Shown here: piece by piece, positions 1-61,979 of the stretch
Layout of the letters: each line of letters begins with the position of its first letter
Numbering within the stretch: position 1 is the first letter of the stretch
Source: Candidatus Saccharimonadota bacterium
Lineage (GTDB): Bacteria > Patescibacteriota > Saccharimonadia > Saccharimonadales > UBA4665
Length of the DNA: 61,979 bases
Reading direction: 5' to 3'
NCBI GenBank assembly: GCA_025928155.1
Contig: JAICKC010000008.1
Span: 1 to 61,979, forward strand
Made by a program: the position numbers and the translations under genes
The notes under the pieces: model-generated
Seen by the model: only the letters and a program-made list of their open reading frames with translations
Told to the model about the DNA's origin: nothing
Databases searched by the model: none

Positions 1-877
1 GGTGTTTTTGCGAGCCGTTTATAACCACGCCCGGCAGTTTTTCGGCAGTGAGGTCGAAGGCTAACTTTTGCAAGACCTGCAGGCGCTTAGACTCTTCGTG
101 GCGTTTTGCTTGCGCGAGTCGCAGTGCCTTAGCAAAGCCGATGGCACCTGGCACATTCTCGGTGCCACTGCGAAGATTGCGCTCCTGACCACCACCGCGG
201 ATAATCGGCTGCAGCCGCACCATGTGGTTGATGTACAGTACGCCGCTCTGCTTAGGCCCATAGATTTTGCCTCCATTAAGCGTCATTAGGTCAACACCCA
301 GCCGCGAAACATGGAGGTCCAGGTAGTTGGCCGCCTGACAAGCGTCGGTATGCAGATAGAGCGGTAGTGTGTTGCCCGCCTTACGGCGCACTTCACGGAT
401 TTCTTTAATAAGCTGTGCAAGCTGACGGATGGGTTGGATGGTGCCAACTTCGTTATTGGCGTACATTATGCTCACCAGCACAGTCTGGTCGTCGATCTCA
501 GCACGCAGGCTCTTGAGATCAACGAGCCCCTGTTCTGTCACGTTCGCTACACGACAATCGAACTGGGCAGCTGGCTCCAGCACCGCATCGTGTTCGATAG
601 CGCTTACTACCGCATTGCTGCCCGGGAATTCACCCAGCACGCCAGTGATGGCCAGGTTGTCGCTTTCAGTGCCACCGGCCGTAAAGATAACTTCGTTCGT
701 TCGCGCACCCAGTACTGTCGCTACATCCGCCCTAGCCTGCTCAAGCGCCATCCGGACTTTCTGCGCGGCCATATAGTTGGCGGAAGGGTTATAAAACTGC
801 TCAGTAAAGAACGGCTGCATAGCCGCCAACACTTCCGGGTCAAGCGGCGTCGCGGCCGCGTGGTCGAGATAGATCAT
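1..877 (-). CDS. Cysteine desulfurase (NifS/IscS family), 3' end cut by window edge
   Basis: PLP-dependent class V aminotransferase that takes sulfur from cysteine for Fe-S clusters or tRNA thiolation. 292 residues are present of about 385-400 usual for the family. It starts MIYLDHAAATPLDPEV (typical N-terminus), then GGTESDN (68-74), IEHDAV with the PLP-stacking His near 97, HTDACQ with the PLP-N1 Asp at 178, the Schiff-base Lys at about 204 in NGGKIYGPK, and RSGTENVPG (236-244). The catalytic Cys loop lies beyond the window. It is the last gene visible in a minus-strand run metG-tatD-two hypotheticals-this gene; a tRNA-thiolation role is plausible but unproven. Confidence 0.95.
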   Translation of the reverse strand, partial: MIYLDHAAATPLDPEVLAAMQPFFTEQFYNPSANYMAAQKVRMALEQARADVATVLGARTNEVIFTAGGTESDNLAITGVLGEFPGSNAVVSAIEHDAVLEPAAQFDCRVANVTEQGLVDLKSLRAEIDDQTVLVSIMYANNEVGTIQPIRQLAQLIKEIREVRRKAGNTLPLYLHTDACQAANYLDLHVSRLGVDLMTLNGGKIYGPKQSGVLYINHMVRLQPIIRGGGQERNLRSGTENVPGAIGFAKALRLAQAKRHEESKRLQVLQKLAFDLTAEKLPGVVINGSQKH

Positions 878-893
878 ACCGATTAATTGTAGC

Positions 894-1271
894 TTACACC
901 GTACGCAGCCGAGGCACGACAAATTCGTGTACGGCCTGGTTGTAGGCGTGTACAGCCTGACGGAGGTTATAGGCCTCTTCAATCGTCAGTGGCTGGTACG
1001 ACTGACCGTCTTGGGCCTTGAAAATGCCATGCGGACGCACATCGTAACGGGTGGTGCGAGCGTGGTGGATCTTGTTTTCATCGACCCATTCCTCGTGCCA
1101 GATCCAAGTTGTCTCGTCCAGGCAGAAAAACTCGCGGCGGACACCTTTTGGTACGGGCCCGAAAACAGCGCCCCCGATTTTGGCAAACTCACGCAGCACC
1201 TGACGGTACGCCTCGGCGTGCCGCTCTTCTTTGCTCTTAGGGATGAGGAGGCTCATCAGACCCTTAGCCAT
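894..1271 (-). CDS. Conserved-looking hypothetical protein, 125 aa
   Basis: Function not recognised. The start chosen is ATG at 1271 (MAKGLMSLLIPKSKEE) because AAGGAG sits 6 nt upstream; this ATG overlaps the stop of the preceding gene by 8 nt, so the two are translationally coupled. The protein is soluble and rich in aromatic residues in its middle (FFCLDETTWIWHEEW), with no signal peptide or membrane segment. Its place in the metG-tatD run suggests a housekeeping role, but no function can be assigned. Confidence 0.7.
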   Translation of the reverse strand: MAKGLMSLLIPKSKEERHAEAYRQVLREFAKIGGAVFGPVPKGVRREFFCLDETTWIWHEEWVDENKIHHARTTRYDVRPHGIFKAQDGQSYQPLTIEEAYNLRQAVHAYNQAVHEFVVPRLRTV

Positions 1272-1728
1272 TGAAGGCTCCTTGGAATCCATCCTGGTTG
1301 GCTGGATTGTGCGCGGCGTCAAGCATGCGGTAGGCTTCTGCCAGAGCTTCAGCGTTTTCTGGGACTACTTTTTGACCGAAGCCGTTCGCAATAGCCTCGG
1401 CACCATCACCTACGCTACCTTCCTCGTGTACAATCTGTTGAGCCTGCTGCTCTATGGATGGTGGGAAATCGGTAACCACTGCAGTATGTCCAAGCTGGTC
1501 GACGGTGGCCGCCGCCGTCTCGTAGCTTTGTGCAATGGCAGCCGCAGCAGCCCGCTGTTCGGCGGCAGTCCGCTGGGCTTGTTCCATCGCCCGCAGCACC
1601 TGACGAGTCGTTTCAGAGTTCTCAAATCGGGCAACCGCGTGGGTAACGATTGCCATACCAGCTTCAAATAGCGGGCTGAACTCCCTGCTGAACGCCTCTG
1701 TTCTCTTCGCGGCGTGTTCTTTTGTCAT
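1264..1728 (-). CDS. Hypothetical protein, 154 aa, Ala/Glu-rich helical
   Basis: Not recognised. A helical Ala/Gln/Arg-rich middle section (about residues 40-75) could form a coiled coil; the C-terminal third is acidic. It starts 6 nt downstream of the tatD stop and overlaps the next gene by 8 nt, so it is probably made as part of the same mRNA. No membrane segment or known motif is visible. Confidence 0.65.
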   Translation of the reverse strand: MTKEHAAKRTEAFSREFSPLFEAGMAIVTHAVARFENSETTRQVLRAMEQAQRTAAEQRAAAAAIAQSYETAAATVDQLGHTAVVTDFPPSIEQQAQQIVHEEGSVGDGAEAIANGFGQKVVPENAEALAEAYRMLDAAHNPANQDGFQGAFNG

Positions 1729-1734
1729 ATGAGT

Positions 1735-2586
1735 CTATACCTTACATAATGCTCGCGCGTTGGCGGTCGTGGAACTGGCTAGATCTTCGAGAGTTTCCTT
1801 ACGGAGGTCAGCCAGAAATTCGGCTGTCACACGCACGTGTTTGGGCTCACAAATTTTACCACGGAAGGGAACCGGAGTCAAGAAGGGGGCATCAGTCTCC
1901 AACAGAAGTAGTTCGCGCGGAATTGTGCGATATATCACAAGCTGCGCTTCGCTTCGAGCAAATGTGGCGATACCATTCACGCCAAAATACAGGCCGTGCT
2001 TGACGGCCTTCTCCAAATTCGCCGCATTATCGGTATAGCTATGTAGCACGCCGCGGAGGTTTGCACCCCGGTAGCTTTCAAAAATTGGCCAAAAATCGTT
2101 GAATGCTTCGCGTACATGAAAGCTCAGCGGCAAATCGTGTTCGAGCGCCAATTCTATCTGGAGTTTCAGTAGCTCTTCTTGCGCTTCGCGCGGCGCACGG
2201 CCGTAAAAGTAGTCGAGCCCACACTCCCCAATTCCCACAATTTTCCGTGCGAGAGGGCTGTCCTCCAGCAAGCTAGCGAAGCGTTTTTTGGTGTCTTTTG
2301 ATAGGTGGTCGTGAGCCTCATGGGGATGGATGCCAATGGTTGCCCAGAGGCCTTCACGCTTGGCTACAAACTCCACTGCCAGCTCGCTGTCTTCCAGCGT
2401 GGTACCGACGCAGAGCATGCGGTTCACGCCAGCTTCGTGGGCGGCCGTAATCACCATATCGGGCGTACGTTTCGGGTCTCCGGCGTGGAGACGTTTCTCG
2501 GTATCTTCGTGCCACTTATCGTACACCGGCGTCAGCCGCCGTACCATTTCGTGGATATGGCAGTGAGTGTCGAACAGGTCGATCAT
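1735..2586 (-). CDS. tatD: TatD-family metal-dependent DNase
   Basis: Amidohydrolase-fold hydrolase of the TatD/YcfH family (3'-5' exonuclease or deoxyribonuclease in characterised members), 283 aa, normal length. Metal ligands visible are FDTHCHIHE (H8, H10), the Glu in GIGECGLDY, the His in LSFHVREA, the His in LHSYT, and the Asp in LLLETDAPFL. It overlaps metG by 4 nt (ATGA); a metG-tatD pairing is common in bacteria and supports both calls. Confidence 0.93.
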   Translation of the reverse strand: MIDLFDTHCHIHEMVRRLTPVYDKWHEDTEKRLHAGDPKRTPDMVITAAHEAGVNRMLCVGTTLEDSELAVEFVAKREGLWATIGIHPHEAHDHLSKDTKKRFASLLEDSPLARKIVGIGECGLDYFYGRAPREAQEELLKLQIELALEHDLPLSFHVREAFNDFWPIFESYRGANLRGVLHSYTDNAANLEKAVKHGLYFGVNGIATFARSEAQLVIYRTIPRELLLLETDAPFLTPVPFRGKICEPKHVRVTAEFLADLRKETLEDLASSTTANARALCKV

Positions 2587-4028
2587 GACTCTGAGGTGGT
2601 TTCGAACTTGGGGAAGAGTGTGGATTTTTGAGGGTGCACTAGCCCGTCCTTGAACATACGCTGGATTTTGGCGGCGGTGCCTGGCAGGAACGGCGCAAGC
2701 AGTTCAGCAATTTCGAGCAGATCCCCCACCTGCTGGGCCAACACTTCGCGCAAGTGGTCTTCGTCCTTGGTTTTGGCGATTTCCCACGGTTTTTCCTGGT
2801 CGATGTATTGGTTGAGGCCCCGCACCTGATCCCAAACGTGATCGAGCGCGCGGTCGAAACGACAAACCGCCAAGCTCTCATCGTACGGGCCGGTATCGTG
2901 CTCGGCTTCCGGCACGTCGCCCACCATACCCCCCTGGTATTTCAGAATCATGGCGACTGTGCGCTGCACGGCGTTGCCGAGTTCGTTGGCCAGCTCGTTG
3001 TTGTAGGCCGCCTCGAACTGCTCGGGGGTGTAATCGCCGTCATCATAGCTCGGAATGTGGCGCAGGAAATAATAGCGAAAAGCATCAGTGCCGTACTGTT
3101 CGATGATTTCAGCCGGAGCAATTACGTTGCCGAGCGACTTGCTCATTTTTACACCGCCGACGTTCACAAAACCGTGCACATAGAGCCGCTTGGGTGGAGC
3201 AATTCCAAGGCTCATCAGCATCGCCGGCCAAATGGCGGCGTGGAAGCGGCTGATGTCTTTGCCCACAATTTGTACGTCTGCTGGCCAGAATTTTTTGAAA
3301 TCGTCGTGCTCCGGGTAGCCCAGCACCGTTATGTAGTTCATGAGCGCCTCGAACCATACATACATCACCTGGGTCTTGTCGCCGGGCACCGGGATGCCCC
3401 AATCGAGTTTCTCGGCCGGACGGCTGATGCTGATATCGTTCACGCCATCTTTGAGGAGCGCCAGAATTTCGTTTTTACGCGTACCCGGCACGATGTGTAG
3501 CCCGTCGCTTTCGATAAGCGTAATGAGCTGCTCGTTGTATTTGCTGAGTGCAAAAAAGTAGTTTTCTTCCTCGAGCTTCTGGTAGGCCTGTGGATGGTCG
3601 GGCTTCATGCGCTCCGGGTCAGCCTGAGACTCGGGCACAAATTCTTCCTGGCGGACGTCGTACCAGCCGACGTATTTACCTTTGTAGATGTCATTTGCTA
3701 ACGCTTTCCAAATAAGCTGGGCGCGCTGCACATGGCCTTTATCGGTAGTGCGGATGAAGCGGTCGGGCTCGGCACCGATCAGATTACCTAGGGCACGGAA
3801 CTTGGCTGAAACTTCGTCGGCAAACTCTTTTGGTGTTTTGCCGAGCGATTCAGCCTTTTCGGCGACTTTGGTACCGTGCTCGTCGGTGCCGGTACAGTAA
3901 ATGACGCTATCGCCGCGGGCGCGAGCCGCACGGGCCAGCACATCGCCGTATAGCAGTTCCATGGCAAAGCCGATATGTGGCTCACCGTTGACATAGGGAA
4001 TAGAGGTTGTGACGTAATAGTTACTCAT
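2583..4028 (-). CDS. metG: Methionyl-tRNA synthetase
   Basis: Class Ia aminoacyl-tRNA synthetase charging tRNA-Met. 481 aa, at the short end of the family. The HIGH signature is HIGF (18-21) and the KMSKS loop is at 294-298 (GGVKMSKSLGN). The connective insertion (about 120-145, GWYDVRQEEF) lacks the Cys pairs of the zinc knuckle, so this is a zinc-less form, and there is no C-terminal EMAP/Trbp111 tRNA-binding domain. A -10 box TAAAAT lies 7 nt before ATG, suggesting a leaderless transcript. First gene of the metG-tatD operon. Confidence 0.97.
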   Translation of the reverse strand: MSNYYVTTSIPYVNGEPHIGFAMELLYGDVLARAARARGDSVIYCTGTDEHGTKVAEKAESLGKTPKEFADEVSAKFRALGNLIGAEPDRFIRTTDKGHVQRAQLIWKALANDIYKGKYVGWYDVRQEEFVPESQADPERMKPDHPQAYQKLEEENYFFALSKYNEQLITLIESDGLHIVPGTRKNEILALLKDGVNDISISRPAEKLDWGIPVPGDKTQVMYVWFEALMNYITVLGYPEHDDFKKFWPADVQIVGKDISRFHAAIWPAMLMSLGIAPPKRLYVHGFVNVGGVKMSKSLGNVIAPAEIIEQYGTDAFRYYFLRHIPSYDDGDYTPEQFEAAYNNELANELGNAVQRTVAMILKYQGGMVGDVPEAEHDTGPYDESLAVCRFDRALDHVWDQVRGLNQYIDQEKPWEIAKTKDEDHLREVLAQQVGDLLEIAELLAPFLPGTAAKIQRMFKDGLVHPQKSTLFPKFETTSES

Positions 4029-4188
4029 TGGTAGTATTTTACCTGTTTAGTCTGACAAAGAGAAAAGAGAAGATAAACGTTATGCCCGCGAGGGCATCAA
4101 GAACATGGCGCGGGTAGTTATACGTAAGCTGCGCTGCATGCTTTTATTATAACATACACTTATGGCGAGGTACCTTAACACCCGTCTG

Positions 4189-4719
4189 TCAAACTCCCAA
4201 CTTCTTGTGCATCGCCTGGGCTACAACATCGGCGTACATTTCCGCCCGTACTTCCGTCATTGGCAGCAGTTCTTGGACGTGTGCCGGGGTTTCGCCAGAC
4301 ATCATGAAGCTACCATCCGACCCTACACGGGCATCGATAGCACTATAACCCTCACCCGTAGCAAGCGTATCTAATTCGGACGACTCGTGAAAGTCCGGTT
4401 TGAATATAAAAGGTCCGACCAAAAGACGCTGGCCCGCATTATCCGCCGACGCCTGGATACTAACAATGCTCGCGTTACTCGCGTCATCCAGCTCAATCGT
4501 AACTTCGAAGGGGTAACGTTCATACTCAGACTTAAATCCCAACAGCATTGGATATACTACCCCCTCTTTCAGGATCCCTGGAATGTTGAATGCGACCGGA
4601 CCGGAATGCTGGCCCGGCGTGTGCAACACTGCGGCGAGTCCCTGAATATCGGCAGCTAGCTCAGTAGGAATAAAAACGTCCCTGGAGACACCTTGCTCAT
4701 GTAAACGGTCGTTACGCAT
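4189..4719 (-). CDS. Hypothetical protein, 176 aa
   Basis: Not recognised. It is a soluble acidic protein with no signal peptide, Cys or catalytic motif that stands out. It begins 7 nt after the stop of the HIT gene on the same strand, so the two are likely co-transcribed. The 160-nt gap to metG contains a small GC hairpin (TGCCC-N4-GGGCA near 4083-4096). No function inferred. Confidence 0.65.
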   Translation of the reverse strand: MRNDRLHEQGVSRDVFIPTELAADIQGLAAVLHTPGQHSGPVAFNIPGILKEGVVYPMLLGFKSEYERYPFEVTIELDDASNASIVSIQASADNAGQRLLVGPFIFKPDFHESSELDTLATGEGYSAIDARVGSDGSFMMSGETPAHVQELLPMTEVRAEMYADVVAQAMHKKLGV

Positions 4720-4726
4720 GCGATAG

Positions 4727-5146
4727 TTACTTTAGCAGCTTCTCGATCTCCTTGCGCTCTAAGTCATCGAGATCAACAAAGAGATCGGTCTCGTATTTTT
4801 CGGACATCTGAAAGAGGTAGTCCTCCCAGGAGCGTGGGTAGACGTGAAAGTGGGCGTGGTCGACCTTGAGCCGGCCCTGTTTCATAAATGGCCGGTAGTT
4901 CTGCTTGATGTCAACGCCATCTCCGAGCTTACCAATGATCCGCTGTTCTATAAAAAATATCAGCTCAAAAATGCCCTGCAGCTCCTCGGGCTGCAAATCC
5001 CACGGTTTTTCCACGTGGCGCTTGGGTATAACGAGAAAGTGTCCGGGTACTTTGCGAGGGTTGCTCAAAATGACTCTAGCTTGGTCGTTTTCTTTGAGCA
5101 CTCGATCTTTGGGGTGGCAGAACGGGCAGTTAGCTTCGGTAGGCAT
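4727..5146 (-). CDS. HIT-family nucleotide hydrolase/transferase
   Basis: Histidine-triad hydrolase of the Hint/Fhit group, acting on nucleoside-phosphate linkages (AMP-Lys, AMP-NH2 or ApnA type substrates in relatives). The triad is HAHFH (97-101) in the family position, preceded by a substrate-side segment (GHFLVIPKRHVEK, 35-47). The N-terminal CPFC (7-10) could hold half of a metal site as in Hint proteins. 139 aa, full length. -10 TATACT (5153-5158, minus) ends 6 nt before ATG, so the message is probably leaderless. Confidence 0.9.
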   Translation of the reverse strand: MPTEANCPFCHPKDRVLKENDQARVILSNPRKVPGHFLVIPKRHVEKPWDLQPEELQGIFELIFFIEQRIIGKLGDGVDIKQNYRPFMKQGRLKVDHAHFHVYPRSWEDYLFQMSEKYETDLFVDLDDLERKEIEKLLK

Positions 5147-5161
5147 AGATATAGTATACCG

Positions 5162-6781
5162 TTATTCGGCGCCGTATTCGTGGGCTTTTGCGCGTTTCGG
5201 CAACGCAGTACTAAGTAACAACGCCAGCGCTGAGGCAACGATAACACCCTCCATGCCACGCTTCACGCCCGCCACAAGAGCGTCATTTTTAATACGCAGA
5301 ATTTCTAATGCTATTGGCGCCGGCACGGTTCGGGGCACTGAGCTAGAAGTGCCCAAACTCTGTGCCGCGGCAGTTACCTGGCTGGCAACTTGCGGTTTAA
5401 CAGCTGGCGGCAGCACGTTGCTGGCGGCCACGTCATTTGTAAGCTGCGAGGTTAACGCGGAAATGATCAGCGCGCCAATCAGTGCCTGGCCCATGCTGGT
5501 GCCGATCTGCCGAAAGGTGTTGTTGACGCCAGACGCCTCGCCAGCCATTTCAACGCTCACGGCCGACAGCGTCAGATTAGCTAACTGCGCAATCACGAGC
5601 CCAAAGCCAAGCCCGAAGCAAACCATGCCCGGAATAAAAGTGACTGCTGTGGCATTCACCGAAACCTCAGTGCGCAGCAGTACGCCACCAATAACCGACA
5701 GTAGCAGCCCGAGCTGAATAAGGTAGCGCTGCGGCACATTGCGCCGCGCAGCCAGTACGCCCGCCAGCGGTGAAGCAATAAGTATCGCAATAGATAGCGG
5801 CAGCGTTGCGATGCCGCTATGGAAGGCATCCTTGCCGAGCAGCCCTTGCAGGAAAATCGGCAGCGTGAAGATCAGGCCGAACTGTCCCAGCACCGCCACC
5901 GCCAACACCGTGGTGCCAGCCGAGAAATCCCGGTTTTTGAGCAGACCGGTACTTACCAACGGCACCTTGCCCTTATCCTCGAGCATCGCCTGGCGCAGCA
6001 GGAATAGCGTTAAGAAAATCAGGCCAAACACAATCGCATAGGAGCTTGCTGACACGCCCATTAAGTGGAAGTGCTGGTTGAGTATCTCGTAGTTTTCTTT
6101 AGCCTTTACCCACCCGTAAGTGGATGATTCGATAATGCCGTACACTAGACCACCGAGACCACATGCCGAAAGAATGACGCTCAAAAGATCCGGTCTATGC
6201 GGGGTTCGCTCCTGCGCTTCCTTCACGATGGTTGATCCAACAAAGATCACCAGCACGACAATGGGGTTAATAAGATAGTTCCAGCGCCAACTGTAATTGG
6301 TCGTGAGCCAGCCGCCCAGAATCGGCCCAATGGTAGCCGCCGCTCCGGCAATAGCACCGTACACCCCAAATGCTACCGCCCGGTCTCTGCCTCGATAGGT
6401 GCTCACGAGTAGGCTGGCAGTGGCTGGCAGCATGAGCGCCGCGCCGCCACCTTCTATGAGCGACACGCTGAATAACAGGAACGAGTCGGAGTGCGCCTGG
6501 CTGGCCATGAGCGAACCGATGCCAAAAATAACGGCGCCCACCAAAAACATGCGCTTGCGCCCAAAGATATCGCCCAGCCGTCCACCGGTGATGGTAAATG
6601 CTGCCAATACAAGGCTGTAGCCGGTAATCACCCATTGGATGGCTTTGAGGTTACTATGCAGGTCATGAATAATAGCGCGGATACTGACATTGATTATTGT
6701 TGTGTCCAATACAACAATAAAGAGCGCGAGCGCTAAGACCATCAGCGGCGCCCATTTCCGAAATCCTCGTTCTTCAGCCAT
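5162..6781 (-). CDS. MFS drug/proton antiporter, DHA2 (EmrB/QacA) type
   Basis: 539 aa with about 14 predicted membrane helices, the layout of DHA2 multidrug efflux pumps. Motif D1-like LDTTIINVS is at about 25-33, motif A GGRLGDIFGRKR at about 65-76, and motif C GPILGGW at about 150-156. A large loop between helices 13 and 14 precedes a final helix, as is common in the family. Substrate cannot be read from sequence. It lies 15 nt downstream of the divergent end of the HIT promoter region and is not obviously in an operon with the Nudix gene upstream. Confidence 0.9.
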   Translation of the reverse strand: MAEERGFRKWAPLMVLALALFIVVLDTTIINVSIRAIIHDLHSNLKAIQWVITGYSLVLAAFTITGGRLGDIFGRKRMFLVGAVIFGIGSLMASQAHSDSFLLFSVSLIEGGGAALMLPATASLLVSTYRGRDRAVAFGVYGAIAGAAATIGPILGGWLTTNYSWRWNYLINPIVVLVIFVGSTIVKEAQERTPHRPDLLSVILSACGLGGLVYGIIESSTYGWVKAKENYEILNQHFHLMGVSASSYAIVFGLIFLTLFLLRQAMLEDKGKVPLVSTGLLKNRDFSAGTTVLAVAVLGQFGLIFTLPIFLQGLLGKDAFHSGIATLPLSIAILIASPLAGVLAARRNVPQRYLIQLGLLLSVIGGVLLRTEVSVNATAVTFIPGMVCFGLGFGLVIAQLANLTLSAVSVEMAGEASGVNNTFRQIGTSMGQALIGALIISALTSQLTNDVAASNVLPPAVKPQVASQVTAAAQSLGTSSSVPRTVPAPIALEILRIKNDALVAGVKRGMEGVIVASALALLLSTALPKRAKAHEYGAE

Positions 6782-6826
6782 AGCTCTTACAGCATACCGC
6801 GTTATTGCCCGTCTAGCACGTAGTAC

Positions 6827-7324
6827 TTACGAGGCACGAAGCCGCTGGCCTGCCAATAACTCGAATCCACGCATGATGACCTTGGGCTCAGGATCATCCT
6901 GGCTGCGGTTAACCATAAACTTGTCGAGCTCACTGGCCGCAAACCAGTCACCCGCCTGGTGATCTTCAGGGTTGAGGTGCACGTCATCCAGCCGGCCGGC
7001 AAACTCCGCGAAGTAAGCAACTTCTACGGTATGCGCGCCTTTGACTTCGTTCATGTAGGTGAAGACGCTGAACGGCTCGCCAACCATAATGTCCTTCCCC
7101 AGCTCCTCACGTACCTCGCGTCGTAGCCCGGCCACAATATCCTCGCCGAAGTCGATGTGACCACCGGGTATCTCGAATACGCCTGGACAAAATTTCTTGG
7201 TCATGGCGCGCTGCGCTAGATAAACCTTTTCGACGCCGTCAAAATTGTGATGAATAAACGCGCAGGCCACTATGACCTGCCGGCCATGCGCCGGCGTCTC
7301 ACTGTCGTGCTGGGATTTGACCAT
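6827..7324 (-). CDS. Nudix hydrolase
   Basis: Cleaves nucleoside diphosphate-X compounds. The Nudix box GX5EX7REXXEEXG is intact (GGHIDFGED...RREVREELGK, about residues 60-82). Start placed at ATG 7324 (MVKSQHDSE), which has GAGAGGGGTG just upstream; a longer reading to 7399 lacks support. Substrate unknown (dNTP clean-up or NDP-sugar are both possible). One of five Nudix genes in this window. Confidence 0.88.
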   Translation of the reverse strand: MVKSQHDSETPAHGRQVIVACAFIHHNFDGVEKVYLAQRAMTKKFCPGVFEIPGGHIDFGEDIVAGLRREVREELGKDIMVGEPFSVFTYMNEVKGAHTVEVAYFAEFAGRLDDVHLNPEDHQAGDWFAASELDKFMVNRSQDDPEPKVIMRGFELLAGQRLRAS

Positions 7325-7430
7325 ATACACCCCTCTCTGCACTACCGTGCGTTTTAGCATTGGACATACTATAACAGCAGCCAATTGGACGCCCGACATT
7401 AGCCCTACGATAGATAGCTAGTAGACCAAC

Positions 7431-9794
7431 CTATACTGGCCAACGCCAGTTCTGGACCTCGGGCATATCAACGCCGTGTTCCTGTATATATTCCCTGTGA
7501 TTGACGAGTTTCAACTCCATGGCTTCTTTGAGCCGTGTAGCCACCTCACCATCTATGCCAGCCCGCTCGACAACGTCCATTACCAAATGGAACCGATCCA
7601 TTTCATTGCGAACTGTCATGTCGAAGGCGGTCGTAATAGTGCCCTCTTCTTTGTAGCCGCGGACATGCAGATTCCGGTTCGCGCGGCGATACGTCAGGCG
7701 ATGCACAACCCACGGATAGCCATGAAATGCAAAGATAATCTCCTTGCCGCGGGTAAAGAGCGCGTCGTATTCCGGATCGCTGAGCCCGTGCGGGTGCTCG
7801 GTATCCGGCTCCAGTCGCATCAGATCAACGACGTTTACGACGCGTATCTTCAGGTCCGGCAGGTGTTCCCGTAGGATTGAGGCGGCGGCCAGCGTTTCAA
7901 GTGTCGGCACGTCACCGGCACAAGCCATGACGACGTCCGGCTCGCCGCCCTTATCGTTACTCGCCCAGTCCCAGACTCCGATTCCTTTGGTACAGTGGTC
8001 AACCGCTTCGTCCATGGATAGCCACTGTGGACTATTGTGCTTGCCGGTTATCGTAAGATTGATGTAGTTGCGGCTCTTTAGACAGTGGTCCATGGTAGAC
8101 AACAGGCAATTCGCATCGGGTGGCAGATAAATGCGTACCACTGAAGCCTTCTTATTTAGCAGGTGGTCGATGAATCCCGGATCCTGGTGCGTGAAGCCAT
8201 TGTGATCCTGCCGCCAAACATGCGAGGTCAGCAGGTAGTTGAGCGACGCTATGGGGTGCCGCCACGGCAGCTCGTTGCTCATTTTTATCCATTTGGCATG
8301 TTGGTTAACCATGGAGTCAACGATGCGAATAAAGGCCTCGTAGCTATGGAAGATACCGTGCCGGCCGGTGAGCAAGTAACCCTCCAGCCAGCCCTCTGCC
8401 TGATGCTCACTGAGCATCGAGTCAAGTACCTCGCCGGTTGTTGCGAGATGTTCGTCATTCGGTTTTATACGTGCAGACCACTGACGGTTTGTTGCCTCAA
8501 ACACTGCTTCCAGCCGGTTGGACACAAGCTCGTCTGGGCCGAATATCCGGAAGTTGTGGCGGGCTTGGCTCCGCACTACGACATCCCGCAGATACGGGCC
8601 AAGTGCGTGAGTGTTGCCTTCGCTCGCGATGCTGCGTTGTTCGATCTTTACCGCGTACTGTCGAAAGTCAGGCAGGTCGAGCTCACGCAGGAAGCCGCCA
8701 CCGTTAGCATACGGATTTGCCCCCATGCGCCGCTGTCCGGTCGGTGCCAACTCAGCAAGCTCGGGCAGCAGCCTGCCGCTTGCGTCAAACAACTCTTCCG
8801 GGCGATAACTCTTGAGCCACGCTTCGAGCACCGCCACGTTTTCCGGGCAGGTTGTATCAATGAGCAGCGGCACCTGATGCGACCTGAAACTGCCCTCCAC
8901 GGCCCGGCCGTCGATAGTCTTAGGGCCCGTCCAGCCCTTGGGCGAATTGAGGACGATCATGGGCCAGCGTGGCCGGATCGTGTCGTCGTTGTCACGGGCA
9001 TTGCTTTGAATGCGCTTAATTTCGGCCACAGCTTCGTCAAGCACAGCTGCCATAAGTTGGTGCATACGTTCCGGTTCATCGCCTTCTACGAAGTACGGCG
9101 TCCAACCATAGCCGCGCAGCAGCTGGTCCAATTCTTCGTGCTCAATGCGCGCGAGTACCGTCGGGTTACTTATTTTGTAGCCGTTAAGGTGCAAAATCGG
9201 CAGCACCGCGCCGTCGGTCTTAGGGTTAATGAACTTATTGGAGTGCCAAGCCGTCGCCAACGGGCCGGTTTCGGCTTCGCCGTCGCCAATGATGCAAGCG
9301 GTAATGAGATCAGGATTATCCAAAATGGCACCGAACGCGTGGCTGAGCGAATAGCCCAGTTCTCCCCCTTCATGGATCGAACCGGGCACCTGCGGTGACA
9401 CATGGCTGCTGAGGCCCCCAGGGAATGAAAACATCTTAAACAGCTTTTTCAGGCCCGCCTCGTCCTGCGTGACCTCGGGGTAGTATTCCGTGAAGGTCCC
9501 TTCCAAGTAGACATTGCCGACCAGCGCCGGACCACCATGACCCGGGCCCGATATATAGATCATATTGAGATCATGCTGCTTAATAACTCGGTTCAAGTGC
9601 GCGTAGATAAAGTTCTGGCCGGGCGTCGTGCCCCAGTGTCCGAGCAGCAACTGTTTGATATGCTCAAGCTTAAGCGGCTCTTTGAGCAGCGGATTGCCGC
9701 ATAGGTAAATTTGGCCGACCGACAAGTAGTTGGCGGCCCGCCAATATGCGTCAATGGTATGCAGAGTTTTCTCGTCTAACGGGGTGTCGTTCAC
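7431..9794 (-). CDS. xfp: Phosphoketolase (xylulose-5-P/fructose-6-P)
   Basis: TPP-dependent enzyme splitting xylulose 5-phosphate (and often fructose 6-phosphate) with phosphate into acetyl phosphate plus a sugar phosphate. 787 aa from GTG 9794, which overlaps the ackA stop (GTGA) and has AAAGGTGG upstream; the family norm is about 790-825. Visible signatures are [31 protein letters not shown], the TPP motif [14 protein letters not shown], and the Xfp C-terminal domain. With AckA it converts pentose or hexose phosphate to acetate with ATP gain (bifid-shunt type), a plausible core energy route for a fermenter. Confidence 0.97.
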
Positions 9795-11002
9795 TGATTT
9801 CCACCTTTCTGTGTATTTAGAGAACCCACGCAAGCGGCCGTCTCACGTGCGATAGTTGCTGATTCGTCGGCATGAATCACATGCACGCCAACGGGGCTAC
9901 CGTCGGCGGATATCAGCCGGTCGCTCGCCTGGTTCCGGTCCGCGTGCAGCCTAACACCGAGGAATTCTAGATCGTCACATATCCGGGCCCGGATTTTCGG
10001 AGCCGCCTCGCCCATGCCACCGGTAAATATCAGCGTATCAAGTCCGCCCAAAGCAGCTACCAGCGACCCAATGCTTTTCTTGACCTGGTAGCAGAAGATA
10101 TCCACGGCATCCTTGGCTCGCTCGTCGGTAGCCTCGAGCTCCAACAGTTCTTTCATGTCCGCCGTCGTTTCGGAAATACCCAGCAGGCCCGACTTGAAGT
10201 TCACAAGGGCATTGAACTGCTCCATGTCGTACCCTTTGCGACGGGCCAGGAATAGGCCAATGCCTGGATCAAGATCACCTGAACGGGTGCCCATCGGTAC
10301 ACCAGCCGCCGGTGTCAAGCCCATGGTTGTATCGATTGACCGGCCATCCCGGATCGCTGCCAAGCTCACACCGTTGCCAAGATGGGCAATGATAACTTTA
10401 CCGTTGGCAGCAGCCTCACCTTCTACCCGTTGCAGGTCGTCCAGCACGGACGCATACGAGAGCCCGTGGAATCCGTAACGCCGCACACCTTCGGTTGCCA
10501 AGTGCCGTGGCACCGCGAATAGCTTCGCCCTGGTAGGGAGGTCATGGTGGAATGCCGTGTCAAAACAGGCGACCTGTGGTATGTCGCGGAACTGCTGCTT
10601 GAATGCGTCAATCAACTGTAGCTCGACCGGAAGATGTAGCGGATCAAACGGCGCTAATTCGGCGATAGCCTGCAGGACCTCATCAGTGATAAGCTGCGGC
10701 TCGTAAAAGACCGGACCGCCGTGCACAATACGGTGGCCAACTGCCACGATCCCCATCTCTGCACCGTGTTGTCGGAGTTGTTTTATAAGCAAACGAGCGG
10801 CCTCCAGATGGTCTGCCGCTGTGATCGCCTGCGTTACTTCGTCTGTTCCCTTGCTGCGTACGACCAGTGTCGCGCTGGCTGCACCGATATTCTCGACCCC
10901 GCCCTCAAAGACTCTCTGAGACCTGCTCCCAGCCAAAAACACCGCCAGCTTAATGCTTGACGACCCGGCATTCACGGCCAATATACGTCCACCCTCGCCC
11001 AT
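9791..11002 (-). CDS. ackA: Acetate kinase
   Basis: Converts acetyl phosphate plus ADP to acetate plus ATP. 403 aa from ATG 11002 ([18 protein letters not shown]), with GAGGGAG about 9 nt upstream; an upstream in-frame extension is not needed. ASKHA-fold motifs are [33 protein letters not shown], and FTGGMGE with the adenosine-binding tail. Overlaps xfp by 4 nt, so acetyl phosphate producer and consumer are translationally coupled. Confidence 0.97.
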
Positions 11003-11073
11003 ATTCGGCACTCCCTCTGTAGTGTTTATGTTTATTCTAGCTGATTTCTGCTTTCGCCACCACTTAGTTTGCA

Positions 11074-12234
11074 CTATGCGCTACGCCTCGCCACCGGACG
11101 GTGCGCAGCACCGATAGCCTCACTGATGTTCGCATATCCGTCTGCTTGCAGCAGCCGTACCAGGCCCTGGTTGATCTGACCGACAAGCTGCGGCCCCTCG
11201 AATATGAGTCCGGTGATAAGCTCAACCAGACTCGCGCCCAGTTTGATCTTCGTGTAGGCATCCTCGGCCGAGAACACGCCGCCAACGCCGATAATTGTGA
11301 AACGATCACCAAAACTTTTATACGTACGCGTGATAAGCTCATTGCTAAGCGCATAGGTTGGTTTGCCGCTCAGACCGCCCTGGATTTTCTCGGAAAGCCG
11401 ATCCTGCAAGTCGTTTCTTTGCTTTTGCAGGTTACCGATGGTCACACCGGCAACGTTATGTGTCGCCGCGACGCGCAGCAGCGCCGTAAAGTCAGGCCAC
11501 GCAAGGTTAATCGGCATTTTGATAAACACCGGCTGTACCAGCTGTACCTCGTCAACCGCCGCCAAAAGCATTTCCAGCCGTTCAGGGGTAGTAAATGGTT
11601 CACCGCCATAGGTGTTCGGACAGGAAATATTGAGCGTAACCAGCTCACCGACACCTTTTGCCTTAATAAGCTCAAGGCTGCCAACGTAGTCTTTGACTGC
11701 TTCTTCGTCGGTGCTGGCGAGCTTAGAGTTCGTTTTGGCCACGGAAATGTTAAGCGGAAAGCTATCAAAAGTCCGCGTCGGGTATAACAATATACGCTCG
11801 AGGATGGGCGCGGCGCCGTCATTCGCGAGACCTACATGTACTACTAGAGACTTAGACTTAGGCAGCCGATGGAACCAGGGCCTAGGGTTGCCGCTGCACT
11901 GACGGTATGTAATTGAACCGCCCTCCATCAGACCGAAGCCGATGGCTTTCATGGTCGGCGGCAACTCAAAGTTTTTATCAAAGCCGGCGGACAAGCCGAT
12001 AGGGTTGGTAAAGGTGACACCATGAAGCGTCTGGCTTAGATGCGTATCGTCCCGATACGCCCAGGCTGTCCGCATGGCGGTTCGCACCAGCACCGACCGT
12101 TGGCAGACGGAAGCAGTACGTAGCATGTGCCGGTGCACGGCATCCGGCTGCTGCTTGAAAAGAATTGGCTTGACCACCCTTTTATACACGACGCGAGTAG
12201 TGTCGCTGACTGATGTAATCATATGTGTTGGCAA
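11074..12234 (-). CDS. pyrD: Dihydroorotate dehydrogenase
   Basis: FMN enzyme oxidising dihydroorotate to orotate in pyrimidine synthesis. 386 aa with an N-terminal extension of the membrane-associated class 2 kind. Motifs are NPIGLSAGFDKN (flavin/substrate), EGGSITYRQCSGNPRPW, NISCPNTYGGEPF, and GVGGVFSAEDAY near the FMN phosphate. The catalytic base position reads SCPN, a Cys as in class 1 enzymes, whereas class 2 members normally carry SSPN with Ser; see findings. ATG at 12234 (MPTHM) or 12222 (MITSV) are both possible starts. No other pyr genes are visible here. Confidence 0.9.
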   Translation of the reverse strand: MPTHMITSVSDTTRVVYKRVVKPILFKQQPDAVHRHMLRTASVCQRSVLVRTAMRTAWAYRDDTHLSQTLHGVTFTNPIGLSAGFDKNFELPPTMKAIGFGLMEGGSITYRQCSGNPRPWFHRLPKSKSLVVHVGLANDGAAPILERILLYPTRTFDSFPLNISVAKTNSKLASTDEEAVKDYVGSLELIKAKGVGELVTLNISCPNTYGGEPFTTPERLEMLLAAVDEVQLVQPVFIKMPINLAWPDFTALLRVAATHNVAGVTIGNLQKQRNDLQDRLSEKIQGGLSGKPTYALSNELITRTYKSFGDRFTIIGVGGVFSAEDAYTKIKLGASLVELITGLIFEGPQLVGQINQGLVRLLQADGYANISEAIGAAHRPVARRSA

Positions 12235-12422
12235 CTTTCCGCAGGGGATTATAGGCGGACATCGCTCGCGCGCATGTGACGGTGGTCACATAGAAATAAT
12301 GGAGAAGATCAAATCAGTGGTGCGCCAATGCGACCTTACATGGAACCATATTGAGCCTAGTATTCTGTTGATGTACCAAAAATTGCAAGCACTGGGTTTT
12401 GAATATTACGATGAATAGCTTA

Positions 12423-12773
12423 TTACTTCTCCAGTCGTTCATCTTTGAAACTATTATCGGGCGAAACGTTAAACTCGAACAACTTCATGTCGCCCCTATA
12501 TTCGTACTCATGGCCCGGGGAGATAATAAAGAGGTCGCCAGTAGCTACTTCACTAGGTTGATTATCGAGAGTAAAAGTGCCGGTGCCTTCAACTACGAAA
12601 TAGCAGCGAGTGGTATCTATCATACGCTTTCGCGGGTGTCGATCCTTTACCGTTACCAGGAGGGCATTAAAACCGACTTTCATGTCGGGGGTTACATATT
12701 CTTGACCCGAGAAGCCGCCGGCGTCAAAAAAGTTTGTGTCTTTAAGCGAAATTCTAGCAGTAATGTCTTTCAT
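12423..12773 (-). CDS. Cupin-domain protein, 116 aa
   Basis: Single small beta-barrel cupin: RCYFVVEGTGTFTLDN and a second half GDLFIISPGHEYEYRG. The first metal motif is degenerate (no clear HxH), so metal binding is doubtful. Start at ATG 12773 (MKDITARISL) because -10 TATACT (12781-12786, minus) ends 7 nt before it. Ligand unknown. Confidence 0.75.
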   Translation of the reverse strand: MKDITARISLKDTNFFDAGGFSGQEYVTPDMKVGFNALLVTVKDRHPRKRMIDTTRCYFVVEGTGTFTLDNQPSEVATGDLFIISPGHEYEYRGDMKLFEFNVSPDNSFKDERLEK

Positions 12774-12842
12774 GCTCCCGAGTATAGCAATAAATGCAAC
12801 GAGAGAGGACTTGAACCCATGCAACGGATAGAAAGCTTAGCG

Positions 12843-12874
12843 AAAACAAAAAGCGCTTCACCTCTGAAGCACTT
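12843..12874 (-). terminator. Terminator of tRNA-Leu
   Basis: On the minus strand a 10-bp stem (AAGTGCTTCA / TGAAGCGCTT, one G-U) with a GAGG loop is followed by TTTTTGTTTT, just downstream of the tRNA-Leu CCA end. Confidence 0.85.
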
Positions 12875-12894
12875 CCATATCTGTAATAAATTCA

Positions 12895-12980
12895 TGGTGC
12901 GCGGGGCGGGACTTGAACCCGCACGCCTTTTGGGCACGACATTTTAAGTGTCGAGTGTCTGCCTATTCCACCACCCGCGC
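12895..12980 (-). tRNA. tRNA-Leu(UAA)
   Basis: Class II tRNA with long variable arm. Acceptor GCGCGGG pairs with CCCGCGC, then discriminator A and an encoded CCA (12895-12897). T arm GCGGGTTCAAGTCCCGC is perfect. The anticodon loop CTTAAAA gives UAA. Confidence 0.97.
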
Positions 12981-13127
12981 AAAACGGACTTTCTTATTTT
13001 TACCACGATGCGTAAGCTGGAGGCTATGGCAATTCGGGCAAAAGATACGCAAGTTTTCTAATCTATTGTCACTGTGATCGCCATTTATGTGGTCACTCGG
13101 GATACGACCATCAGTAGCTGCTTGAGT
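12963..13127 (-). pseudogene. Remnant of an HNH endonuclease
   Basis: A 54-codon open stretch without a start codon lies between tRNA-Cys and tRNA-Leu and runs into the 5' end of tRNA-Leu. Its translation contains an HNH core: DHINGDHSDNRLENLRIF followed by CPNCHSLQLTHRG, i.e. the His-Asn-zinc-Cys pair layout of HNH nucleases. Everything N-terminal to this core is lost to a stop (13128-13130). Such nucleases belong to homing or phage elements, so this is probably the scar of an element inserted next to the tRNA genes. Confidence 0.75.
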
Positions 13128-13177
13128 TTATGGCCCTGCACTTCGCTACCGATTACTATTTACCTCAGGCTAGATAA

Positions 13178-13251
13178 TGGAGGCACCGACCGGGTTCGAA
13201 CCGGTGTCTGAGCTTTTGCAGAGCCCTGCGTAACCACTCCGCCACGGCGCC
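13178..13251 (-). tRNA. tRNA-Cys(GCA)
   Basis: Acceptor GGCGCCG / CGGTGCC (one G-U), discriminator U and encoded CCA. T arm ACCGGTTCGAACCCGGT is intact. The anticodon loop CTGCAAA gives GCA. Confidence 0.97.
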
Positions 13252-13293
13252 CCAATATTAGTACAGTATACAGGCTAGCCACCCCTTGGCCAA

Positions 13294-13713
13294 CTAGGCT
13301 TTGGCGCCCCTAAAAATCCACTGCACGCCGTATTTGTCGTAAAACTGCCCATATATGCCAAATGGCATTTCGTGCAGCTCTTGCAGCCGCTTGTTGTTGT
13401 TCCCATCTTTAAGCTTGTCGAAAATTGGTTTGAGCTCATCGTAAGTGCTGCCGGTGACAAATATCGCGGACATATTTCCTTGCACCGGGTCGAACTCCGG
13501 TGAAGCCATCCAGTCGGTCGCGGATATTTCCAGGGCGCCGCCTTTGAGGTACGCGTTGATGATCCGTCCATGCTTCTCGGGCGGGAGCATGTTTTTCATG
13601 GGTGTATCGCCAAGTTTGGTGAGCTTGAGGTCGCCGCCCAGACATTCGTGGTAAAACGTCATCGCCTCAGAGCAGTTACCGTCGAATAGCAGAAATGGTG
13701 TGCAGCGCAACAT
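13294..13713 (-). CDS. PhnB-like VOC (glyoxalase-fold) protein
   Basis: 139-aa single VOC domain of the PhnB/DUF1338-like group, starting LRCTPFLLFDGNCSEAMTFYHECLGG, the hallmark of this family, and ending DKYGVQWIF. Members are often small-molecule-binding or resistance-type proteins; no substrate can be inferred. -10 TACACT (13721-13726, minus) ends 7 nt before ATG. Confidence 0.85.
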   Translation of the reverse strand: MLRCTPFLLFDGNCSEAMTFYHECLGGDLKLTKLGDTPMKNMLPPEKHGRIINAYLKGGALEISATDWMASPEFDPVQGNMSAIFVTGSTYDELKPIFDKLKDGNNNKRLQELHEMPFGIYGQFYDKYGVQWIFRGAKA

Positions 13714-13766
13714 ATTAAATAGTGTAGCCTACAATGCTATATCTACACAAACTAGCAGTAATATTG

Positions 13767-13772
13767 TATAAT
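13767..13772 (+). promoter_or_regulatory. -10 box of the 13783 gene
   Basis: TATAAT with 10 nt to the ATG, in an AT-rich stretch; no clear -35. This leaves an extremely short or absent 5' leader. Confidence 0.6.
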
Positions 13773-13782
13773 ATACAAGACA

Positions 13783-14403
13783 ATGTCCTCACGACTCTCC
13801 CTTATCACAAGAAATTTTTCACATGACTGGACCATCGACAGCCTTACGCAACCTGGTGAGGATATCGTCGTGCCGATAGAGTTTGATTACATCACTGGTA
13901 TGAGATTGCCGGACGGTACAACCTATAATAATCGCCGACAAGCAGATACCATCGGCCTAGGGAGACTCTTACTTGCCAGGCGAAGCGAGAATGACTCAGT
14001 AACGCTGCCCGATGAAAAGGCAACTCGACTTATCTCCCTCTTCCGAAGGTTACGCCCCGGCCATGGGCTAGAATGCCACGACTTACTATGCGAGGTAGAG
14101 CAATGGCCGACAGACTTTGACTACGACAGCCGCATCCTTAGCCATACCGAGAGAGTCACTCCCGGAAAACCGTACTCTGTCGTCACCAATCTCGGGTCCG
14201 AAAGTGGCCCCAATTGGGCGCATGCACACTCCTGTATAGGCACTGACAACGGAAACCTGCTCGGGATTACTGGTAACAGCTTAATGATGGCGGTGATGAC
14301 GCGAGAATCAGCCGAGAAGCTGTACGCTAGAGGAGGTAAGCCATGCCTTGCGGAAATTATCCCACCTAACGAAGGGGTGGCCGATATGGTACGTTCCATT
14401 TAA
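13783..14403 (+). CDS. Hypothetical protein, 206 aa
   Basis: Not recognised. No signal peptide or membrane helix. A central Cys/His-containing stretch (HGLECHDLLCEV, about 92-103) and a later HAHSCIGTDNG (about 147-157) resemble a Cys-His catalytic or metal arrangement, but the family is unknown to me. The stop overlaps the convergent Nudix gene by 4 nt. Confidence 0.7.
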   Translation: MSSRLSLITRNFSHDWTIDSLTQPGEDIVVPIEFDYITGMRLPDGTTYNNRRQADTIGLGRLLLARRSENDSVTLPDEKATRLISLFRRLRPGHGLECHDLLCEVEQWPTDFDYDSRILSHTERVTPGKPYSVVTNLGSESGPNWAHAHSCIGTDNGNLLGITGNSLMMAVMTRESAEKLYARGGKPCLAEIIPPNEGVADMVRSI

Positions 14404-14813
14404 TCCTGCGAAAAATAAGGTTCGGTGTTGTCGTGGAGTTTAAGAGTTTTAGCTTCTGCCGGGCTGACATAGCGTATCTCCTCAACTTCGTCGTTGGTGC
14501 CGAAGCTGGGCCTGAACTCGCCCGACACCTTGGCCCCGTATGCCACGAACGCGAACCACTTGAGCGTGGGTGACCCAACATCTTTGTTGATTGTCCAGAA
14601 CGCTACCGGCTGGTCGCTCATCCAGTCCACGGCGTAGCCGGTCTCTTCGGCGATCTCGCGGGCCAGCGCCTCTTTCGGGTTTTCGCCGTGCTCCAGGCCA
14701 CCGCCCGGCAGCTCCCACGAGCCGTCTTTCTCCCGACCCAGCAGCACCCTTCCGGCGTCGTCCTTTATAACCGCCTTGACCGAAATCCTATAGGTGCAGG
14801 GTACGCCTTGCAT
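14400..14813 (-). CDS. Nudix hydrolase
   Basis: 137-aa MutT-like protein with an intact Nudix box (GGGLEHGENPKEALAREIAEETGY, given here in two parts: GGGLEHGENP and REIAEETGY, about 37-60). N-terminus CTYRISVKAVIKDD matches stand-alone MutT folds. Convergent with the preceding hypothetical gene. Substrate unknown. Confidence 0.9.
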   Translation of the reverse strand: MQGVPCTYRISVKAVIKDDAGRVLLGREKDGSWELPGGGLEHGENPKEALAREIAEETGYAVDWMSDQPVAFWTINKDVGSPTLKWFAFVAYGAKVSGEFRPSFGTNDEVEEIRYVSPAEAKTLKLHDNTEPYFSQD

Positions 14814-14944
14814 AGGGGTTATTATCTTACACCCGGCATACGAATGTAAACCGGCCTGTGATTGCGATATATCGGTTTTGATGTTATAGTTATCCTGTTC
14901 TGCATAGCTCCTCTTACACTACAAAGAAACGGAGGTTGTGAAGA

Positions 14945-15487
14945 ATGTACGTCCTTAAACGCGTTGCCGCAGGCATGGCGTTGGCTGCAGCCGGGGTGCT
15001 GATCGTCGCGTGCGGTTCTAGCACCAGTGGGTTCAGTAAGCCCTCCGGGTTCTCCCGCATGCCAGTCTTGATGAGTGGCACCGGCGGCTTCGGCACCTAC
15101 GACATACGACTGGAAGGCACCAACACCGTCGTCGGAACCGGCCCATGGGGTGACTTCGGCATGTATAAGTCCCGCATCGGCCGGAATGGCACTCCCCTGC
15201 TGGGCACAACAGCTGACTGGGGTCAGGTCTCCCTGATCTGGTCTGGCAGGCACGTGTCCGGCAGCGCGGGTGCAGGCACCATTAGCGCAGATATTACGTT
15301 CGCGAACAAGGTTCCGCGTCTCACGGGGACTACCCAGTGGGGCAGCTTCTCGCTGACCCTCCGGGGCCAAACGCTCACCGGCAACCTTCCCTTCGGCTCG
15401 GCTAACTTCCACGTTGCACGGGATCTAGTCCTTACCGACCCCCGACTTCTGATGCCGATCCTGCTCGTACTGAGCGGGGAGGAGTAG
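14945..15487 (+). CDS. Secreted lipoprotein with WG-type beta repeats
   Basis: Lipoprotein signal peptide with lipobox LIVAC (Cys at 23). The mature part has three spaced repeats of the form G-x-G/T-x-W-G-x-F/V (GTGPWGDFGMY, GTTADWGQVSL, GTTQWGSFSL) about 35-55 residues apart, suggesting a repeated beta-sheet fold. GGAGG precedes ATG by 9 nt. Base composition is clearly GC-richer than the neighbours, hinting at transfer. Function unknown; outer-face or host-contact protein is possible. Confidence 0.75.
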   Translation: MYVLKRVAAGMALAAAGVLIVACGSSTSGFSKPSGFSRMPVLMSGTGGFGTYDIRLEGTNTVVGTGPWGDFGMYKSRIGRNGTPLLGTTADWGQVSLIWSGRHVSGSAGAGTISADITFANKVPRLTGTTQWGSFSLTLRGQTLTGNLPFGSANFHVARDLVLTDPRLLMPILLVLSGEE

Positions 15488-15651
15488 CGACCCGTAGCTT
15501 GGACGACGCGCGCCAATAAGGGCATCAAACCCTGGAAATTCCAGGTCACGGGGAATCACTCGATTAAGAATCAGGCTGATCGCAAGATCTCCATTCTGAA
15601 AGAATGATTTCCCCGTGCTACCCAAGTTTTATTCAACCAAGCAGCGCACAC

Positions 15652-15691
15652 TATAACTAAGTTTGACATATATAACTAATCTAGTTATACT
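15652..15691 (+). promoter_or_regulatory. padR promoter with three-half-site operator
   Basis: TTGACA (15663-15668), 17-nt spacer, TATACT (15686-15691), then 7 nt to ATG. Half-sites TATAACTA (15652-15659), TATAACTA (15671-15678) and inverted TAGTTATA (15682-15689) cover the upstream edge, spacer and -10. This looks like PadR autoregulation by promoter occlusion. Confidence 0.8.
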
Positions 15692-15698
15692 TCAAGAT

Positions 15699-16037
15699 AT
15701 GCAACGGCAGTACAACCAGTTACCACAGGTCGCATTCAGCATTCTGCTTGCTCTCAGCCTCAAAGAACGGCATGGCTACGAAATTATCAAGCAGGTCGGC
15801 GATGATAGCAACGGCAAAATTAAACTGAGCCCAGGCGCACTCTACACCAGCATTAAGCAGCTGAATGAGCAGGGACTGATCACAGAGATAACGAGAGATG
15901 ATGACACGCGTCGCCGCTACTACCGCTTGACCGCCAAAGGCAAGTCCACCCTCGGTGCCGAACTTGAGTACTACCAAAACAGTGTCGAGCTGGCTCGGCA
16001 GCGCCAAGTATTGACCACTAAAGTTGCGTATGTCTAG
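15699..16037 (+). CDS. PadR-family transcriptional regulator (copy 1)
   Basis: 112-aa winged-helix protein with the PadR core: AFSILLALSLKERHGYEIIKQV, LSPGALYTSIKQLNEQGLI and RRRYYRLTAKGK. Start ATG 15699 is dictated by the promoter. Its closest relative here is the PadR at 26595-26942, and both are followed by an overlapping gene with the same YP-x3-R-x2-Y-x2-QMVQTL N-terminal motif, so the cassettes are paralogous. Likely represses its own operon until a ligand binds. Confidence 0.92.
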   Translation: MQRQYNQLPQVAFSILLALSLKERHGYEIIKQVGDDSNGKIKLSPGALYTSIKQLNEQGLITEITRDDDTRRRYYRLTAKGKSTLGAELEYYQNSVELARQRQVLTTKVAYV

Positions 16038-16659
16038 CCGATTCCCTGTCTATAAGCAGCTGCTGAGACTCTACCCACAGCCGTACCGTGACAAGTACGC
16101 CAGCCAGATGGTGCAGACGCTCGCAGATATGGTTGATGACCAACCGCGTAGGTCAGCCCGGTTAGTAATCCGACTGCGGGCTGATGTAGATTTGCTCTCA
16201 AATATTGCTCAACAAAACATAGTATACGCAGGAGGCATTATGTCAAAAGAAACCCCCTATTACGTTAAACGCAACGCGCTTATCAGCACGGGATTAATCA
16301 TACCGTTTTTTGTCGTGGTGTTCTTTCCGGGGATACTTCGGCAGAACATGTCAGCCTCTGCGGCGTTCCAAACTTCGTTATTCATTAGTTTGATCTTGCT
16401 GCCTTCGCTGGCTTTTGTATTGGCGACTACGACATTTCTGGCGTGGAGTAAAAGTGATAAAAAACCGCTCTGGCGCGGACTGCTTGATGTACGCCGTAGC
16501 TGGCTACTGACCGCCGTGGGCACCTTGGCTTTGACGATCAGTCTATTCGTGCCGTTCCACGACAGCGTTCACTGCGTAGTCGGTAACCCGGTGCGCGTGG
16601 TGCACAATCCAAGCCAAACATGGCAATGTGTTGACGATGGCTTCCTTGGCGGCAGATAA
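16030..16659 (+). CDS. Membrane protein of PadR cassette 1
   Basis: 209 aa from ATG 16030, overlapping the padR stop by 8 nt. The N-terminal motif LYPQPYRDKYASQMVQTLAD (about 14-33) is shared with the partner gene of PadR copy 2. After a soluble segment of about 75 residues come three or four hydrophobic helices (about 83-105, 115-140, 160-182) and a short Cys-containing tail (VHCVVGN, WQCVDDG). Resembles PadR-linked permease-prefix proteins; exact role unknown. Confidence 0.75.
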   Translation: MSSRFPVYKQLLRLYPQPYRDKYASQMVQTLADMVDDQPRRSARLVIRLRADVDLLSNIAQQNIVYAGGIMSKETPYYVKRNALISTGLIIPFFVVVFFPGILRQNMSASAAFQTSLFISLILLPSLAFVLATTTFLAWSKSDKKPLWRGLLDVRRSWLLTAVGTLALTISLFVPFHDSVHCVVGNPVRVVHNPSQTWQCVDDGFLGGR

Positions 16660-16662
16660 GTC

Positions 16663-17106
16663 TTAGTAAGCGTAGCCGGCCCATCCGTTGATGACACCGA
16701 CTATACGGTCAGGTGAGATAGACCCTGGCGCGGCTTCGGAATTGTGCAGATCCCACTCTTCGTAGGTAAGGTCGAGAACGGCCGCAACAGAGCCCGGACC
16801 GAATTTGGGTCGGGGGTCGGCCGTAGTAAATACAACCTCGTCTCCACCCTGGACCTCTTCATAACTCCAGTCTAAAACTGTCCAGCGAGCCTTTGGCTCT
16901 ACAGGGTTCTCATCGTAGCGCAAGCCGTCGGCGATTATGCCGTCCACGCTACTCGGCAGCGTGTGATGAACCCCGCGAATATATCCCGGTCGGTGAGGGG
17001 GCAATCGGTCTGCCCTGATAGCGAGGCCTCGTCGTTCGTACGCTTCCCATGCCAGCTCATCAGGCTGTAGGTTCTCGACGACAAACCGCTCAAAACTATT
17101 GCTCAT
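16663..17106 (-). CDS. Hypothetical protein, 147 aa, possibly ADP-ribosyltransferase-like
   Basis: Soluble, acidic. The segment GVHHTLPSSVDGIIADGLRY (about 45-64) followed by WTVLDWSYEE recalls the H-x-T ... S ... I-x2-GL pattern at the start of ART/Tpt1-like folds, but no complete catalytic set can be traced, so the family is a guess. It lies convergent to PadR cassette 1 (4 nt gap). No partner antitoxin is visible. Confidence 0.55.
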   Translation of the reverse strand: MSNSFERFVVENLQPDELAWEAYERRGLAIRADRLPPHRPGYIRGVHHTLPSSVDGIIADGLRYDENPVEPKARWTVLDWSYEEVQGGDEVVFTTADPRPKFGPGSVAAVLDLTYEEWDLHNSEAAPGSISPDRIVGVINGWAGYAY

Positions 17107-17175
17107 ATGCTAGCTCCAATTGCTCATGCTGAATTAGAGAATAGCACAGGGGTGGGTGATTAAGGAAAAATTACA

Positions 17176-17204
17176 TTGACAGTCATAGTACTCTGACATA
17201 CAAT
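17176..17204 (+). promoter_or_regulatory. Promoter of the second padR cassette
   Basis: TTGACA (17176-17181), 17-nt spacer, TACAAT (17199-17204), 6 nt to ATG 17211. A dyad GTCA-N8-TGAC lies in the spacer and is a candidate operator, different from those of the other two padR genes. Confidence 0.75.
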
Positions 17205-17210
17205 ATAGCC

Positions 17211-17540
17211 ATGCTCGACCATAGGCTAACCTCAGACTTACTACGCGGACACACGGATACAATCATCCTGAAATTCCTGTGTGACGGCGATAAATACGGC
17301 TACGAAGTCACAAAGCTCGTTTATGAACTGTCTGATCACGAGTACGAACTAAAAGAGGCGACTATGTACTCAAGTTTGAAGCGCCTGGAGCACGACGGCC
17401 ACATTACTTCGTACTGGGGCGACGAAACGCAGGGCGGCCGGCGCAAATATTATCGAATTGCACCAAGCGGCCGGGAACAATACGCGGTCAACAAGCGCAA
17501 TTACACGTACGCGAAAGCAATTTTAGAAAAGTTACTATAA
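17211..17540 (+). CDS. PadR-family transcriptional regulator
   Basis: 109-aa PadR winged helix: LRGHTDTIILKFLCDGDKYG, LKEATMYSSLKRLEHDGHI and GRRKYYRIAPSGREQY. It belongs to a different PadR subgroup from the two paralogous ones in this window. It is followed after 12 nt (AAGGAG site) by a HAAS/pentapeptide-repeat gene, the usual PadR-HAAS pairing seen in Gram-positive stress operons. Confidence 0.92.
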   Translation: MLDHRLTSDLLRGHTDTIILKFLCDGDKYGYEVTKLVYELSDHEYELKEATMYSSLKRLEHDGHITSYWGDETQGGRRKYYRIAPSGREQYAVNKRNYTYAKAILEKLL

Positions 17541-17552
17541 AGGAGAAGCACT

Positions 17553-18383
17553 ATGAACAACAAACTACAGCAATTCCTTATGGATGCATTTAAGCCGTAC
17601 GGCGACTTCCCTGCCCGAAAAGATGTAGAGCAGGAGCTGCTCGCCAACCTGACCGAAAGATATAACGACCTCAAGCGCGAGGGCAAAAGCGACGACGAAG
17701 CCTACCAAATGACAACCGATTCGTTTGGTGACGTGTCGGAGCTTATGGCTGAAGTGCAGCACGCCCCTCAGAAAAGGGCCGAGCAAGAACCTTCTCTGCC
17801 CAAAACTCTCAAGGAAGCATTTAAGCTGGCGAAGCAGAGCCATTCAAAGTTCTCGTCTACAGAGCTAAAGCAGTCTGATCTGAGTGGTACAAACCTGGCC
17901 GAGGCGGATTTTAGCTTTACTTCTCTTGCGGGCTCCAACTTTGATGGTTCCGAGCTTGCAGGAGCACGTTTTAGAGCCTCAGAACTCAGGGGCGCCAGCT
18001 TCAAGGGAGCAAACCTAACCAGTGCCAGCTTTGCGGGCAGCGACATGCAGGACGCAAGCTTTGATAACGCCAACCTCACGAACACGCATTTCAGAGCATC
18101 GACCCTCAAAGGCGTCTCGTTTAAAGACGCAGTGCTGGATGGCGCCAACTTTAGCCACTCTGACTTACGTGATGTTGCGTTTGATAACTTAACGCTCAAC
18201 GGCGCTAGTTTTGATGGTACATCACTTAAAAACACCTCCTTCAAGAATGCTGTTTTGAACGATGTCTCATTCCACCACTCTGACGCGAGACACACGGTGT
18301 TCGACGGTGCGACGATGGATAAACTTACCTACGCCCTTTTGAAAGGCGCAAAAGCCAATTTGGACAACGTAACCGTGCAGTAG
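17553..18383 (+). CDS. HAAS-like domain plus pentapeptide-repeat protein
   Basis: 276 aa. Residues 1-75 form a HAAS/permease-prefix-like helical domain (FPARKDVEQELLANLTERY ... YQMTTDSFGDVSELM), the kind that normally precedes membrane domains in PadR operons. From about 105 to 270 there are about 30 pentapeptide repeats of the A(D/N)(L/F)xx type (for example SGTNLAEADFSFTSLAGSNF), predicting a right-handed quadrilateral beta-helix. The fusion of a PadR-operon sensor domain to a pentapeptide solenoid is uncommon to my knowledge. Some solenoids mimic DNA and bind gyrase; no evidence for that here. Confidence 0.88.
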   Translation: MNNKLQQFLMDAFKPYGDFPARKDVEQELLANLTERYNDLKREGKSDDEAYQMTTDSFGDVSELMAEVQHAPQKRAEQEPSLPKTLKEAFKLAKQSHSKFSSTELKQSDLSGTNLAEADFSFTSLAGSNFDGSELAGARFRASELRGASFKGANLTSASFAGSDMQDASFDNANLTNTHFRASTLKGVSFKDAVLDGANFSHSDLRDVAFDNLTLNGASFDGTSLKNTSFKNAVLNDVSFHHSDARHTVFDGATMDKLTYALLKGAKANLDNVTVQ

Positions 18384-18453
18384 GTGACAGCTTAGTCAGC
18401 TAGCCTAAGTACTTTACTATTTACTACTTTTATGATAGAGTATCCCTCCGGAC

Positions 18454-18480
18454 AAGCCCGAAACTCGAGGCTTCGTTCTT
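18454..18480 (+). promoter_or_regulatory. Leader hairpin before the E2 gene
   Basis: AAGCC-N10-GGCTT hairpin in the leader between a weak -10 (TATGAT, 18431-18436) and the ribosome site, followed by TTCTTTAATTT. Could be a weak attenuator; evidence is only the dyad and T-rich tail. Confidence 0.35.
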
Positions 18481-18502
18481 TAATTTGTTACAACTCAGTT
18501 CT

Positions 18503-18514
18503 AAGGAGGTGATC
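18503..18514 (+). promoter_or_regulatory. Extended Shine-Dalgarno fixing a TTG start
   Basis: AAGGAGGTGATC is complementary over 12 nt to the usual 16S rRNA 3' end and sits 3 nt before TTG 18518 (8 nt from GGAGG). It decides the start of the E2 gene and contrasts with the mostly leaderless genes around it. Confidence 0.85.
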
Positions 18515-18517
18515 CTC

Positions 18518-19327
18518 TTGCCCGACACACAGGTAGAGGAACCAGCAAAGACACGACCCACCTTCGACGTGGACGCGGTGGCCGCAGTGCTTACCGCCAA
18601 CGCCGAAGGACGACTTCGCGGTGGGTACGATAAGCGCCTAAACATGCTCAGGCGCACGATCGCCGAAAACGAAGTCATGCTTCGGTCCTACGCGGAGCGA
18701 ATCCGAGAGGTCAACCGAGACCTGGGAGAACGGCGCGCCGAACTTCACAAGCTCGAGTCCACTCCGCCCGCGCCAGCCGACGCCGAGACGATCGCACGCG
18801 ACATCCGTCGCATGCGCAACTACCCCGGCGTGCTTGGCCTGTGGGTGGACGAACGCGGCCGCATCGTGGCCCATGTGCACACCAACGTGATCTACAAGAA
18901 CCGCCGATACCACATGGGCGACTTCGAGGTGATTCTGGGAGAACCACGCGAATACCACCCACTCGATATCCGATGCACGCGAACCGGACAGCTGCCCATA
19001 GGAGGACAGTGCCCCTGCCTGGATGAGTACTGCGACCGGAAGGCTGGCTACACCCGGCACTTCTACTGGACCCCACGTAGCCACGCCAACGGCGGGCTGG
19101 GCAGCGGCTCGTTCTGCTTCGGCACTCGTGCTCGCGAGCTCGAAAGCCTGCGGGACCAGGGGCGCTACGCCGAACTGCTTCACCTCGTCCTCGCGACGAT
19201 GTGCAGCGTCAACCCTGGCCACGAAGACGGGCTGTCCGCGACGTACCAGAGCGTACGAGTCGGAGGGAGGCGAAGGCTGCGACTCCGCAAGAGGGGCGTC
19301 GCCATAGTAGGCGAGTTCAACGACTAG
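18518..19327 (+). CDS. Ubiquitin-conjugating (E2/UBC-fold) protein with N-terminal coiled coil
   Basis: 269 aa from TTG. Residues about 38-85 are a charged coiled coil. Residues about 100-240 fit a bacterial UBC fold: beta strands (GLWVDERGRIVAHV; YHMGDFEVILGEPREYHP, like the G-x-F-x-V strand of E2s), a CPCLDEYC insertion (165-172) that may bind zinc, then WTPRSHANGGLGSGSFCFGT where H189 and C200 match the spacing of the HPN His and catalytic Cys of eukaryotic E2s, and a helix ending in VNPGHEDG. It leads the E2-JAMM-E1 operon. GC-rich with G/C-ending codons. Basic tail (RRRLRLRKR) could bind nucleic acid or substrate. Family placement is by pattern, not by search. Confidence 0.82.
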   Translation: MPDTQVEEPAKTRPTFDVDAVAAVLTANAEGRLRGGYDKRLNMLRRTIAENEVMLRSYAERIREVNRDLGERRAELHKLESTPPAPADAETIARDIRRMRNYPGVLGLWVDERGRIVAHVHTNVIYKNRRYHMGDFEVILGEPREYHPLDIRCTRTGQLPIGGQCPCLDEYCDRKAGYTRHFYWTPRSHANGGLGSGSFCFGTRARELESLRDQGRYAELLHLVLATMCSVNPGHEDGLSATYQSVRVGGRRRLRLRKRGVAIVGEFND

Positions 19328-19342
19328 AGAAAGGAACATTCC

Positions 19343-19951
19343 GTGGCACCAGCAACGGAAACCGCACGGACGCCGGCGCTACTTATCGCCAGGTCGGCGT
19401 GGGACAAGATCATGGGGTACACCACCCAGTGTCCGATCGAAGTCAACGGCTTCGGATACCTCAAGGTGGTCGACCAGTACACGCTCCTGCTCGGCAGTGC
19501 CGACGATGTTTTCATCACCCCGCAGGTGGCGAGCATCGCCTCGGCGGACGTCGATGGCACGGCTGTCGCACTCGCTTTCGACCAGGCTTTCCGGGCCGGA
19601 CGCGGGCAACAGTTGCGCTTGCAGTGGCACAGCCACGTGGATCTGGCAGCATACCACAGCGGCACCGACATGCGAACCATCGACAGCTACGCCAGTGGCG
19701 GAGCAACGTGGATGGTATCCATGGTTGTCAACAGGCGCGGCGAGCGCGTGGCCCGGCTCGACATCTACAACCCCTTCCGGACAGGATACCTAATACCCGT
19801 CCGGGAATACGTGGAACTTGACGAAGAACTCCTCGCGGCCTGCCGCGGCGAGCTCCTGACCAACGTTCGACATGAGGTGCCGGTCGGCAAACCGCGCGGC
19901 GGCGCCCAACGCACCCGCATAGTGCCGCTGGCACTCGAGACTGTGAGGTGA
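19343..19951 (+). CDS. JAMM/Mov34 (JAB) deubiquitinase-like metalloprotease
   Basis: 202 aa, GTG start with AAAGGA upstream. The zinc-protease signature is intact: E33 (PIEVNGFGYL), H96-S97-H98, then S106 and D109 (HSHVDLAAYHSGTD, i.e. HxH-x7-S-x2-D). Expected to cleave isopeptide bonds after the glycine of the modifier. Because the Ubl already ends in Gly, maturation should not be needed and the role is more likely deconjugation. 15 nt after the E2 stop and 4 nt before the E1 start, so co-expressed with both. Confidence 0.9.
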   Translation: MAPATETARTPALLIARSAWDKIMGYTTQCPIEVNGFGYLKVVDQYTLLLGSADDVFITPQVASIASADVDGTAVALAFDQAFRAGRGQQLRLQWHSHVDLAAYHSGTDMRTIDSYASGGATWMVSMVVNRRGERVARLDIYNPFRTGYLIPVREYVELDEELLAACRGELLTNVRHEVPVGKPRGGAQRTRIVPLALETVR

Positions 19952-19955
19952 AGCC

Positions 19956-20630
19956 GTGAGCTTCAGAGCAGACTACAGCAATCAGACCGGATTCTTCAAT
20001 CCGGCTACCTTCGGACACGAGGTCACGCTCATCGGCTGTGGTGGCATCGGCGCGTCCGCGCTGCCGATCCTCGCCACCCTGGGCATCCCGAAGATCACCA
20101 TCTGGGACCCCGACATGGTCGAGCCGCGGAACATCGCGTCAACGATCCTTTTCGGTCCCGACGATGTCGGACATGCCAAGGTTGAGGTCGCCAAGCGTGA
20201 GCTCATCCGCCTCGGCGTGGAAGACGTCACCATCTACGAAGAGCTGTTCGACCCCGGCAAGCACGGCAACGCGCTGAGTGGGATCGTCATCTCGGCAGTA
20301 GACAGTATGGCCGCTCGGAAGGAGATCTGGGAGGCTGTCGCCTGGAACGGGCCGGTGCCCCTCTACTTGGACGGGCGTATCGGTGGCGAGCAATTCCAGC
20401 TCAACATCGTGAACCCAACCGACCCGGACGACGTCACGTGGTACGCAGAGCACCAGCTGTTTGACGATGCCAGCGCAGCGCCCCTGCCCTGTGCAGAGCG
20501 CAACGTGGTCTACCCGTCCGCGGCCCTCGGCAGCGTCATGGCCAGCCGGCTAGCCCTCTTCTCGAGAGGCAAGCCGACCGGCAGGATGATCTTCCTCCAC
20601 ATGGGGACCCTCCAAGTGCTGCAATACTAG
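19956..20630 (+). CDS. E1-like (ThiF/MoeB-fold) Ubl-activating enzyme
   Basis: 224 aa, GTG start. Rossmann loop IGCGGIG (26-32), ATP-site D51 (WDPD) and R58-N59 (EPRNI), K75 (GHAKVEVAK) and D116 (SAVDSMAAR) are all in ThiF-family positions; PLPCAERNVVYPS gives candidate thioester Cys179. There are no CxxC zinc pairs and no fused E2 domain, unlike CBASS Cap2. It would adenylate the C-terminal Gly of the Ubl, load it on Cys179 and pass it to the E2. Start overlaps the JAMM stop region (4 nt gap) with GAGGTGA as ribosome site. Confidence 0.92.
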   Translation: MSFRADYSNQTGFFNPATFGHEVTLIGCGGIGASALPILATLGIPKITIWDPDMVEPRNIASTILFGPDDVGHAKVEVAKRELIRLGVEDVTIYEELFDPGKHGNALSGIVISAVDSMAARKEIWEAVAWNGPVPLYLDGRIGGEQFQLNIVNPTDPDDVTWYAEHQLFDDASAAPLPCAERNVVYPSAALGSVMASRLALFSRGKPTGRMIFLHMGTLQVLQY

Positions 20631-20650
20631 CAGCCGGGTTCCCTACGAAC

Positions 20651-20755
20651 TGAGTTGTGCAAGCGGATGGGTGCTGGCGTGAGAGTAGGAATAGTTCCGT
20701 ACGGGACTTTTCATCAACTACTAACACACCACCCCATCCGCAACAACTCATTTTT
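20651..20755 (+). terminator. Long hairpin plus T-run between E1 and Ubl
   Basis: TGAGTTGT (20651-20658) pairs with ACAACTCA (20743-20750), and GCGGATGGG (20663-20671) with CCCATCCGC (20733-20741), enclosing a further foldable 60-nt arm with a near-palindromic tip around AGTTCCGTACGGGACT. TTTTT follows. It should end the E2-JAMM-E1 transcript; the unusual size leaves open a second RNA role. Confidence 0.7.
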
Positions 20756-20776
20756 ATAACTTTTCCTGAAATAGAA

Positions 20777-20804
20777 TTGACATAATTGTTTTATCTAGTA
20801 TAAT
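20777..20804 (+). promoter_or_regulatory. Consensus promoter of the Ubl gene
   Basis: TTGACA (20777-20782) and TATAAT (20799-20804), both perfect sigma70-type hexamers, 16-nt spacer. The transcript would start near 20811 and carry a roughly 87-nt leader with a CTGGA-N5-TCCAG hairpin. Confidence 0.88.
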
Positions 20805-20897
20805 ATTTCACGTTCTGGAAGACATCCAGTGACACAGCCGAAAGTTTCGGCCCATTCTCGCCGCGGAAGCGACAGAATGAAGATGGAGGAGTCAGCA

Positions 20898-21197
20898 ATG
20901 ATCGCCACCGACCAGCAGGACCAGCAGCTCGACACCACCAGCCCCGCGTACGACCCGGGTGCCATCGTCACGGTGAGCATCATGGGATCGGACGGCCTCG
21001 AGGTCACGATCACCAACGAGAACGGCCAGCCGTTCACGGCGGAGACCGTCCTCATCAAGGCCGCTGCCGCCCTCGGCCTGACGGGCTTCAAGACCAGCAG
21101 CGTCGGCGTCGTCAGGAACGGCCAGCCCGCGCAGCTCGACACCCCGGTGCAGCCCGGCGACCTCGTCTCGGCCGCCCCGCGCGTGTCCAACGGCTGA
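20898..21197 (+). CDS. Ubiquitin-like (beta-grasp, ThiS/MoaD-like) modifier
   Basis: 99 aa from ATG 20898, chosen because GGAGGA (20885-20890) precedes it by 7 nt; an in-frame GTG at 20829 lacks a ribosome site. A disordered Gln/Asp/Thr-rich tail (1-20) precedes a beta-grasp-like domain: VTVSIMGSDGLEVTITNENG (24-43), helix TAETVLIKAAAALGL, and the end QPGDLVSAAPRVSNG. The GD-x-V-x-(A/P) then xxxG ending matches ThiS/MoaD/Ubl C-termini, with a single terminal Gly instead of GG. Own promoter and terminator. Codons end almost always in G or C. Presumed substrate of the adjacent E1, E2 and JAMM proteins. Confidence 0.85.
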   Translation: MIATDQQDQQLDTTSPAYDPGAIVTVSIMGSDGLEVTITNENGQPFTAETVLIKAAAALGLTGFKTSSVGVVRNGQPAQLDTPVQPGDLVSAAPRVSNG

Positions 21198-21511
21198 GCC
21201 ACCCCCGCGACCGCGGCCCCGCCTGCGTAGCACGGCAGCGCTGACCGAGGCGAATGGCAGAGCTGACAGCTGAGACGCAACGCGGTCCTCCCCCGAGTGC
21301 TATGGAAGTATGCACCCCATGCAGTAACGCAGCCCGACAACGGCCGCAACCTGTATGCCCTCGTGCATGAATGCAGCCAGACTATGGCGCACCTGTACGA
21401 ATTCTTCCTACGGAGGGAGTGCTGCTGGCAAGTTCTGAGTCGCCCCCGCGACATCCCACCCCCAGAACCCCAGCAGCCTCCTTTCCGTACTACCCCAACT
21501 ATTAGCAACTG
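21198..21511 (+). other. GC-rich transcribed region downstream of the Ubl, no certain gene
   Basis: About 310 nt between the Ubl stop and its terminator, so presumably part of the Ubl mRNA. A possible 28-codon proline-rich frame (GTG 21419 to TAG near 21503) has GGAGG only 2 nt before its start, so translation is doubtful. Inverted repeats (for example AGCTGACAGCT near 21261) are short. I see nothing else that is convincing. Confidence 0.4.
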
Positions 21512-21542
21512 AACAGCCACCTATAAGTAGGTGGCTGTTTTT
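21512..21542 (+). terminator. Terminator of the Ubl unit
   Basis: AACAGCCACCT / AGGTGGCTGTT, a perfect 11-bp stem with a 6-nt loop, then a run of T (21538-21542). A textbook intrinsic terminator closing the island. Confidence 0.95.
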
Positions 21543-21563
21543 CGTCTAGTCAGGATTGCGCTC

Positions 21564-22172
21564 TCAATCAAATGAACCGGTCTTAACCTCGCCAGCTCTT
21601 TTATAATTGGCAAAAATGACGCCGCGAGGCGAAGTTTTGGATTCCATGAGTTCGAAGGCCACCGGCATCACCCCTTCTGCAAACAGGCGCTTCCCCGTCC
21701 CGAGCGTTACCGGAAATATCTTGAGCCATAGTTCGTCAACCAGGTCGTTCTTGAGCAAGGTCTGTATCATATTGCCACTGCCATGCACTTGCAGCATTGG
21801 GCCGTCCTGCTGTTTCAGCTCTTTTAGCTTCGCGGGCACATCGCCGTCAATGAGCACGGACCCTTCCCAATCAAGTTTTGGTGACGTGCGCGAAACAACG
21901 TATTTGGTCGCTTTGTTAAACGGGACAGTAGGCATGGTTGTCGGATCTTGCTTTGGCCAGTAAGCCGCAAATATATCATAAGTTTTTCTGCCAAGCAGTA
22001 AATCAAACGGCATACCCATTTGCTCACCCATTATATTGCCAGAGAACTCGTCAAAGTACGGAGCGGTCCAACCACCATATTTGAAGTCGCCTGAAGTATC
22101 CTCCTCTGGCCCGCCCGGGGCTTGCATGACACCATCAAGACTGACAAAAGATAGCACAACTATTTTTCTCAT
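21564..22172 (-). CDS. Dihydrofolate reductase-fold protein (RibD C-terminal type)
   Basis: 202 aa, MRKIVVLSFVSLDGVMQAPGG start and LLLGRKTYDIFAAYWP, YVVSRT and VHGSGNMIQTLLKNDLVDEL blocks, all typical of the YwjB/YyaP/RibD-C group. These are NADPH-binding reductases of mostly unknown substrate, not classical FolA. Its 3' end is convergent with the Ubl terminator. Confidence 0.9.
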   Translation of the reverse strand: MRKIVVLSFVSLDGVMQAPGGPEEDTSGDFKYGGWTAPYFDEFSGNIMGEQMGMPFDLLLGRKTYDIFAAYWPKQDPTTMPTVPFNKATKYVVSRTSPKLDWEGSVLIDGDVPAKLKELKQQDGPMLQVHGSGNMIQTLLKNDLVDELWLKIFPVTLGTGKRLFAEGVMPVAFELMESKTSPRGVIFANYKRAGEVKTGSFD

Positions 22173-22227
22173 ACTTCCATTGTACGCCCAATACCAAACA
22201 CTCTAAGCGTTCTCATTAGCTTCGCCC

Positions 22228-23157
22228 CTAGTTCACGCGCGTTGGGAATTCACCTTTAGTCGCCGCGACTATGGCCTCGACCCATTGCTGCGCGTTTTTG
22301 CTCATACTCTCGTTTGTACACCAGCCAAGCGCAGGGCCGTTCCAAACGTTACCAGCGAATTTGCCAAATGGATTTTTCTCGTCCTCAAAAGCGTAACCGC
22401 CAACCTTGCCGCCACCAGCCAGCTCGAGCAACAGGTCGTGATTGTAGATTTCGCTGGTATCGGTAATATTTACGAGTACGCCCGTGGGCTTGATAGCGCG
22501 CAGCATATCGTCAGTAATCAGTCCTCTGGTATCTTTGTTGATAGCGATTGTTATAAAGATGGCGTCCGAGGTCTTCATAACGTCCTCAAGCGTGGCCTTC
22601 CGGAAGCGCGAATCTTCACTTTTGCGTGACCAGTACTGAACGTTCATGCCTAGCCCAGCCATGTTTTCAGCTACGGCCGTACCGATACTACCCAGGCCAA
22701 CGATACCGGCGGTTTTCCCGCGCAGCTCAAAGCCTCGGTGTTTTTCGTAGTCCAGCTTCCAGTCGTCTGCGATAACTACTGGCACACGGCGAGCCACTGC
22801 CAGGGCCATAAAAGTTGCCCATTCCGCTACGGCGACACTGGAAAAGCCGCGCAAGTCGACAACAGGTACGCCTTTCTCTGCGGCGTGCGTAACATCTACC
22901 CAGCTGAAAGATGTTGTTTGTAGCACTATCGCTTTTAGATTGGGGATTTTATCAATGACTTCATTTGGAAATTTCCAATCGTCAAAATCAGGATCAACGG
23001 CCACAATACGCGGCTCATCACCTTCGTAGAGTTCGGTCAACTGCTCAAAAGGCTTGATTTCCCCAAAGATTGTTACGTCGCCGGCGGCGTTGAGCGCGCT
23101 CCGGTGTTCTTCGGTAAGTGTTTGGAGGGCGTTTGGACTGATAATAAATATTTTCAT
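22228..23157 (-). CDS. D-2-hydroxyacid dehydrogenase-like protein with altered active site
   Basis: 309 aa with the two-domain 2-HADH fold. NAD-binding GLGSIGTAVAENMAGLG is intact and the Glu of the catalytic triad may survive in FEDEKNPFG. In the position of the substrate-binding Arg (VNxxRG) the protein reads VNITDTSE, and where TPHIAW carries the catalytic His it reads GPALGW. Two of three catalytic residues are therefore missing by eye alignment, so a dehydrogenase activity is doubtful; it may be a cofactor-binding pseudoenzyme. It lies next to the DHFR-like gene (55 nt). Confidence 0.85.
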   Translation of the reverse strand: MKIFIISPNALQTLTEEHRSALNAAGDVTIFGEIKPFEQLTELYEGDEPRIVAVDPDFDDWKFPNEVIDKIPNLKAIVLQTTSFSWVDVTHAAEKGVPVVDLRGFSSVAVAEWATFMALAVARRVPVVIADDWKLDYEKHRGFELRGKTAGIVGLGSIGTAVAENMAGLGMNVQYWSRKSEDSRFRKATLEDVMKTSDAIFITIAINKDTRGLITDDMLRAIKPTGVLVNITDTSEIYNHDLLLELAGGGKVGGYAFEDEKNPFGKFAGNVWNGPALGWCTNESMSKNAQQWVEAIVAATKGEFPTRVN

Positions 23158-23239
23158 GATCCAATCTTAACAGAGAATATGAAAGCTTATCATTAAAAAG
23201 GAAGTTTAAATTACACTCTGTCGCACAGTATGGAGGCGA

Positions 23240-23320
23240 AGACTCACGCCTTATATCTAATGCCAGGACATGTTGGAGACAAGCACTTACTGGGGAAGTA
23301 AGAGTTGGCAATTACCTCCG
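23240..23320 (+). repeat. Degenerate copy 4 of the NLHL-type repeat
   Basis: About 80 nt aligning with the repeats at 28737 and 29841 (shared blocks GCCTTATATC, TTGGAG, AAGTAAGAG, then GGCAATTAC against GGGAATTAC in copy 2), with an internal deletion of about 25 nt and no open frame. Lies in the gap between the 2-HADH-like and Nudix genes. Confidence 0.55.
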
Positions 23321-23323
23321 ACT

Positions 23324-23749
23324 TCAAGGCAAGTCTGCAATAAGCTTTATAGTTAGTTCTGTATATTTAGGGTTTGGCCTGAAGTCTCCGCGATGAATAA
23401 GCTCAAAGCCCTGCCCCTCGTAAACTTTGAGTTTAGACTCGTCAACCTCCCGTAGAAGATAGACGTAATTTATAACTTGCTTGCCGTCAATTTCATGGTC
23501 ACGTGGGTATTTAGCAAAGTACTCGAAATCGTCTTCTGATGGTCTAAGGTTTGTCTCTTCATGCGTCTCACGCTTGGCAGCCTGCAAAGGGGTTTCATCG
23601 CCTTCTACCGCACCGCCCCATGCCGAAATCATTCCGGGGTTACGGATATCCGCCTTCTCATCTCTGAGCTGGAGTATCAATAATCCGCTTTTACTTATAA
23701 GCACTATACTTGCCACCTCAAAGTAACCCATAAATGAAATATACATCAT
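23324..23749 (-). CDS. Nudix hydrolase
   Basis: 141 aa with an intact Nudix box (GGAVEGDETPLQAAKRE followed by THEETNL, about 46-69). N-terminal start is uncertain: ATG 23749 or ATG 23731 (MGYFEVAS). Later PRDHEIDGKQVINYVYLL is typical of sugar-nucleotide or dNTP-type Nudix proteins. Substrate unknown. Confidence 0.88.
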   Translation of the reverse strand: MMYISFMGYFEVASIVLISKSGLLILQLRDEKADIRNPGMISAWGGAVEGDETPLQAAKRETHEETNLRPSEDDFEYFAKYPRDHEIDGKQVINYVYLLREVDESKLKVYEGQGFELIHRGDFRPNPKYTELTIKLIADLP

Positions 23750-23799
23750 TTACTAAAGTGACCCCAAACTACTGAGGCCGTAAACTTTGATATCCTAGC

Positions 23800-24243
23800 T
23801 CACTGGTGGTACTCGTGGGTAAGCGCGTGCCCCTTGCCCTGCTTGAGCAAGTAGACATTAACCGGGTAGGCTGCAATAAAGGCGGCGGAAAGTGAAATTA
23901 CTCGGCTAATCCAATAAATGGGGTTCGCTAAATCCTTGTCCATCGCGCCCGGTACTGTGAGCATGATGGTGTTATCCGCGATGGTCATGGCCAGAATTGA
24001 TACGGTGTCGGCAGCAAATATCAACCGTAATGCCTTGATAAATGGCACGCCGGCTTTCACGACCGGCCGCGTCGATACACTATAGCCTGAAACAAAGGAG
24101 AGAATGGCCGCCAATATGACCGTGTCGCGCGAGGCAAAGCCGGCTGCCGTGCCAATCGTGACGCCGATCAGTTCCCCTATGGCGCAGCCAGCGAGGCAAT
24201 GCAGGGTGGCGCTGGCCGCCATTTTCTTGATAGAGCCTTGCAC
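23800..24243 (-). CDS. DUF4396-like membrane protein
   Basis: 147 aa, four predicted helices. The HCLAGCAIGELIGVTIGTA segment (15-33) and the R/K-poor transmembrane hairpins match DUF4396 proteins, which are often found with copper-handling genes. The HC-x3-C set could bind Cu. It follows the reductase gene by 4 nt and ends the CsoR-led operon, supporting a metal role. Confidence 0.82.
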   Translation of the reverse strand: MQGSIKKMAASATLHCLAGCAIGELIGVTIGTAAGFASRDTVILAAILSFVSGYSVSTRPVVKAGVPFIKALRLIFAADTVSILAMTIADNTIMLTVPGAMDKDLANPIYWISRVISLSAAFIAAYPVNVYLLKQGKGHALTHEYHQ

Positions 24244-24247
24244 TTCC

Positions 24248-25306
24248 CTACACCCTCCTCAGGTGCCGCCGTATCAGCTTCACCTTTACATAAACAATCG
24301 CCGCCATTACCACCGCTAGCACTGCCGCTATCTGCAGTTCGACATGGTTCTTGCTATGAACGGCCCTGGCGAGCGAAGATGCGCCGACAACATGCCCGAC
24401 CACCATGATGACAGCTAGGGCGGCAATCAGTGCGATCATCCACTTACTTTTACTCGGACGCCGCTCACCAGCATGTGCCATAGTGAACGCTCCGAACTCT
24501 TCGGCACGGACACTATCTTTGTTGACTCCGAGGTCGGCAAGTAGTGTCTGCATGGCGGACACCATCTCGGTCAGCCCGGCAATGTAATAGATCGGTGCCT
24601 GCAAATCTGGCACGTATTTGCGCACTAACTCCTGACTTATACGGCCTGTCTCACCTTTCCATTGCCGGCTCGACTTCTCAGGCTCGCTCATGGTCGGAAC
24701 AAGCTGAAAAACTTCCGAGTACTGCTGAGTGAGCTGCTGTAAGTCGGCGAGGTATGGCGCATCTTCCGGCCGCCGGTTCGAGTATATGAGCGTGAGCTTG
24801 TGCTGGGCGCCGCTCTCTAACGCATCCTTAATCATAGAGAATATAGGCACGATGCCGATGCCGCCTATCAGGAATACAGCCGGCTTTGAAGCATCAGTGG
24901 CGTCCTTTAGTGTAAACGCACCGCGCGGCGTAGCAGGCGGCATTTGCCACAGCACTTTCTCACCAGGCTGCATACGGCCGAGGACTCGCTTGAACGCCGT
25001 GTCTCGCATGCGCAACGCAAACTTCAGATCGCGTTCACTGGGCGCGCTTGCAAATGAAAGAAACCGGGTATTGCCTTCGTCGTCCGTTTCGGGTGGGTTA
25101 ATGAGCGTCATGCGCCCATGCTTGCCAGCCGGGTAGGTGAGGTCGGCGGGTTTTTCAAATGTGAATTCGTACGTGCCTTCGGCTATTTGTTTCTTACTTT
25201 TGAGGCGTATCTCCCAGGATCTAATACCCTTTGGCATACCTTTGTGATTACCGTTCACGCCGTCAGCGCCATGGCTTTGCATCATGCGTTCATGTAGTGA
25301 TGGCAT
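24248..25306 (-). CDS. FNR-type flavin/NAD(P)H reductase with membrane anchor
   Basis: 352 aa. FAD domain (about 25-130: KHGRMTLINPP, RFLSFASAP in place of the usual RxYS), NAD(P) domain (FLIGGIGIVPIFSMIKDALE, LIYSNRRPEDAPY, YYIAGLTEMVSAM), EEFGAF end of the reductase, then two hydrophobic helices (about 282-305 and 315-340) in a C-terminal anchor. No ferredoxin or rubredoxin domain is fused, so the electron acceptor is separate or membrane-bound. Second gene of the csoR operon; GGGAGAGG ribosome site. Confidence 0.87.
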   Translation of the reverse strand: MPSLHERMMQSHGADGVNGNHKGMPKGIRSWEIRLKSKKQIAEGTYEFTFEKPADLTYPAGKHGRMTLINPPETDDEGNTRFLSFASAPSERDLKFALRMRDTAFKRVLGRMQPGEKVLWQMPPATPRGAFTLKDATDASKPAVFLIGGIGIVPIFSMIKDALESGAQHKLTLIYSNRRPEDAPYLADLQQLTQQYSEVFQLVPTMSEPEKSSRQWKGETGRISQELVRKYVPDLQAPIYYIAGLTEMVSAMQTLLADLGVNKDSVRAEEFGAFTMAHAGERRPSKSKWMIALIAALAVIMVVGHVVGASSLARAVHSKNHVELQIAAVLAVVMAAIVYVKVKLIRRHLRRV

Positions 25307-25327
25307 CTATCCTCTCCCTTTTAGTTT

Positions 25328-25612
25328 TTATTTGCCACGTACGTTATTCAGCTCGTACAAACTCAGCAGCTCTTCGATAGCTTTCTCTTGTTGGTTACCG
25401 TCCCGAGTCCCCATCATCTCGCTAACATGTGTACGCAGATGGTTTTCTAGGATGAGCTTGTTGAGCGAGGCGAGTGACTTCTGGATGGCCAGACTCTGCG
25501 TAAGAATATCCATGCAGTACGCCTCGTTATTTATGGCCTTTTGCAAGCCCTTAAACTGGCCTTCTACGATATTGGCGCGGTGAGTTGCGCGCTTCTTGAT
25601 GGATGCTATCAT
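25328..25612 (-). CDS. csoR: CsoR/RcnR-family metal-sensing repressor
   Basis: 94-aa all-helical DUF156 protein. First ligand Cys is in EAYCMDILTQS, then ENHLRTHV supplies two His where copper-sensing CsoR has His and Cys. The C-H-H set departs from the Cu(I) C-H-C triad and resembles FrmR/RcnR-type variants, so the inducer may be copper, another metal or an aldehyde-like signal. ATG 25612 starts 6 nt after the -10 box; a longer TTG reading to 25618 would overlap that box's downstream edge. Confidence 0.9.
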   Translation of the reverse strand: MIASIKKRATHRANIVEGQFKGLQKAINNEAYCMDILTQSLAIQKSLASLNKLILENHLRTHVSEMMGTRDGNQQEKAIEELLSLYELNNVRGK

Positions 25613-25618
25613 ACTCAA

Positions 25619-25647
25619 ATTATATACCCCCCGGGGGTATATTGCAA
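25619..25647 (-). promoter_or_regulatory. csoR promoter with GC-centred operator in the spacer
   Basis: On the minus strand TTGCAA (25642-25647), 17-nt spacer, TATAAT (25619-25624), 6 nt to ATG. The spacer holds ATATACCCCC-N1-GGGGGTATAT (25622-25642), a perfect dyad of the CsoR operator type. Repressor binding would block polymerase directly. Confidence 0.92.
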
Positions 25648-25756
25648 TAGCAGTAATCGTTAATTTTTACTTCTTTGTTTTTGGCTCTTGGCCGTAGACA
25701 CCTTACACCCTTCTGATTAAGAGTAATGCGCGCGCCCATGTTCGGGCCAGTAGGCA

Positions 25757-26611
25757 CTAGTAGTTGGGGTCTCCGTAGTACGGAGCGCTTCTGTAGGGTT
25801 TACCGAACGGATCTAAGAGACGGCTACAACCGAGGCTTATGTTTATAGCTGGTTGGCCAGGGTTAGCATAGGCGATTGAAGTATCAAATGTACATACAAC
25901 CTTGCCAATGAATTTTTCGTAGAACGCGTCTGGGGTATAATCCTTACCCTCATACGTACCCACCACCAGATTCGTTAGAGTAACGCCATTAGAACCAGAT
26001 TGATAGCCCTCTTCCTTTAGAGCAGCGGCGACTTCAGAAACAGACTGAAGCATGGTTGCCTTGTCAGCAGTTGACTGGCCTAGCTTTGTATACATCCGCT
26101 CTGATGCTTCACAGTTTATCTCCATCTTTATATTGTTCGTAGGCACGGCAGCACACTCATCCGTAAATGTAGCCGTACGACCACTGAGAGCCGTGAGTGG
26201 ATGCGACAGGGCGCTATTCTGCGCTACCGCTACGTTATGAAGTGATCGCTCATAAAAAATACTTGCCGTGCCGCCCGCAATAGAGTAACGCCCCATTCCG
26301 ATAGCAATGCCGGCTACAAGTACCAGCACTGCAACGCCACCGATCACCAGTCGTTTGTTTGATATTTTTGTGAGCTTGTTCATGCCGCCTTCTCCTATAG
26401 CATTAACGTTTTCTTTCAGTGCACTGAGTGGTATTTCGATTGCAACACGTAGCCATACGCTCATGCGGGCCAATGAGCTATCCGTTTCATCAAGCATATC
26501 CTGCAGCGTCTGTACCATTTGGTCGCCATATTCATGACGATACGTTCTTGGGTACAAGAATAGCGTCATACGATAAAACGGGTGTGGCGCGATCTTACGA
26601 CGCACGGCCAT
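25757..26611 (-). CDS. Anchored protein of PadR cassette 2
   Basis: 284 aa from ATG 26611, overlapping the padR stop by 17 nt. N-terminal motif LYPRTYRHEYGDQMVQTLQD (about 18-37) is shared with the partner of PadR copy 1; one transmembrane helix follows (about 88-110), then an extracytoplasmic domain of about 170 residues with four Cys (about DECAAVP, NCEAS, VVCTF, LGCSR). So the two cassettes share regulator and prefix but have different outer parts. Function unknown. Confidence 0.75.
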   Translation of the reverse strand: MAVRRKIAPHPFYRMTLFLYPRTYRHEYGDQMVQTLQDMLDETDSSLARMSVWLRVAIEIPLSALKENVNAIGEGGMNKLTKISNKRLVIGGVAVLVLVAGIAIGMGRYSIAGGTASIFYERSLHNVAVAQNSALSHPLTALSGRTATFTDECAAVPTNNIKMEINCEASERMYTKLGQSTADKATMLQSVSEVAAALKEEGYQSGSNGVTLTNLVVGTYEGKDYTPDAFYEKFIGKVVCTFDTSIAYANPGQPAINISLGCSRLLDPFGKPYRSAPYYGDPNY

Positions 26612-26942
26612 ACTGATAGCTATCCTTGACGAGCCTCCGCTCCTTAGCGAGCTCAAGAGCGTTGCGATAATACTCCAGTTCGTCTTCTAAAATTCTGGAT
26701 CCATCTCCGGTTAGCTTGTAATATCGCCGCTTGCTGTCATCTGGCTTCGTAACTTCTATGATAAGCCCTTTCTTGAGCAACTGTTTTATGCTCGTGTAAA
26801 GTGCTCCGGGGCCAAGATGTATTTTGTCGTTACTGTCCTCTTCGATCTGCTTAATAATCTCGTAGCCGTGTCGCTCTTTTAAGCCCAGCGCCAAAAGAAT
26901 GCAAAAAGCTACCTGTGGTAATTGGTTATATTTTCTGTCCAT
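26595..26942 (-). CDS. PadR-family transcriptional regulator (copy 2)
   Basis: 115 aa; nearly the same core as the PadR at 15699-16037 (QLPQVAFCILLALGLKERHG, LGPGALYTSIKQLLKKGLI, RRYYKLTGDGSR). Start ATG 26942 lies 6 nt after -10 TATTCT. Overlaps its membrane partner by 17 nt. A divergent, duplicated local regulator. Confidence 0.92.
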   Translation of the reverse strand: MDRKYNQLPQVAFCILLALGLKERHGYEIIKQIEEDSNDKIHLGPGALYTSIKQLLKKGLIIEVTKPDDSKRRYYKLTGDGSRILEDELEYYRNALELAKERRLVKDSYQYGRAS

Positions 26943-26948
26943 GGATAG

Positions 26949-26988
26949 AGAATATATCTATATTTGATATATGTCAAACTTAGATATA
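26949..26988 (-). promoter_or_regulatory. padR copy 2 promoter with three half-sites
   Basis: Minus strand: TATATCTA (26981-26988), TTGACA (26972-26977), TATATCAA (26964-26971), TAGATATA (26953-26960), -10 TATTCT (26949-26954). Same layout as copy 1 but the half-site core is TATATCTA instead of TATAACTA. Confidence 0.8.
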
Positions 26989-27000
26989 CGATTTACTATC

Positions 27001-27543
27001 CTATAACGGCTGGAGGTCAGCAATAAGGGCGCCGGTAATTTCTAAGAGCTCCTCCGGAGAAGAGGCCACAAATAGATTTGGCTGGCCTTGGTATTGGCCT
27101 AGGTGTTCAATAATTGCAGTGCGCCAGTAATTTGATTGAGCCCTGTCTGTTTCGCTCATTACGTCGTCATTTACTGTAGGGGCGACATACGCGACAAGCG
27201 GCCCATAGCCTACTAGGCGCTCTTCCAGGATGTGGCCTATCTCCAATAGCGTGTTGAGAGATGGGGAGTCCGGCATAGCCGCCGCTACACGTATATCATC
27301 GTGCATATGTAAGATTTCGCCAACATAATGCTCGTCAGAGCCTGCCGTAAAGCCGGGTATCGGGTCAAACCATTCTATGGGCCTTTCCCCGAAGTAACTG
27401 CGAGTAAATGCAGAGCGCCAGGTTTGACCACCGACAGATCCAAATAGGGCAACTTTAAGCGGTCGACTGCGGTCTACTGCCGGATCAGAGTCGTGCATAG
27501 TACGGCTCGCCTCTAGAAGCCGCTCGGTAATTTCAACTTCCAT
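27001..27543 (-). CDS. Nucleoside 2-deoxyribosyltransferase-like protein
   Basis: 180 aa. LKVALFGSVGGQTWRSAF, EWFDPIPGFTAGSDEHYV and the SPSLNTLLEIGHILEER segment follow the NDT-like fold (N-terminal G-x-V loop, D-P, then S-x-G/N...E-x-G with the catalytic Glu in the last). Likely acts on, or binds, nucleosides or ADP-ribose-like ligands. One of two NDT-like genes in the window. Confidence 0.8.
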   Translation of the reverse strand: MEVEITERLLEASRTMHDSDPAVDRSRPLKVALFGSVGGQTWRSAFTRSYFGERPIEWFDPIPGFTAGSDEHYVGEILHMHDDIRVAAAMPDSPSLNTLLEIGHILEERLVGYGPLVAYVAPTVNDDVMSETDRAQSNYWRTAIIEHLGQYQGQPNLFVASSPEELLEITGALIADLQPL

Positions 27544-27976
27544 ATTAATATTTAAACATTTACCTTTTGATTTGTCTTCGAGGACAGACTGGAAGACTAG
27601 CGTGCGTCTGAACGCTAGGCGTCATCCCGAGCGACTAGGCGTGGAGAGTTAACGAGGTGAGGATTTGCCTGCCTGTTTCTTATTCTCGGCCGAGATAAAG
27701 ACTTCGTATATCTGCATACGCCAACCTTATCAAACAAAGATGCTGCCTGGGGGTATTTGCGCGTTACATAGAAATGGTGCGCTACCTGGGCGAAAACTTA
27801 CACGTTGTCTCTGATGAGTTGGCACGTTAGAGAGAAATACTAGAAATCCCGTACCAGGATCCCACGAATTATGTGGGGTGACACAATATGCAAAAGGACG
27901 TCAGAATGATGTGAGGTAAAACCCCAGCGTCATATGACGTCCTTCCGCACTTTCCGCAGCTCTGACCCACCGGTCG
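27544..27976 (+). other. 433-nt non-coding stretch with a repeat remnant and a large hairpin
   Basis: Holds copy 1 of the NLHL repeat (about 27745-27881) and a hairpin AAGGACGTCA (27893-27902) / TGACGTCCTT (27935-27944) with a 32-nt loop that has no T-tract. The first 200 nt contain short CTAGGCGT-type repeats only. No intact gene seen. Confidence 0.6.
27745..27881 (+). pseudogene. Copy 1 of the NLHL repeat, interrupted
   Basis: Reads ...VRYLGENLHVVSDELAR, then an in-frame TAG where the other copies have Trp, then REILEIPYQDP. It matches the C-terminal 25-30 residues of the frames at 28644 and 29736. No start or ribosome site. Confidence 0.6.
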
Positions 27977-28402
27977 CTATAATTGATATGACCGATAGTC
28001 CCAGCCCCACGGCCAGCGCACGTTCACTGCGCCGTCGGAACGGAGCGAGATCTCCATGTCGTCCAGCGAGTCCATGCTGACATTGGTCGTACAGCCGATC
28101 CCGCACAGTCTTCCGGAGTGGTGATCACCCGAGAACCAGAGAAAGCCATCTTCATCGAAGTTGACCGTGTTCTGGCCGTCGTAGGTAATGTGCCAGACGT
28201 GAGTGACGATGCAGCCTTTGCCGCAGTACGTGGCGTGCGTGAGAACGAAGTCCTCACCCACCGGCACACGAGCCGTGTTGCCAGCCACGATGCTGACTCC
28301 AGCCGTGCTGTTTGGGGTTCCTGAGTCCGCCCAGATGGCCACGCCCACGGCAACAGCAAGCACCACGATGGCGATGCCGATTCTGACAAGCCAAGTCCGC
28401 AT
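27977..28402 (-). CDS. Small anchored extracytoplasmic protein, 141 aa
   Basis: One N-terminal membrane helix or signal anchor (LVRIGIAIVVLAVAVGVAIW, 5-24) followed by a beta-rich domain with two Cys pairs (CGKGC and CGIGC) that probably form disulfides. GC-rich codons set it apart from flanking genes, as with the lipoprotein at 14945 and the Ubl island. Function unknown. Confidence 0.7.
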   Translation of the reverse strand: MRTWLVRIGIAIVVLAVAVGVAIWADSGTPNSTAGVSIVAGNTARVPVGEDFVLTHATYCGKGCIVTHVWHITYDGQNTVNFDEDGFLWFSGDHHSGRLCGIGCTTNVSMDSLDDMEISLRSDGAVNVRWPWGWDYRSYQL

Positions 28403-28619
28403 TGAGTCCTCCCTCTTCTATAGAGCAGCTGCTGCTGCGAGGATATTTGAAAGTGCGGATGCTCTTAGGATTAGCTGTCGAGAGCAATAGTTGCCACTCA
28501 AAACCTATCCGAGCTGGTTTATTATAACATATATGTATTTAAACTTCAAATACACTGTACGGACTAGACATTCGGGCAAGTTTTATAGCGCTTTAAAGGG
28601 GTAGGTATGTCATTTTTGA

Positions 28620-28650
28620 AAAACAAAAGACACGTTTAGTAGCGTGTCTT
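28620..28650 (-). terminator. Orphan tRNA-type terminator
   Basis: Minus strand: AAGACACG-N8-CGTGTCTT then TTGTTTTT. It follows a GCGCACCAATTT sequence (28661-28672) that looks like a tRNA 3' end, but no tRNA body remains upstream. Confidence 0.65.
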
Positions 28651-28826
28651 ATCTCTTATCTAAATTGGTGCGCTTGACGCACTTTCATTCCAACACCTTT
28701 TGGGGTCGCTGGGTGAAACTTCCGGTGCAGTCGGTGGGTAAAAACTTACACCTCATCACCGATGAGATAGCACGTTGGAGGGAAATACTAGCTGTTCCAT
28801 ATCAAGAGCATCTACTGAGTAAGTAA
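28644..28826 (+). pseudogene. Copy 2 of the NLHL repeat (60-codon frame)
   Basis: Frame ends VGKNLHLITDEIARWREI followed by LAVPYQEHLLSK. Its last 29 codons match the frame at 29736-29930, with ten of about seventeen codon differences synonymous, so the ancestor was translated. The first 30 codons overlap a tRNA 3'-end remnant and a terminator arm and are not conserved. Probably the decayed tail of a larger gene. Confidence 0.55.
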
Positions 28827-28862
28827 GAGGCGGGAATTACACTGAGCCGTCTTTTTAAGCAA

Positions 28863-29216
28863 TCAACGTCGCAATAATGGCACAGCAAACAGTACAGCTA
28901 CCGCTACATCAACCCCGACATTGAACCATATACCGAACCAGGCAGATGCTGCAGCTTCCAAAGCAAGCCACACTACTAGACCGGCAAGTAATGCTTGCTT
29001 GAGCTCTTTATCGTTGCGTTTGAAAGCAACTTTCCCGACGAGCAGCAGCGTCACAGCCCAGCCGGTCATGATAGCGCCATAAAGCGCGCTCTCCCACTGG
29101 ACTAAGTGGCGGTGCACTGGCAGCATCTTTAGCCCGAAGAATACATACAGCAGACCGAAGCCGACGAGTATTATGCTAACGATCTTGAACCACACGCTTC
29201 GGTGCTGTCTGCTCAC
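28863..29216 (-). CDS. Four-helix membrane protein, 117 aa
   Basis: Four predicted helices (about 10-30, 42-65, 72-95, 97-115) with basic loops. No family recognised. Separated by 1 nt from the upstream membrane-protein gene, so they form a two-gene unit. Confidence 0.7.
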   Translation of the reverse strand: MSRQHRSVWFKIVSIILVGFGLLYVFFGLKMLPVHRHLVQWESALYGAIMTGWAVTLLLVGKVAFKRNDKELKQALLAGLVVWLALEAAASAWFGIWFNVGVDVAVAVLFAVPLLRR

Positions 29217-29217
29217 T

Positions 29218-29664
29218 TTAAGCGTCCCCGGTTTTGTAGTAGGTAACGGCGTAAGACGTTAGAGCAAGAATGAAGCCGAGTGCCATCATAAAAGACTCCT
29301 TGTCTGCCCCGCCACGATTCAGGAACGTCAGTCCGCCCGAACCAGCCATAAGTATAAAAAGTAGTCCGAGTGCCGTGCCTATTATAAGTGGCTTGTGACG
29401 GCACAAGATCGAACGTACCAATAGAGCGACACTGCCCAGCGTCAGTAATATCCAAATGATGACGTGCACAGCCAGTGCTATGCCAGCATGGCCAGCAAGT
29501 GTCCACGGGATACTAGGTGCGTATGAGCCGTGAATACCAGGGTGTTTGTCGGGTAGTTCAACATAGAAGTTCAGGTACATGCCGACAACGAACTGAATCA
29601 GTAGCAGAACGAGCATTAACGGTATGCCCTTGCGAACCAGTTTGTAGTTTTTAGAGATAGCCAT
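29218..29664 (-). CDS. Four-helix membrane protein, 148 aa
   Basis: Helices at about 12-32, 52-78, 88-110 and 122-142. A long outer loop with HPGIHGSYAPSIPW between helices 1 and 2 is the only distinctive motif. Precedes the 117-aa membrane protein by 1 nt. Function unknown. Confidence 0.7.
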   Translation of the reverse strand: MAISKNYKLVRKGIPLMLVLLLIQFVVGMYLNFYVELPDKHPGIHGSYAPSIPWTLAGHAGIALAVHVIIWILLTLGSVALLVRSILCRHKPLIIGTALGLLFILMAGSGGLTFLNRGGADKESFMMALGFILALTSYAVTYYKTGDA

Positions 29665-29735
29665 AGAGTCTAATGCTTATTGTAAACCTCCAGTATTCAT
29701 CATGCTAACCCTTACTTTACAGGCTAATTGAGTAT

Positions 29736-29930
29736 ATGAGACTTACACCCAGTCTTACGGAGGTGCATCTCCGGCTCGCAAAAATAAAAGGCACATTCGA
29801 AAATGTGCCTCATCTGTTACTGTTCGTGGTGCAGCAGCTTGGTAAAAATTTACACCTTATATCCGATGAGGTAGCTCGATGGAGGAAGATTTTAGAGGTG
29901 CCATATCAAGAGTACTTATTGAATAAGTAA
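29736..29930 (+). pseudogene. Copy 3 of the NLHL repeat (64-codon frame)
   Basis: Frame ends LGKNLHLISDEVARWRKI then LEVPYQEYLLNK. The conserved 29-codon tail aligns to copy 2 with mostly silent changes. The upstream half spans a terminator hairpin and a GGTGCAG element like a tRNA 3' end. No ribosome site is visible. Confidence 0.55.
29780..29810 (-). terminator. Orphan terminator with UUCG loop
   Basis: Minus strand: AGGCACATT-TTCG-AATGTGCCT then TTTATTTTT. Downstream of a GCACCA remnant, the same layout as the intact tRNA-Gly at 31680 and its terminator. Confidence 0.7.
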
Positions 29931-29976
29931 TAGACGGGAGGTACACAACTTAATAGACACCCGGCAGCTAAAGGTA

Positions 29977-30708
29977 TTAGTTCTTAGACAGTGACTTCAT
30001 TATTGCTAGCGCCGTCTTGGCGTCTACGCTATTGAACCACGCACTTGCTTGTGAGGGAGTAGTTAGCGATTTGTCTGTACTCGATGCTATTAGCTGGTCT
30101 TGACCCGCAATACGCTCGTTGTTCGTCCATAGCATTAACTTGCCGGGCGCCAGGCTACTTGTATCGTTGGCATCTGCTGCAACAAAGAATGGTTGATAGC
30201 CTACAGACGTGATGAAGTATTCACCAACTACTTTTGCTGCTAGGCTCGTGTTGCTTAAGTTGTCTACGGAAACAATGTGGCTAGAAACCAACCCCGCATC
30301 GCGGACGTCATAATTACCGTACTTAACCTCTACCGTGTCCTTTGGACTTGTAACAGTTGCACTGCTTATTGTTGCACCGAAGCTAGCTTTCTCTGAGCTT
30401 TGGTCTATCTTCCAATCTGATGGGTACTTAAAGCAGTATAAGTCAACTGGGTCGCAGTATGTCTTCCAACCGTCTGTAGATACGTTGGCTTTTGCCCTTA
30501 GGGCTGCAAGGTTACTCGTCAGTGTGCTTACCTGGCTATGCAGCTGACTGACGTTCTTTTCAGGCTTTTGGAGACGCATATGTTGTATGGCATAGACAGA
30601 GCCAACCACTAGCAACCCCACGACGAGTGCAGAGCCTAAGATGATGCCAGAATGCCGTTTGGCGTGAGGCGTGTTAGTTTGGGGTAGTTCGGTAGTTTGT
30701 TCTTGCAT
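29977..30708 (-). CDS. Single-pass anchored extracytoplasmic protein, 243 aa
   Basis: Disordered N-terminus, one helix (IILGSALVVGLLVVGSVYAI, about 21-40), a short coiled-coil stalk (QLHSQVSTLTSNLAALRAK) and an outer domain containing YCFKYPSDWKI, the entry motif of PsbP/Mog1-like surface domains common in CPR genomes. Same architecture as the next gene (4 nt apart), so the two are probably paralogues in one operon. Confidence 0.7.
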   Translation of the reverse strand: MQEQTTELPQTNTPHAKRHSGIILGSALVVGLLVVGSVYAIQHMRLQKPEKNVSQLHSQVSTLTSNLAALRAKANVSTDGWKTYCDPVDLYCFKYPSDWKIDQSSEKASFGATISSATVTSPKDTVEVKYGNYDVRDAGLVSSHIVSVDNLSNTSLAAKVVGEYFITSVGYQPFFVAADANDTSSLAPGKLMLWTNNERIAGQDQLIASSTDKSLTTPSQASAWFNSVDAKTALAIMKSLSKN

Positions 30709-30712
30709 CGTT

Positions 30713-31525
30713 TTAGCTATTAATCTTTATTGAATTAGCGATGGCCTGGACGTCTGGCAAGTATTTACTGTAGTCGACTTGGACGCTGCCATTCGGAGTG
30801 CCCGAAGGATTTAGTACAGCTTTGTATGTGGAGGTCACTACGACTACGTAGTTACGATGCACGATGCCATAGTGGACTGTCGTAGGATAGTCGGTGTCAC
30901 TGTACTTCGTCGTGTATGTATAGGCGTCGTATCCATTAATTGGTTGCGCGGACGTATCTATTGTCTGCGGTTCATTGGTGTGGGCAAAGTCTGCACCGTA
31001 GTCGGTACCAAACCAGTCCTTGGCATTTTTATTGTCGGTGTGCTCGTAGACGGCAACGTTTACGCCGAACAAATTATTCGGGTCATTCCTATTCAGACTA
31101 CTAGGCACAAGAGTTGTTATATCCTCACACAAGACCGTTGAACCTAGCGAACCACCCGAACAGGCAGTGTTTAAGTTGGACGCGGTAGCTTTGACCCAGT
31201 TGCTCGGTAGGGTAGCGATGACATCGCCTGAAGCGAGCTCAACTTTTCCACTAGAGGTACTTTGTGCAGCCGAGGACGCAGTCCCACCATTAGAGTCGGT
31301 GGTGTATTTAATCTGGCTAGTGAGTGTATCAACCTGATTGGTAAGCGCCTTGGCTTCCAATGATGAAGCGACTACCTTGGTGTCTTGCCAGGAGTAGACG
31401 GCGCAACCACCAGCTATTGAAAGTACCACCAATGACAAGAGAGCCATCCAAACCATGCCGTTATTAGGTGCCTGTTGCTGAGGTTCTGGCTGTGGCGTTC
31501 CTGAGACGGTTTGTTTTTCTTCCAT
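30713..31525 (-). CDS. Single-pass anchored extracytoplasmic protein, 270 aa
   Basis: Pro/Gln-rich N-terminus, one helix (MVWMALLSLVVLSIAGGCAV, about 24-43), stalk with coiled-coil potential (ALTNQVDTLTSQIKY), then an outer alpha/beta domain with ATLPSNWVKA (equivalent of the PSDW motif) and YGIVHRNYVVVVTSTYK. Paralogue of the following gene. Cys pair in ACSGGSLGSTVLCED may be a disulfide. Function unknown. Confidence 0.7.
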   Translation of the reverse strand: MEEKQTVSGTPQPEPQQQAPNNGMVWMALLSLVVLSIAGGCAVYSWQDTKVVASSLEAKALTNQVDTLTSQIKYTTDSNGGTASSAAQSTSSGKVELASGDVIATLPSNWVKATASNLNTACSGGSLGSTVLCEDITTLVPSSLNRNDPNNLFGVNVAVYEHTDNKNAKDWFGTDYGADFAHTNEPQTIDTSAQPINGYDAYTYTTKYSDTDYPTTVHYGIVHRNYVVVVTSTYKAVLNPSGTPNGSVQVDYSKYLPDVQAIANSIKINS

Positions 31526-31633
31526 TTACCTCTTTTTATACACTAAGGTCCGGTAAAAGTATAAGGTAAAATGGGCGATTCGAGCAATTGGGACTTACAC
31601 CAAGTTTTACAGAGGTAGAAACAAGGAAACTGG

Positions 31634-31661
31634 AAATTAAAAATACGCCTGATGGCGCATT
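31634..31661 (-). terminator. Terminator of tRNA-Gly
   Basis: Minus strand: AATGCGCC-ATCA-GGCGTATT followed by TTTAATTT, 18 nt after the tRNA CCA. Confidence 0.8.
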
Positions 31662-31679
31662 ATGTCTGTTATTTCAAAT

Positions 31680-31756
31680 TGGTGCGGGTGAGGGGACTCT
31701 AACCCCTGGCCTCGTCCTTGGCAAGGACGCGCTCTAAACAACTGAGCTACACCCGC
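31680..31756 (-). tRNA. tRNA-Gly(GCC)
   Basis: Acceptor GCGGGTG / CACCCGC, discriminator A, encoded CCA. Anticodon loop TTGCCAA gives GCC. T loop reads TTAGAGT rather than TTCRANY, an unusual but paired arm (AGGGG/CCCCT). Confidence 0.93.
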
Positions 31757-31828
31757 GTAAATACTGGCGTAATTATACATAACTACCCGCTGTATGCCAA
31801 GGGGTTACACGCTGTTACAATGGAGTGC

Positions 31829-32653
31829 ATGAAAATTGGCATACAGGGAGAATTAGGATCATTCCACCACGAGGCCGCCAAGCGGCTCATGCCCGAGGCG
31901 GAGATTGTACCGCGACCAAACTTTGCGGCCGTATTCCAGGCTGTGAGGAGTGGCAAGGCGGAGTACGGTTTGTGCGCCATCGAGAACAGCACTTACGGTT
32001 CGATTAACGAAGTCTACCGACTGCTCGAGCGGCACAATGTGTGGGTAGTGCGTGAGGTGCAGCTACGCATTGCCCAGCAGCTCATCGGCCCGCAGGCGGT
32101 GAGCTTGGATGAGCTGGCTGCGGCAGACGACGTGCGTATACTGAGCCAGGGGCCGGCCTTTGCACAGGTAGAATTGTGGCTCGACGCCCACTTACCGAAG
32201 GCTGTACGCGAAGAGGTGGGTGACACAGCCTTAAGCGTCCACGAAGTAGTACGGCGCGGCGACCCGCACGCGCTTGCAGTGGCTGGCAAGTTCGCCGCCG
32301 AAACATACGGCGGCCATCTTGTCGCCAAGGACATTCAGGACGAGTCCGATAACCTTACACGCTTCATACTGTTTGTTAAAGAGCAGCGCGACGTGCCTGG
32401 TGCGACGCACGCTTCAATGATTCTCAAAACCGACCACACTCCCGGTGCATTGCTGCGCGCCCTGCAGATTTTTGCCGAGCACGACTGTAATCTTGTTAAA
32501 CTCGACAGCCACCCTATCCCCGGCGACCAGCGGCACTATGCGTTCTATATAGACTACAAGCTAGCCACACTGCTCACTAACCCCTCCCTCATTAAAGAGC
32601 TGGAGCAGCAAAGCTGCTCCGTAAAACTCTTTGGGGAATATGCTTCGATCTAA
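31829..32653 (+). CDS. pheA: Prephenate dehydratase
   Basis: Converts prephenate to phenylpyruvate in phenylalanine synthesis. 274 aa from ATG 31829 (MKIGIQGELGSFHHEAA); ATG 31820 in frame is an alternative. Catalytic domain 1-185 includes CAIENSTYGSINEVY and the TRF motif NLTRFILF. The ACT domain (about 195-270) carries KLDSHPIPGDQRHYAFYID, where the usual ESRP effector motif reads DSHP, so feedback by Phe may differ. No chorismate mutase or other aromatic genes are nearby; it may work on an imported or separately encoded precursor supply. Confidence 0.93.
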   Translation: MKIGIQGELGSFHHEAAKRLMPEAEIVPRPNFAAVFQAVRSGKAEYGLCAIENSTYGSINEVYRLLERHNVWVVREVQLRIAQQLIGPQAVSLDELAAADDVRILSQGPAFAQVELWLDAHLPKAVREEVGDTALSVHEVVRRGDPHALAVAGKFAAETYGGHLVAKDIQDESDNLTRFILFVKEQRDVPGATHASMILKTDHTPGALLRALQIFAEHDCNLVKLDSHPIPGDQRHYAFYIDYKLATLLTNPSLIKELEQQSCSVKLFGEYASI

Positions 32654-32661
32654 CAGCAAAC

Positions 32662-34209
32662 CTAGATACGTGGACCGTCGTGGAAGTAGTTGCCGCGCCA
32701 GAAGTAACCAGCGCCAACAAAGTGGTCATGGTCATGCATATGCTTGTTGTTGCCACCATGGCAATTCTTATCTTTGCCAGCAGGAGCGTCGCCCGTTATG
32801 TCGCCGATGTTAGCGTCGACCGAGTTGATCCAACTACCGTTCTGACAGGTGTCATACTCCCAGCCCCACCAGTCGAGACTGTCGCCGCTAGTTGAGCTGA
32901 AGTAACTCAGATAGCTTGGCCGTGCACCAGTGCAGGTAGCGTCGTAACCCGGAGCGGTCCCAGTACACCCCAGATCAAAGGTGCCAAGATAGCCGTGCGT
33001 ATGGTAGTTGACGCTACCAATGAAAGCGCCTGTGAAGTTGGTCGTACGGTAACCGCCATCAATTTGGCCGAGTACACCGTCATCGACCGTGTCAGTGCCG
33101 TTCGCGCTATCGCCGGCAAAGGTTACAAAATTACCGTTATCTTTTACGATGGCACAGTAGTTGCCGGTGCTTACTTGCCAGATGTTAAGATCTCGGTTAA
33201 TCGTGTCGTTGGCCCATGCGTTGCCGTGCACCGCTGAGTCATAGTCGTTTACAAGCCTATAGCTGACATCAACAACTTCTTTTGACTGTCTGGTGAGATC
33301 ACACTGTGACGCCTGTAGATTGTCACCGGGGACCGTTATCTTGGCCGGCTCAAAATCATAGGTAGTTCGGTGGCTAGCAGTGCCGAAGGTGACGGCATCA
33401 ATAGCACCGGTGTAGCTCGCAGGACCAGGCTCCCCTACGCGTACGCCTAGCCAGCTGTCGCTGGACAGGATGTCAGCGCTCGGGAAGGCGTCCATAATGT
33501 CATTCCATGTTCGGTATTCACTTATGTTGCCATCCGGCCACTTATTGCCATTACTGGCGTAGCCAGACCAAGTCCAAAGCGCGTTGCCACCGTCAATAGC
33601 ATCAAAGGTATTCCATCTGTCCTGGGGGACCGCGCCGTTAGCGCTTGGTACATAGACTAGGCGCTTTTGCCAGGTGTCAGAGCCGTTGAAGTCCACATTA
33701 AAATTCAAATAGGGCGACTCGTTGGGTCCGGCCACTCCCGAATGCGAATAAGCCACGAAAGATAAGTCCGTAATGTCCGCCAGCTTCGTGCCCTTAAACT
33801 GATAGGTAGCAATATTCTTACGGTCGTTTGGGCTACCACCAAGCGTGAACTCTACGCTGCCCTGTCCATTCGGCGGTGTAGTCGGCCCATACACGAAGTT
33901 GCCGAGTGTGTTGTCCACCGCATCTGTAGTGTCGTTATACATGAACCATTTGTTCAGCCCGTCGCTCCTTACTACTGTCGGACTCGAAGAAGTGTTATCG
34001 AGGTCTGCCTGCCTGACAACTACCGTACTGACAGTCTGATGTTGAGGCCAGTGCCAGGGTTGTGACTGAGCATTTACCGAACCAAAATAGGCCAGTGACA
34101 AACCACCGCCACTCAGAGCTAAGCCCGTGGCCATTACCACAAGCCCTGTCTTAGTTTTGACCCTTTGCACGCCGTGCCGAATAGAATACTTACGATACGA
34201 TAGCCGCAT
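32662..34209 (-). CDS. Large secreted protein with His-rich C-terminus
   Basis: 515 aa from ATG 34209, with AAGGAGATAT 6 nt upstream. Signal peptide or anchor at about 18-45 (TGLVVMATGLALSGGGLSLA, ending near VNA). The mature part is rich in Asp, Gly, Asn, Trp and aromatic residues, as in beta-sandwich extracellular proteins. The tail contains CHGGNNKHMHDHDHF and WRGNYFHDG, a likely metal-binding segment. No enzyme family recognised. Convergent with pheA (8 nt). Confidence 0.75.
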   Translation of the reverse strand: MRLSYRKYSIRHGVQRVKTKTGLVVMATGLALSGGGLSLAYFGSVNAQSQPWHWPQHQTVSTVVVRQADLDNTSSSPTVVRSDGLNKWFMYNDTTDAVDNTLGNFVYGPTTPPNGQGSVEFTLGGSPNDRKNIATYQFKGTKLADITDLSFVAYSHSGVAGPNESPYLNFNVDFNGSDTWQKRLVYVPSANGAVPQDRWNTFDAIDGGNALWTWSGYASNGNKWPDGNISEYRTWNDIMDAFPSADILSSDSWLGVRVGEPGPASYTGAIDAVTFGTASHRTTYDFEPAKITVPGDNLQASQCDLTRQSKEVVDVSYRLVNDYDSAVHGNAWANDTINRDLNIWQVSTGNYCAIVKDNGNFVTFAGDSANGTDTVDDGVLGQIDGGYRTTNFTGAFIGSVNYHTHGYLGTFDLGCTGTAPGYDATCTGARPSYLSYFSSTSGDSLDWWGWEYDTCQNGSWINSVDANIGDITGDAPAGKDKNCHGGNNKHMHDHDHFVGAGYFWRGNYFHDGPRI

Positions 34210-34355
34210 ATGTGTATATCTCCTTGCTTCCCACATTTTTGTTAAGGTCTAAGTCTCGAACCTAGTGGCATAATACCGTAGATTTTTATCAGACCGCAAT
34301 GCTTGTGTTAAAAACACAATAGCTGCACTCTTGCGCGCCTTATGGGTATATCCCC

Positions 34356-34384
34356 TTGTCTACAGAGGTGATTTGTCGTAAAAT
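34356..34384 (+). promoter_or_regulatory. Promoter of tRNA-Phe
   Basis: TTGTCT (34356-34361), 17-nt spacer, TAAAAT (34379-34384), 14 nt before the tRNA 5' end. Confidence 0.7.
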
Positions 34385-34398
34385 ACCGAGGTTAGCGT

Positions 34399-34474
34399 GG
34401 CGCTTTAGCTCAGTTGGTAGAGCAGAGGCCTGAAGAGCCTTGTGTCCCCAGTTCGAGTCTGGGAGGCGCCACCA
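34399..34474 (+). tRNA. tRNA-Phe(GAA)
   Basis: Acceptor GGCGCTT / AGGCGCC (one G-U), discriminator A and encoded CCA (34472-34474). Anticodon loop CTGAAGA gives GAA; T loop TTCGAGT. Confidence 0.96.
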
Positions 34475-34514
34475 AAGTAAATACCCCAGCCGTACGTTGG
34501 GGTATTTACTTTTT
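34475..34514 (+). terminator. Bidirectional terminator after tRNA-Phe
   Basis: AAGTAAATACCCC / GGGGTATTTACTT stem of 13 or more bp followed by T-run on plus and preceded by A-run, so it can also serve the convergent gene at 34521. Confidence 0.92.
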
Positions 34515-34520
34515 ATATGC

Positions 34521-35825
34521 CTACTCTTTGACGGTCGGTATTGCGGCAGCTAGGAGAGTCTGATACTGGCTTGTTACGCCTGGGCAGGCTTTGGTAAATG
34601 CTGTGCCGGTGTAGAGCGAGGCGTCGGTCAGGAAGTCGTAGAAGTGATTACCAACCTTCCAGACCTTGCGCCCTTTGGCATCGAGGAAGTAGTCGCCGCC
34701 TGTAGCCTTGTGGGCAGCGTAGTACTGCGCCAGTGTCATGGTACCAGCATTAGTCGGCGCGTTTGGTATACTCTTTGCTGCTTTGCTTGGTACGAACTGG
34801 TCAAACTCGACACTAGCCTCCTGGTTGTGGGCGTTGAAGTAGGCAATGCAAGCCGGTGCAAACATTTTGGTTGTGGTGAAGTCGTAGATGTTTTCTCCTG
34901 GGTCAACTTGGTAGTACAGGCCCCCGACTAAGGATTGCGGTGCGGTAAAGCTGACCTTCCACTTCAAGAGGTGCACAGTTGATGACGCTACATGACCCCA
35001 GGCTGGGATAACGTCATCCGATGCGACCGTAAAGCTTTTGCCGTTAAGTGTACAGGTTTCGGTGCCATTGCTGTTCTGCTTTTCCGTGCCGCCGAGTTCC
35101 ATACATTCGTTGAAGTTGCTAGCGGTAGTTGTACCAGAACCGGACCCTGAACCGCTCGTTTTAGGTGGTGCTGTGCAGCCAGCATTTAAGCCGGCGGTTA
35201 CGCCTGCACGCCGATAGGAATCAGCGTAGCCTTCTGGAGTATGGGTCTTGACGGCAACGTCTCGGCCAGCCAGAGTGTGGCCGTCGCTAGACAGTTGGGC
35301 ATTGACTGCGTCTGCACAAAGCTGCTGCCACGTTGCGGTGTCGACTTTGCCATTCGGAGTCGGCGCTATGACAGGTACGGGCTTGACTCCGGGCTTAGGG
35401 GTTGCCACTGTCGTTACCATATGCTGTGCGGCGTATTTCTGGAATATCGTTACCTGGTTGCTCGTTGCTGTATTGTATACCGAGCTGACTTTGCCGAATT
35501 GGTTATTAACAAGCAGTAAGTTGCTCTTATAGCTGCCTTGCGTCAGCTTGGCATATCCTGTGTCTTTGCTAAGCCCCGTAATCTTATTACCTGGGTCAGC
35601 CCCCACATTGCGGGCATAGATACCGTTAAGCATCTGCTGTATGTACTGTACACACTGAACTGGTTTGGTGCCCGTTGTTGCCGCAAGGGTCTGGGAGTTA
35701 CACGGCAGGCTTTGCGCCTGGGATTGTTTATACACATAGGTGCCGATGGCTCCGACAACCACTATAACGAGTATCGGCGCTACAAAATGTATATGCCCAC
35801 GCTGACCCAACGTATGTAATCTCAT
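34521..35825 (-). CDS. Anchored protein with peptidoglycan-binding-like region
   Basis: 434 aa. One helix near the N-terminus (FVAPILVIVVVGAIGTYVY, about 14-32). Residues about 50-175 contain CVQYIQQMLNGIY, VTIFQKYAAQH and PNGKVDTATWQQLCADAVN, which fit the LQ...LN...fQ...G-x-V-D-x-x-TW pattern of PGBD-1 domains. A Gly/Ser linker (SGSGSGSGTTT) leads to a second outer domain of about 200 residues. May bind cell wall of the cell itself or of a host; no catalytic motif seen. Confidence 0.75.
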   Translation of the reverse strand: MRLHTLGQRGHIHFVAPILVIVVVGAIGTYVYKQSQAQSLPCNSQTLAATTGTKPVQCVQYIQQMLNGIYARNVGADPGNKITGLSKDTGYAKLTQGSYKSNLLLVNNQFGKVSSVYNTATSNQVTIFQKYAAQHMVTTVATPKPGVKPVPVIAPTPNGKVDTATWQQLCADAVNAQLSSDGHTLAGRDVAVKTHTPEGYADSYRRAGVTAGLNAGCTAPPKTSGSGSGSGTTTASNFNECMELGGTEKQNSNGTETCTLNGKSFTVASDDVIPAWGHVASSTVHLLKWKVSFTAPQSLVGGLYYQVDPGENIYDFTTTKMFAPACIAYFNAHNQEASVEFDQFVPSKAAKSIPNAPTNAGTMTLAQYYAAHKATGGDYFLDAKGRKVWKVGNHFYDFLTDASLYTGTAFTKACPGVTSQYQTLLAAAIPTVKE

Positions 35826-35948
35826 GAAGATATCCCCTTTACCGATGCGGCAACTTAATCGGACCCTATATCGCTTACGATTATTGGCTACAGAAAAGGT
35901 ATTGTCAATATTCGCTGGACACTAGTCATTTTGCACGCCAATTTTGGT

Positions 35949-36641
35949 CTAGTTGACGGCAGTACCAAAGAGATGGCCGACGAAGTAGGTGGCGGCCATG
36001 GCCACCGCACCACCGACCACAACACGTATAATGGCCCGCTTTCGCGAAGCGGTGCCGACGGTGGCACTCAAGTAGCCGGTAATACAGAGTGCGATAAGCA
36101 CAGCCACAAATGTCACTGCCACGCGGGTATGGCGGCTAGCCGTGATGACGGCAATGAGCGGGACCAGTGCGCCGATAGTAAATGACACAAACGAAGCGAC
36201 TGCCGCCTGTGTAGGATTGTTTAGGTCCTCCTCGTCGAGGTTTAGCTCGGCGTCCAAATGGGCGGCTAGTGGGTCTTTGGCGGTAAGTTCCTTGGCTACA
36301 AGAAGAGCGGTGGCCCTGCTTACTCCCTTCGCCTCGAACGTCTGAGCTAAGCCTTCGAGCTCGTGTTTCGGGTCGTCCGCCAAGCGTCTTTTTTCGCGCG
36401 CGATGAATGACTTCTCGGCGTCAGATTGACTGCTAACGCTGACATATTCACCTACGGCCATGCTGAATGCGCCGGCTACCAGACCTGCCAGGCCGGCGAT
36501 AAAGATGGTGTGTTTTTCGCTGGTCGCGCCGGCTACACCGAGGATAATACTCGACACGCTTACGATGCCGTCGTTGGCGCCAAGTACTGCCGCCCGCAGC
36601 CAGTTCAGCGTGGCATTACTTGCTCTATCTTTATTTTCCAT
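35949..36641 (-). CDS. VIT1/CCC1-type Fe2+/Mn2+ transporter
   Basis: 230 aa, five helices. AAVLGANDGIVSVSSIILGV (about 17-36), AGAFSMAVGEYVSVSSQ (about 56-72) and the cytoplasmic Glu-rich metal-binding hook (EREKRRLADDPKHELEGL and DPLAAHLDAELNLDEED) are family hallmarks. Exports iron or manganese from the cytosol in characterised relatives. Lies 24 nt from the stomatin gene on the same strand. Confidence 0.93.
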   Translation of the reverse strand: MENKDRASNATLNWLRAAVLGANDGIVSVSSIILGVAGATSEKHTIFIAGLAGLVAGAFSMAVGEYVSVSSQSDAEKSFIAREKRRLADDPKHELEGLAQTFEAKGVSRATALLVAKELTAKDPLAAHLDAELNLDEEDLNNPTQAAVASFVSFTIGALVPLIAVITASRHTRVAVTFVAVLIALCITGYLSATVGTASRKRAIIRVVVGGAVAMAATYFVGHLFGTAVN

Positions 36642-36665
36642 GCTTACAACTACCGTAGCTTACTG

Positions 36666-37427
36666 CTAATGTTCCTTGGCCATAAAATCTTTGATGGACT
36701 TCACGGTGTCCATGAACTGGGCCGGGAACACGATGGTGCTGTTTTTCTCCACTGCGATGTCGCTTAAGACCTGTAGGTTGCGCAGTTGCAAGGCAATGGG
36801 ATGCGCAGCAATGATGTCGGCCGCTTCGCCCAGCTTGGCGGCACTCAGCTGTTCGCCTTCCGCGGCGATTACCTTGGCGCGCTTTTCACGCTCGGCCTCG
36901 GCCTGTTTGGCCATGGCGCGCTGCATAGTGTCGGGTAACTGGATGTCTTTGACCTCTACTGTGCTCACCAGCACGCCCCATTTTTCGGTGGAGGCTTCCA
37001 GCACATCCTTGATTTTTGCATTGATAGCCGTGGTTTCACTCAATACCTCGTCAAGCGAGCTCTGGCCGACAATGTTGCGCACCGTGGTCTGAGCAATCTG
37101 GTAAATAGCCGATACCACGTTTTGGATCTCCACTACAGCCTTCACGGGGTCGGTAATCTGGTAATACGCCACCGCCGACACGTCAATTGATACGTTGTCT
37201 TTCGTGATAATCTTTTGCGAGTCGACCGGCAACGTCACGATCTGCATACTGACTTTGCGCATCTGGTCAACCATGGGAATAATGAGCCTGAGGCCCGGCT
37301 GCTTCACATCGCGCCGCACCCGTCCCAGCCTGAACACCACGCCACGTTCGTATTGGTTAATAATCCGCACACCCCCGGCGATAGCCACCAGCGCCACAAT
37401 GATAAGAAAAATAAAGACTGCAGCCAC
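36666..37427 (-). CDS. SPFH/stomatin-like protein (slipin)
   Basis: 253 aa. One N-terminal helix (about 3-22), SPFH domain ([18 protein letters not shown] ... [16 protein letters not shown]), a helical region rich in Ala/Glu ([20 protein letters not shown]) and a C-terminal segment. Slipins form membrane microdomain scaffolds and are often next to NfeD proteases; none is adjacent here. Confidence 0.92.
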
Positions 37428-37488
37428 GTTCGATTCTCCTCGTTACAAGAGGTATTGTAGGCTGCCTAACTCCGGCGCGCAAGCGACT

Positions 37489-38217
37489 TTAGTCGCTAAG
37501 CTCAACCGGCGCCACTTCCTGCAGCGGCAGCCACGGCTGCGGGTGCCGCAACTGGTTCTTGAGCAGCCATCGGGCATGCGAAAAACCAGTCTTGAAGTAC
37601 CGTTGATGCGTCTTACCGTAGCGCTGTTTCTGCGTGATCTGGTATTCGGCAAAGCTGACCACCGGACTGAGCATGGCCTCGATTTTGATCTGCGGGCTTA
37701 AATTCCAATCGCCCTGATCGAGCGTCAGCTGCTCTCGCGCCACACACGTCAGCACCCACATGCCCGACAGAATGTCATCGATACGTTTGCAGTACAGCAG
37801 CCACACCTCCGCGTTGAGCAGCCATACGCCAAGCCGCAACTTAAATGGAATACGAGAACGCTTAAGCCGTGCGCACGACACAAAGTCGAGTCGCTGCTCT
37901 AGCATGTGATCAATCACGCGCCCTAGCTCTTCTATGGGATATGTGCCGTCGGCATCAATACCAACAATGAGGTCACCCCTGGCCGTGGCCATCGCGGTCA
38001 TATGCGCAAAACCGTAACCGATACCGTCCCGCGTACGGTCATCACGCCGCACCGTCGCACCGGCGGCACGCGCCACCTCTACGCTGTCGTCCGTAGAGGC
38101 GTTGCTTACGACGATTACCTCATCCACAAAACTCGGTATCGACTCAATAATCGCAGCCAGGTGCCCAGCCTCGTTTCGACACGGAAGGCAGACACTAATG
38201 GTAAGGTTGCGATACAT
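37489..38217 (-). CDS. Glycosyltransferase family 2
   Basis: 242 aa. GT-A fold start (SVCLPCRNEAGHLAAIIESI), nucleotide-binding VIVVSNASTDDS, DxD-like DADGTYP (about 88-94), and a C-terminal acceptor region. Similar to dolichol-phosphate sugar synthases/polyprenyl-P transferases but with a short C-terminus and no membrane helices. Near the GT-C-like and PAP2 genes, so a lipid-linked or surface-glycan role is plausible. Confidence 0.9.
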   Translation of the reverse strand: MYRNLTISVCLPCRNEAGHLAAIIESIPSFVDEVIVVSNASTDDSVEVARAAGATVRRDDRTRDGIGYGFAHMTAMATARGDLIVGIDADGTYPIEELGRVIDHMLEQRLDFVSCARLKRSRIPFKLRLGVWLLNAEVWLLYCKRIDDILSGMWVLTCVAREQLTLDQGDWNLSPQIKIEAMLSPVVSFAEYQITQKQRYGKTHQRYFKTGFSHARWLLKNQLRHPQPWLPLQEVAPVELSD

Positions 38218-38249
38218 AGTGCATATGTTTTCCTGGACTCAAGTATACG

Positions 38250-40280
38250 CTATTCGCCGTGGGGAATTGCACACTTGTCCGCAGCGTGCGTGTAGGCCGT
38301 TGCAGCCCGTACTGTATACACCTGGTATATCCCCGCCCGTGCCACTAGCTTCAGGTAGGGGCGCGTCCTGGCCAGGCGCGTCACTGCCGAACTATACGGC
38401 GGATCGGTAATAATGCGCGTAATACCGGCGGCTTGCAAGTCGGCAAGCTTTAGTGATTTGGCGAGCTGAAGCGTGCACTGTCCGCGCAGGTGGATATTAC
38501 TCACCGGGCTCTCGTTTTCTGGGTTCATACTATACACATTAGTGGGAACCACGCCCGGAATGCGGATGTTGAGGTTTGGATCGTTACTATACACCAGTTG
38601 ATTTTGCAGCTGTGGTGCCAGCTGCGCAAGCGCCCTCAAGCTTTCCTGGCGGTTCACCGCAAACTGTACATTCTTTTTGTCTTGCAAGGTTGCAATATTG
38701 TAGTCGTTCGTTCGCGGCCAAGTAAAATACCACACGAATAGCCCCATGGTGACGGCCAGCATGCTATAGCTTAGGCGCGTGTACCCCCATCGCCGCAGCG
38801 GCCACTCCACTAGGAACAGCAGCCCCAGCATTGCCCCCACCATACCAAACACATTCAATTCCTGAAAACGCGCAATAAACCATGGGGGCACGCTGCCACC
38901 CGCGACTCGCCAAAACAGCGGGTCGTACATAAGAAGCGCAGCGTAGCAAAACAGTACGGAAAGCGCGATTCGTAGGCTCCAACGCTTCCCCTGCCAGATC
39001 AGTAGGCCGTAGCCCACCAGGGCCAGGAGGTTCGCCCGAAACAACAACGCTAAGCCCGCAAATGCCGCAAAATAGGCGAATAGACGCAGTCTGCTATTTC
39101 GCTGCCGGTCAGCAAACCACACATATGCTATAAGCAGACCGCTGAGAGCGATGACCAATAACGGCATCGCTGGGAGCTGCGATATTACAAACAGTCCGTA
39201 GTGCCGCGGGACCGGCGTCGTAGCACCAAGCGAGCCGGACGTGTAAAGCGCCTTGTCACCGTTGGCATGATTTGGATAGTACAAATTCAGCCCAACCGGC
39301 AGTGCCAGCACTAGGACACATAAGACTGGCGTTAACAGCTGCTTGAATGACACCTGGCGGCCCAGCCATAAAACACCCATCGTCAGTATTAAATAACCGA
39401 GTACAATGAGTGAAAAGAGCGTGTGTGTGCTAGCGACAAGCGCCGCGGCGATAGCCAGCAGCGGCCAGCTCTTTGTTTCCAGCCAGAGCTTTAGACCCAA
39501 CAGCAAAAGCATCGCCCACGCCAACACAATCCGGTCCGGCAACACGGCAAACAGAAAGTAGCCGCTCCACACTATTACTAATAGTGCGGTTACGACGTAT
39601 GCGAGGTACCTATATCTTTTACCCAGATATGTCCAGAGCAGTCCAAACATACTCAGCCAAATGACGAGCCGGTACATGCCGTATGAATTTTTCCAAACTT
39701 CCGCAGCGGTCGTATGTAGCAAGCTTGCCGCCACTGCCATGAGGGCGTTCAGCAGATTCGTGGAATAGCGCGGATCTACTACGCCGTGATTGCTGTAGTA
39801 CGGATCAGCCAGCGCAAAATGTACGTGCTGGAAAAAGGTGATTTTGGCCAGCTGCACCGGCGCATCGCCGTACAGCGGAGCACCGATGCGCAGCGCAAGC
39901 AGGTAGTCGTACAGCAGCGTTGCAGCAAGCACTAGGCCGAGCACAAATGTGGCCCGGGTGTAGCGTGGGCGGTGCAGCTTTTGCATAATAGGTTTGCGGT
40001 TTGCAGCCAGCACGCTGAGCGCCGCAATCAGCAGCAGTAAATATTCGGCTTTTAACGACCACAGCGGCCATTCAAAAATATAAGCTGGTACCGCTATGGG
40101 CAAAAACGGCAGCAGGCCAAGCGTCCACACAAGCACAGCGCGCACGACGGGGTGTGTCGTTTGCAAGTAGTGCATGAATTCGCTGCGCCGCGTCTTTGAC
40201 ACCTGCCGCAGCGTCAGCGCCACAGCCAGCCCGATAAGTCCGAAGCTCAGCCAATACAATTGCAGGAGGACTATAAGCAT
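38250..40280 (-). CDS. Large polytopic membrane protein, GT-C glycosyltransferase-like
   Basis: 676 aa with about 13-15 hydrophobic helices, then a soluble C-terminal domain of about 130 residues. After the second to third helix there is a loop with APLYGDAPVQLAKI and DPYYSNHGVVDPRYSTN, a pattern like the first outer loop of GT-C enzymes that carries the catalytic acid, but the family cannot be fixed. Starts 2 nt downstream of the PAP2 gene end, hence the same operon. Confidence 0.75.
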   Translation of the reverse strand: MLIVLLQLYWLSFGLIGLAVALTLRQVSKTRRSEFMHYLQTTHPVVRAVLVWTLGLLPFLPIAVPAYIFEWPLWSLKAEYLLLLIAALSVLAANRKPIMQKLHRPRYTRATFVLGLVLAATLLYDYLLALRIGAPLYGDAPVQLAKITFFQHVHFALADPYYSNHGVVDPRYSTNLLNALMAVAASLLHTTAAEVWKNSYGMYRLVIWLSMFGLLWTYLGKRYRYLAYVVTALLVIVWSGYFLFAVLPDRIVLAWAMLLLLGLKLWLETKSWPLLAIAAALVASTHTLFSLIVLGYLILTMGVLWLGRQVSFKQLLTPVLCVLVLALPVGLNLYYPNHANGDKALYTSGSLGATTPVPRHYGLFVISQLPAMPLLVIALSGLLIAYVWFADRQRNSRLRLFAYFAAFAGLALLFRANLLALVGYGLLIWQGKRWSLRIALSVLFCYAALLMYDPLFWRVAGGSVPPWFIARFQELNVFGMVGAMLGLLFLVEWPLRRWGYTRLSYSMLAVTMGLFVWYFTWPRTNDYNIATLQDKKNVQFAVNRQESLRALAQLAPQLQNQLVYSNDPNLNIRIPGVVPTNVYSMNPENESPVSNIHLRGQCTLQLAKSLKLADLQAAGITRIITDPPYSSAVTRLARTRPYLKLVARAGIYQVYTVRAATAYTHAADKCAIPHGE

Positions 40281-40282
40281 AG

Positions 40283-40762
40283 CTAGTCCTTGGTGGGACG
40301 GCGCACGTACTTTCTTGCAAGCCGCTCACCGACCCACGCGAGCGCTACTGCAAACCCGGCAAGCAACAAGCCGCCAACAACATCCTGTCCGTGGTGCACG
40401 CCGCTGATTACCCTGGCAGTTCCAATGACTATCGCTAACCCAAGCAGTGTGATGCCGAGCCACCGGTTATAGCGCAGCGCTACAAACGCAATTAAGGCGC
40501 TGAACGCGGTGTGGTCAGACGGAAAACCGTTGTCGGTTGAACTCCCAAAATACGGATGCACGTGGTCGCGTACAAACGGCCGCGGGTCCTGGTGGAATGT
40601 CGTACCGGTCTTTACGAGCACTGCAGCGAGTAGGGCGCTCACGGTGCTGAAGATAATAAAGCGTAGTCGTCGCTGCTTTGGCAAACGTATGAGTACCAGC
40701 AGCCAAGCCAGTATCGGAATAACCACAAAATACTTCGCGATGACGACAACAAGACTATGCAT
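40283..40762 (-). CDS. PAP2-family phosphatase (BcrC/undecaprenyl-PP phosphatase type)
   Basis: 159 aa, about five helices. The three PAP2 motifs are present: K-T-x4-x-DPRPF (KTGTTFHQDPRPF, about 50-62), GFPSDHT (about 78-84) and GVHHGQD (about 121-127) with the catalytic His residues. It would release phosphate from undecaprenyl diphosphate, recycling the carrier used by neighbouring glycosyltransferases. First gene of the unit. Confidence 0.92.
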   Translation of the reverse strand: MHSLVVVIAKYFVVIPILAWLLVLIRLPKQRRLRFIIFSTVSALLAAVLVKTGTTFHQDPRPFVRDHVHPYFGSSTDNGFPSDHTAFSALIAFVALRYNRWLGITLLGLAIVIGTARVISGVHHGQDVVGGLLLAGFAVALAWVGERLARKYVRRPTKD

Positions 40763-40798
40763 CTCGGGTCATTTTACCATTACGGCGAGGATTGCAGC

Positions 40799-40837
40799 CA
40801 TTCAAAAAGCCCACTGCGCAAGTGGGCCTTTTGAATG
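40799..40837 (-). terminator. Terminator of tRNA-Val
   Basis: CATTCAAAAAGCCCACT-GCGC-AAGTGGGCCTTTTGAATG, an almost perfect 17-bp inverted repeat; on the minus strand the GGCCCACTT stem is followed by TTTTTGAATGG. Confidence 0.9.
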
Positions 40838-40912
40838 GTGGGTGATGAGGGGCTCGAACCCCCGACCTCAGCAATGTGAATGCTGCGCTCTAGCCAACTG
40901 AGCTAATCACCC
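40836..40912 (-). tRNA. tRNA-Val(CAC)
   Basis: Acceptor GGGTGAT / ATCACCC, discriminator A, encoded CCA. Anticodon stem CAGCA/TGCTG with loop TTCACAT gives CAC. T loop TTCGAGC. Confidence 0.95.
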
Positions 40913-40936
40913 GATATGAGACGCCCGTATTATATC

Positions 40937-41110
40937 CTAATCATCATGATTGGTCGAGAGGTGGTAGAGGTGGCAGTAGCGGCATTTGTACACTCTGAGT
41001 TTACCACCATAGCGGTGCTCGCTGACGGTAGCTGTGGCCCGTGCCGCTTCGGGGGTGTCAAACGCCAGCTTATCGGCACATGGCAGCGGCACTGGTTCAT
41101 CGCTCTGCAT
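40937..41110 (-). CDS. 57-aa protein with zinc-finger-like Cys pairs
   Basis: Short frame from ATG 41110 to TAG 40937-40939. The first Cys at 11 (PCADKLAFDTPEAARA), then a pair CRYC (43-46) followed by HLYHLS: the C...K-x-x-F-x-T-x2-x-A ... Y-K-C-x2-C-x3-H-L layout seen in small single-domain zinc ribbons. Such tiny Patescibacterial proteins are easily missed. TAGGATA precedes the start. It lies 24 nt upstream of tRNA-Val on the same strand. Role unknown; nucleic-acid binding is possible. Confidence 0.72.
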   Translation of the reverse strand: MQSDEPVPLPCADKLAFDTPEAARATATVSEHRYGGKLRVYKCRYCHLYHLSTNHDD

Positions 41111-41172
41111 TATCCTATGGTACCATCTGCCATAAGTGGATGCGGGCGGTCTGCTACAATAGCATAAGCATC

Positions 41173-41481
41173 ATGGCCAGCCGCGCCGCACACAAAAAGC
41201 ACTTGCACACCTCCCGTAAAAAACACCGCGAGTCGTTTGACTACATCGTGTACTTTTTTGGCGTAGCGGCACCGCTGTTTGAGCTGCCGCAGCTGTGGCA
41301 GATTTATTCCAACCACTCAGCCAAAAACGTGTCGCTCGCCACCTGGGCCTTCTTCTGCGTCGACAACTTCGTATGGATGGCGTATGCCTGGCGTAAAAAG
41401 GAGTGGCCGTTGCTTCTAACCTCCATACTGTATGAGATTGTCGAGGCCAGCATCGTCATCGGCATTTTGAAATACTCTTGA
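41173..41481 (+). CDS. SemiSWEET-type PQ-loop transporter
   Basis: 102 aa from ATG 41173. Three helices and the PQ motif PLFELPQLWQIYSNHSAKNV (about 34-53) with SLATW typical of SemiSWEETs, which dimerise to carry sugars. The N-terminus is unusually basic (AAHKKHLHTSRKKHRES). TACAAT at 41155 is a -10 candidate, 13 nt upstream. The convergent trehalase-like gene (9 nt away) fits a sugar context. Confidence 0.88.
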   Translation: MASRAAHKKHLHTSRKKHRESFDYIVYFFGVAAPLFELPQLWQIYSNHSAKNVSLATWAFFCVDNFVWMAYAWRKKEWPLLLTSILYEIVEASIVIGILKYS

Positions 41482-41489
41482 AGACTAGG

Positions 41490-42821
41490 CTACGACTCGC
41501 GATCGACAAACTGTTGGCAGAACCGCTCGAACACCGCGTTCGTCCAGCCAAAGCCGGTCTGGCTCGGATAGACACCCTTCTGCGGTGGTCTCTCGGGGTT
41601 AACCACGTTATATTTTTCCAAGAATACATGATGCTCATTGAACCAATCCAAATTGTTTTTGAGCCACTTCATGGCGATACGTTTGGCGTCTTCGTGGTAG
41701 CCGTAACGCAACAGTCCTTCCACGACTATAAAATGGAGCGGTGCCCAGCCGTTCGGATAGGCCCACTGCACCGGCATACTGCCGGGGACGTATTGGTTGA
41801 GCGGCAGCGCGTCGGTCGTCGCCAAACCACCTTTGTTTTCAAACCGCCGCAACGCCTTCACAAGCGCAGCCGCCTGCTTTTCGTCGACCATGCCCGCCCA
41901 CATCGGAAAAAACGCTGCCAGACTACTAATATTACCGCGTCTTTCCTTCACATAGTTGTAGTCGTAATACATGCCGCGCAATCGATCCCACATCAGCTCG
42001 TCCATGGTTTCTTTGCGCTTGTGCGCTGCCTGCTCCCACTTAGCTGCCTCACGAATATCATTAAGTAGCCGGGCGGCGCGGGCAAAATCCATCTCGTACT
42101 TATAAAGTAGCGCATTGAGGTCGACCGGCAGGTAGTTGAGTGCTCGGCGGTTGAAGCGCGGTGTCATATCCCAGCCGCTTTCGGCTTCAGCTAGATCGTG
42201 TAGATAGTTGATATCATAGTAGCGGCTTAGACCCCGATATGCTAGACGCTCGTTGGGTTTTTTGGAGCCCAGCCAAACCACCTCGTATTCCGCTTGAGCC
42301 TGCCTTATAGCAGCCTGCAACCACCTTTTGTCTTTGCCATATGTATTGTAGACATCAAAGATAAAGCTCGTCAGGAACGGCGGCTGCGAGCGTCCCATCA
42401 GGAAAGTGCGTGAGCCATTCGGAATAATTTTGAAGCGCTTCTGCAAATACAGCAGGTCCTCCAAAACGCCCTCCACGAGCGGCTTGTGCTCTTTATCGAG
42501 TAGGCCTTGTATCATGAAATAGCTGTCCCAGTAGTAGAGCTCGTTGTAGTCGAAACCAGCACCCTCCTCGTAGCTTGGCACCAAGTAGGGCTTAGGCAAG
42601 CCTAGCAGACTCTCATCATCCTTTGGGTGGAACCGTTCCATTCGCGTCCAAAACTCACGAATATAGTCACGCGCTATTTGCACATCTTCGGGCGCGAGCT
42701 CACCGTGTTTGCGGACAGCAGGAAACGGCAGAAGCTTACCAGCCGCATCTACTACCTTGCGCGAGGTCTGACCTGCAACCTTCTTTACTACTTTGCCGGA
42801 TTTTTTCGCTTTATCGATCAT
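41490..42821 (-). CDS. GH37 trehalase-like glycosidase
   Basis: 443 aa, (alpha/alpha)6 fold. Signature 1 appears as FDYNELYYWDSYF and signature 2 as QWAYPNGWAP. Catalytic acid Asp is expected in ESGWDMTPRF and the base Glu in the EKYNVVNP / TGFGWTNAVF region, both retained. Shorter than E. coli TreA (about 560) and without a signal peptide, so probably a cytosolic enzyme. Trehalose is likely but not certain. N-terminus (1-25) is Lys-rich. Confidence 0.88.
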   Translation of the reverse strand: MIDKAKKSGKVVKKVAGQTSRKVVDAAGKLLPFPAVRKHGELAPEDVQIARDYIREFWTRMERFHPKDDESLLGLPKPYLVPSYEEGAGFDYNELYYWDSYFMIQGLLDKEHKPLVEGVLEDLLYLQKRFKIIPNGSRTFLMGRSQPPFLTSFIFDVYNTYGKDKRWLQAAIRQAQAEYEVVWLGSKKPNERLAYRGLSRYYDINYLHDLAEAESGWDMTPRFNRRALNYLPVDLNALLYKYEMDFARAARLLNDIREAAKWEQAAHKRKETMDELMWDRLRGMYYDYNYVKERRGNISSLAAFFPMWAGMVDEKQAAALVKALRRFENKGGLATTDALPLNQYVPGSMPVQWAYPNGWAPLHFIVVEGLLRYGYHEDAKRIAMKWLKNNLDWFNEHHVFLEKYNVVNPERPPQKGVYPSQTGFGWTNAVFERFCQQFVDRES

Positions 42822-42857
42822 ACCTACAGCGTAGGCGACTCAGCGCGAGGGGTCAAC

Positions 42858-43403
42858 CTATTTGCTGCCGTCGCCGAGCTGTTTGCGGCCCTGGTTTTCG
42901 GACTCATAGAGGGCCTGGTGCAGTACGCCCATGAGCATCTTGGCCTGAGCGTGGCTCATGCCAATTCGCGAAACGGTCAGCGGCTGGCCATTCTGCCCGG
43001 CAACTTGCGAGAAGTTCAATACCACGCCCTCGCGGTTCGCCGTAATCTCCACACTGTCACTGTACATAACCCGCGGGTCAATCATAACCATCAGCGTTTG
43101 GGATTGCGGACGACCGTTTTGGGTTGGTTCGTGCACATGGCGCTCCTGGTCCTCGGCACGATCGTAGCCGGCTAACTGCCACAGTTCCGCCGCCTTGTCG
43201 TCCTCGACGGCAAAATGGCTGATAAGCAACAATAAGATATCCTCGCTCGGACGTTCCGCGCCAGATTCAATCCTGCGCAAATCGGACTCATCTATTTCAA
43301 CGGCGCCTGAGACCTCGGCCGTGCTTTCGCGGCTATGCTCACGCAAATCTTTAAGCTGCGCGCCAAGAGCACTATAAGGGGTACGTTTATCAATTTCGCT
43401 CAT
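42858..43403 (-). CDS. HTH (Xre) plus DUF3467-like domain protein
   Basis: 181 aa from ATG 43403. Residues about 8-75 form an Xre-type helix-turn-helix (YSALGAQLKDLREHSRESTA ... LRRIESGAERPSEDIL). Residues about 105-170 read SDSVEITANREGVVLNFSQV and VSRIGMSHAQAKMLMGVLHQ, the DUF3467 pattern. A single-chain regulator of unknown target. It diverges from murB; a single 66-nt region carries both promoters. Confidence 0.8.
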   Translation of the reverse strand: MSEIDKRTPYSALGAQLKDLREHSRESTAEVSGAVEIDESDLRRIESGAERPSEDILLLLISHFAVEDDKAAELWQLAGYDRAEDQERHVHEPTQNGRPQSQTLMVMIDPRVMYSDSVEITANREGVVLNFSQVAGQNGQPLTVSRIGMSHAQAKMLMGVLHQALYESENQGRKQLGDGSK

Positions 43404-43469
43404 TACCACATATTTTACCGCTGGAGTCACACGCACGCAAGCGAACCAAAGCTGGGTTATACTGTAGCC

Positions 43470-44525
43470 ATGCAATCTAATGTGCCGCTTGCGCAATACA
43501 CTTCTCTAGCCGTGGGTGGCCTGGCCGAACAGCTGTATATCTGCCCTTCCAGCGATGAACTACAGTTCGCACTCGCCGAAACTGCCGGTAAGCAATCATG
43601 GATACTAGGGTATGGAGCAAATGTGCTCATTTCTGACACCGGCTTGCCGGGCGCCACGCTATTCCTACGCGGCGGCGAAATTACCCGCGATGGCGATACA
43701 CTTATTGCCGACGCTGGCGTCTGGTGGGATGAGGTAGTGCAGTTCGCTATCCGCGAAAGCCTTTGGGGCCTGGAGCTAATGAGCGCCATCCCCGGCGGTG
43801 TCGGTGCGGCTATCGTCGGCAACATTGCTGCGTATGGCCAAGCTGTGGCCGACACATTGGCTTGGGTTGAACTGTATGACCGAACAAATGGCGAGACCCG
43901 CCGAGTGCAGCCCAGCGAGCTCGATTTACGTTACCGGTACAGCGCTTTCCAGACCGACAAGTTCAGAAATCTGGTAATTTTGCGTACCGCGCTTAACCTG
44001 CAGCGCACACCGACGAAAGAGCTTGAATACCAGGTTGCAATCGATGTCGTCCGCGAAAAAGGCTACGATATCGGCACCCTCACCGGCCGGCGCGAAGCAA
44101 TTCTCGAAACCCGGCGGCGCGCCGGTTCGCTGTGGGATTGGCATCACCCCGAAGACTATCTCCACACCGCTGGCTCATTCTTCCGCAATCCGCTTGTCAG
44201 TGACGAAGCAGTGGAAAACCTCATGGCCTTCGAAGAACATGGTCGTACTGCCGAGATGCTCCGCAAAATGAATCAGCTGCACGGCGGTGCCAGCAAGCGC
44301 GTCAGTGCCGCACACGTGCTGCTCGCTGCTGGTTTCCAACGCGGCCAGAGCTGGGGGCCGGTGCGCCTACATCCCGAACATATTTTAAAAATCGAAAATA
44401 CTGGTGGCGCCACCGCCCAGCAGATTTACGACGTCGCCCAGGAAATCGTGCAAACCGTGAAAGCTAAGCTAGATATCGATCTTACGCCCGAGGTTCGGTT
44501 CTTAGGAAAGTTCGAGGAACATTAG
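43470..44525 (+). CDS. murB: UDP-N-acetylenolpyruvoylglucosamine reductase
   Basis: FAD enzyme reducing UDP-GlcNAc-enolpyruvate to UDP-MurNAc. 351 aa. FAD-binding GYGANVLISD (about 49-58) and PGGVGAAIVGNIAAYGQ (about 111-127), YRYSAFQ, catalytic Ser in AGSFFRNP (about 230-237), and LTPEVRFLG near the end. ATG 43470 lies 6 nt after -10 TATACT, so probably leaderless. With the MurA at 47741 it implies self-made peptidoglycan. Followed after 2 nt by the DUF3052 gene. Confidence 0.96.
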   Translation: MQSNVPLAQYTSLAVGGLAEQLYICPSSDELQFALAETAGKQSWILGYGANVLISDTGLPGATLFLRGGEITRDGDTLIADAGVWWDEVVQFAIRESLWGLELMSAIPGGVGAAIVGNIAAYGQAVADTLAWVELYDRTNGETRRVQPSELDLRYRYSAFQTDKFRNLVILRTALNLQRTPTKELEYQVAIDVVREKGYDIGTLTGRREAILETRRRAGSLWDWHHPEDYLHTAGSFFRNPLVSDEAVENLMAFEEHGRTAEMLRKMNQLHGGASKRVSAAHVLLAAGFQRGQSWGPVRLHPEHILKIENTGGATAQQIYDVAQEIVQTVKAKLDIDLTPEVRFLGKFEEH

Positions 44526-44527
44526 AG

Positions 44528-44911
44528 ATGGATAAGCCAAGCGAAAAACCATTGGCCGAAAAACTGGGCTTTGCGCCCGGTGACAGCATATTCGTGGAGA
44601 CCACACCCAGCTGGTATACTCAGTTCGCCGACGATAACAGTCTGGAGTTGGAGCCCGGCTTGCCCGCTACGCACGCCCACATCTTTGTACGCAGCCGTGC
44701 CGAGCTCGCCGGTTTTTTACGCGAAAACGACCTGCCACAAATAGAAAAATCCCTGTGGGTCAGCTGGCTCAAAAAGACCAGCGAGCAACGCAGTGATTTG
44801 GATGAAAACGATATCCGCACCGCTATTTTGTCGCTTGGCTGGGTGGACACCAAAGTCGCCAGTATCGACAACGATTGGTCGGGCCTGAAGTTCCTCCGCC
44901 GCAAGGCGTGA
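44528..44911 (+). CDS. DUF3052-family protein
   Basis: 127 aa: AEKLGFAPGDSIFVETTPSW, LWVSWLKKTSEQRSDLDEND and GWVDTKVASIDNDWSGLKF are the conserved blocks of DUF3052 (YeeZ-like small proteins, function unknown). Directly downstream of murB, in the same operon. Confidence 0.85.
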   Translation: MDKPSEKPLAEKLGFAPGDSIFVETTPSWYTQFADDNSLELEPGLPATHAHIFVRSRAELAGFLRENDLPQIEKSLWVSWLKKTSEQRSDLDENDIRTAILSLGWVDTKVASIDNDWSGLKFLRRKA

Positions 44912-44923
44912 TACAATACGCTC

Positions 44924-45169
44924 ATGGTTAAGAAAGCCGCGAAGCTGAAGCGCCGCAACGGTGTGTGGTTTGCGCGGCTACGGGGCAGTTATATACCGGT
45001 CAGTTGGCAAGGCTGGCTTACTTATATTCCGTTCGTTGCGTACCTAGCCTACAGCCTTATCGTGGCGTTCGCCTACACCGGCAACAACTGGAAAGCTGTG
45101 TTATGGATTGTACCCAACTGGACAGCCGCTGCGATCATTATGACCTGGGTCGCCAAACTTAAAAGCTAG
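44924..45169 (+). CDS. Small two-helix membrane protein, 81 aa
   Basis: Basic N-terminus (KKAAKLKRRNGVWFARLRG), two helices (about 30-50 and 58-75). Has its own -10 (TACAAT, 44912-44917) 6 nt before ATG. Overlaps the convergent Nudix gene by 4 nt. Function unknown. Confidence 0.65.
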   Translation: MVKKAAKLKRRNGVWFARLRGSYIPVSWQGWLTYIPFVAYLAYSLIVAFAYTGNNWKAVLWIVPNWTAAAIIMTWVAKLKS

Positions 45170-45621
45170 TATTTCTGACTAACAACCACCTCGAGCGGAT
45201 ACGCACCGCGACGTACGTAGTCCTGCATGAGTTGCTCTGGGTAGCTCGTCCAAAATTTGCCCGCCGCGTACAACTCCAGAAACTCGTCAGTCGTCACCCA
45301 TCGTACCTCTGGATGTTCTTGAGTACTCCGAGCTTCGCCGCCGACTACTTTCGCCAAAAAGGCTGGCCCGGAAATATTAAGCTGCTTGCTCGAAAAAATA
45401 CTTTGGTAGATGCCTATAAAGCCAGTGAGCTCAACGCTGTAACCGGTTTCTTCGGCTGTTTCGCGCACGGCTGCTTCGGCCAGTGTTTCATCGTTGTCAA
45501 TGTGGCCACCCGGCAGGTTATATAGGCCTTCGCGTCCCGGTTTACTCTCCTGCACGATCAAAAACTTGCCGTCCTTTTCAACTAAGCAATCCACGACCGC
45601 AAACTCAAATTTCATAGCCAT
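45166..45621 (-). CDS. Nudix hydrolase
   Basis: 151 aa with intact Nudix box (GGHIDNDETLAEAAVRETAE then ETGYSVEL). Directly follows another Nudix gene (3 nt gap) in the same orientation, so the pair is co-transcribed. Substrate unknown. Confidence 0.9.
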   Translation of the reverse strand: MAMKFEFAVVDCLVEKDGKFLIVQESKPGREGLYNLPGGHIDNDETLAEAAVRETAEETGYSVELTGFIGIYQSIFSSKQLNISGPAFLAKVVGGEARSTQEHPEVRWVTTDEFLELYAAGKFWTSYPEQLMQDYVRRGAYPLEVVVSQKY

Positions 45622-45624
45622 ACC

Positions 45625-46104
45625 TTATGCTGCCTGCTTTGGTAAGCCCATTAGATCGTGATAAGTATGCTTATCGGTAACAGAATACGTGAGCTCATTG
45701 CCAAAACCGGCCGTCTCAACGGCACGGACAACATTCACACACTTCTCGGGCAGTTTGTCCAGCGCGAACCAGCCCACGCCGGAGCATTTGTCTGGTTCGC
45801 AAACTTTTGGTGTACCCCTCCAGCTGTCCAGCACAAATACGAAATTTATATACTCTACTTCCACGAAGTATTGGTCTATGTGCGTGAGCCGCAGGTCTTC
45901 CGGCTTACCGTCCAAATCAACCTCTTCTTTTAGTTCGCGGATGGTAGTGACACGTATATCTTCGTCGTATTCGCCATGACCGCTTGGGAAGTCCCAATAA
46001 CCTCCCAGATACTTTCCTAGGGCGCGTTGCTGCAGTAAGATCTCGCCAGCTTTGTTGCGGATAATAACAAACACCGCCCACCTAGTAGTAGCGCGCTCAG
46101 TCAT
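45625..46104 (-). CDS. Nudix hydrolase
   Basis: 159 aa. The Nudix box is GHGEYDEDIRVTTIRELKEEVDL with the catalytic REL-x-EE core intact; the first Gly-x5-Glu reads GHGEYDED. WDFPSGHGEYDE resembles IPP-isomerase-like or dihydroneopterin-type Nudix proteins. It sits 6 nt downstream of glyA, so folate/one-carbon metabolism is conceivable but not shown. Confidence 0.85.
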   Translation of the reverse strand: MTERATTRWAVFVIIRNKAGEILLQQRALGKYLGGYWDFPSGHGEYDEDIRVTTIRELKEEVDLDGKPEDLRLTHIDQYFVEVEYINFVFVLDSWRGTPKVCEPDKCSGVGWFALDKLPEKCVNVVRAVETAGFGNELTYSVTDKHTYHDLMGLPKQAA

Positions 46105-46110
46105 ATATGC

Positions 46111-47397
46111 TCACTCCTTGTCACTCGGTAATGGATATTTTAAAGCAAGTTCGCGGACAGCATCACGCAGCTCGGCAATGCGCGCTTCGTCTTCACGGTG
46201 TTCGACAGCCTGATGCATCCAGTCAGCAATCTGTTCCATGTCATCTTCCAGGAGGCCGCGCGTTGTAATAGCTGGCGTACCGAGCCGGATGCCGCTTGGG
46301 CGGAACGGCGGCAGCGGGTCGTTGGCGACCGCATTTTTATTGAGCGTCAGACCAATGCGGTCGAGCACTGTTTCAACGACACTGCCGTCCAGCCCAAAAC
46401 TCTGGTACACGTCCGCCAAAATTAAGTGATTGGAGGTGCCGCCAGTCACTAACTGGAAGCCACGCTTCTGCAGGCCGTCGGCCAAAGCGGCGGCATTCAC
46501 CACGATCTGCTTGGCATACGTTTTGAACTCGGGCTTCAACGCCTCCCCAAATGCTACGGCTTTGGCAGCAATGATATGTTCGAGCGGACCACCTTGAGTG
46601 CCGGGGAATACTGCGCGGTCAATAAGTGTCGGGATGTTTTCGAGGGTTTTTTCGGGCGCTTTGAGCGGGTTGCCCACGGTACCCTTGCTCAAAATGAGTC
46701 CGCCGCGCGGGCCGCGCAGCGTTTTGTGCGTGGTAGTGGTTATGACGTGAAACCCGTAATCGAACGGGTTTTTGGCCGCACCAGCCACAATCAAGCCGGC
46801 AATATGCGCCATATCAGCCATGAGCAGGCACTCGTCACCAACCTCGTGCGCGATAGCCGCAAACTTGGCGTAATCGAGTTCGCGCGGGTAAGCGCTAAAG
46901 CCGGCTAGGATGATCTTGGGCTTGTGTTTTTTGGCAAGCTGCAGCAGCTCGTCGTAATCAATCTCGCCCGTAGTTGGGTCCTTCATCTTATAGCGAATAA
47001 AGTTGTACAAGTGAGCGCTGCGGGTTACGGGCGCACCGTGGGTCAGGTGACCGCCGTGACTGAGATCCATAGCAAGCACCGTATCGCCTGGCTCCAGCCA
47101 AGCGTAATACACTGCTTCGTTGGCGGGCGCACCGGCATGGGGCTGGACATTGGCGTGGTCGGCCTTAAACAGTTTTTTGGCTCGGTTGATGGCAATCTGC
47201 TCCACCTGATCGGTGTTTTCCTGGCCACCGTAATAGCGCCGGCCTGGGTAGCCCTCGCTATACTTATTGGTGAATACGCTGCCCATCGCGTCCAGGACAT
47301 CACGCGATACATAGTTTTCGCTTGGGATCAGCTCCAGTCCCTGACGCTGGCGCTGTTCTTCGGCTGTTATCAGCCGGGCAATTTCTTCATCAATCAT
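46111..47397 (-). CDS. glyA: Serine hydroxymethyltransferase
   Basis: PLP enzyme interconverting serine and glycine with tetrahydrofolate, 428 aa. Start ATG 47397 (MIDEEIARLI), with GAGGGAG 6 nt upstream. Motifs: LELIPSENYVS, NKYSEGYPGRRYYGG, GDTVLAMDLSHGGHLTHG, PLP Lys in TTTTHKTLRGPRGG, and GIRLGTPAITTRG. Its own promoter is likely within the 169-nt gap to the divergent HTH/murA unit. Confidence 0.97.
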   Translation of the reverse strand: MIDEEIARLITAEEQRQRQGLELIPSENYVSRDVLDAMGSVFTNKYSEGYPGRRYYGGQENTDQVEQIAINRAKKLFKADHANVQPHAGAPANEAVYYAWLEPGDTVLAMDLSHGGHLTHGAPVTRSAHLYNFIRYKMKDPTTGEIDYDELLQLAKKHKPKIILAGFSAYPRELDYAKFAAIAHEVGDECLLMADMAHIAGLIVAGAAKNPFDYGFHVITTTTHKTLRGPRGGLILSKGTVGNPLKAPEKTLENIPTLIDRAVFPGTQGGPLEHIIAAKAVAFGEALKPEFKTYAKQIVVNAAALADGLQKRGFQLVTGGTSNHLILADVYQSFGLDGSVVETVLDRIGLTLNKNAVANDPLPPFRPSGIRLGTPAITTRGLLEDDMEQIADWMHQAVEHREDEARIAELRDAVRELALKYPLPSDKE

Positions 47398-47526
47398 TAT
47401 CACTCCCTCGTTATTTATATTCAGTATAAGCTGGTGGGGAGAGATAGTTAAACCATAAATCAAGTCTAGCATTTTGTGTAGCAGACGCCTATACTGGCTC
47501 GCAGGCCAACCAAAACAAAAAATAAA

Positions 47527-47556
47527 TTGCATACTTTATGCATCACGCGATATACT
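47527..47556 (+). promoter_or_regulatory. Promoter of the HTH/murA unit
   Basis: TTGCAT (47527-47532), 18-nt spacer, TATACT (47551-47556), 10 nt to ATG 47567. Confidence 0.65.
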
Positions 47557-47566
47557 TTAATACACT

Positions 47567-47716
47567 ATGTCGACAACTAATGAGAAAATCGGTGATTTTA
47601 TCGCACAGATTCGTCAGGAGCGCGGCCTGACCCAAGCAGAATTCGCGACCAGGCTTGGTACCAGCCAATCGGCCGTGAACCGCATAGAAAAGGGTAAGCA
47701 GAACCTGAGCCTCTAG
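47567..47716 (+). pseudogene. Short Xre helix-turn-helix, cut by an amber codon in frame with murA
   Basis: 49 codons: IGDFIAQIRQERGLTQAEFA then TRLGTSQSAVNRIEKGKQNLSL, a complete HTH, ending at TAG 47714-47716 where a Glu codon (GAG) would continue the pattern. The frame stays open through to the murA TTG at 47741 with no other stop. Suggests an HTH-MurA fusion split by one substitution; it is either a decayed fusion, a regulated readthrough or an assembly error. Confidence 0.7.
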
Positions 47717-47740
47717 ACCTTTGGGCGTTTTAGATATGTA

Positions 47741-49090
47741 TTGAACAAACAAATCATCGCCCTGCCCGGCAGCATCGTTAACCTGCGCTTTGAGGTAGGA
47801 CGTGAATTTAGCGGCCGGATGTCGCTCAAAACCAGCAAGAATGCCGCCGTGGCGCTACTGTGTGCGTCCTTGCTCAATTACGGCGTGACGCGATTTAAAA
47901 ACTTCCCCCGCATCGAAGAAGTTAACCGCATTATCGAAGTGCTTGAAAGTATTGGTGTGAATGTAAAGTGGCACGAGGGTAACGACCTGGAGATCCGCCG
48001 GCCGGAGGAGCTCAAGCTCGAAGATATGGACAAAGACGCCGCCCGCAAGACGCGCAGCGTGCTCATGCTCATCGGCAGCATCATGCACGACTCTGAAAGC
48101 TTTAAGATTCCCTACGCTGGCGGCTGTAAGCTCGGCGAGCGCACGGTAGAGCCCCATCTGTTTGCCTTGCAGGAGTTTGGCGTGGACATCGTTGCTACCC
48201 AGGGCCACTATAATGTGACGGTCAATAAAAGGGCACCAGGCGAACTCACGCTCTACGAACAGGGTAATACCGTGACCAACAATGTACTGATGGCCGCCGC
48301 CCGGACTGGTGGCACCACAAATGTACAGAGCGCCAGCGGCGATTACATGGTGCAAGATTTGAGCTATTTCCTGCAAAAGCTGGGCATCAAAATCGAAGGT
48401 GTCGGCACACCGTTCTTAAAGATTACAGGTGTTGCCGGCAAGATTAAAAAGAACATTACGTATGCGCCAACCGAGGACCCTATTGAAGCCATGTTCTTCA
48501 TTACCGCGGCCGTCGTCACCAACTCGGAAATAACTATCGAGCGCCTGCCGTACCGCTGGATTGCGCTGGAGCTGCTTAAGCTCAAGAAAATGGGGCTCGA
48601 ATACACTATGAGCGAGCCGTACAAAGCGGGAAACGGTGTCGTCGATTTGGCAGACGTTACCATCCACAAGCACGACGGCAAGTTAACAGCGCTGGCCGAC
48701 AAGATTCACCCCAACCTCTATCCCGGCCTTAATCCCGACAACCTGCCCTATTTTGTGCTGATCGCCTGCGTAGCCAGGGGCCGGACCCTCATTCACGACT
48801 GGATGTACGAAAACCGTGCCATTTACTACACTGAGCTCACTAAGATCGGGGCGCAGGTAGAGCTGGCTGACCCGCATCGCCTGTACGTCCTGGGGCCAAC
48901 TAAGTTCAGCCGAGCGGACGTAGTCACGCCGCCAGCGCTGCGCCCGGCTTCGTTGCTGCTCATCGGCATGCTGGCCAGTAACGGCGTGAGTACGCTGCGC
49001 GGTATCTACACTATTCAGCGTGGCTACGAAGATCTGGCTGAGCGGCTCAACTCCTTGGGAGCCCACATCACCGTTTTTCATGATCTCTAG
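47741..49090 (+). CDS. murA: UDP-N-acetylglucosamine 1-carboxyvinyltransferase
   Basis: First committed step of peptidoglycan synthesis. 449 aa from TTG 47741, but no ribosome site precedes it and the frame continues upstream, see the HTH entry. GRMSLKTSKNAA (Lys-Asn pair), the fosfomycin-target Cys in AGGCKLGERTVEP (about 127-139), an Asp in NPDNLPYFVL, and RGYEDLAERLNSLGA are the enolpyruvyl-transferase hallmarks. Catalytically intact by eye. Confidence 0.93.
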   Translation: MNKQIIALPGSIVNLRFEVGREFSGRMSLKTSKNAAVALLCASLLNYGVTRFKNFPRIEEVNRIIEVLESIGVNVKWHEGNDLEIRRPEELKLEDMDKDAARKTRSVLMLIGSIMHDSESFKIPYAGGCKLGERTVEPHLFALQEFGVDIVATQGHYNVTVNKRAPGELTLYEQGNTVTNNVLMAAARTGGTTNVQSASGDYMVQDLSYFLQKLGIKIEGVGTPFLKITGVAGKIKKNITYAPTEDPIEAMFFITAAVVTNSEITIERLPYRWIALELLKLKKMGLEYTMSEPYKAGNGVVDLADVTIHKHDGKLTALADKIHPNLYPGLNPDNLPYFVLIACVARGRTLIHDWMYENRAIYYTELTKIGAQVELADPHRLYVLGPTKFSRADVVTPPALRPASLLLIGMLASNGVSTLRGIYTIQRGYEDLAERLNSLGAHITVFHDL

Positions 49091-49125
49091 TTTTACAGGG
49101 GTAGTTGCTATATAATTACCTCTGC

Positions 49126-49200
49126 GCGGGATTCGTATAGCGGCTAATATGCAAGTTTTCCAAACTTGAGACGGGGTTTCGACTACCCCATCCCGCACCA
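49126..49200 (+). tRNA. tRNA-Gly(UCC)
   Basis: Acceptor GCGGGAT / ATCCCGC, discriminator A, encoded CCA. Anticodon stem CAAGT/ACTTG with loop TTTCCAA gives UCC. Confidence 0.95.
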
Positions 49201-49207
49201 TATTGTT

Positions 49208-49633
49208 GTGAATATATTTCTTTCAGCACCATTTAGTAGCCGGGTTGACTCGGGTGGTAATGTCGAAGCTAGCTACCGGCATTCTATTGAGCAACTCCTG
49301 GCAGCGTTGCGCGGTCATGGGCACGACGCGTACTGTGCGCTGGAATATGCGGAGTGGACAATGGGCGGCTTTGGCGCGCCGCATGAAGAGTTTAAGCACG
49401 ATTTCGAGCAGATTGACGCCTGCGATAAAATGATCGTGCTCATGGAGGAGCGGGTGTCGGCCGGTGTACAAATTGAATGCGGCTACGCGTATGCTAGGGG
49501 TAAAAATATAGAAGTTTACCAGATAGGCAAGCCAGCCTGGAGCAATCAGACATTCGCTCAGGTGAACGGACACGAGATCATTTTGGTGCAGAGCGTCGAT
49601 GATTTCGTGGAAAAGGCTCTCGCCCGCAACTAG
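49208..49633 (+). CDS. Nucleoside 2-deoxyribosyltransferase-family protein
   Basis: 141 aa from GTG 49208 (VNIFLSAPFSSRVD), starting 7 nt after tRNA-Gly. NIFLSAPF, RHSIEQLLAALRGHGHD, FKHDFEQIDACDKMIVLMEE and SAGVQIECGYAYARGK (S-x-G-x2-x-E-x-G with the catalytic Glu) fit the NDT fold. Likely nucleoside or nucleotide salvage or clean-up. Confidence 0.85.
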   Translation: MNIFLSAPFSSRVDSGGNVEASYRHSIEQLLAALRGHGHDAYCALEYAEWTMGGFGAPHEEFKHDFEQIDACDKMIVLMEERVSAGVQIECGYAYARGKNIEVYQIGKPAWSNQTFAQVNGHEIILVQSVDDFVEKALARN

Positions 49634-50433
49634 CTGAACATGGCCGTGACGATAGTGTCGTAGACTTGCATAGCCCGGGCATGATGATCGGCTGATCGGT
49701 GAGCGTAGTGCTCCATGCTGATACCGTCATTTACTTCAAGCACCTTGAGTGAACCGTCAGCCAAGCGCACTATATCTACCGCGGCGAGGCGCAACGACAT
49801 GGTACGCATAACCTGCCTAGCGATCATTGAGAGTTCTTCGAGCAAACCGTTGTTTTCGATGTCAATCGGCACAGCACCTAGGCTTAAATTGAACAGCCTT
49901 AACCCGTCGCGCTCGGCCGCTTCCGTTTTTTCGTATGCCAGCATTACCTCACCATCCAGCATGATGAGTCGGTATTCGGCCTTAAGGTCGTAGTGCGGCG
50001 AAAGCGCCCAGGCCGGCTCGCCGCTTGATTTCATCATAGTGAGTGCTTCGTTCACTGAGTCAAAGCGGATAACTTCGCGGCCAGCCGTACCCTGCAGCGG
50101 CTTGGCAACCACCGGCACGCCGTCCAGCGCCCGGTGCAGTTCGTGTGTATGGATAAGTTCGTGTGGCAACGAACGTACCAGATAGTGCGGAATGGCCTCA
50201 ATGCCAACCCCGTCCAGTGCGGCATAGGTAGCCACTTTGTCCTGCGCTACTTCACCAGCAGCCGAACTATTGAGATCAAAGTGATAGCCGACTACCCACT
50301 TAATAGTCTCCTCTTTAGTCAGCCGTAGCACCCAGTTATCCGAGAACGTTCGAAACTGTAGTCCAGCGCGCTCGCAATACGTCGCAACCATCTTCGGCAT
50401 CAGCCGTTCAGCAATGTATGGTCCCATTTGCAT
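49630..50433 (-). CDS. RimK-like ATP-grasp enzyme
   Basis: 267 aa from ATG 50433, chosen because -10 TATAAT (50440-50445) ends 6 nt before it. ATP-grasp elements are the Lys in VPVVAKPLQGTAGREVIRF (loop and P-loop-like Gly), AEYRLIMLDGEVMLAYEK, LRLAAVDIVRLADGSLKVLEVNDG (Asp and Asn metal ligands). Ligates a carboxylate to an amine; target unknown. Stop overlaps the convergent gene by 4 nt. Confidence 0.85.
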   Translation of the reverse strand: MQMGPYIAERLMPKMVATYCERAGLQFRTFSDNWVLRLTKEETIKWVVGYHFDLNSSAAGEVAQDKVATYAALDGVGIEAIPHYLVRSLPHELIHTHELHRALDGVPVVAKPLQGTAGREVIRFDSVNEALTMMKSSGEPAWALSPHYDLKAEYRLIMLDGEVMLAYEKTEAAERDGLRLFNLSLGAVPIDIENNGLLEELSMIARQVMRTMSLRLAAVDIVRLADGSLKVLEVNDGISMEHYAHRSADHHARAMQVYDTIVTAMFS

Positions 50434-50494
50434 TTCCCCATTATACGCCACCGAAGTAATCAGCTATAATGTCGCCAGGTTTTGCCTCACACTC

Positions 50495-50572
50495 GCCCCC
50501 GTAGCTCAGTTGGACTAGAGCAAGAGACTTCTAAGCTCAAGGTCGCAGGTTCGAATCCTGCCGGGGGTACCA
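50495..50572 (+). tRNA. tRNA-Arg(UCU)
   Basis: Acceptor GCCCCCG / CGGGGGT (one G-U), discriminator A, encoded CCA; T arm GCAGGTTCGAATCCTGC perfect. Anticodon loop CTTCTAA gives UCU. The anticodon stem as read (AGAGA opposite GCTCA) has two mismatches, which is unusual. Confidence 0.85.
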
Positions 50573-50588
50573 AGCATAAGCACAATCG

Positions 50589-50612
50589 AAGACTCCTCAT
50601 TGGAGTCTTTTT
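50589..50612 (+). terminator. Terminator of tRNA-Arg
   Basis: AAGACTCC / GGAGTCTT stem with TCATT loop, then TTTTTG, 17 nt after the tRNA CCA. Confidence 0.88.
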
Positions 50613-50627
50613 GCTATGATACTTACT

Positions 50628-51233
50628 ATGGAAACTATTGCCACACCACCTGACCACTCCGAGAACGAACACTCCATCGTCAGACTTCTTTCTACTGAGT
50701 CTACCGACCAGGTCTCAGCCATACAGGACCAGTTGGTAAATATATTCGGTGATGCGATTTGGTTACAGAAACCACCGAGCGTACATGTCACTTTAATGGA
50801 GATTATTTGCGATACGGAGTACGTCGGCAAGTCTCGACGGCAGTACTTTGATGAATGGTATGCGGCTTATAATGAAACCGTAAAAGATGTCCTAAGTACC
50901 ATTGAGCCATTCAATATTAGCTTCACCGAATTATTAGTCAGTCCACGAGCCATAATCATCAAGTCCTTGGAATCCGAAGCACTCAACAGCATCCGTGAGA
51001 CATTGTTGAAACGAATCAGCCTGCCGCCTGGAACAAAAATACCGCCCGATATAACCCATAGTACTTTGGCAAGGTTCAATACACCAGTAAACCTTGAAGA
51101 AGCTAAGAGTCGAACGACGAAAATCTCAGTTGATATACATGAACACATCTCCGAATTCTCACTAGTCAGAGATCTAGGACCACCCGACTTCAATGGCAGT
51201 CCGATGCAAGTATATCCCCTGATGCAACATTAA
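50628..51233 (+). CDS. 2H phosphoesterase-like protein
   Basis: 201 aa from ATG 50628, 7 nt after an extended -10 (TGCTATGAT). Two H-x-T/S-L motifs, HVTLMEII (about 53-60) and HSTLARF (about 143-149), spaced about 90 residues apart, define the 2H superfamily (LigT, CPDase, 2'-5' ligase). Acts on 2',3'-cyclic or 2'-5' nucleotide bonds in relatives. Not adjacent to tRNA-repair genes; substrate unknown. Confidence 0.82.
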   Translation: METIATPPDHSENEHSIVRLLSTESTDQVSAIQDQLVNIFGDAIWLQKPPSVHVTLMEIICDTEYVGKSRRQYFDEWYAAYNETVKDVLSTIEPFNISFTELLVSPRAIIIKSLESEALNSIRETLLKRISLPPGTKIPPDITHSTLARFNTPVNLEEAKSRTTKISVDIHEHISEFSLVRDLGPPDFNGSPMQVYPLMQH

Positions 51234-51475
51234 TTGTTAAGGTTCTAATACCTCTTGTTAGTAGTGTGCGGAGGTAGATAGTAGTGACTGATTTGCCAGC
51301 TCGTCCCACCGCAACAGTTCGGATTTGAGTTGGTTCCAATTAGAAACCCTAAACGTGTACCATTGAAAGTTTACGGATACAAAGACGATCTGCTACGGTC
51401 GCCTTTTTGTTTAGCTTTGATTTTCTAATCTGTTTCAAGGGTTCGAACCCTTTATGGTTGATGTATGATAGCTGT
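51234..51475 (+). other. 242-nt gap with a terminator
   Basis: Contains one terminator-like hairpin (51381-51408: AAAG-CGATC / GGTCG-CTTTT with one mismatch, then TTTTTG) and the 16-bp palindrome AAGGGTTCGAACCCTT (51438-51453). No gene seen. Confidence 0.6.
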
Positions 51476-51886
51476 ATGCAAAAACAACTTGCGCCTAGGA
51501 AAACGGGTGTCACTACAACGGTTACTGTAGTATTTGTGATTCTTTTAGTGATTCTAGGATGGTACATATGGACAACCCACGCTAATAAGAGCAGAGGATC
51601 CGCTTCTCAACAAAAAACTGAATCATTTGTCACATTTAGTGGTACGGTAACCGCCAGGAACAATGGATGCACCCATGATGACGTTTGTACTGTATCTGTC
51701 GATGGCAAGGTTATTGTCACTGGCAGCGGACTGACCGCCGACCCTGATGCAAACGTTTACGGAACCACCGATGCTGATTTACGCATTGGGGACAAGGTAA
51801 GCGTAAAAGCGCGCTCCACCGATTACGGGCTAACGCTTCAAGGCTGCGAAGACTGCTACGTTACCCGGGGTAAGTTGCAGCGCTAG
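51476..51886 (+). CDS. Single-pass anchored protein with OB-like outer domain, 136 aa
   Basis: One helix (TTVTVVFVILLVILGWYIW, about 14-32), then an outer beta-rich domain with Cys at HDDVC, GCEDC and GCTHD. FVTFSGTVTARNNGC and IGDKVSVKARSTDYG recall small OB/beta-barrel lipoprotein-type domains, but no family is certain. TATGAT -10 precedes ATG by about 7 nt. Confidence 0.65.
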   Translation: MQKQLAPRKTGVTTTVTVVFVILLVILGWYIWTTHANKSRGSASQQKTESFVTFSGTVTARNNGCTHDDVCTVSVDGKVIVTGSGLTADPDANVYGTTDADLRIGDKVSVKARSTDYGLTLQGCEDCYVTRGKLQR

Positions 51887-51996
51887 CACATCTTATCACT
51901 CTGATGTTCCAATCCTAGACACTCTAACCCCCGTACCAAATGCAGGATATCAGGATACAAGGTGTTCCACCTTTTATCCACTGAGCGTACCACGTA

Positions 51997-52653
51997 ATGG
52001 CAAACCGCTCTCTACCTACGCCCGAACTGAGCAACGCAATGCAAGCGTTCCCTCGCATTACGCTGTTCGAATTTTCAGATGACCGCACTAACGCATCTCG
52101 TCCTATAACTACGCTCAGGCTGATCGATGCATGGCCTAACGCGTTTCCGCATGGGCCCATTGCCCTTGAGTCAGGCAAAACGCAGGGCTACCGAGTGCCA
52201 GGCGAACTAGGCGCCAAACTGACTAACAACAGCCTACACGATGACGGTTACCGCTTCCACGATGCCTTCCATATCGGCATAATGGCAAAGCTGGGCTGGT
52301 CTCCGGTTATGAGGTCTCTGCTTGGCGTTAAACGGCGTAGCAGCCCCCAGATAGACGAGGTTGACGACGGAGCGCGGGCCATTATTTTTGAGGAGTCCTT
52401 ACTCGATTTTCTGGGGATGTCAGAGGTCGGAAACGGATCGTCGATAGAGAAAGATACAACTCTTTTACTTGCTTCTTTATCAGTTCAAAGATTTATGAGG
52501 TCGCGAACTGTTGGCAGCGACGTGCCTGAACAGGCAGTTGTACAAAACGCACTGCTTGACAGCGCCGAGCTCTTCCACCAAGTGCGCTACAACCTTGGCG
52601 GCTTTGTGGTGGCCAACCTGGATAATCGATCGGTCCTCTATCAGCCAAAATAG
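51997..52653 (+). CDS. MazG C-terminal-domain-like protein
   Basis: 218 aa. The core DDGYRFHDAFHIGIMAKLGW then SPVMRSLLGVKRRSSPQIDE and DGARAIIFEESLLDFL matches the accessory domain that follows MazG in nucleotide pyrophosphohydrolases: YRFHD-x-FH and EDGARA-x-x-EE. No MazG catalytic helices (EExx...ExxD) are evident elsewhere in the chain, so this may be a stand-alone version of that domain. Nucleotide pool control is the suggested context. Confidence 0.75.
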   Translation: MANRSLPTPELSNAMQAFPRITLFEFSDDRTNASRPITTLRLIDAWPNAFPHGPIALESGKTQGYRVPGELGAKLTNNSLHDDGYRFHDAFHIGIMAKLGWSPVMRSLLGVKRRSSPQIDEVDDGARAIIFEESLLDFLGMSEVGNGSSIEKDTTLLLASLSVQRFMRSRTVGSDVPEQAVVQNALLDSAELFHQVRYNLGGFVVANLDNRSVLYQPK

Positions 52654-52713
52654 TTAAAGCAATCTAGCACCGCCTGGAGCAATACGGCCCGAGCCGTATG
52701 TTATTGTTTAACT

Positions 52714-53388
52714 ATGGCAGGCTACGACGACTTTCCGGCCCAAATACCACCCGAGATAGCTCAGAAGCGTGAGTGGTACGACGACGGCATACAGAGAACC
52801 GTGATTGAATATCCTCCCCAGGAATATGCTCCCGGAGGTTCGCACAACGTGTTTTATAACCAGCCCGGTGACATAATCCGTCTCATGCGTGAAGAGTCAA
52901 ATGCAGACCCGAGCACAAACGGAGTAACTCCAGTGTACGGGCTTAGCTGCGCAGTAGTAGATGGGGCGACCGGCCAGACGTCCAAAAGACATTACTACAT
53001 CTCTCACGACCACGGGGTAATACTAGTCGACAGAGGGGACGACAAACCACTCCAGCCGGTTCAACTCGATAGGCTTCCCGGACAGATTGTTATCGGCGCC
53101 CCATTGCCTGCCGCAGAGATGTCGGACAAACCCGGGAATCCCGATAGAAAGGTTGTCGTCACTTCGCTTATTTTGCTCGCCGATCAGTGGAGAGAGGACA
53201 TGGCGGGGACTGGTGCCGAAGTTAGACCAAGTCCGTTCATTGACCATACGCTTCCTGAGGGGCTATTTCCAAGGCAAAGAGCGAAGGGAGCCAACCCGCT
53301 CATTAGGGTATTGCCGCAATTTAGGCAAGCGGCTGAGAAATTAAGCCCCCCAGAGTCGTATCCAGGGTTTGAGCAGGTATACCGATAG
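52714..53388 (+). CDS. Hypothetical protein, 224 aa
   Basis: Not recognised. Soluble, acidic and Pro-rich, no Cys motif. It begins 60 nt after the MazG-C-like gene; an AT-rich region with TATGTT may be its promoter. The 3' end precedes the YihY gene by 73 nt. No function inferred. Confidence 0.6.
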   Translation: MAGYDDFPAQIPPEIAQKREWYDDGIQRTVIEYPPQEYAPGGSHNVFYNQPGDIIRLMREESNADPSTNGVTPVYGLSCAVVDGATGQTSKRHYYISHDHGVILVDRGDDKPLQPVQLDRLPGQIVIGAPLPAAEMSDKPGNPDRKVVVTSLILLADQWREDMAGTGAEVRPSPFIDHTLPEGLFPRQRAKGANPLIRVLPQFRQAAEKLSPPESYPGFEQVYR

Positions 53389-53461
53389 CGCCGCCGGCTT
53401 TACTCACCTACTCGATATCGTCATACTAGGCTATAGCAAAAACACTAGCAGTAGGCTCACA

Positions 53462-54361
53462 ATGAGTAATCCCGCGCGCAGCATCGATCGTTTTCAGCAG
53501 CAACGCCATGCGTTGGCGTTTACGTACGCCGTTATTAAAAAATATGGTGATGATGACGCTGGACACTTGGCGGCGCTGCTGACGTATTACGGATTCCTTT
53601 CGCTGTTTCCGCTGCTGCTGGTTGCTACGTCGGTAGTCGACTTTATTGCCCAGCGCAATGTACATTTGCGTGAACGGTTGCTGGCTGACGCTACGAGCTA
53701 CTTCCCGGTGGTAGGTAGGCAGTTGCAAGAGAACATTGGTAGCAGCCGCACAGGCCTGGCGCTCGTGGTCGGTCTGCTATTTGCGGTGTATGGTGCCCGC
53801 GGCATTGCCGATGCTGTGCGCGGCGCGCTGGACACCGCCTGGGGTACACCGCGGCGGGGGCGCAATGGATTTCCCATGGGACTCATCAAGAGCTTCGGTC
53901 TGCTCTTTGGCGCCGGCACGGGATTGCTGATCACCACAGCACTCGCCGGCTACGCTACAGCCGCGCTCGGACACTCGTGGGTGCTCCGCCTGGTGCCGCT
54001 CGCCATTAACGCCGGGCTTTTGTACTTAATAATTATGTACGTGTTTATAGTTGGGCCGTCCCGACGCCGGCCGCAGCGCGATCTGCGCCTGGGCGCTATG
54101 GCCACGGTAGTCGGCCTGCTGATTTTACAGACCGCGGGCGGCTATCTTATCACTCACGAGCTGCGTAATATGAGCGGTGCATACGGCCAATTCGCCCTGG
54201 TGCTTACCTTGATGTTCTGGCTCTACCTGCTCGCACAGGTGTTTATGTACTCTGTGGAGATCAACGTGGTGCATACGCGGCAGCTCTGGCCGCGCAGCCT
54301 CACTGGCAAGCTTCCCACCCCCGCCGACGAAAAAGCCGCCAACCTCCACACTGGTTTGTAA
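53462..54361 (+). CDS. YihY/virulence factor BrkB family membrane protein
   Basis: 299 aa, six helices, family hallmarks DDAGHLAALLTYYGFLSLFP (about 30-49), SSRTGLALVVGLLFAVYGAR and GAYGQFALVLTLMFWLYLL. Often misannotated as RNase BN. Function in most bacteria unknown, possibly transport. Confidence 0.9.
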   Translation: MSNPARSIDRFQQQRHALAFTYAVIKKYGDDDAGHLAALLTYYGFLSLFPLLLVATSVVDFIAQRNVHLRERLLADATSYFPVVGRQLQENIGSSRTGLALVVGLLFAVYGARGIADAVRGALDTAWGTPRRGRNGFPMGLIKSFGLLFGAGTGLLITTALAGYATAALGHSWVLRLVPLAINAGLLYLIIMYVFIVGPSRRRPQRDLRLGAMATVVGLLILQTAGGYLITHELRNMSGAYGQFALVLTLMFWLYLLAQVFMYSVEINVVHTRQLWPRSLTGKLPTPADEKAANLHTGL

Positions 54362-54367
54362 CGCCGG

Positions 54368-54396
54368 TTGTAAAATTTCCCTTTTTCCCGTATAAT
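54368..54396 (+). promoter_or_regulatory. Promoter of tRNA-His
   Basis: TTGTAA (54368-54373), 17-nt spacer, TATAAT (54391-54396). Confidence 0.8.
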
Positions 54397-54418
54397 CACC
54401 TCTGTTCTGTTTCCTTAT

Positions 54419-54496
54419 GGCGGGCGTAGCTCAGTTGGTTAGAGCGTCTGATTGTGGTCCAGAAGGTCGCGTGTTCAATTCACGTCGCTCGCCCCA
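54419..54496 (+). tRNA. tRNA-His(GUG)
   Basis: G-1 (54419) opposite C73, acceptor GCGGGCG / CGCTCGC (one G-U), encoded CCA. Anticodon loop TTGTGGT gives GUG. Confidence 0.95.
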
Positions 54497-54508
54497 AGTA
54501 ATAGTTTT

Positions 54509-54534
54509 AAAGATCTCATGCGAGGTCTTTTTTA
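54509..54534 (+). terminator. Terminator of tRNA-His
   Basis: AAAGATCTC-ATGC-GAGGTCTTT (one G-U) followed by TTTTTT. Confidence 0.88.
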
Positions 54535-54641
54535 TTACCCTCCCTACTTTGAGAGAACTCGGCTCCGCTGGATGTGTGTGCGCTAGTAGGGTATCATAGA
54601 CAAATAGTATCATCGCGGCAAACATACAAGGGAGGTTGGAG

Positions 54642-55025
54642 ATGTCGGACAACCAGGTATTTGTGAATGACCAAGGAATTATTGAAATCCGGGCCATCGG
54701 CGATCAGACGATCGATTCGGTGCAGGCGATGGGCGGCCAAGCGCACGAGCTGGCCGTAGGGCAGGCGAAGTCTGGCAAGCGCGTGGCAATCCTTGATGAC
54801 TTATTGCAACTGGGGGTGGTGCCTGACGATGCTCGAAGACTGGCTGCGGAGCTTGTGAAAGCTGGCGAGTTCGATAAGTTTGCCATGCTTGGTACCGGCG
54901 AAGAACTACGGGCCGATGCGGGGTTGCTGTTGCAAGAAACCGGTCGCGGCAGCCATGTGAAATATTTCGAAGACCGCGAATCCTGCCTGGCCTGGCTGCT
55001 CGAACCCTGGTCTGCTACTGCGTAA
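54642..55025 (+). CDS. SpoIIAA/STAS-like protein
   Basis: 127 aa from ATG 54642, with GGGAGG 6 nt upstream. AHELAVGQAKSGKRVAILDD and FDKFAMLGTGEELRADAGLL follow the STAS-like SpoIIAA fold (PF11964 type), though without the phosphorylatable Ser context being certain. Tail-to-tail overlap of 11 nt with the cupredoxin-like gene. Confidence 0.72.
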   Translation: MSDNQVFVNDQGIIEIRAIGDQTIDSVQAMGGQAHELAVGQAKSGKRVAILDDLLQLGVVPDDARRLAAELVKAGEFDKFAMLGTGEELRADAGLLLQETGRGSHVKYFEDRESCLAWLLEPWSATA

Positions 55026-55410
55026 CAGTAAAACTGCCGGTAACTTCATCGTGCAGATGGTCATGCCAGCGGTATGTACCGGTTTTGTCGAAAGTAATTG
55101 TAAAAGATTCGTTTTGCGTGAGCACACGCTCGGCAACACCGTCGTATGGCACGTGGTCGTCATGCCGGCCGAAGGCAATTTCGCGCGCCGCCTTATCCTT
55201 ATTGGTGTAGGTCAGCGTATCGCATAGGTGGCCGTGGATCGTCGTGGCAGACGCCTTATCGTTCTCGATGGTTATACGGTAGCTGGCGGCAGGAGCTTCT
55301 GCGTGGCAGTTGTCAGCAGCCGGTTTACCACCCCGAAGTCCAATCAGCAGCGCCACACCGACAACGAGTACGATAAACGCCAGAAGAAGTAGTAACGCGC
55401 GCCGATTCAC
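55015..55410 (-). CDS. Anchored cupredoxin-like protein
   Basis: 131 aa, one N-terminal helix (ALLLLLAFIVLVVGVALLIG, about 5-24). Outer domain is cupredoxin-like: FGRHDDHVPYDG, and the C-terminal strand-turn-strand GTYRWHDHLHDEVTGSFTV (H-x-H, no Cys). Type-1 copper would need a Cys, so this looks like an EfeO/CupA-type iron or copper-binding domain or a non-metal variant. Divergent from the redox-like membrane gene at 55429 with an 18-nt shared promoter region. Confidence 0.8.
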   Translation of the reverse strand: MNRRALLLLLAFIVLVVGVALLIGLRGGKPAADNCHAEAPAASYRITIENDKASATTIHGHLCDTLTYTNKDKAAREIAFGRHDDHVPYDGVAERVLTQNESFTITFDKTGTYRWHDHLHDEVTGSFTVTQ

Positions 55411-55428
55411 TGCGTTATAGTTTACAGC

Positions 55429-56070
55429 ATGGCAGTCAAACGCTGGAAGTTAGTTGCGCCGTGGGCGCTATCTGTTTTGGTCAGTGGACTCGCGGTATAC
55501 GCTTGGGGTCAAAGTTTTGGCTGGCGCCCCAGCGCCATAAACGCCTACCAATTCTTTCCCGTGCTGGGACTCTTAGCGTTTAGTCTGATGTGGGGACACT
55601 ACATGGTCGGAACCGTTAAACTTAGCCTACTGAGAGAGGTGGATCTAGCGCCGTACTTTCGCTGGACCGGTTATGTAGTACTCGTAGCTATTGTGCTTCA
55701 TCCCGGCATCCTGGTCTATCAGCTATTTCACGATGGCCTTGGCCTGCCGCCCAGAAGCTATGAGCACTTTGTAGCTCCTTCACTCAGCTGGATTACACTG
55801 CTCGGCACGGTCTGCCTACTGACATTCTTAGCGTTTGAGTTGCACCGCTGGTATGGCGAAAAGTCGTGGTGGAAATATATTGTTTCGGCTGGTGACCTGG
55901 CTATGCTCGGCATTTTTTACCATGGCCTGCGGCTTGGTAGCCAGCTGCAGGCCGGGTGGTACCACTGGGTCTGGCTGTTTTACGGCGTTACGCTTATCGG
56001 CGCACTGGTCCGAAAGTATACTCTGCTTTTCCTTCACCAAATCAGCACTGAAGACGTTACCAGTTTGTGA
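55429..56070 (+). CDS. Ferric reductase/cytochrome b561-like membrane protein
   Basis: 213 aa, six predicted helices. His residues lie in or near helices (WGHYMVGT, IVLHPGILVYQLFH, FELHRW, IFYHGLRLG), the pattern of bis-heme b561/ferric-reductase transmembrane domains, but no family is certain. Divergent from the cupredoxin-like gene and facing the CsoR-like metal theme elsewhere. -10 TATAGT 7 nt before ATG. Confidence 0.7.
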   Translation: MAVKRWKLVAPWALSVLVSGLAVYAWGQSFGWRPSAINAYQFFPVLGLLAFSLMWGHYMVGTVKLSLLREVDLAPYFRWTGYVVLVAIVLHPGILVYQLFHDGLGLPPRSYEHFVAPSLSWITLLGTVCLLTFLAFELHRWYGEKSWWKYIVSAGDLAMLGIFYHGLRLGSQLQAGWYHWVWLFYGVTLIGALVRKYTLLFLHQISTEDVTSL

Positions 56071-56689
56071 GCAGTAGGCCTACAAAAAGCGGCACCAGCA
56101 GATTGTCCAAACCGAACAATCCAATATTTTCTAACATTGCTGCACCAACCACTCCCGCAATCGCTTCATGCAGCGTCGGTAAATTACCACCTACGCCGAA
56201 CGCCGCAAAGCATGCAAAAATAAGCGCCGATACGGCCATGAACGTCAGTGTACCAACAACGCTCTTTGCGTGGCTCAAAATGCGATAGGTGTTGCCATGG
56301 CCGTACTGCACTCCAACTACGGCAGCCAGCCCGTCTGCCAGGCTCATTTGCAGGAGCGAAGCAGCGTAGATGCCTTTGCTGTGCGTTACAAAAGTAAGTC
56401 CGCCTACCACCAACGCAAAGCAGATCTCGCCAAACGTAGGGCGTTGCACGCTGTGAACAGCTTTGAACACCTTGAACTTTTGTGAGAACACGACGACTAC
56501 CAAGAATGCCAGGCTTAAAGCACGAATCGTGTTCCAGCTCATATAAAACGGCCAGAACGCCACAAAGCTGCCGACAAGTATGTGCACGAACTTGCGGCCA
56601 AACTCCCCCTTGAGCCAATGCCGGCGCCAGCCGATTTCGCTTGCCATCAGCAGTACAAAAATTGCAAAAACGCTTAAGACTACGTACAT
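56057..56689 (-). CDS. Dolichol/polyprenol-kinase-like (SEC59/VTE5) membrane protein
   Basis: 210 aa, about seven helices. EFGRKFVHILVGSFVAFWPF (about 29-48), SLADGLAAVVGVQYG and HAKSVVGTLTF are typical of the CTP-dependent DAG/polyprenol/phytol kinase superfamily. Likely phosphorylates a lipid alcohol. Convergent with the reductase-like gene (14-nt overlap). -10 TACAAT 8 nt before ATG. Confidence 0.85.
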   Translation of the reverse strand: MYVVLSVFAIFVLLMASEIGWRRHWLKGEFGRKFVHILVGSFVAFWPFYMSWNTIRALSLAFLVVVVFSQKFKVFKAVHSVQRPTFGEICFALVVGGLTFVTHSKGIYAASLLQMSLADGLAAVVGVQYGHGNTYRILSHAKSVVGTLTFMAVSALIFACFAAFGVGGNLPTLHEAIAGVVGAAMLENIGLFGLDNLLVPLFVGLLLTNW

Positions 56690-56728
56690 TTGCTTTTATT
56701 GTACGCCCCTCAGCAACAAGCGATAAAC

Positions 56729-57514
56729 CTAAGCCTCACGCAGTACACCTTGCAGCAACCTCCAGCCTTGACGTCGCTGCAAGGTCTGCCTATTCCTTTC
56801 AGCCCAATTCTGCAGCCTGTCGTGATAAGCCCGCATGTCCTCAGGCAGCCCAAACTTAGTATACCTTTGACTCATCAAATCGTTTGAGACTGCTCCACGT
56901 ATTGCCGTGGCTTGGTCAGTGCCAAGCCGCTCTACGAGCTTTTCACGCACTCTGCCTATATTTCCCAAATATGCATCCGCATGCGTTGCCCGCACATTAT
57001 TCCATTGTGCGGCAATTGTGCTTTCGGTAACGTAAGTGAGCAGAAGGCTCGTTACCGCTAATCGTCCTAGCCGCTGATCGGGAGTCGTAAATATCCCTTC
57101 ATCAAACAAAATACTTGTCCGTTCTATATCCTCGTCAACCCAAGCTATAAAATCTGTAGCATCAGTCGGTATGTCGCCCCTGAAGCCGTGGCCTAGTGCG
57201 GCCATTTTGATGTCGCCCGGTATTCTTAGTTTTTCTGCCGCATCAAGGACTCTGTTTTGGTCCGCTGAAGCGGTATCTGTATCGAAAGTTACCGCAATTA
57301 GGTCTACATCCGATTCTAACCCGCACGTACCATTACTTCTACTGCCAATGACCTGTAGGCCAATGAGCGCGTCAGAGGAAGCGCTCGCTGCCCGCCCAAG
57401 ATCACGAATCAAAGCTTGATTCTGTTGATAAACTTCCGGCGAAATACCATGTACAGCTAGTTTTTCTTCTAGTAGGTACGTGGCGATCTCATCAGGCGTA
57501 TATACATTTACCAC
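56729..57514 (-). CDS. Nucleotidyltransferase-fold protein
   Basis: 261 aa. GLQVIGSRSNGTCGLESDVD then LIAV is the Pol-beta NTase G-S-x-(S/N)-x-G...D-x-D signature (about 52-75), followed by a third acidic DIKMAAL. N-terminal extension and all-helical C-terminal half. Adds nucleotides to small molecules, RNA or proteins in relatives (aminoglycoside, CCA, MNT). No partner toxin visible. Function open. Confidence 0.85.
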   Translation of the reverse strand: MVNVYTPDEIATYLLEEKLAVHGISPEVYQQNQALIRDLGRAASASSDALIGLQVIGSRSNGTCGLESDVDLIAVTFDTDTASADQNRVLDAAEKLRIPGDIKMAALGHGFRGDIPTDATDFIAWVDEDIERTSILFDEGIFTTPDQRLGRLAVTSLLLTYVTESTIAAQWNNVRATHADAYLGNIGRVREKLVERLGTDQATAIRGAVSNDLMSQRYTKFGLPEDMRAYHDRLQNWAERNRQTLQRRQGWRLLQGVLREA

Positions 57515-57639
57515 GGCTATTTAGAATATACCCTAGCGGCTATAAAGAAACGAACCCGCATAAATTTTGCTATTGTCTATCACCTAAGTCTCAATGGTCG
57601 CGCTGGTCGTTTACAGTAAATGATCGTACTTCCTCTTTC

Positions 57640-58731
57640 CTAAGCTGTAGGCGCAAGCGGCTCTTGGTTACTGCCCGGCAGCCAAAATGGATTACCGGCA
57701 CGCGCCGATATTGGCGGTATCGAGTAGCCACCGATGGACAATTCCCCAAGCCTCGAAGGTCTTCGCCAAGCACTGAGGGTCTCTGGTGAGCCGGCAGGTA
57801 ACTTCGCAACTTTGAGATTATCGAATCCAGCTTTCGTGTAATCAAGCCTGACGCCTACTTGGCCTGATGAGTACGGTGCGCCATGCACCCCCGTATCGAC
57901 GGCGCTTACGACCGCTTCGCCATCCACGGTAATCGTGATCTTCACTTCACCGTTTGGTAGCTTTTGCAAGTTCGCGACTACGTGGCGTTGTTTGCCCATG
58001 GTGGCAAGATCCGGTCGCTCAAGGTACTTGCTCAGCGCGTAGTATCCGCCGCCGTTCGCAAAGTCGCCGGTTTGCTTTAGCTTAGCGATCTCAGCGCTCG
58101 AGAGCTCCGATGCAGGAACTTTTTTCTTAATAACAACTTCGCCGCCATTCCGAATCGAAACGGTGTAGAGGCCATAGTCTTCGTTCTTACTGTTCGGTTG
58201 ATTACCGATCAACAGGGTGAATCCGTCGAATGAGTCGTGTTGCGATTTGGGGCCAGTATCCGCAAGTGGGGTATAGTCCAGACTAACACTGATGTCCGGT
58301 CCGAAAGATTTCTTCGTAAGCAAGCGAAACACGTTGTTATCGTTACGGGTGGTTGAGTCACACGGAACGTCACCCGTTTCTGTCGTCGGATCGCCCGTTA
58401 TGGCTTCTCCCTTATATGCTATGAGGGTGCCGCTCGTCATAACATACCTGTCGGAGGTAGGGCAATCGGAGCCAGGGCTAAAGTAGGAACCCTCGCCAGT
58501 AATAACGACAGGCCGCATGTTTCCGCCTGGATAGTCAAAGCTATCGCAAAAGAGCTCCTGCCCGCATTCAGACACAGGCGGCGCGTGCCGAGGCTGGGGT
58601 AGTACGTGCCCTGACGTAGGCGGTGCATGTTCCACCTCCGCGCCGCCGCTCGAACACGCTGCTAATGACACCGAGAGTGCGAGTGCCACGAACGCAGCTT
58701 TCAGTCTGCCTCTCCCTTCTTCTGCAAGCAT
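57640..58731 (-). CDS. Lipoprotein with LamG/keto-disaccharide-hydrolase-like domain
   Basis: 363 aa from ATG 58731; lipobox LAAC then SSGG (Cys about 26). Pro-rich linker, a Cys-containing region (SECGQELFCDSFDYPGG), then from about 120 a jelly-roll like that of LamG/keto-disaccharide hydrolases: VSLDYTPLADTG, YGLYTVSIRNGGEVVIKKK, VVANLQKLPNGEVKITITVD and VGVRLDYTKAGFDNLKV. Surface protein, possibly sugar binding. An in-frame start at 58797 would give an atypical signal peptide. Confidence 0.8.
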   Translation of the reverse strand: MLAEEGRGRLKAAFVALALSVSLAACSSGGAEVEHAPPTSGHVLPQPRHAPPVSECGQELFCDSFDYPGGNMRPVVITGEGSYFSPGSDCPTSDRYVMTSGTLIAYKGEAITGDPTTETGDVPCDSTTRNDNNVFRLLTKKSFGPDISVSLDYTPLADTGPKSQHDSFDGFTLLIGNQPNSKNEDYGLYTVSIRNGGEVVIKKKVPASELSSAEIAKLKQTGDFANGGGYYALSKYLERPDLATMGKQRHVVANLQKLPNGEVKITITVDGEAVVSAVDTGVHGAPYSSGQVGVRLDYTKAGFDNLKVAKLPAGSPETLSAWRRPSRLGELSIGGYSIPPISARAGNPFWLPGSNQEPLAPTA

Positions 58732-58862
58732 AGACTCACCGTTCAGCGGCTGCTCGCCCCGTGGCAGCGAGTCTATGATTGATACTCTATTAGACATAAA
58801 TAATTGGCTATCACTGGAAAGAACCCTTCGCCGAGTTCGTAAAGTCCAACAAAGTTTCCTTA

Positions 58863-58939
58863 TGGTCGGGGAGACAGGATTTGAACCTGCGACCCCGCGG
58901 TCCCAAACCGCGTGCGCTACCGGACTGCGCCACTCCCCG
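58863..58939 (-). tRNA. tRNA-Pro(UGG)
   Basis: Acceptor CGGGGAG / CTCCCCG, discriminator A, encoded CCA. Anticodon stem CGCGG/CCGCG with loop TTTGGGA gives UGG. Confidence 0.96.
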
Positions 58940-58943
58940 ACTA

Positions 58944-59060
58944 AACTTCTCGCCGTTTTCCAAACCAGCGAAGCGTTTGGAAAAACGCAAGGAGGAACTG
59001 TACGAGACCCACTCTTAGTTTTGGCCGCTTGTTTGCTAAAACTAAGATTGAGTTGTAACA
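58944..59060 (-). other. Interval between the two tRNA-Pro genes with two stem-loops
   Basis: About 117 nt holding GTTTTCCAAAC-N9-GTTTGGAAAAAC and TCTTAGTTTT...AAAACTAAGA, both able to fold on either strand and plausible as terminators for the upstream tRNA-Pro; no gene. Confidence 0.6.
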
Positions 59061-59070
59061 GATTCCGACG

Positions 59071-59150
<80 letters not shown>

Positions 59151-59227
59151 ACCAACGGGGCCAATTATACCGCAAAGCACCCCTAAAGACCAGCCACACT
59201 TCAGGGGTGCGTGGTACAATTAAGGTG

Positions 59228-59386
59228 ATGAGGTACGCATCAGTCTTCGCAACTATTGTACTGATATGGATCGCCGTTATTCTTATGGCCGTAACGCGTA
59301 CCGCCTCTAGTCAGATTTTCGAATTATATATCGCCGCGATCATCTCTACTTTGGCGCTATTTTTAATCGGTTTCGTAAGGAAATAA
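59228..59386 (+). CDS. 52-aa two-helix membrane protein
   Basis: Short frame from ATG 59228: helix 1 VFATIVLIWIAVILMAV (about 6-22), helix 2 ELYIAAIISTLALFLIGF (about 32-49), short basic tail. Its last codons AAGGAAATAA supply the ribosome site of the UbiB-like gene, which starts 3 nt later. Found only by reading; too short to be listed as a long frame. Function unknown but coupled to the kinase. Confidence 0.7.
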   Translation: MRYASVFATIVLIWIAVILMAVTRTASSQIFELYIAAIISTLALFLIGFVRK

Positions 59387-59389
59387 CAG

Positions 59390-60982
59390 ATGACACAGTC
59401 AAGCAAGTCCATTGCCGCGCTCAAGCGGGAGCGCACCCGCCGCCTAGCACGCATTGGTGCACGTGCGTACTACTTGCGGCGACGTGGCCGCGAGCAAGAG
59501 ATGTATGACTTCCTGTGCTCGGAATTCCTCGCACTTGGCGGCGTGTATGTAAAATTCATGCAGGGCGTGTTGTTTAATTCGCCCGTTATGAGACGCTGGC
59601 AAAGTCCGGCGCGCTTAAAAATTTTTGAGAACCTAGACACGCAGCCGCTCAACGTTGTGGCACTTTTGCAGCACGAACTTACGCCCGAGCGTTTACACGA
59701 CATTGCGCTCGTACAGCCCGAACCGTTTGCGGCCGGTAGCTTTGGCCAAGTATACCTCGCGCAGCATGCCAACGGACAAAAAATCGTCATTAAAGTTCTG
59801 CGGCCAATGGTGCGTGAGCTCCTGCGCTACGACCTGCGCCTGCTGGGAATGTTCGGCAAGCGGTTTGCCGCGCAGGAATACAGCAACTTCAACGTCAAAA
59901 TGGACACGGCCATCAAAGAGTTCCGCGTCGCCACGCTCAACGAAACCGACTATGTGACCGAGGCGCGGTTTGCCGCCGAGCTGTACGAAACCTATAGAGG
60001 TCACCCGACAATTGTCATCCCGCGTACCTATATGGAGCTCTGCACACCGCATGTTATTGTGCAGGAATTCGTCGACGGAATTTCCGGCGCCGAACTCCTC
60101 AAGCAGCAAGCTGCCGGGGTTGACCCAGCTGCCTATATTTATGAGAAGCTTGGATCGGATCTCGACACCCAGCTCATGCAGGCCGGCGTCGAAAGCATGA
60201 TTTCCGTGTTTACCCTACCACGTATTCCTGGTGATCCACACCCCGGTAATATCCGCTTTATGACCGATAATCGCATAGGTCTGATCGACTTCGGCATCTC
60301 CGCGCCAGTGCCGCGTAACCGCGCCGCCTTTTATGGCCTGCTGCTCGAATGGAGCAAAGTATATGAAGGAAACACTGGCGTCATTGACCTGTTCGGCCAG
60401 TTTATGCGCTACTTCGTAAACGACCTCTACCGCGCGCTTAAAAAACTCAGCACCTTCACATCCGGTATGCAGAGTTTGCCGGGCTTTAGCGCGCTGAGCG
60501 GTGATAAGCCATCCGCCTCGAACGGCGACTTAGTGAGAGAGATCGGCCGGATTGTGCAGGATGCGTTTGATAGTGCAACCGGCGCGAGTGATTTCCGAAC
60601 ACTTATCGCGGACGGCCAAATGCTGCACGCTTTCGGCCAAGTTGCCAACAAAGATAACCGGCTGGGGCTGGTAATCAGGCTGGAATCTTCTGAGGTGCTA
60701 CGCGCCGCGCAAACGTACATCGCACTACTTAATTCGCTCAACCGCAACTCGCTTTACCCGCTCATTCTGGGACGCGCAACGGAAATTATCGCCCGCGATA
60801 ACCCGGGGCTTATTCACGATACCGAAGATTCGCTGAGTACCACGCAGGCAATCTCCATCGTTAACCGTTGGCTGGAGCGTGTCGCCATGAACGATCCGCT
60901 GCTGTTCAGGCAGCTGCTGCAGCGGATAAGTCCGCGCGAGGCGGTGGCACAGATGAAAACCAAGGAGGCCGGCGATGCTTAA
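59390..60982 (+). CDS. UbiB/ABC1/AarF-family atypical kinase
   Basis: 530 aa. A-rich nucleotide loop AAGSFGQVY (114-122), catalytic Lys in VIKVLRP (about 135), KxGQ-equivalent VKFMQG (about 54-59), LNETDYVTEA acidic helix, DPHPGN (catalytic loop) and IDFG metal motif. The family is a protein/lipid-kinase-like ATPase linked to quinone or isoprenoid lipid handling. No quinone biosynthesis genes are in the window. Flanked by two tiny membrane proteins in one operon. Confidence 0.94.
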   Translation: MTQSSKSIAALKRERTRRLARIGARAYYLRRRGREQEMYDFLCSEFLALGGVYVKFMQGVLFNSPVMRRWQSPARLKIFENLDTQPLNVVALLQHELTPERLHDIALVQPEPFAAGSFGQVYLAQHANGQKIVIKVLRPMVRELLRYDLRLLGMFGKRFAAQEYSNFNVKMDTAIKEFRVATLNETDYVTEARFAAELYETYRGHPTIVIPRTYMELCTPHVIVQEFVDGISGAELLKQQAAGVDPAAYIYEKLGSDLDTQLMQAGVESMISVFTLPRIPGDPHPGNIRFMTDNRIGLIDFGISAPVPRNRAAFYGLLLEWSKVYEGNTGVIDLFGQFMRYFVNDLYRALKKLSTFTSGMQSLPGFSALSGDKPSASNGDLVREIGRIVQDAFDSATGASDFRTLIADGQMLHAFGQVANKDNRLGLVIRLESSEVLRAAQTYIALLNSLNRNSLYPLILGRATEIIARDNPGLIHDTEDSLSTTQAISIVNRWLERVAMNDPLLFRQLLQRISPREAVAQMKTKEAGDA

Positions 60983-61160
60983 AGATATTATTCTGTTTAT
61001 AAAATACCCTTACACGGCTGGTACCATCGGCACGATATGGCTCGGCAGCGCTATTTTGATGGCGCTCAACTCCGGGCTGGATGCGGCGGACATCGTGATT
61101 ATCAACATGTTTGCCACGATTATTCTGGCCGCTATCGGCTTTAGTGGCCGCGAAGGCTGA
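60975..61160 (+). CDS. 61-aa two-helix membrane protein after the UbiB-like gene
   Basis: Overlaps the kinase by 8 nt. Two helices (about 14-32, 38-57). With the 52-aa protein upstream it brackets the kinase, so a membrane-tether or regulator role for the pair is possible. Confidence 0.72.
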   Translation: MLKDIILFIKYPYTAGTIGTIWLGSAILMALNSGLDAADIVIINMFATIILAAIGFSGREG

Positions 61161-61182
61161 CGTTACTTCGGAACTCCAAGTT

Positions 61183-61977
61183 CTACCAAACCTGGCGGAT
61201 ATGTTCGGCGGCAGTGGCACGGCCGGTCGTTTCATCCACAGTGACCAATAGAGCATTGAATTGGCTACGGCCGGTAATTTCAAGTACGTTGCGAGTTTGC
61301 ACCCCGTCGCGCCAACGCGGCAGCACACTATCGAACGCTACGCCCAACGATGAGTCAAGTGAACCACACATACCCACATCCGTAACGTGCGCCGTACCTT
61401 TGGGCAGCACGTCGGCGTCAGCGGTTGGTATATGCCAGTGATCACCCACCACAGCGCTCACACGGCCGTCCAAATAGTAGCCGATGATAAACTTCTCGCT
61501 GCTGTAGTCGCCGTGCAGGTTTACCACACACGCCGCGCGCTTCTCAGGCAGTTCTTCGCTCAAGATTTTATCAATAACTTTGAGCGGATTGTCGGTCGGC
61601 TTGTCGGCATCACGACCGACGATCTGGCCCATCAAGCTTACGACCAGTACATCACCCTTTGGCGTGTGCGCATACTTTCGCCCCAGGCCCGGAGCGTCAG
61701 GGTAGTTCGCCGGGCGGATTATCGGCGTACCCGGGTCGGCCAGCATAGAGTTGATCTCCTCGCGCGCCAGCGTCCAGTTGCCACCCGTACAGAAGTCTAC
61801 GCCGAGCGTTTGCAACCGATTGAAGTCTTCCGGCGTCACGCCCCTGCCCTCGCTGACATTTTCGGCCTGCGCGATTACCAGGTCGATCGCTCGCTCTTTT
61901 CGTAAGCCGGGGACTAGTTTTTCCACGGCAGCCATACCCATTTCACCCATTACGTCACCGATATAGAGAATATTCAT
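61183..61977 (-). CDS. YmdB/TIGR00282-type metallophosphoesterase
   Basis: 264 aa, complete. Ligands follow the family: GDVMG, AENVSEGRG, GGNWTL (usual GNH reads GNW), VVNLHGDYSSEK and GDHWHIPTAD. In Bacillus YmdB acts on 2',3'-cyclic nucleotides; the Trp where a metal-binding His is expected needs checking. It is separated from the kinase operon by 22 nt in the convergent direction. Confidence 0.9.
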   Translation of the reverse strand: MNILYIGDVMGEMGMAAVEKLVPGLRKERAIDLVIAQAENVSEGRGVTPEDFNRLQTLGVDFCTGGNWTLAREEINSMLADPGTPIIRPANYPDAPGLGRKYAHTPKGDVLVVSLMGQIVGRDADKPTDNPLKVIDKILSEELPEKRAACVVNLHGDYSSEKFIIGYYLDGRVSAVVGDHWHIPTADADVLPKGTAHVTDVGMCGSLDSSLGVAFDSVLPRWRDGVQTRNVLEITGRSQFNALLVTVDETTGRATAAEHIRQVW

Positions 61978-61979
61978 AC

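Follow-up and report, generated by a model that had tools for sequence, protein, structure and literature searches.

A predicted ubiquitin-like conjugation system with Asn-Gly modifier tails in a group of Patescibacteria

Introduction

Can a bacterium with a genome of only 1.30 Mb encode a complete ubiquitin-like (Ubl) conjugation pathway, and does such a pathway belong to a bacterial type that is already known? The question is raised by four neighboring genes in a 61,979-nucleotide stretch of DNA (hereafter the window), which constitutes contig C20 of a 98% complete genome. An initial annotation, made from the sequence alone, read these genes as the E2, JAMM, E1 and Ubl components of one pathway in a Patescibacteria-like genome. 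Its taxonomic inference proves correct, and the order to which the source genome belongs includes genomes named Candidatus Saccharibacteria. Among bacterial operons of the E1-E2-JAB-Ubl kind, the Bil type has been shown to act. The existence of such operons was predicted in 2006 (PMC1779556).

Results

Organization of the locus

All four genes are intact open reading frames (ORFs) on the plus strand at 18518-21197, where they had originally been placed, and their coordinates confirm that the parts are separate genes in the order E2-JAMM-E1-Ubl:

18518..19327, plus strand: E2-like (UBC-fold) protein, 269 aa, with a TTG start after AAGGAGGTGATCC
19343..19951, plus strand: JAMM/JAB metallopeptidase, 202 aa, with E33, H96-S97-H98, S106 and D109; assigned by family profile
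19956..20630, plus strand: minimal single-domain E1 (ThiF/MoeB fold), 224 aa; assigned by Pfam ThiF, family profile and invariant residues
20777..20804, plus strand: sigma-70-type promoter match, TTGACA-16-TATAAT, 12 of 12 consensus positions, upstream of the Ubl gene
20898..21197, plus strand: ubiquitin-like modifier, 99 aa, a single beta-grasp with a bare C-terminal Ser-Asn-Gly; assigned by profile and model

The E2 and JAB genes are separated by 15 bases, JAB and E1 by 4 bases, and E1 and Ubl by 267 bases. The last of these intervals contains the full promoter match, so the separate promoter proposed for the modifier is supported as a prediction, and the best-spaced ribosome-binding site (GGAGG) lies 5′ of the ATG at 20898, yielding the 99-residue product.

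The block is 62% G+C as opposed to 53% for the whole window (z 3.5), which places it among the most G+C-rich segments of the window, and third-position G+C across the four genes reaches 75-97%. It is flanked by a PadR/pentapeptide pair on one side and by a reductase-like gene. Neither of the genus's two other genomes conserves these flanking genes. We infer that the G+C-rich block and its flanks fit a recent acquisition of the operon. The pair immediately 5′ of the operon (17211-18383) consists of a PadR-type regulator beside a protein with a pentapeptide-repeat region.

Catalytic residues of the E1 and JAB proteins

Homology supports each of the four pathway roles, that of the E2 more weakly, and in library scans (Pfam, NCBIfam, PADLOC and PHROGs) the E1 alone is identified by name. 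The profile search that had been suggested as a check therefore succeeds only in part: Pfam recognizes ThiF in the E1 (1.6e-19), gives a Prok-JAB match to the JAB protein that is below threshold (0.002), and has no match for the window's E2 or Ubl.

The ATP site of the E1 comprises G27-G32, D51, D53, N59, K75 and D116, with C179 as the candidate catalytic cysteine. G27, G29, D51, D53, N59, K75, D116, R121, R141 and C179 are invariant among 33 diverse members, a set that takes in the glycine motif, K75, D116 and C179 singled out by the initial annotation. Against the PDB, the E1 family profile matches UBA3 (1.6e-18) and BubCD (1.4e-9). In distant members the cysteine resides within a PCTAR-like motif similar to C-T-[IL]-[RK], the catalytic cysteine motif of eukaryotic E1s. 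The JAMM signature HxH-x7-S-x2-D with E33 is equally well preserved, as E33, H96, S97, H98, S106 and D109 make up the invariant set of 31 JAB sequences; among solved structures, the JAB family profile matches Rpn11 (1.1e-9) and, weakly, BilC. Such invariance of the E1 and JAB catalytic residues is not a matter of chance.

A second Ubl system within one genome (G255, locus L029:4720-8576, minus strand) displays a different architecture. Its 432-aa E1 is a tandem of nearly identical ThiF domains; a few residues of the D51-E56 region are deleted from each, and the catalytic cysteine is missing from the first. Its 207-aa Ubl contains a repeat rich in Ala and Glu and has an NG end.

The E2-like protein

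The E2-like protein is predicted to contain a coiled-coil helix (aa 18-81) followed by a UBC-like domain (about aa 88-250), in which C200, within the sequence GSFCFG, is the candidate catalytic cysteine. C200 is the sole invariant residue of 39 family E2s, but H189, with which it had been paired, is not conserved. Likewise, the N-terminal coiled coil stands, whereas the Cys-rich insertion, though real, is confined to the window's E2.

When the E2 profile is compared with the PDB, the best nine distinct sequences are UBE2L3 or designs on UBE2L3 (E 0.016-0.07), and in the alignment the bacterial HPH and cysteine fall on the HPN and catalytic cysteine of E2s. The AlphaFold model consists of a 64-residue helix, then a helix, four strands and three helices, and its pLDDT exceeds 90 except in the active-site loop (aa 164-196), where it is below 50. 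Nearly all Foldseek matches to this model are E2, UEV or RWD domains, at E values of 0.09 or worse, and VIA-align gives middling Z scores (5-6.5) to the same superfamily. The structural check thus returned a UBC/RWD-like fold with weak matches, and the E2 identity rests on the sequence profile and the predicted model combined, each of which is weak alone.

A simple hydropathy count, which gives no topology, finds one to four membrane segments in the N-terminal extension of 18 of 27 E2s from the group of Patescibacteria whose modifiers end in NG (see below), and no clear segments in the relatives examined whose modifiers end in GG. The E2 of the window has none, nor do those of its closest kin (L021 and L026).

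Elsewhere in the family, L021 and L026 have the gene order E2-Ubl-JAB-E1, and the N-terminal region of their E2s is long and soluble. The E2s of four KSB1/Calditrichota-type loci (L070, L071, L073 and L075) bear a Cys/His-rich C-terminal tail with the look of a zinc-binding domain, and in L071 a ParB-like gene follows.

The ubiquitin-like modifier

The 99-residue protein had been described as a beta-grasp protein with a bare -SNG terminus. Its sequence bears this out, as do a family profile that matches PF1061 (6.7e-13) and Pyrococcus furiosus SAMP2 (1.2e-12) among solved structures and an AlphaFold model in which the predicted beta-grasp is obtained at a mean pLDDT of 78. Distant Ubls of the family match Pfam ThiS at up to 1.5e-6 and have -GG ends.

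A patchily distributed family

Among 393 sampled genomes of the order, 16 others contain a strong E1 relative (33-50% identity). In the neighborhood survey that had been proposed, E2 and Ubl genes adjoin the E1 in all 16, and JAB does so in 14; in a separate count, JAB is present in 16 of the 393 genomes. The E1 is found in six of 380 genomes of the phylum, and the system in one of three genomes of the genus. A plasmid search with the JAB protein gave no match.

When GTDB contigs were scanned, the window's E1 as a single query found nothing; an E1 alignment as query recovered 39 related loci, from Saccharibacteria, other Patescibacteria, Methylomirabilota, Rubrobacter, Chloroflexota, Myxococcota, KSB1/Calditrichota and others. 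The viral contig scan gave 80 (of 85) related loci. All four genes occur in most of the bacterial loci and in part of the viral ones, the remainder being mainly E1 plus JAB. In two crAss-like phage loci (L158 and L159, about 3600-5650), an E1 annotated as a thiamine biosynthesis protein lies beside a JAB gene with an intact HSH...S..D site, and no E2 could be identified with confidence in these phages, nor is there a clear Ubl partner. The window's system is a member of a patchily spread family, with the NG-ended Ubl as its hallmark, two points that the initial annotation had missed.

An Asn-Gly tail accompanied by loss of HPH

In the Patescibacteria group that includes the window, every Ubl has either a plain NG end or an NG followed by one or two further residues (NGR, NGQ, NGQI, NGC, NGG); the E2s show FCFG, or a motif close to it, and have no HPH. 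Outside this group, the Ubl ends in GG, with or without one or more additional residues after it, and the E2s of these relatives carry HPH...C[LW]G. The association is complete among the systems compared, with 29 combining NG with absence of HPH, 16 combining GG with its presence, and no mixed case. A tree built from 56 E1 rows places the two states on opposite sides of one branch (98/89). Because a single branch separates them, the tail change and the loss of HPH are one event, with a possible exception, rather than repeated co-variation, and for the same reason a p-value for the association is not evidence for repeated co-evolution.

Five Patescibacteria loci fetched later have no plain NG tail, their tails being KGN, KGNG-fused or unclear, and they do not cleanly confirm the pattern. 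In one of them (L173), the E2 has HPH and the Ubl has two domains, with KPNG in the second; two others (L174 and L176) have APH motifs together with KGN and KGNG tails. The L173 Ubl (3385-3996) consists of two beta-grasp-like units and a tail with a Cys pair, and in L176 (3642-4691) the Ubl occupies the start of a 349-aa ORF.

Tail extensions occur in none of six systems lacking JAB and in 14 of 35 systems with it. The bare tails of all six JAB-less systems fit a maturation role for the JAMM protein, but the difference is a trend only (Fisher p 0.079), and the notion that JAB-less systems never need Ubl maturation was rejected on this ground.

Discussion

Relationship to known systems

The locus meets the general definition of an E1-E2-JAB-Ubl system, possessing an E1 site, a UBC-fold E2 cysteine, a JAMM site and a beta-grasp protein with a C-terminal Gly, while conjugation to targets is inferred. 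The closest solved homologue of the modifier is archaeal PF1061/SAMP2, and SAMP2 is acted upon by a JAMM protein, JAMM1. These archaeal proteins have a GG end and no known E2 partner.

The system is not Bil, CBASS or type 6d of Iyer et al. (2006). Bil similarly dedicates separate Ubl, E2, JAMM and E1 genes to the pathway; however, BilA has two Ubl domains (PMC11354881), unlike the 99-aa single beta-grasp of the window, and PADLOC finds no match to BilA, BilB or BilC and only a generic, weak BilD match of the E1 (1.2e-8) that ranks below E1-E2 models. The Bub system also contains bacterial E1, JAMM and Ubl machinery to which the E1 profile is related, but BubCD in the PDB is a single chain of 458 residues, in contrast to the separate E1 and JAB proteins here. 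Type II CBASS and 6A-MBL systems share E1 and JAB homology with the locus and have an E1-E2 fusion; in the window, E1 and E2 are separate ORFs and there is no nucleotidyltransferase. Type 6d systems share with the locus separate Ubl, JAB, E1 and E2 genes in a cluster and a patchy spread, yet their JAB has a JAB-N domain, their E2 a conserved His after the Cys, and the cluster an additional protein of alpha-helical type (PMC1779556), all of which are missing here. The metal-site Glu of the JAB protein is residue 33, which leaves no room for an additional domain, and the conserved His can be ruled out since only C200 is invariant in the E2 family. The NG tail is a further difference from type 6d.

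The nearest functional parallel is the eukaryotic UFM1 pathway (UBA5, UFC1, UFM1), which also combines a minimal E1, an E2 without HPN and a modifier with a single terminal Gly not preceded by a second one. Although UFC1 carries TAK where other E2s have HPN, it is able to transfer UFM1; the penultimate Val of UFM1 protects it from deubiquitinases (PMC9627666, PMC10952357). The UFM1 pathway differs in employing cysteine proteases rather than a JAMM protein, and in TAK as opposed to [YH]P-x-Y-type residues. This likeness is a functional comparison, and no specific sequence kinship has been demonstrated.

The initial annotation knew of no Saccharibacteria-type example in this form, and we found no report of such a system in CPR bacteria in the open-access literature, although one elsewhere is not excluded. 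This is apparently a family of bacterial Ubl systems undescribed so far. New here, within one group of Patescibacteria, are the -NG Ubl tails, the HPH-less E2s and the predicted membrane segments in two thirds of these E2s.

A proposed pathway and its alternatives

The gene set, the homologies, the invariant catalytic residues, the folds at the level of models and the tail and motif change are observed; it is likely, in our judgment, that the four genes form one protein-conjugation pathway of the NG-tailed, HPH-less group of Patescibacteria, probably with an accessory defence or stress role. The E1 would adenylate the C-terminal Gly99 of the Ubl and carry it as a thioester on C179, from which it would pass to C200 of the coiled-coil E2 and be joined to an amine of a target, probably a lysine. 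The JAMM protein would remove the Ubl from targets and, in relatives with extra tail residues (NGR, NGQ, NGQI, NGC), may also mature it. Within the Patescibacteria group, Asn-Gly has replaced Gly-Gly at the modifier tail and HPH has disappeared from the E2, much as UFM1 ends in Val-Gly and UFC1 lacks HPN; most E2s of this group are predicted to be seated in the membrane, the window's being a soluble form. The thioester relay, the target chemistry, the specificity of the JAMM protein and the biological role are all inferred, and no E3 gene and no target is known for the pathway.

The Ubl might instead be a sulfur carrier like ThiS, MoaD or TtuB, adenylated by the E1 and loaded with sulfur as a thiocarboxylate, with JAB regenerating it and the E2-like protein acting as a scaffold. 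Its profile is indeed nearest to ThiS/MoaD/SAMP2 proteins, some of which serve both purposes. Nevertheless, ThiG and MoaE are absent from the 98% complete genome in searches whose controls worked, making a known sulfur-carrier role unlikely; moreover, the E1, at 224 aa, lacks a rhodanese domain, and an E2 gene with an invariant cysteine always adjoins the Ubl system. We regard this reading as improbable. It is also unlikely that the E2-like protein is dead or an RWD-like adaptor, with the Ubl attached by the E1 alone or binding the membrane-anchored protein non-covalently. Without HPH the E2 might be inactive, and RWD and UEV domains figure among the structural matches, but C200 is kept in all 39 E2s, on either side of the HPH loss, and UFC1 functions without HPN (PMC9627666).

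Conceivably, the genes could be a phage-type or counter-defence module that is carried as cargo and has no host function, as many viral contigs contain related sets of E1 and JAB, frequently accompanied by E2 and Ubl, and E1-JAB pairs occur in crAss-like phages. Among the ORFs examined near the window's operon, no phage genes were recognized, however, and the -NG group of the tree contains bacterial contigs only, which leaves little to recommend this explanation. In the absence of biochemistry, a working conjugation pathway convergent with that of UFM1 remains the most likely interpretation. Tagging for a proteasome is an unlikely purpose of this pathway, given that the genome contains no proteasome/HslV-type subunit. 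The genes are patchy and compositionally foreign, which makes an accessory role in defence or stress probable and suggests a mobile trait of that nature; defence is proposed by analogy only, without direct evidence and without a demonstrated defence gene neighbor.

Implications

It is possible, although we advance the idea only tentatively, that Patescibacteria evolved their own Ubl branch, with an NG modifier and an HPH/HPN-free, usually membrane-fixed E2, as a counterpart of UFM1 by convergence, possibly at the cell-surface machinery of these epibionts. The locus indicates that a full modifier pathway is retained or gained by minimal-genome bacteria devoid of most biosynthesis; library models cover only its ThiF component. 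It also presents a natural exchange of Gly-Gly for Asn-Gly at a modifier's reactive terminus, accompanied by the disappearance of the catalytic motif from the E2. The NG system thereby offers a tractable test of what E1, E2 and JAMM proteins require from the tail of a modifier.
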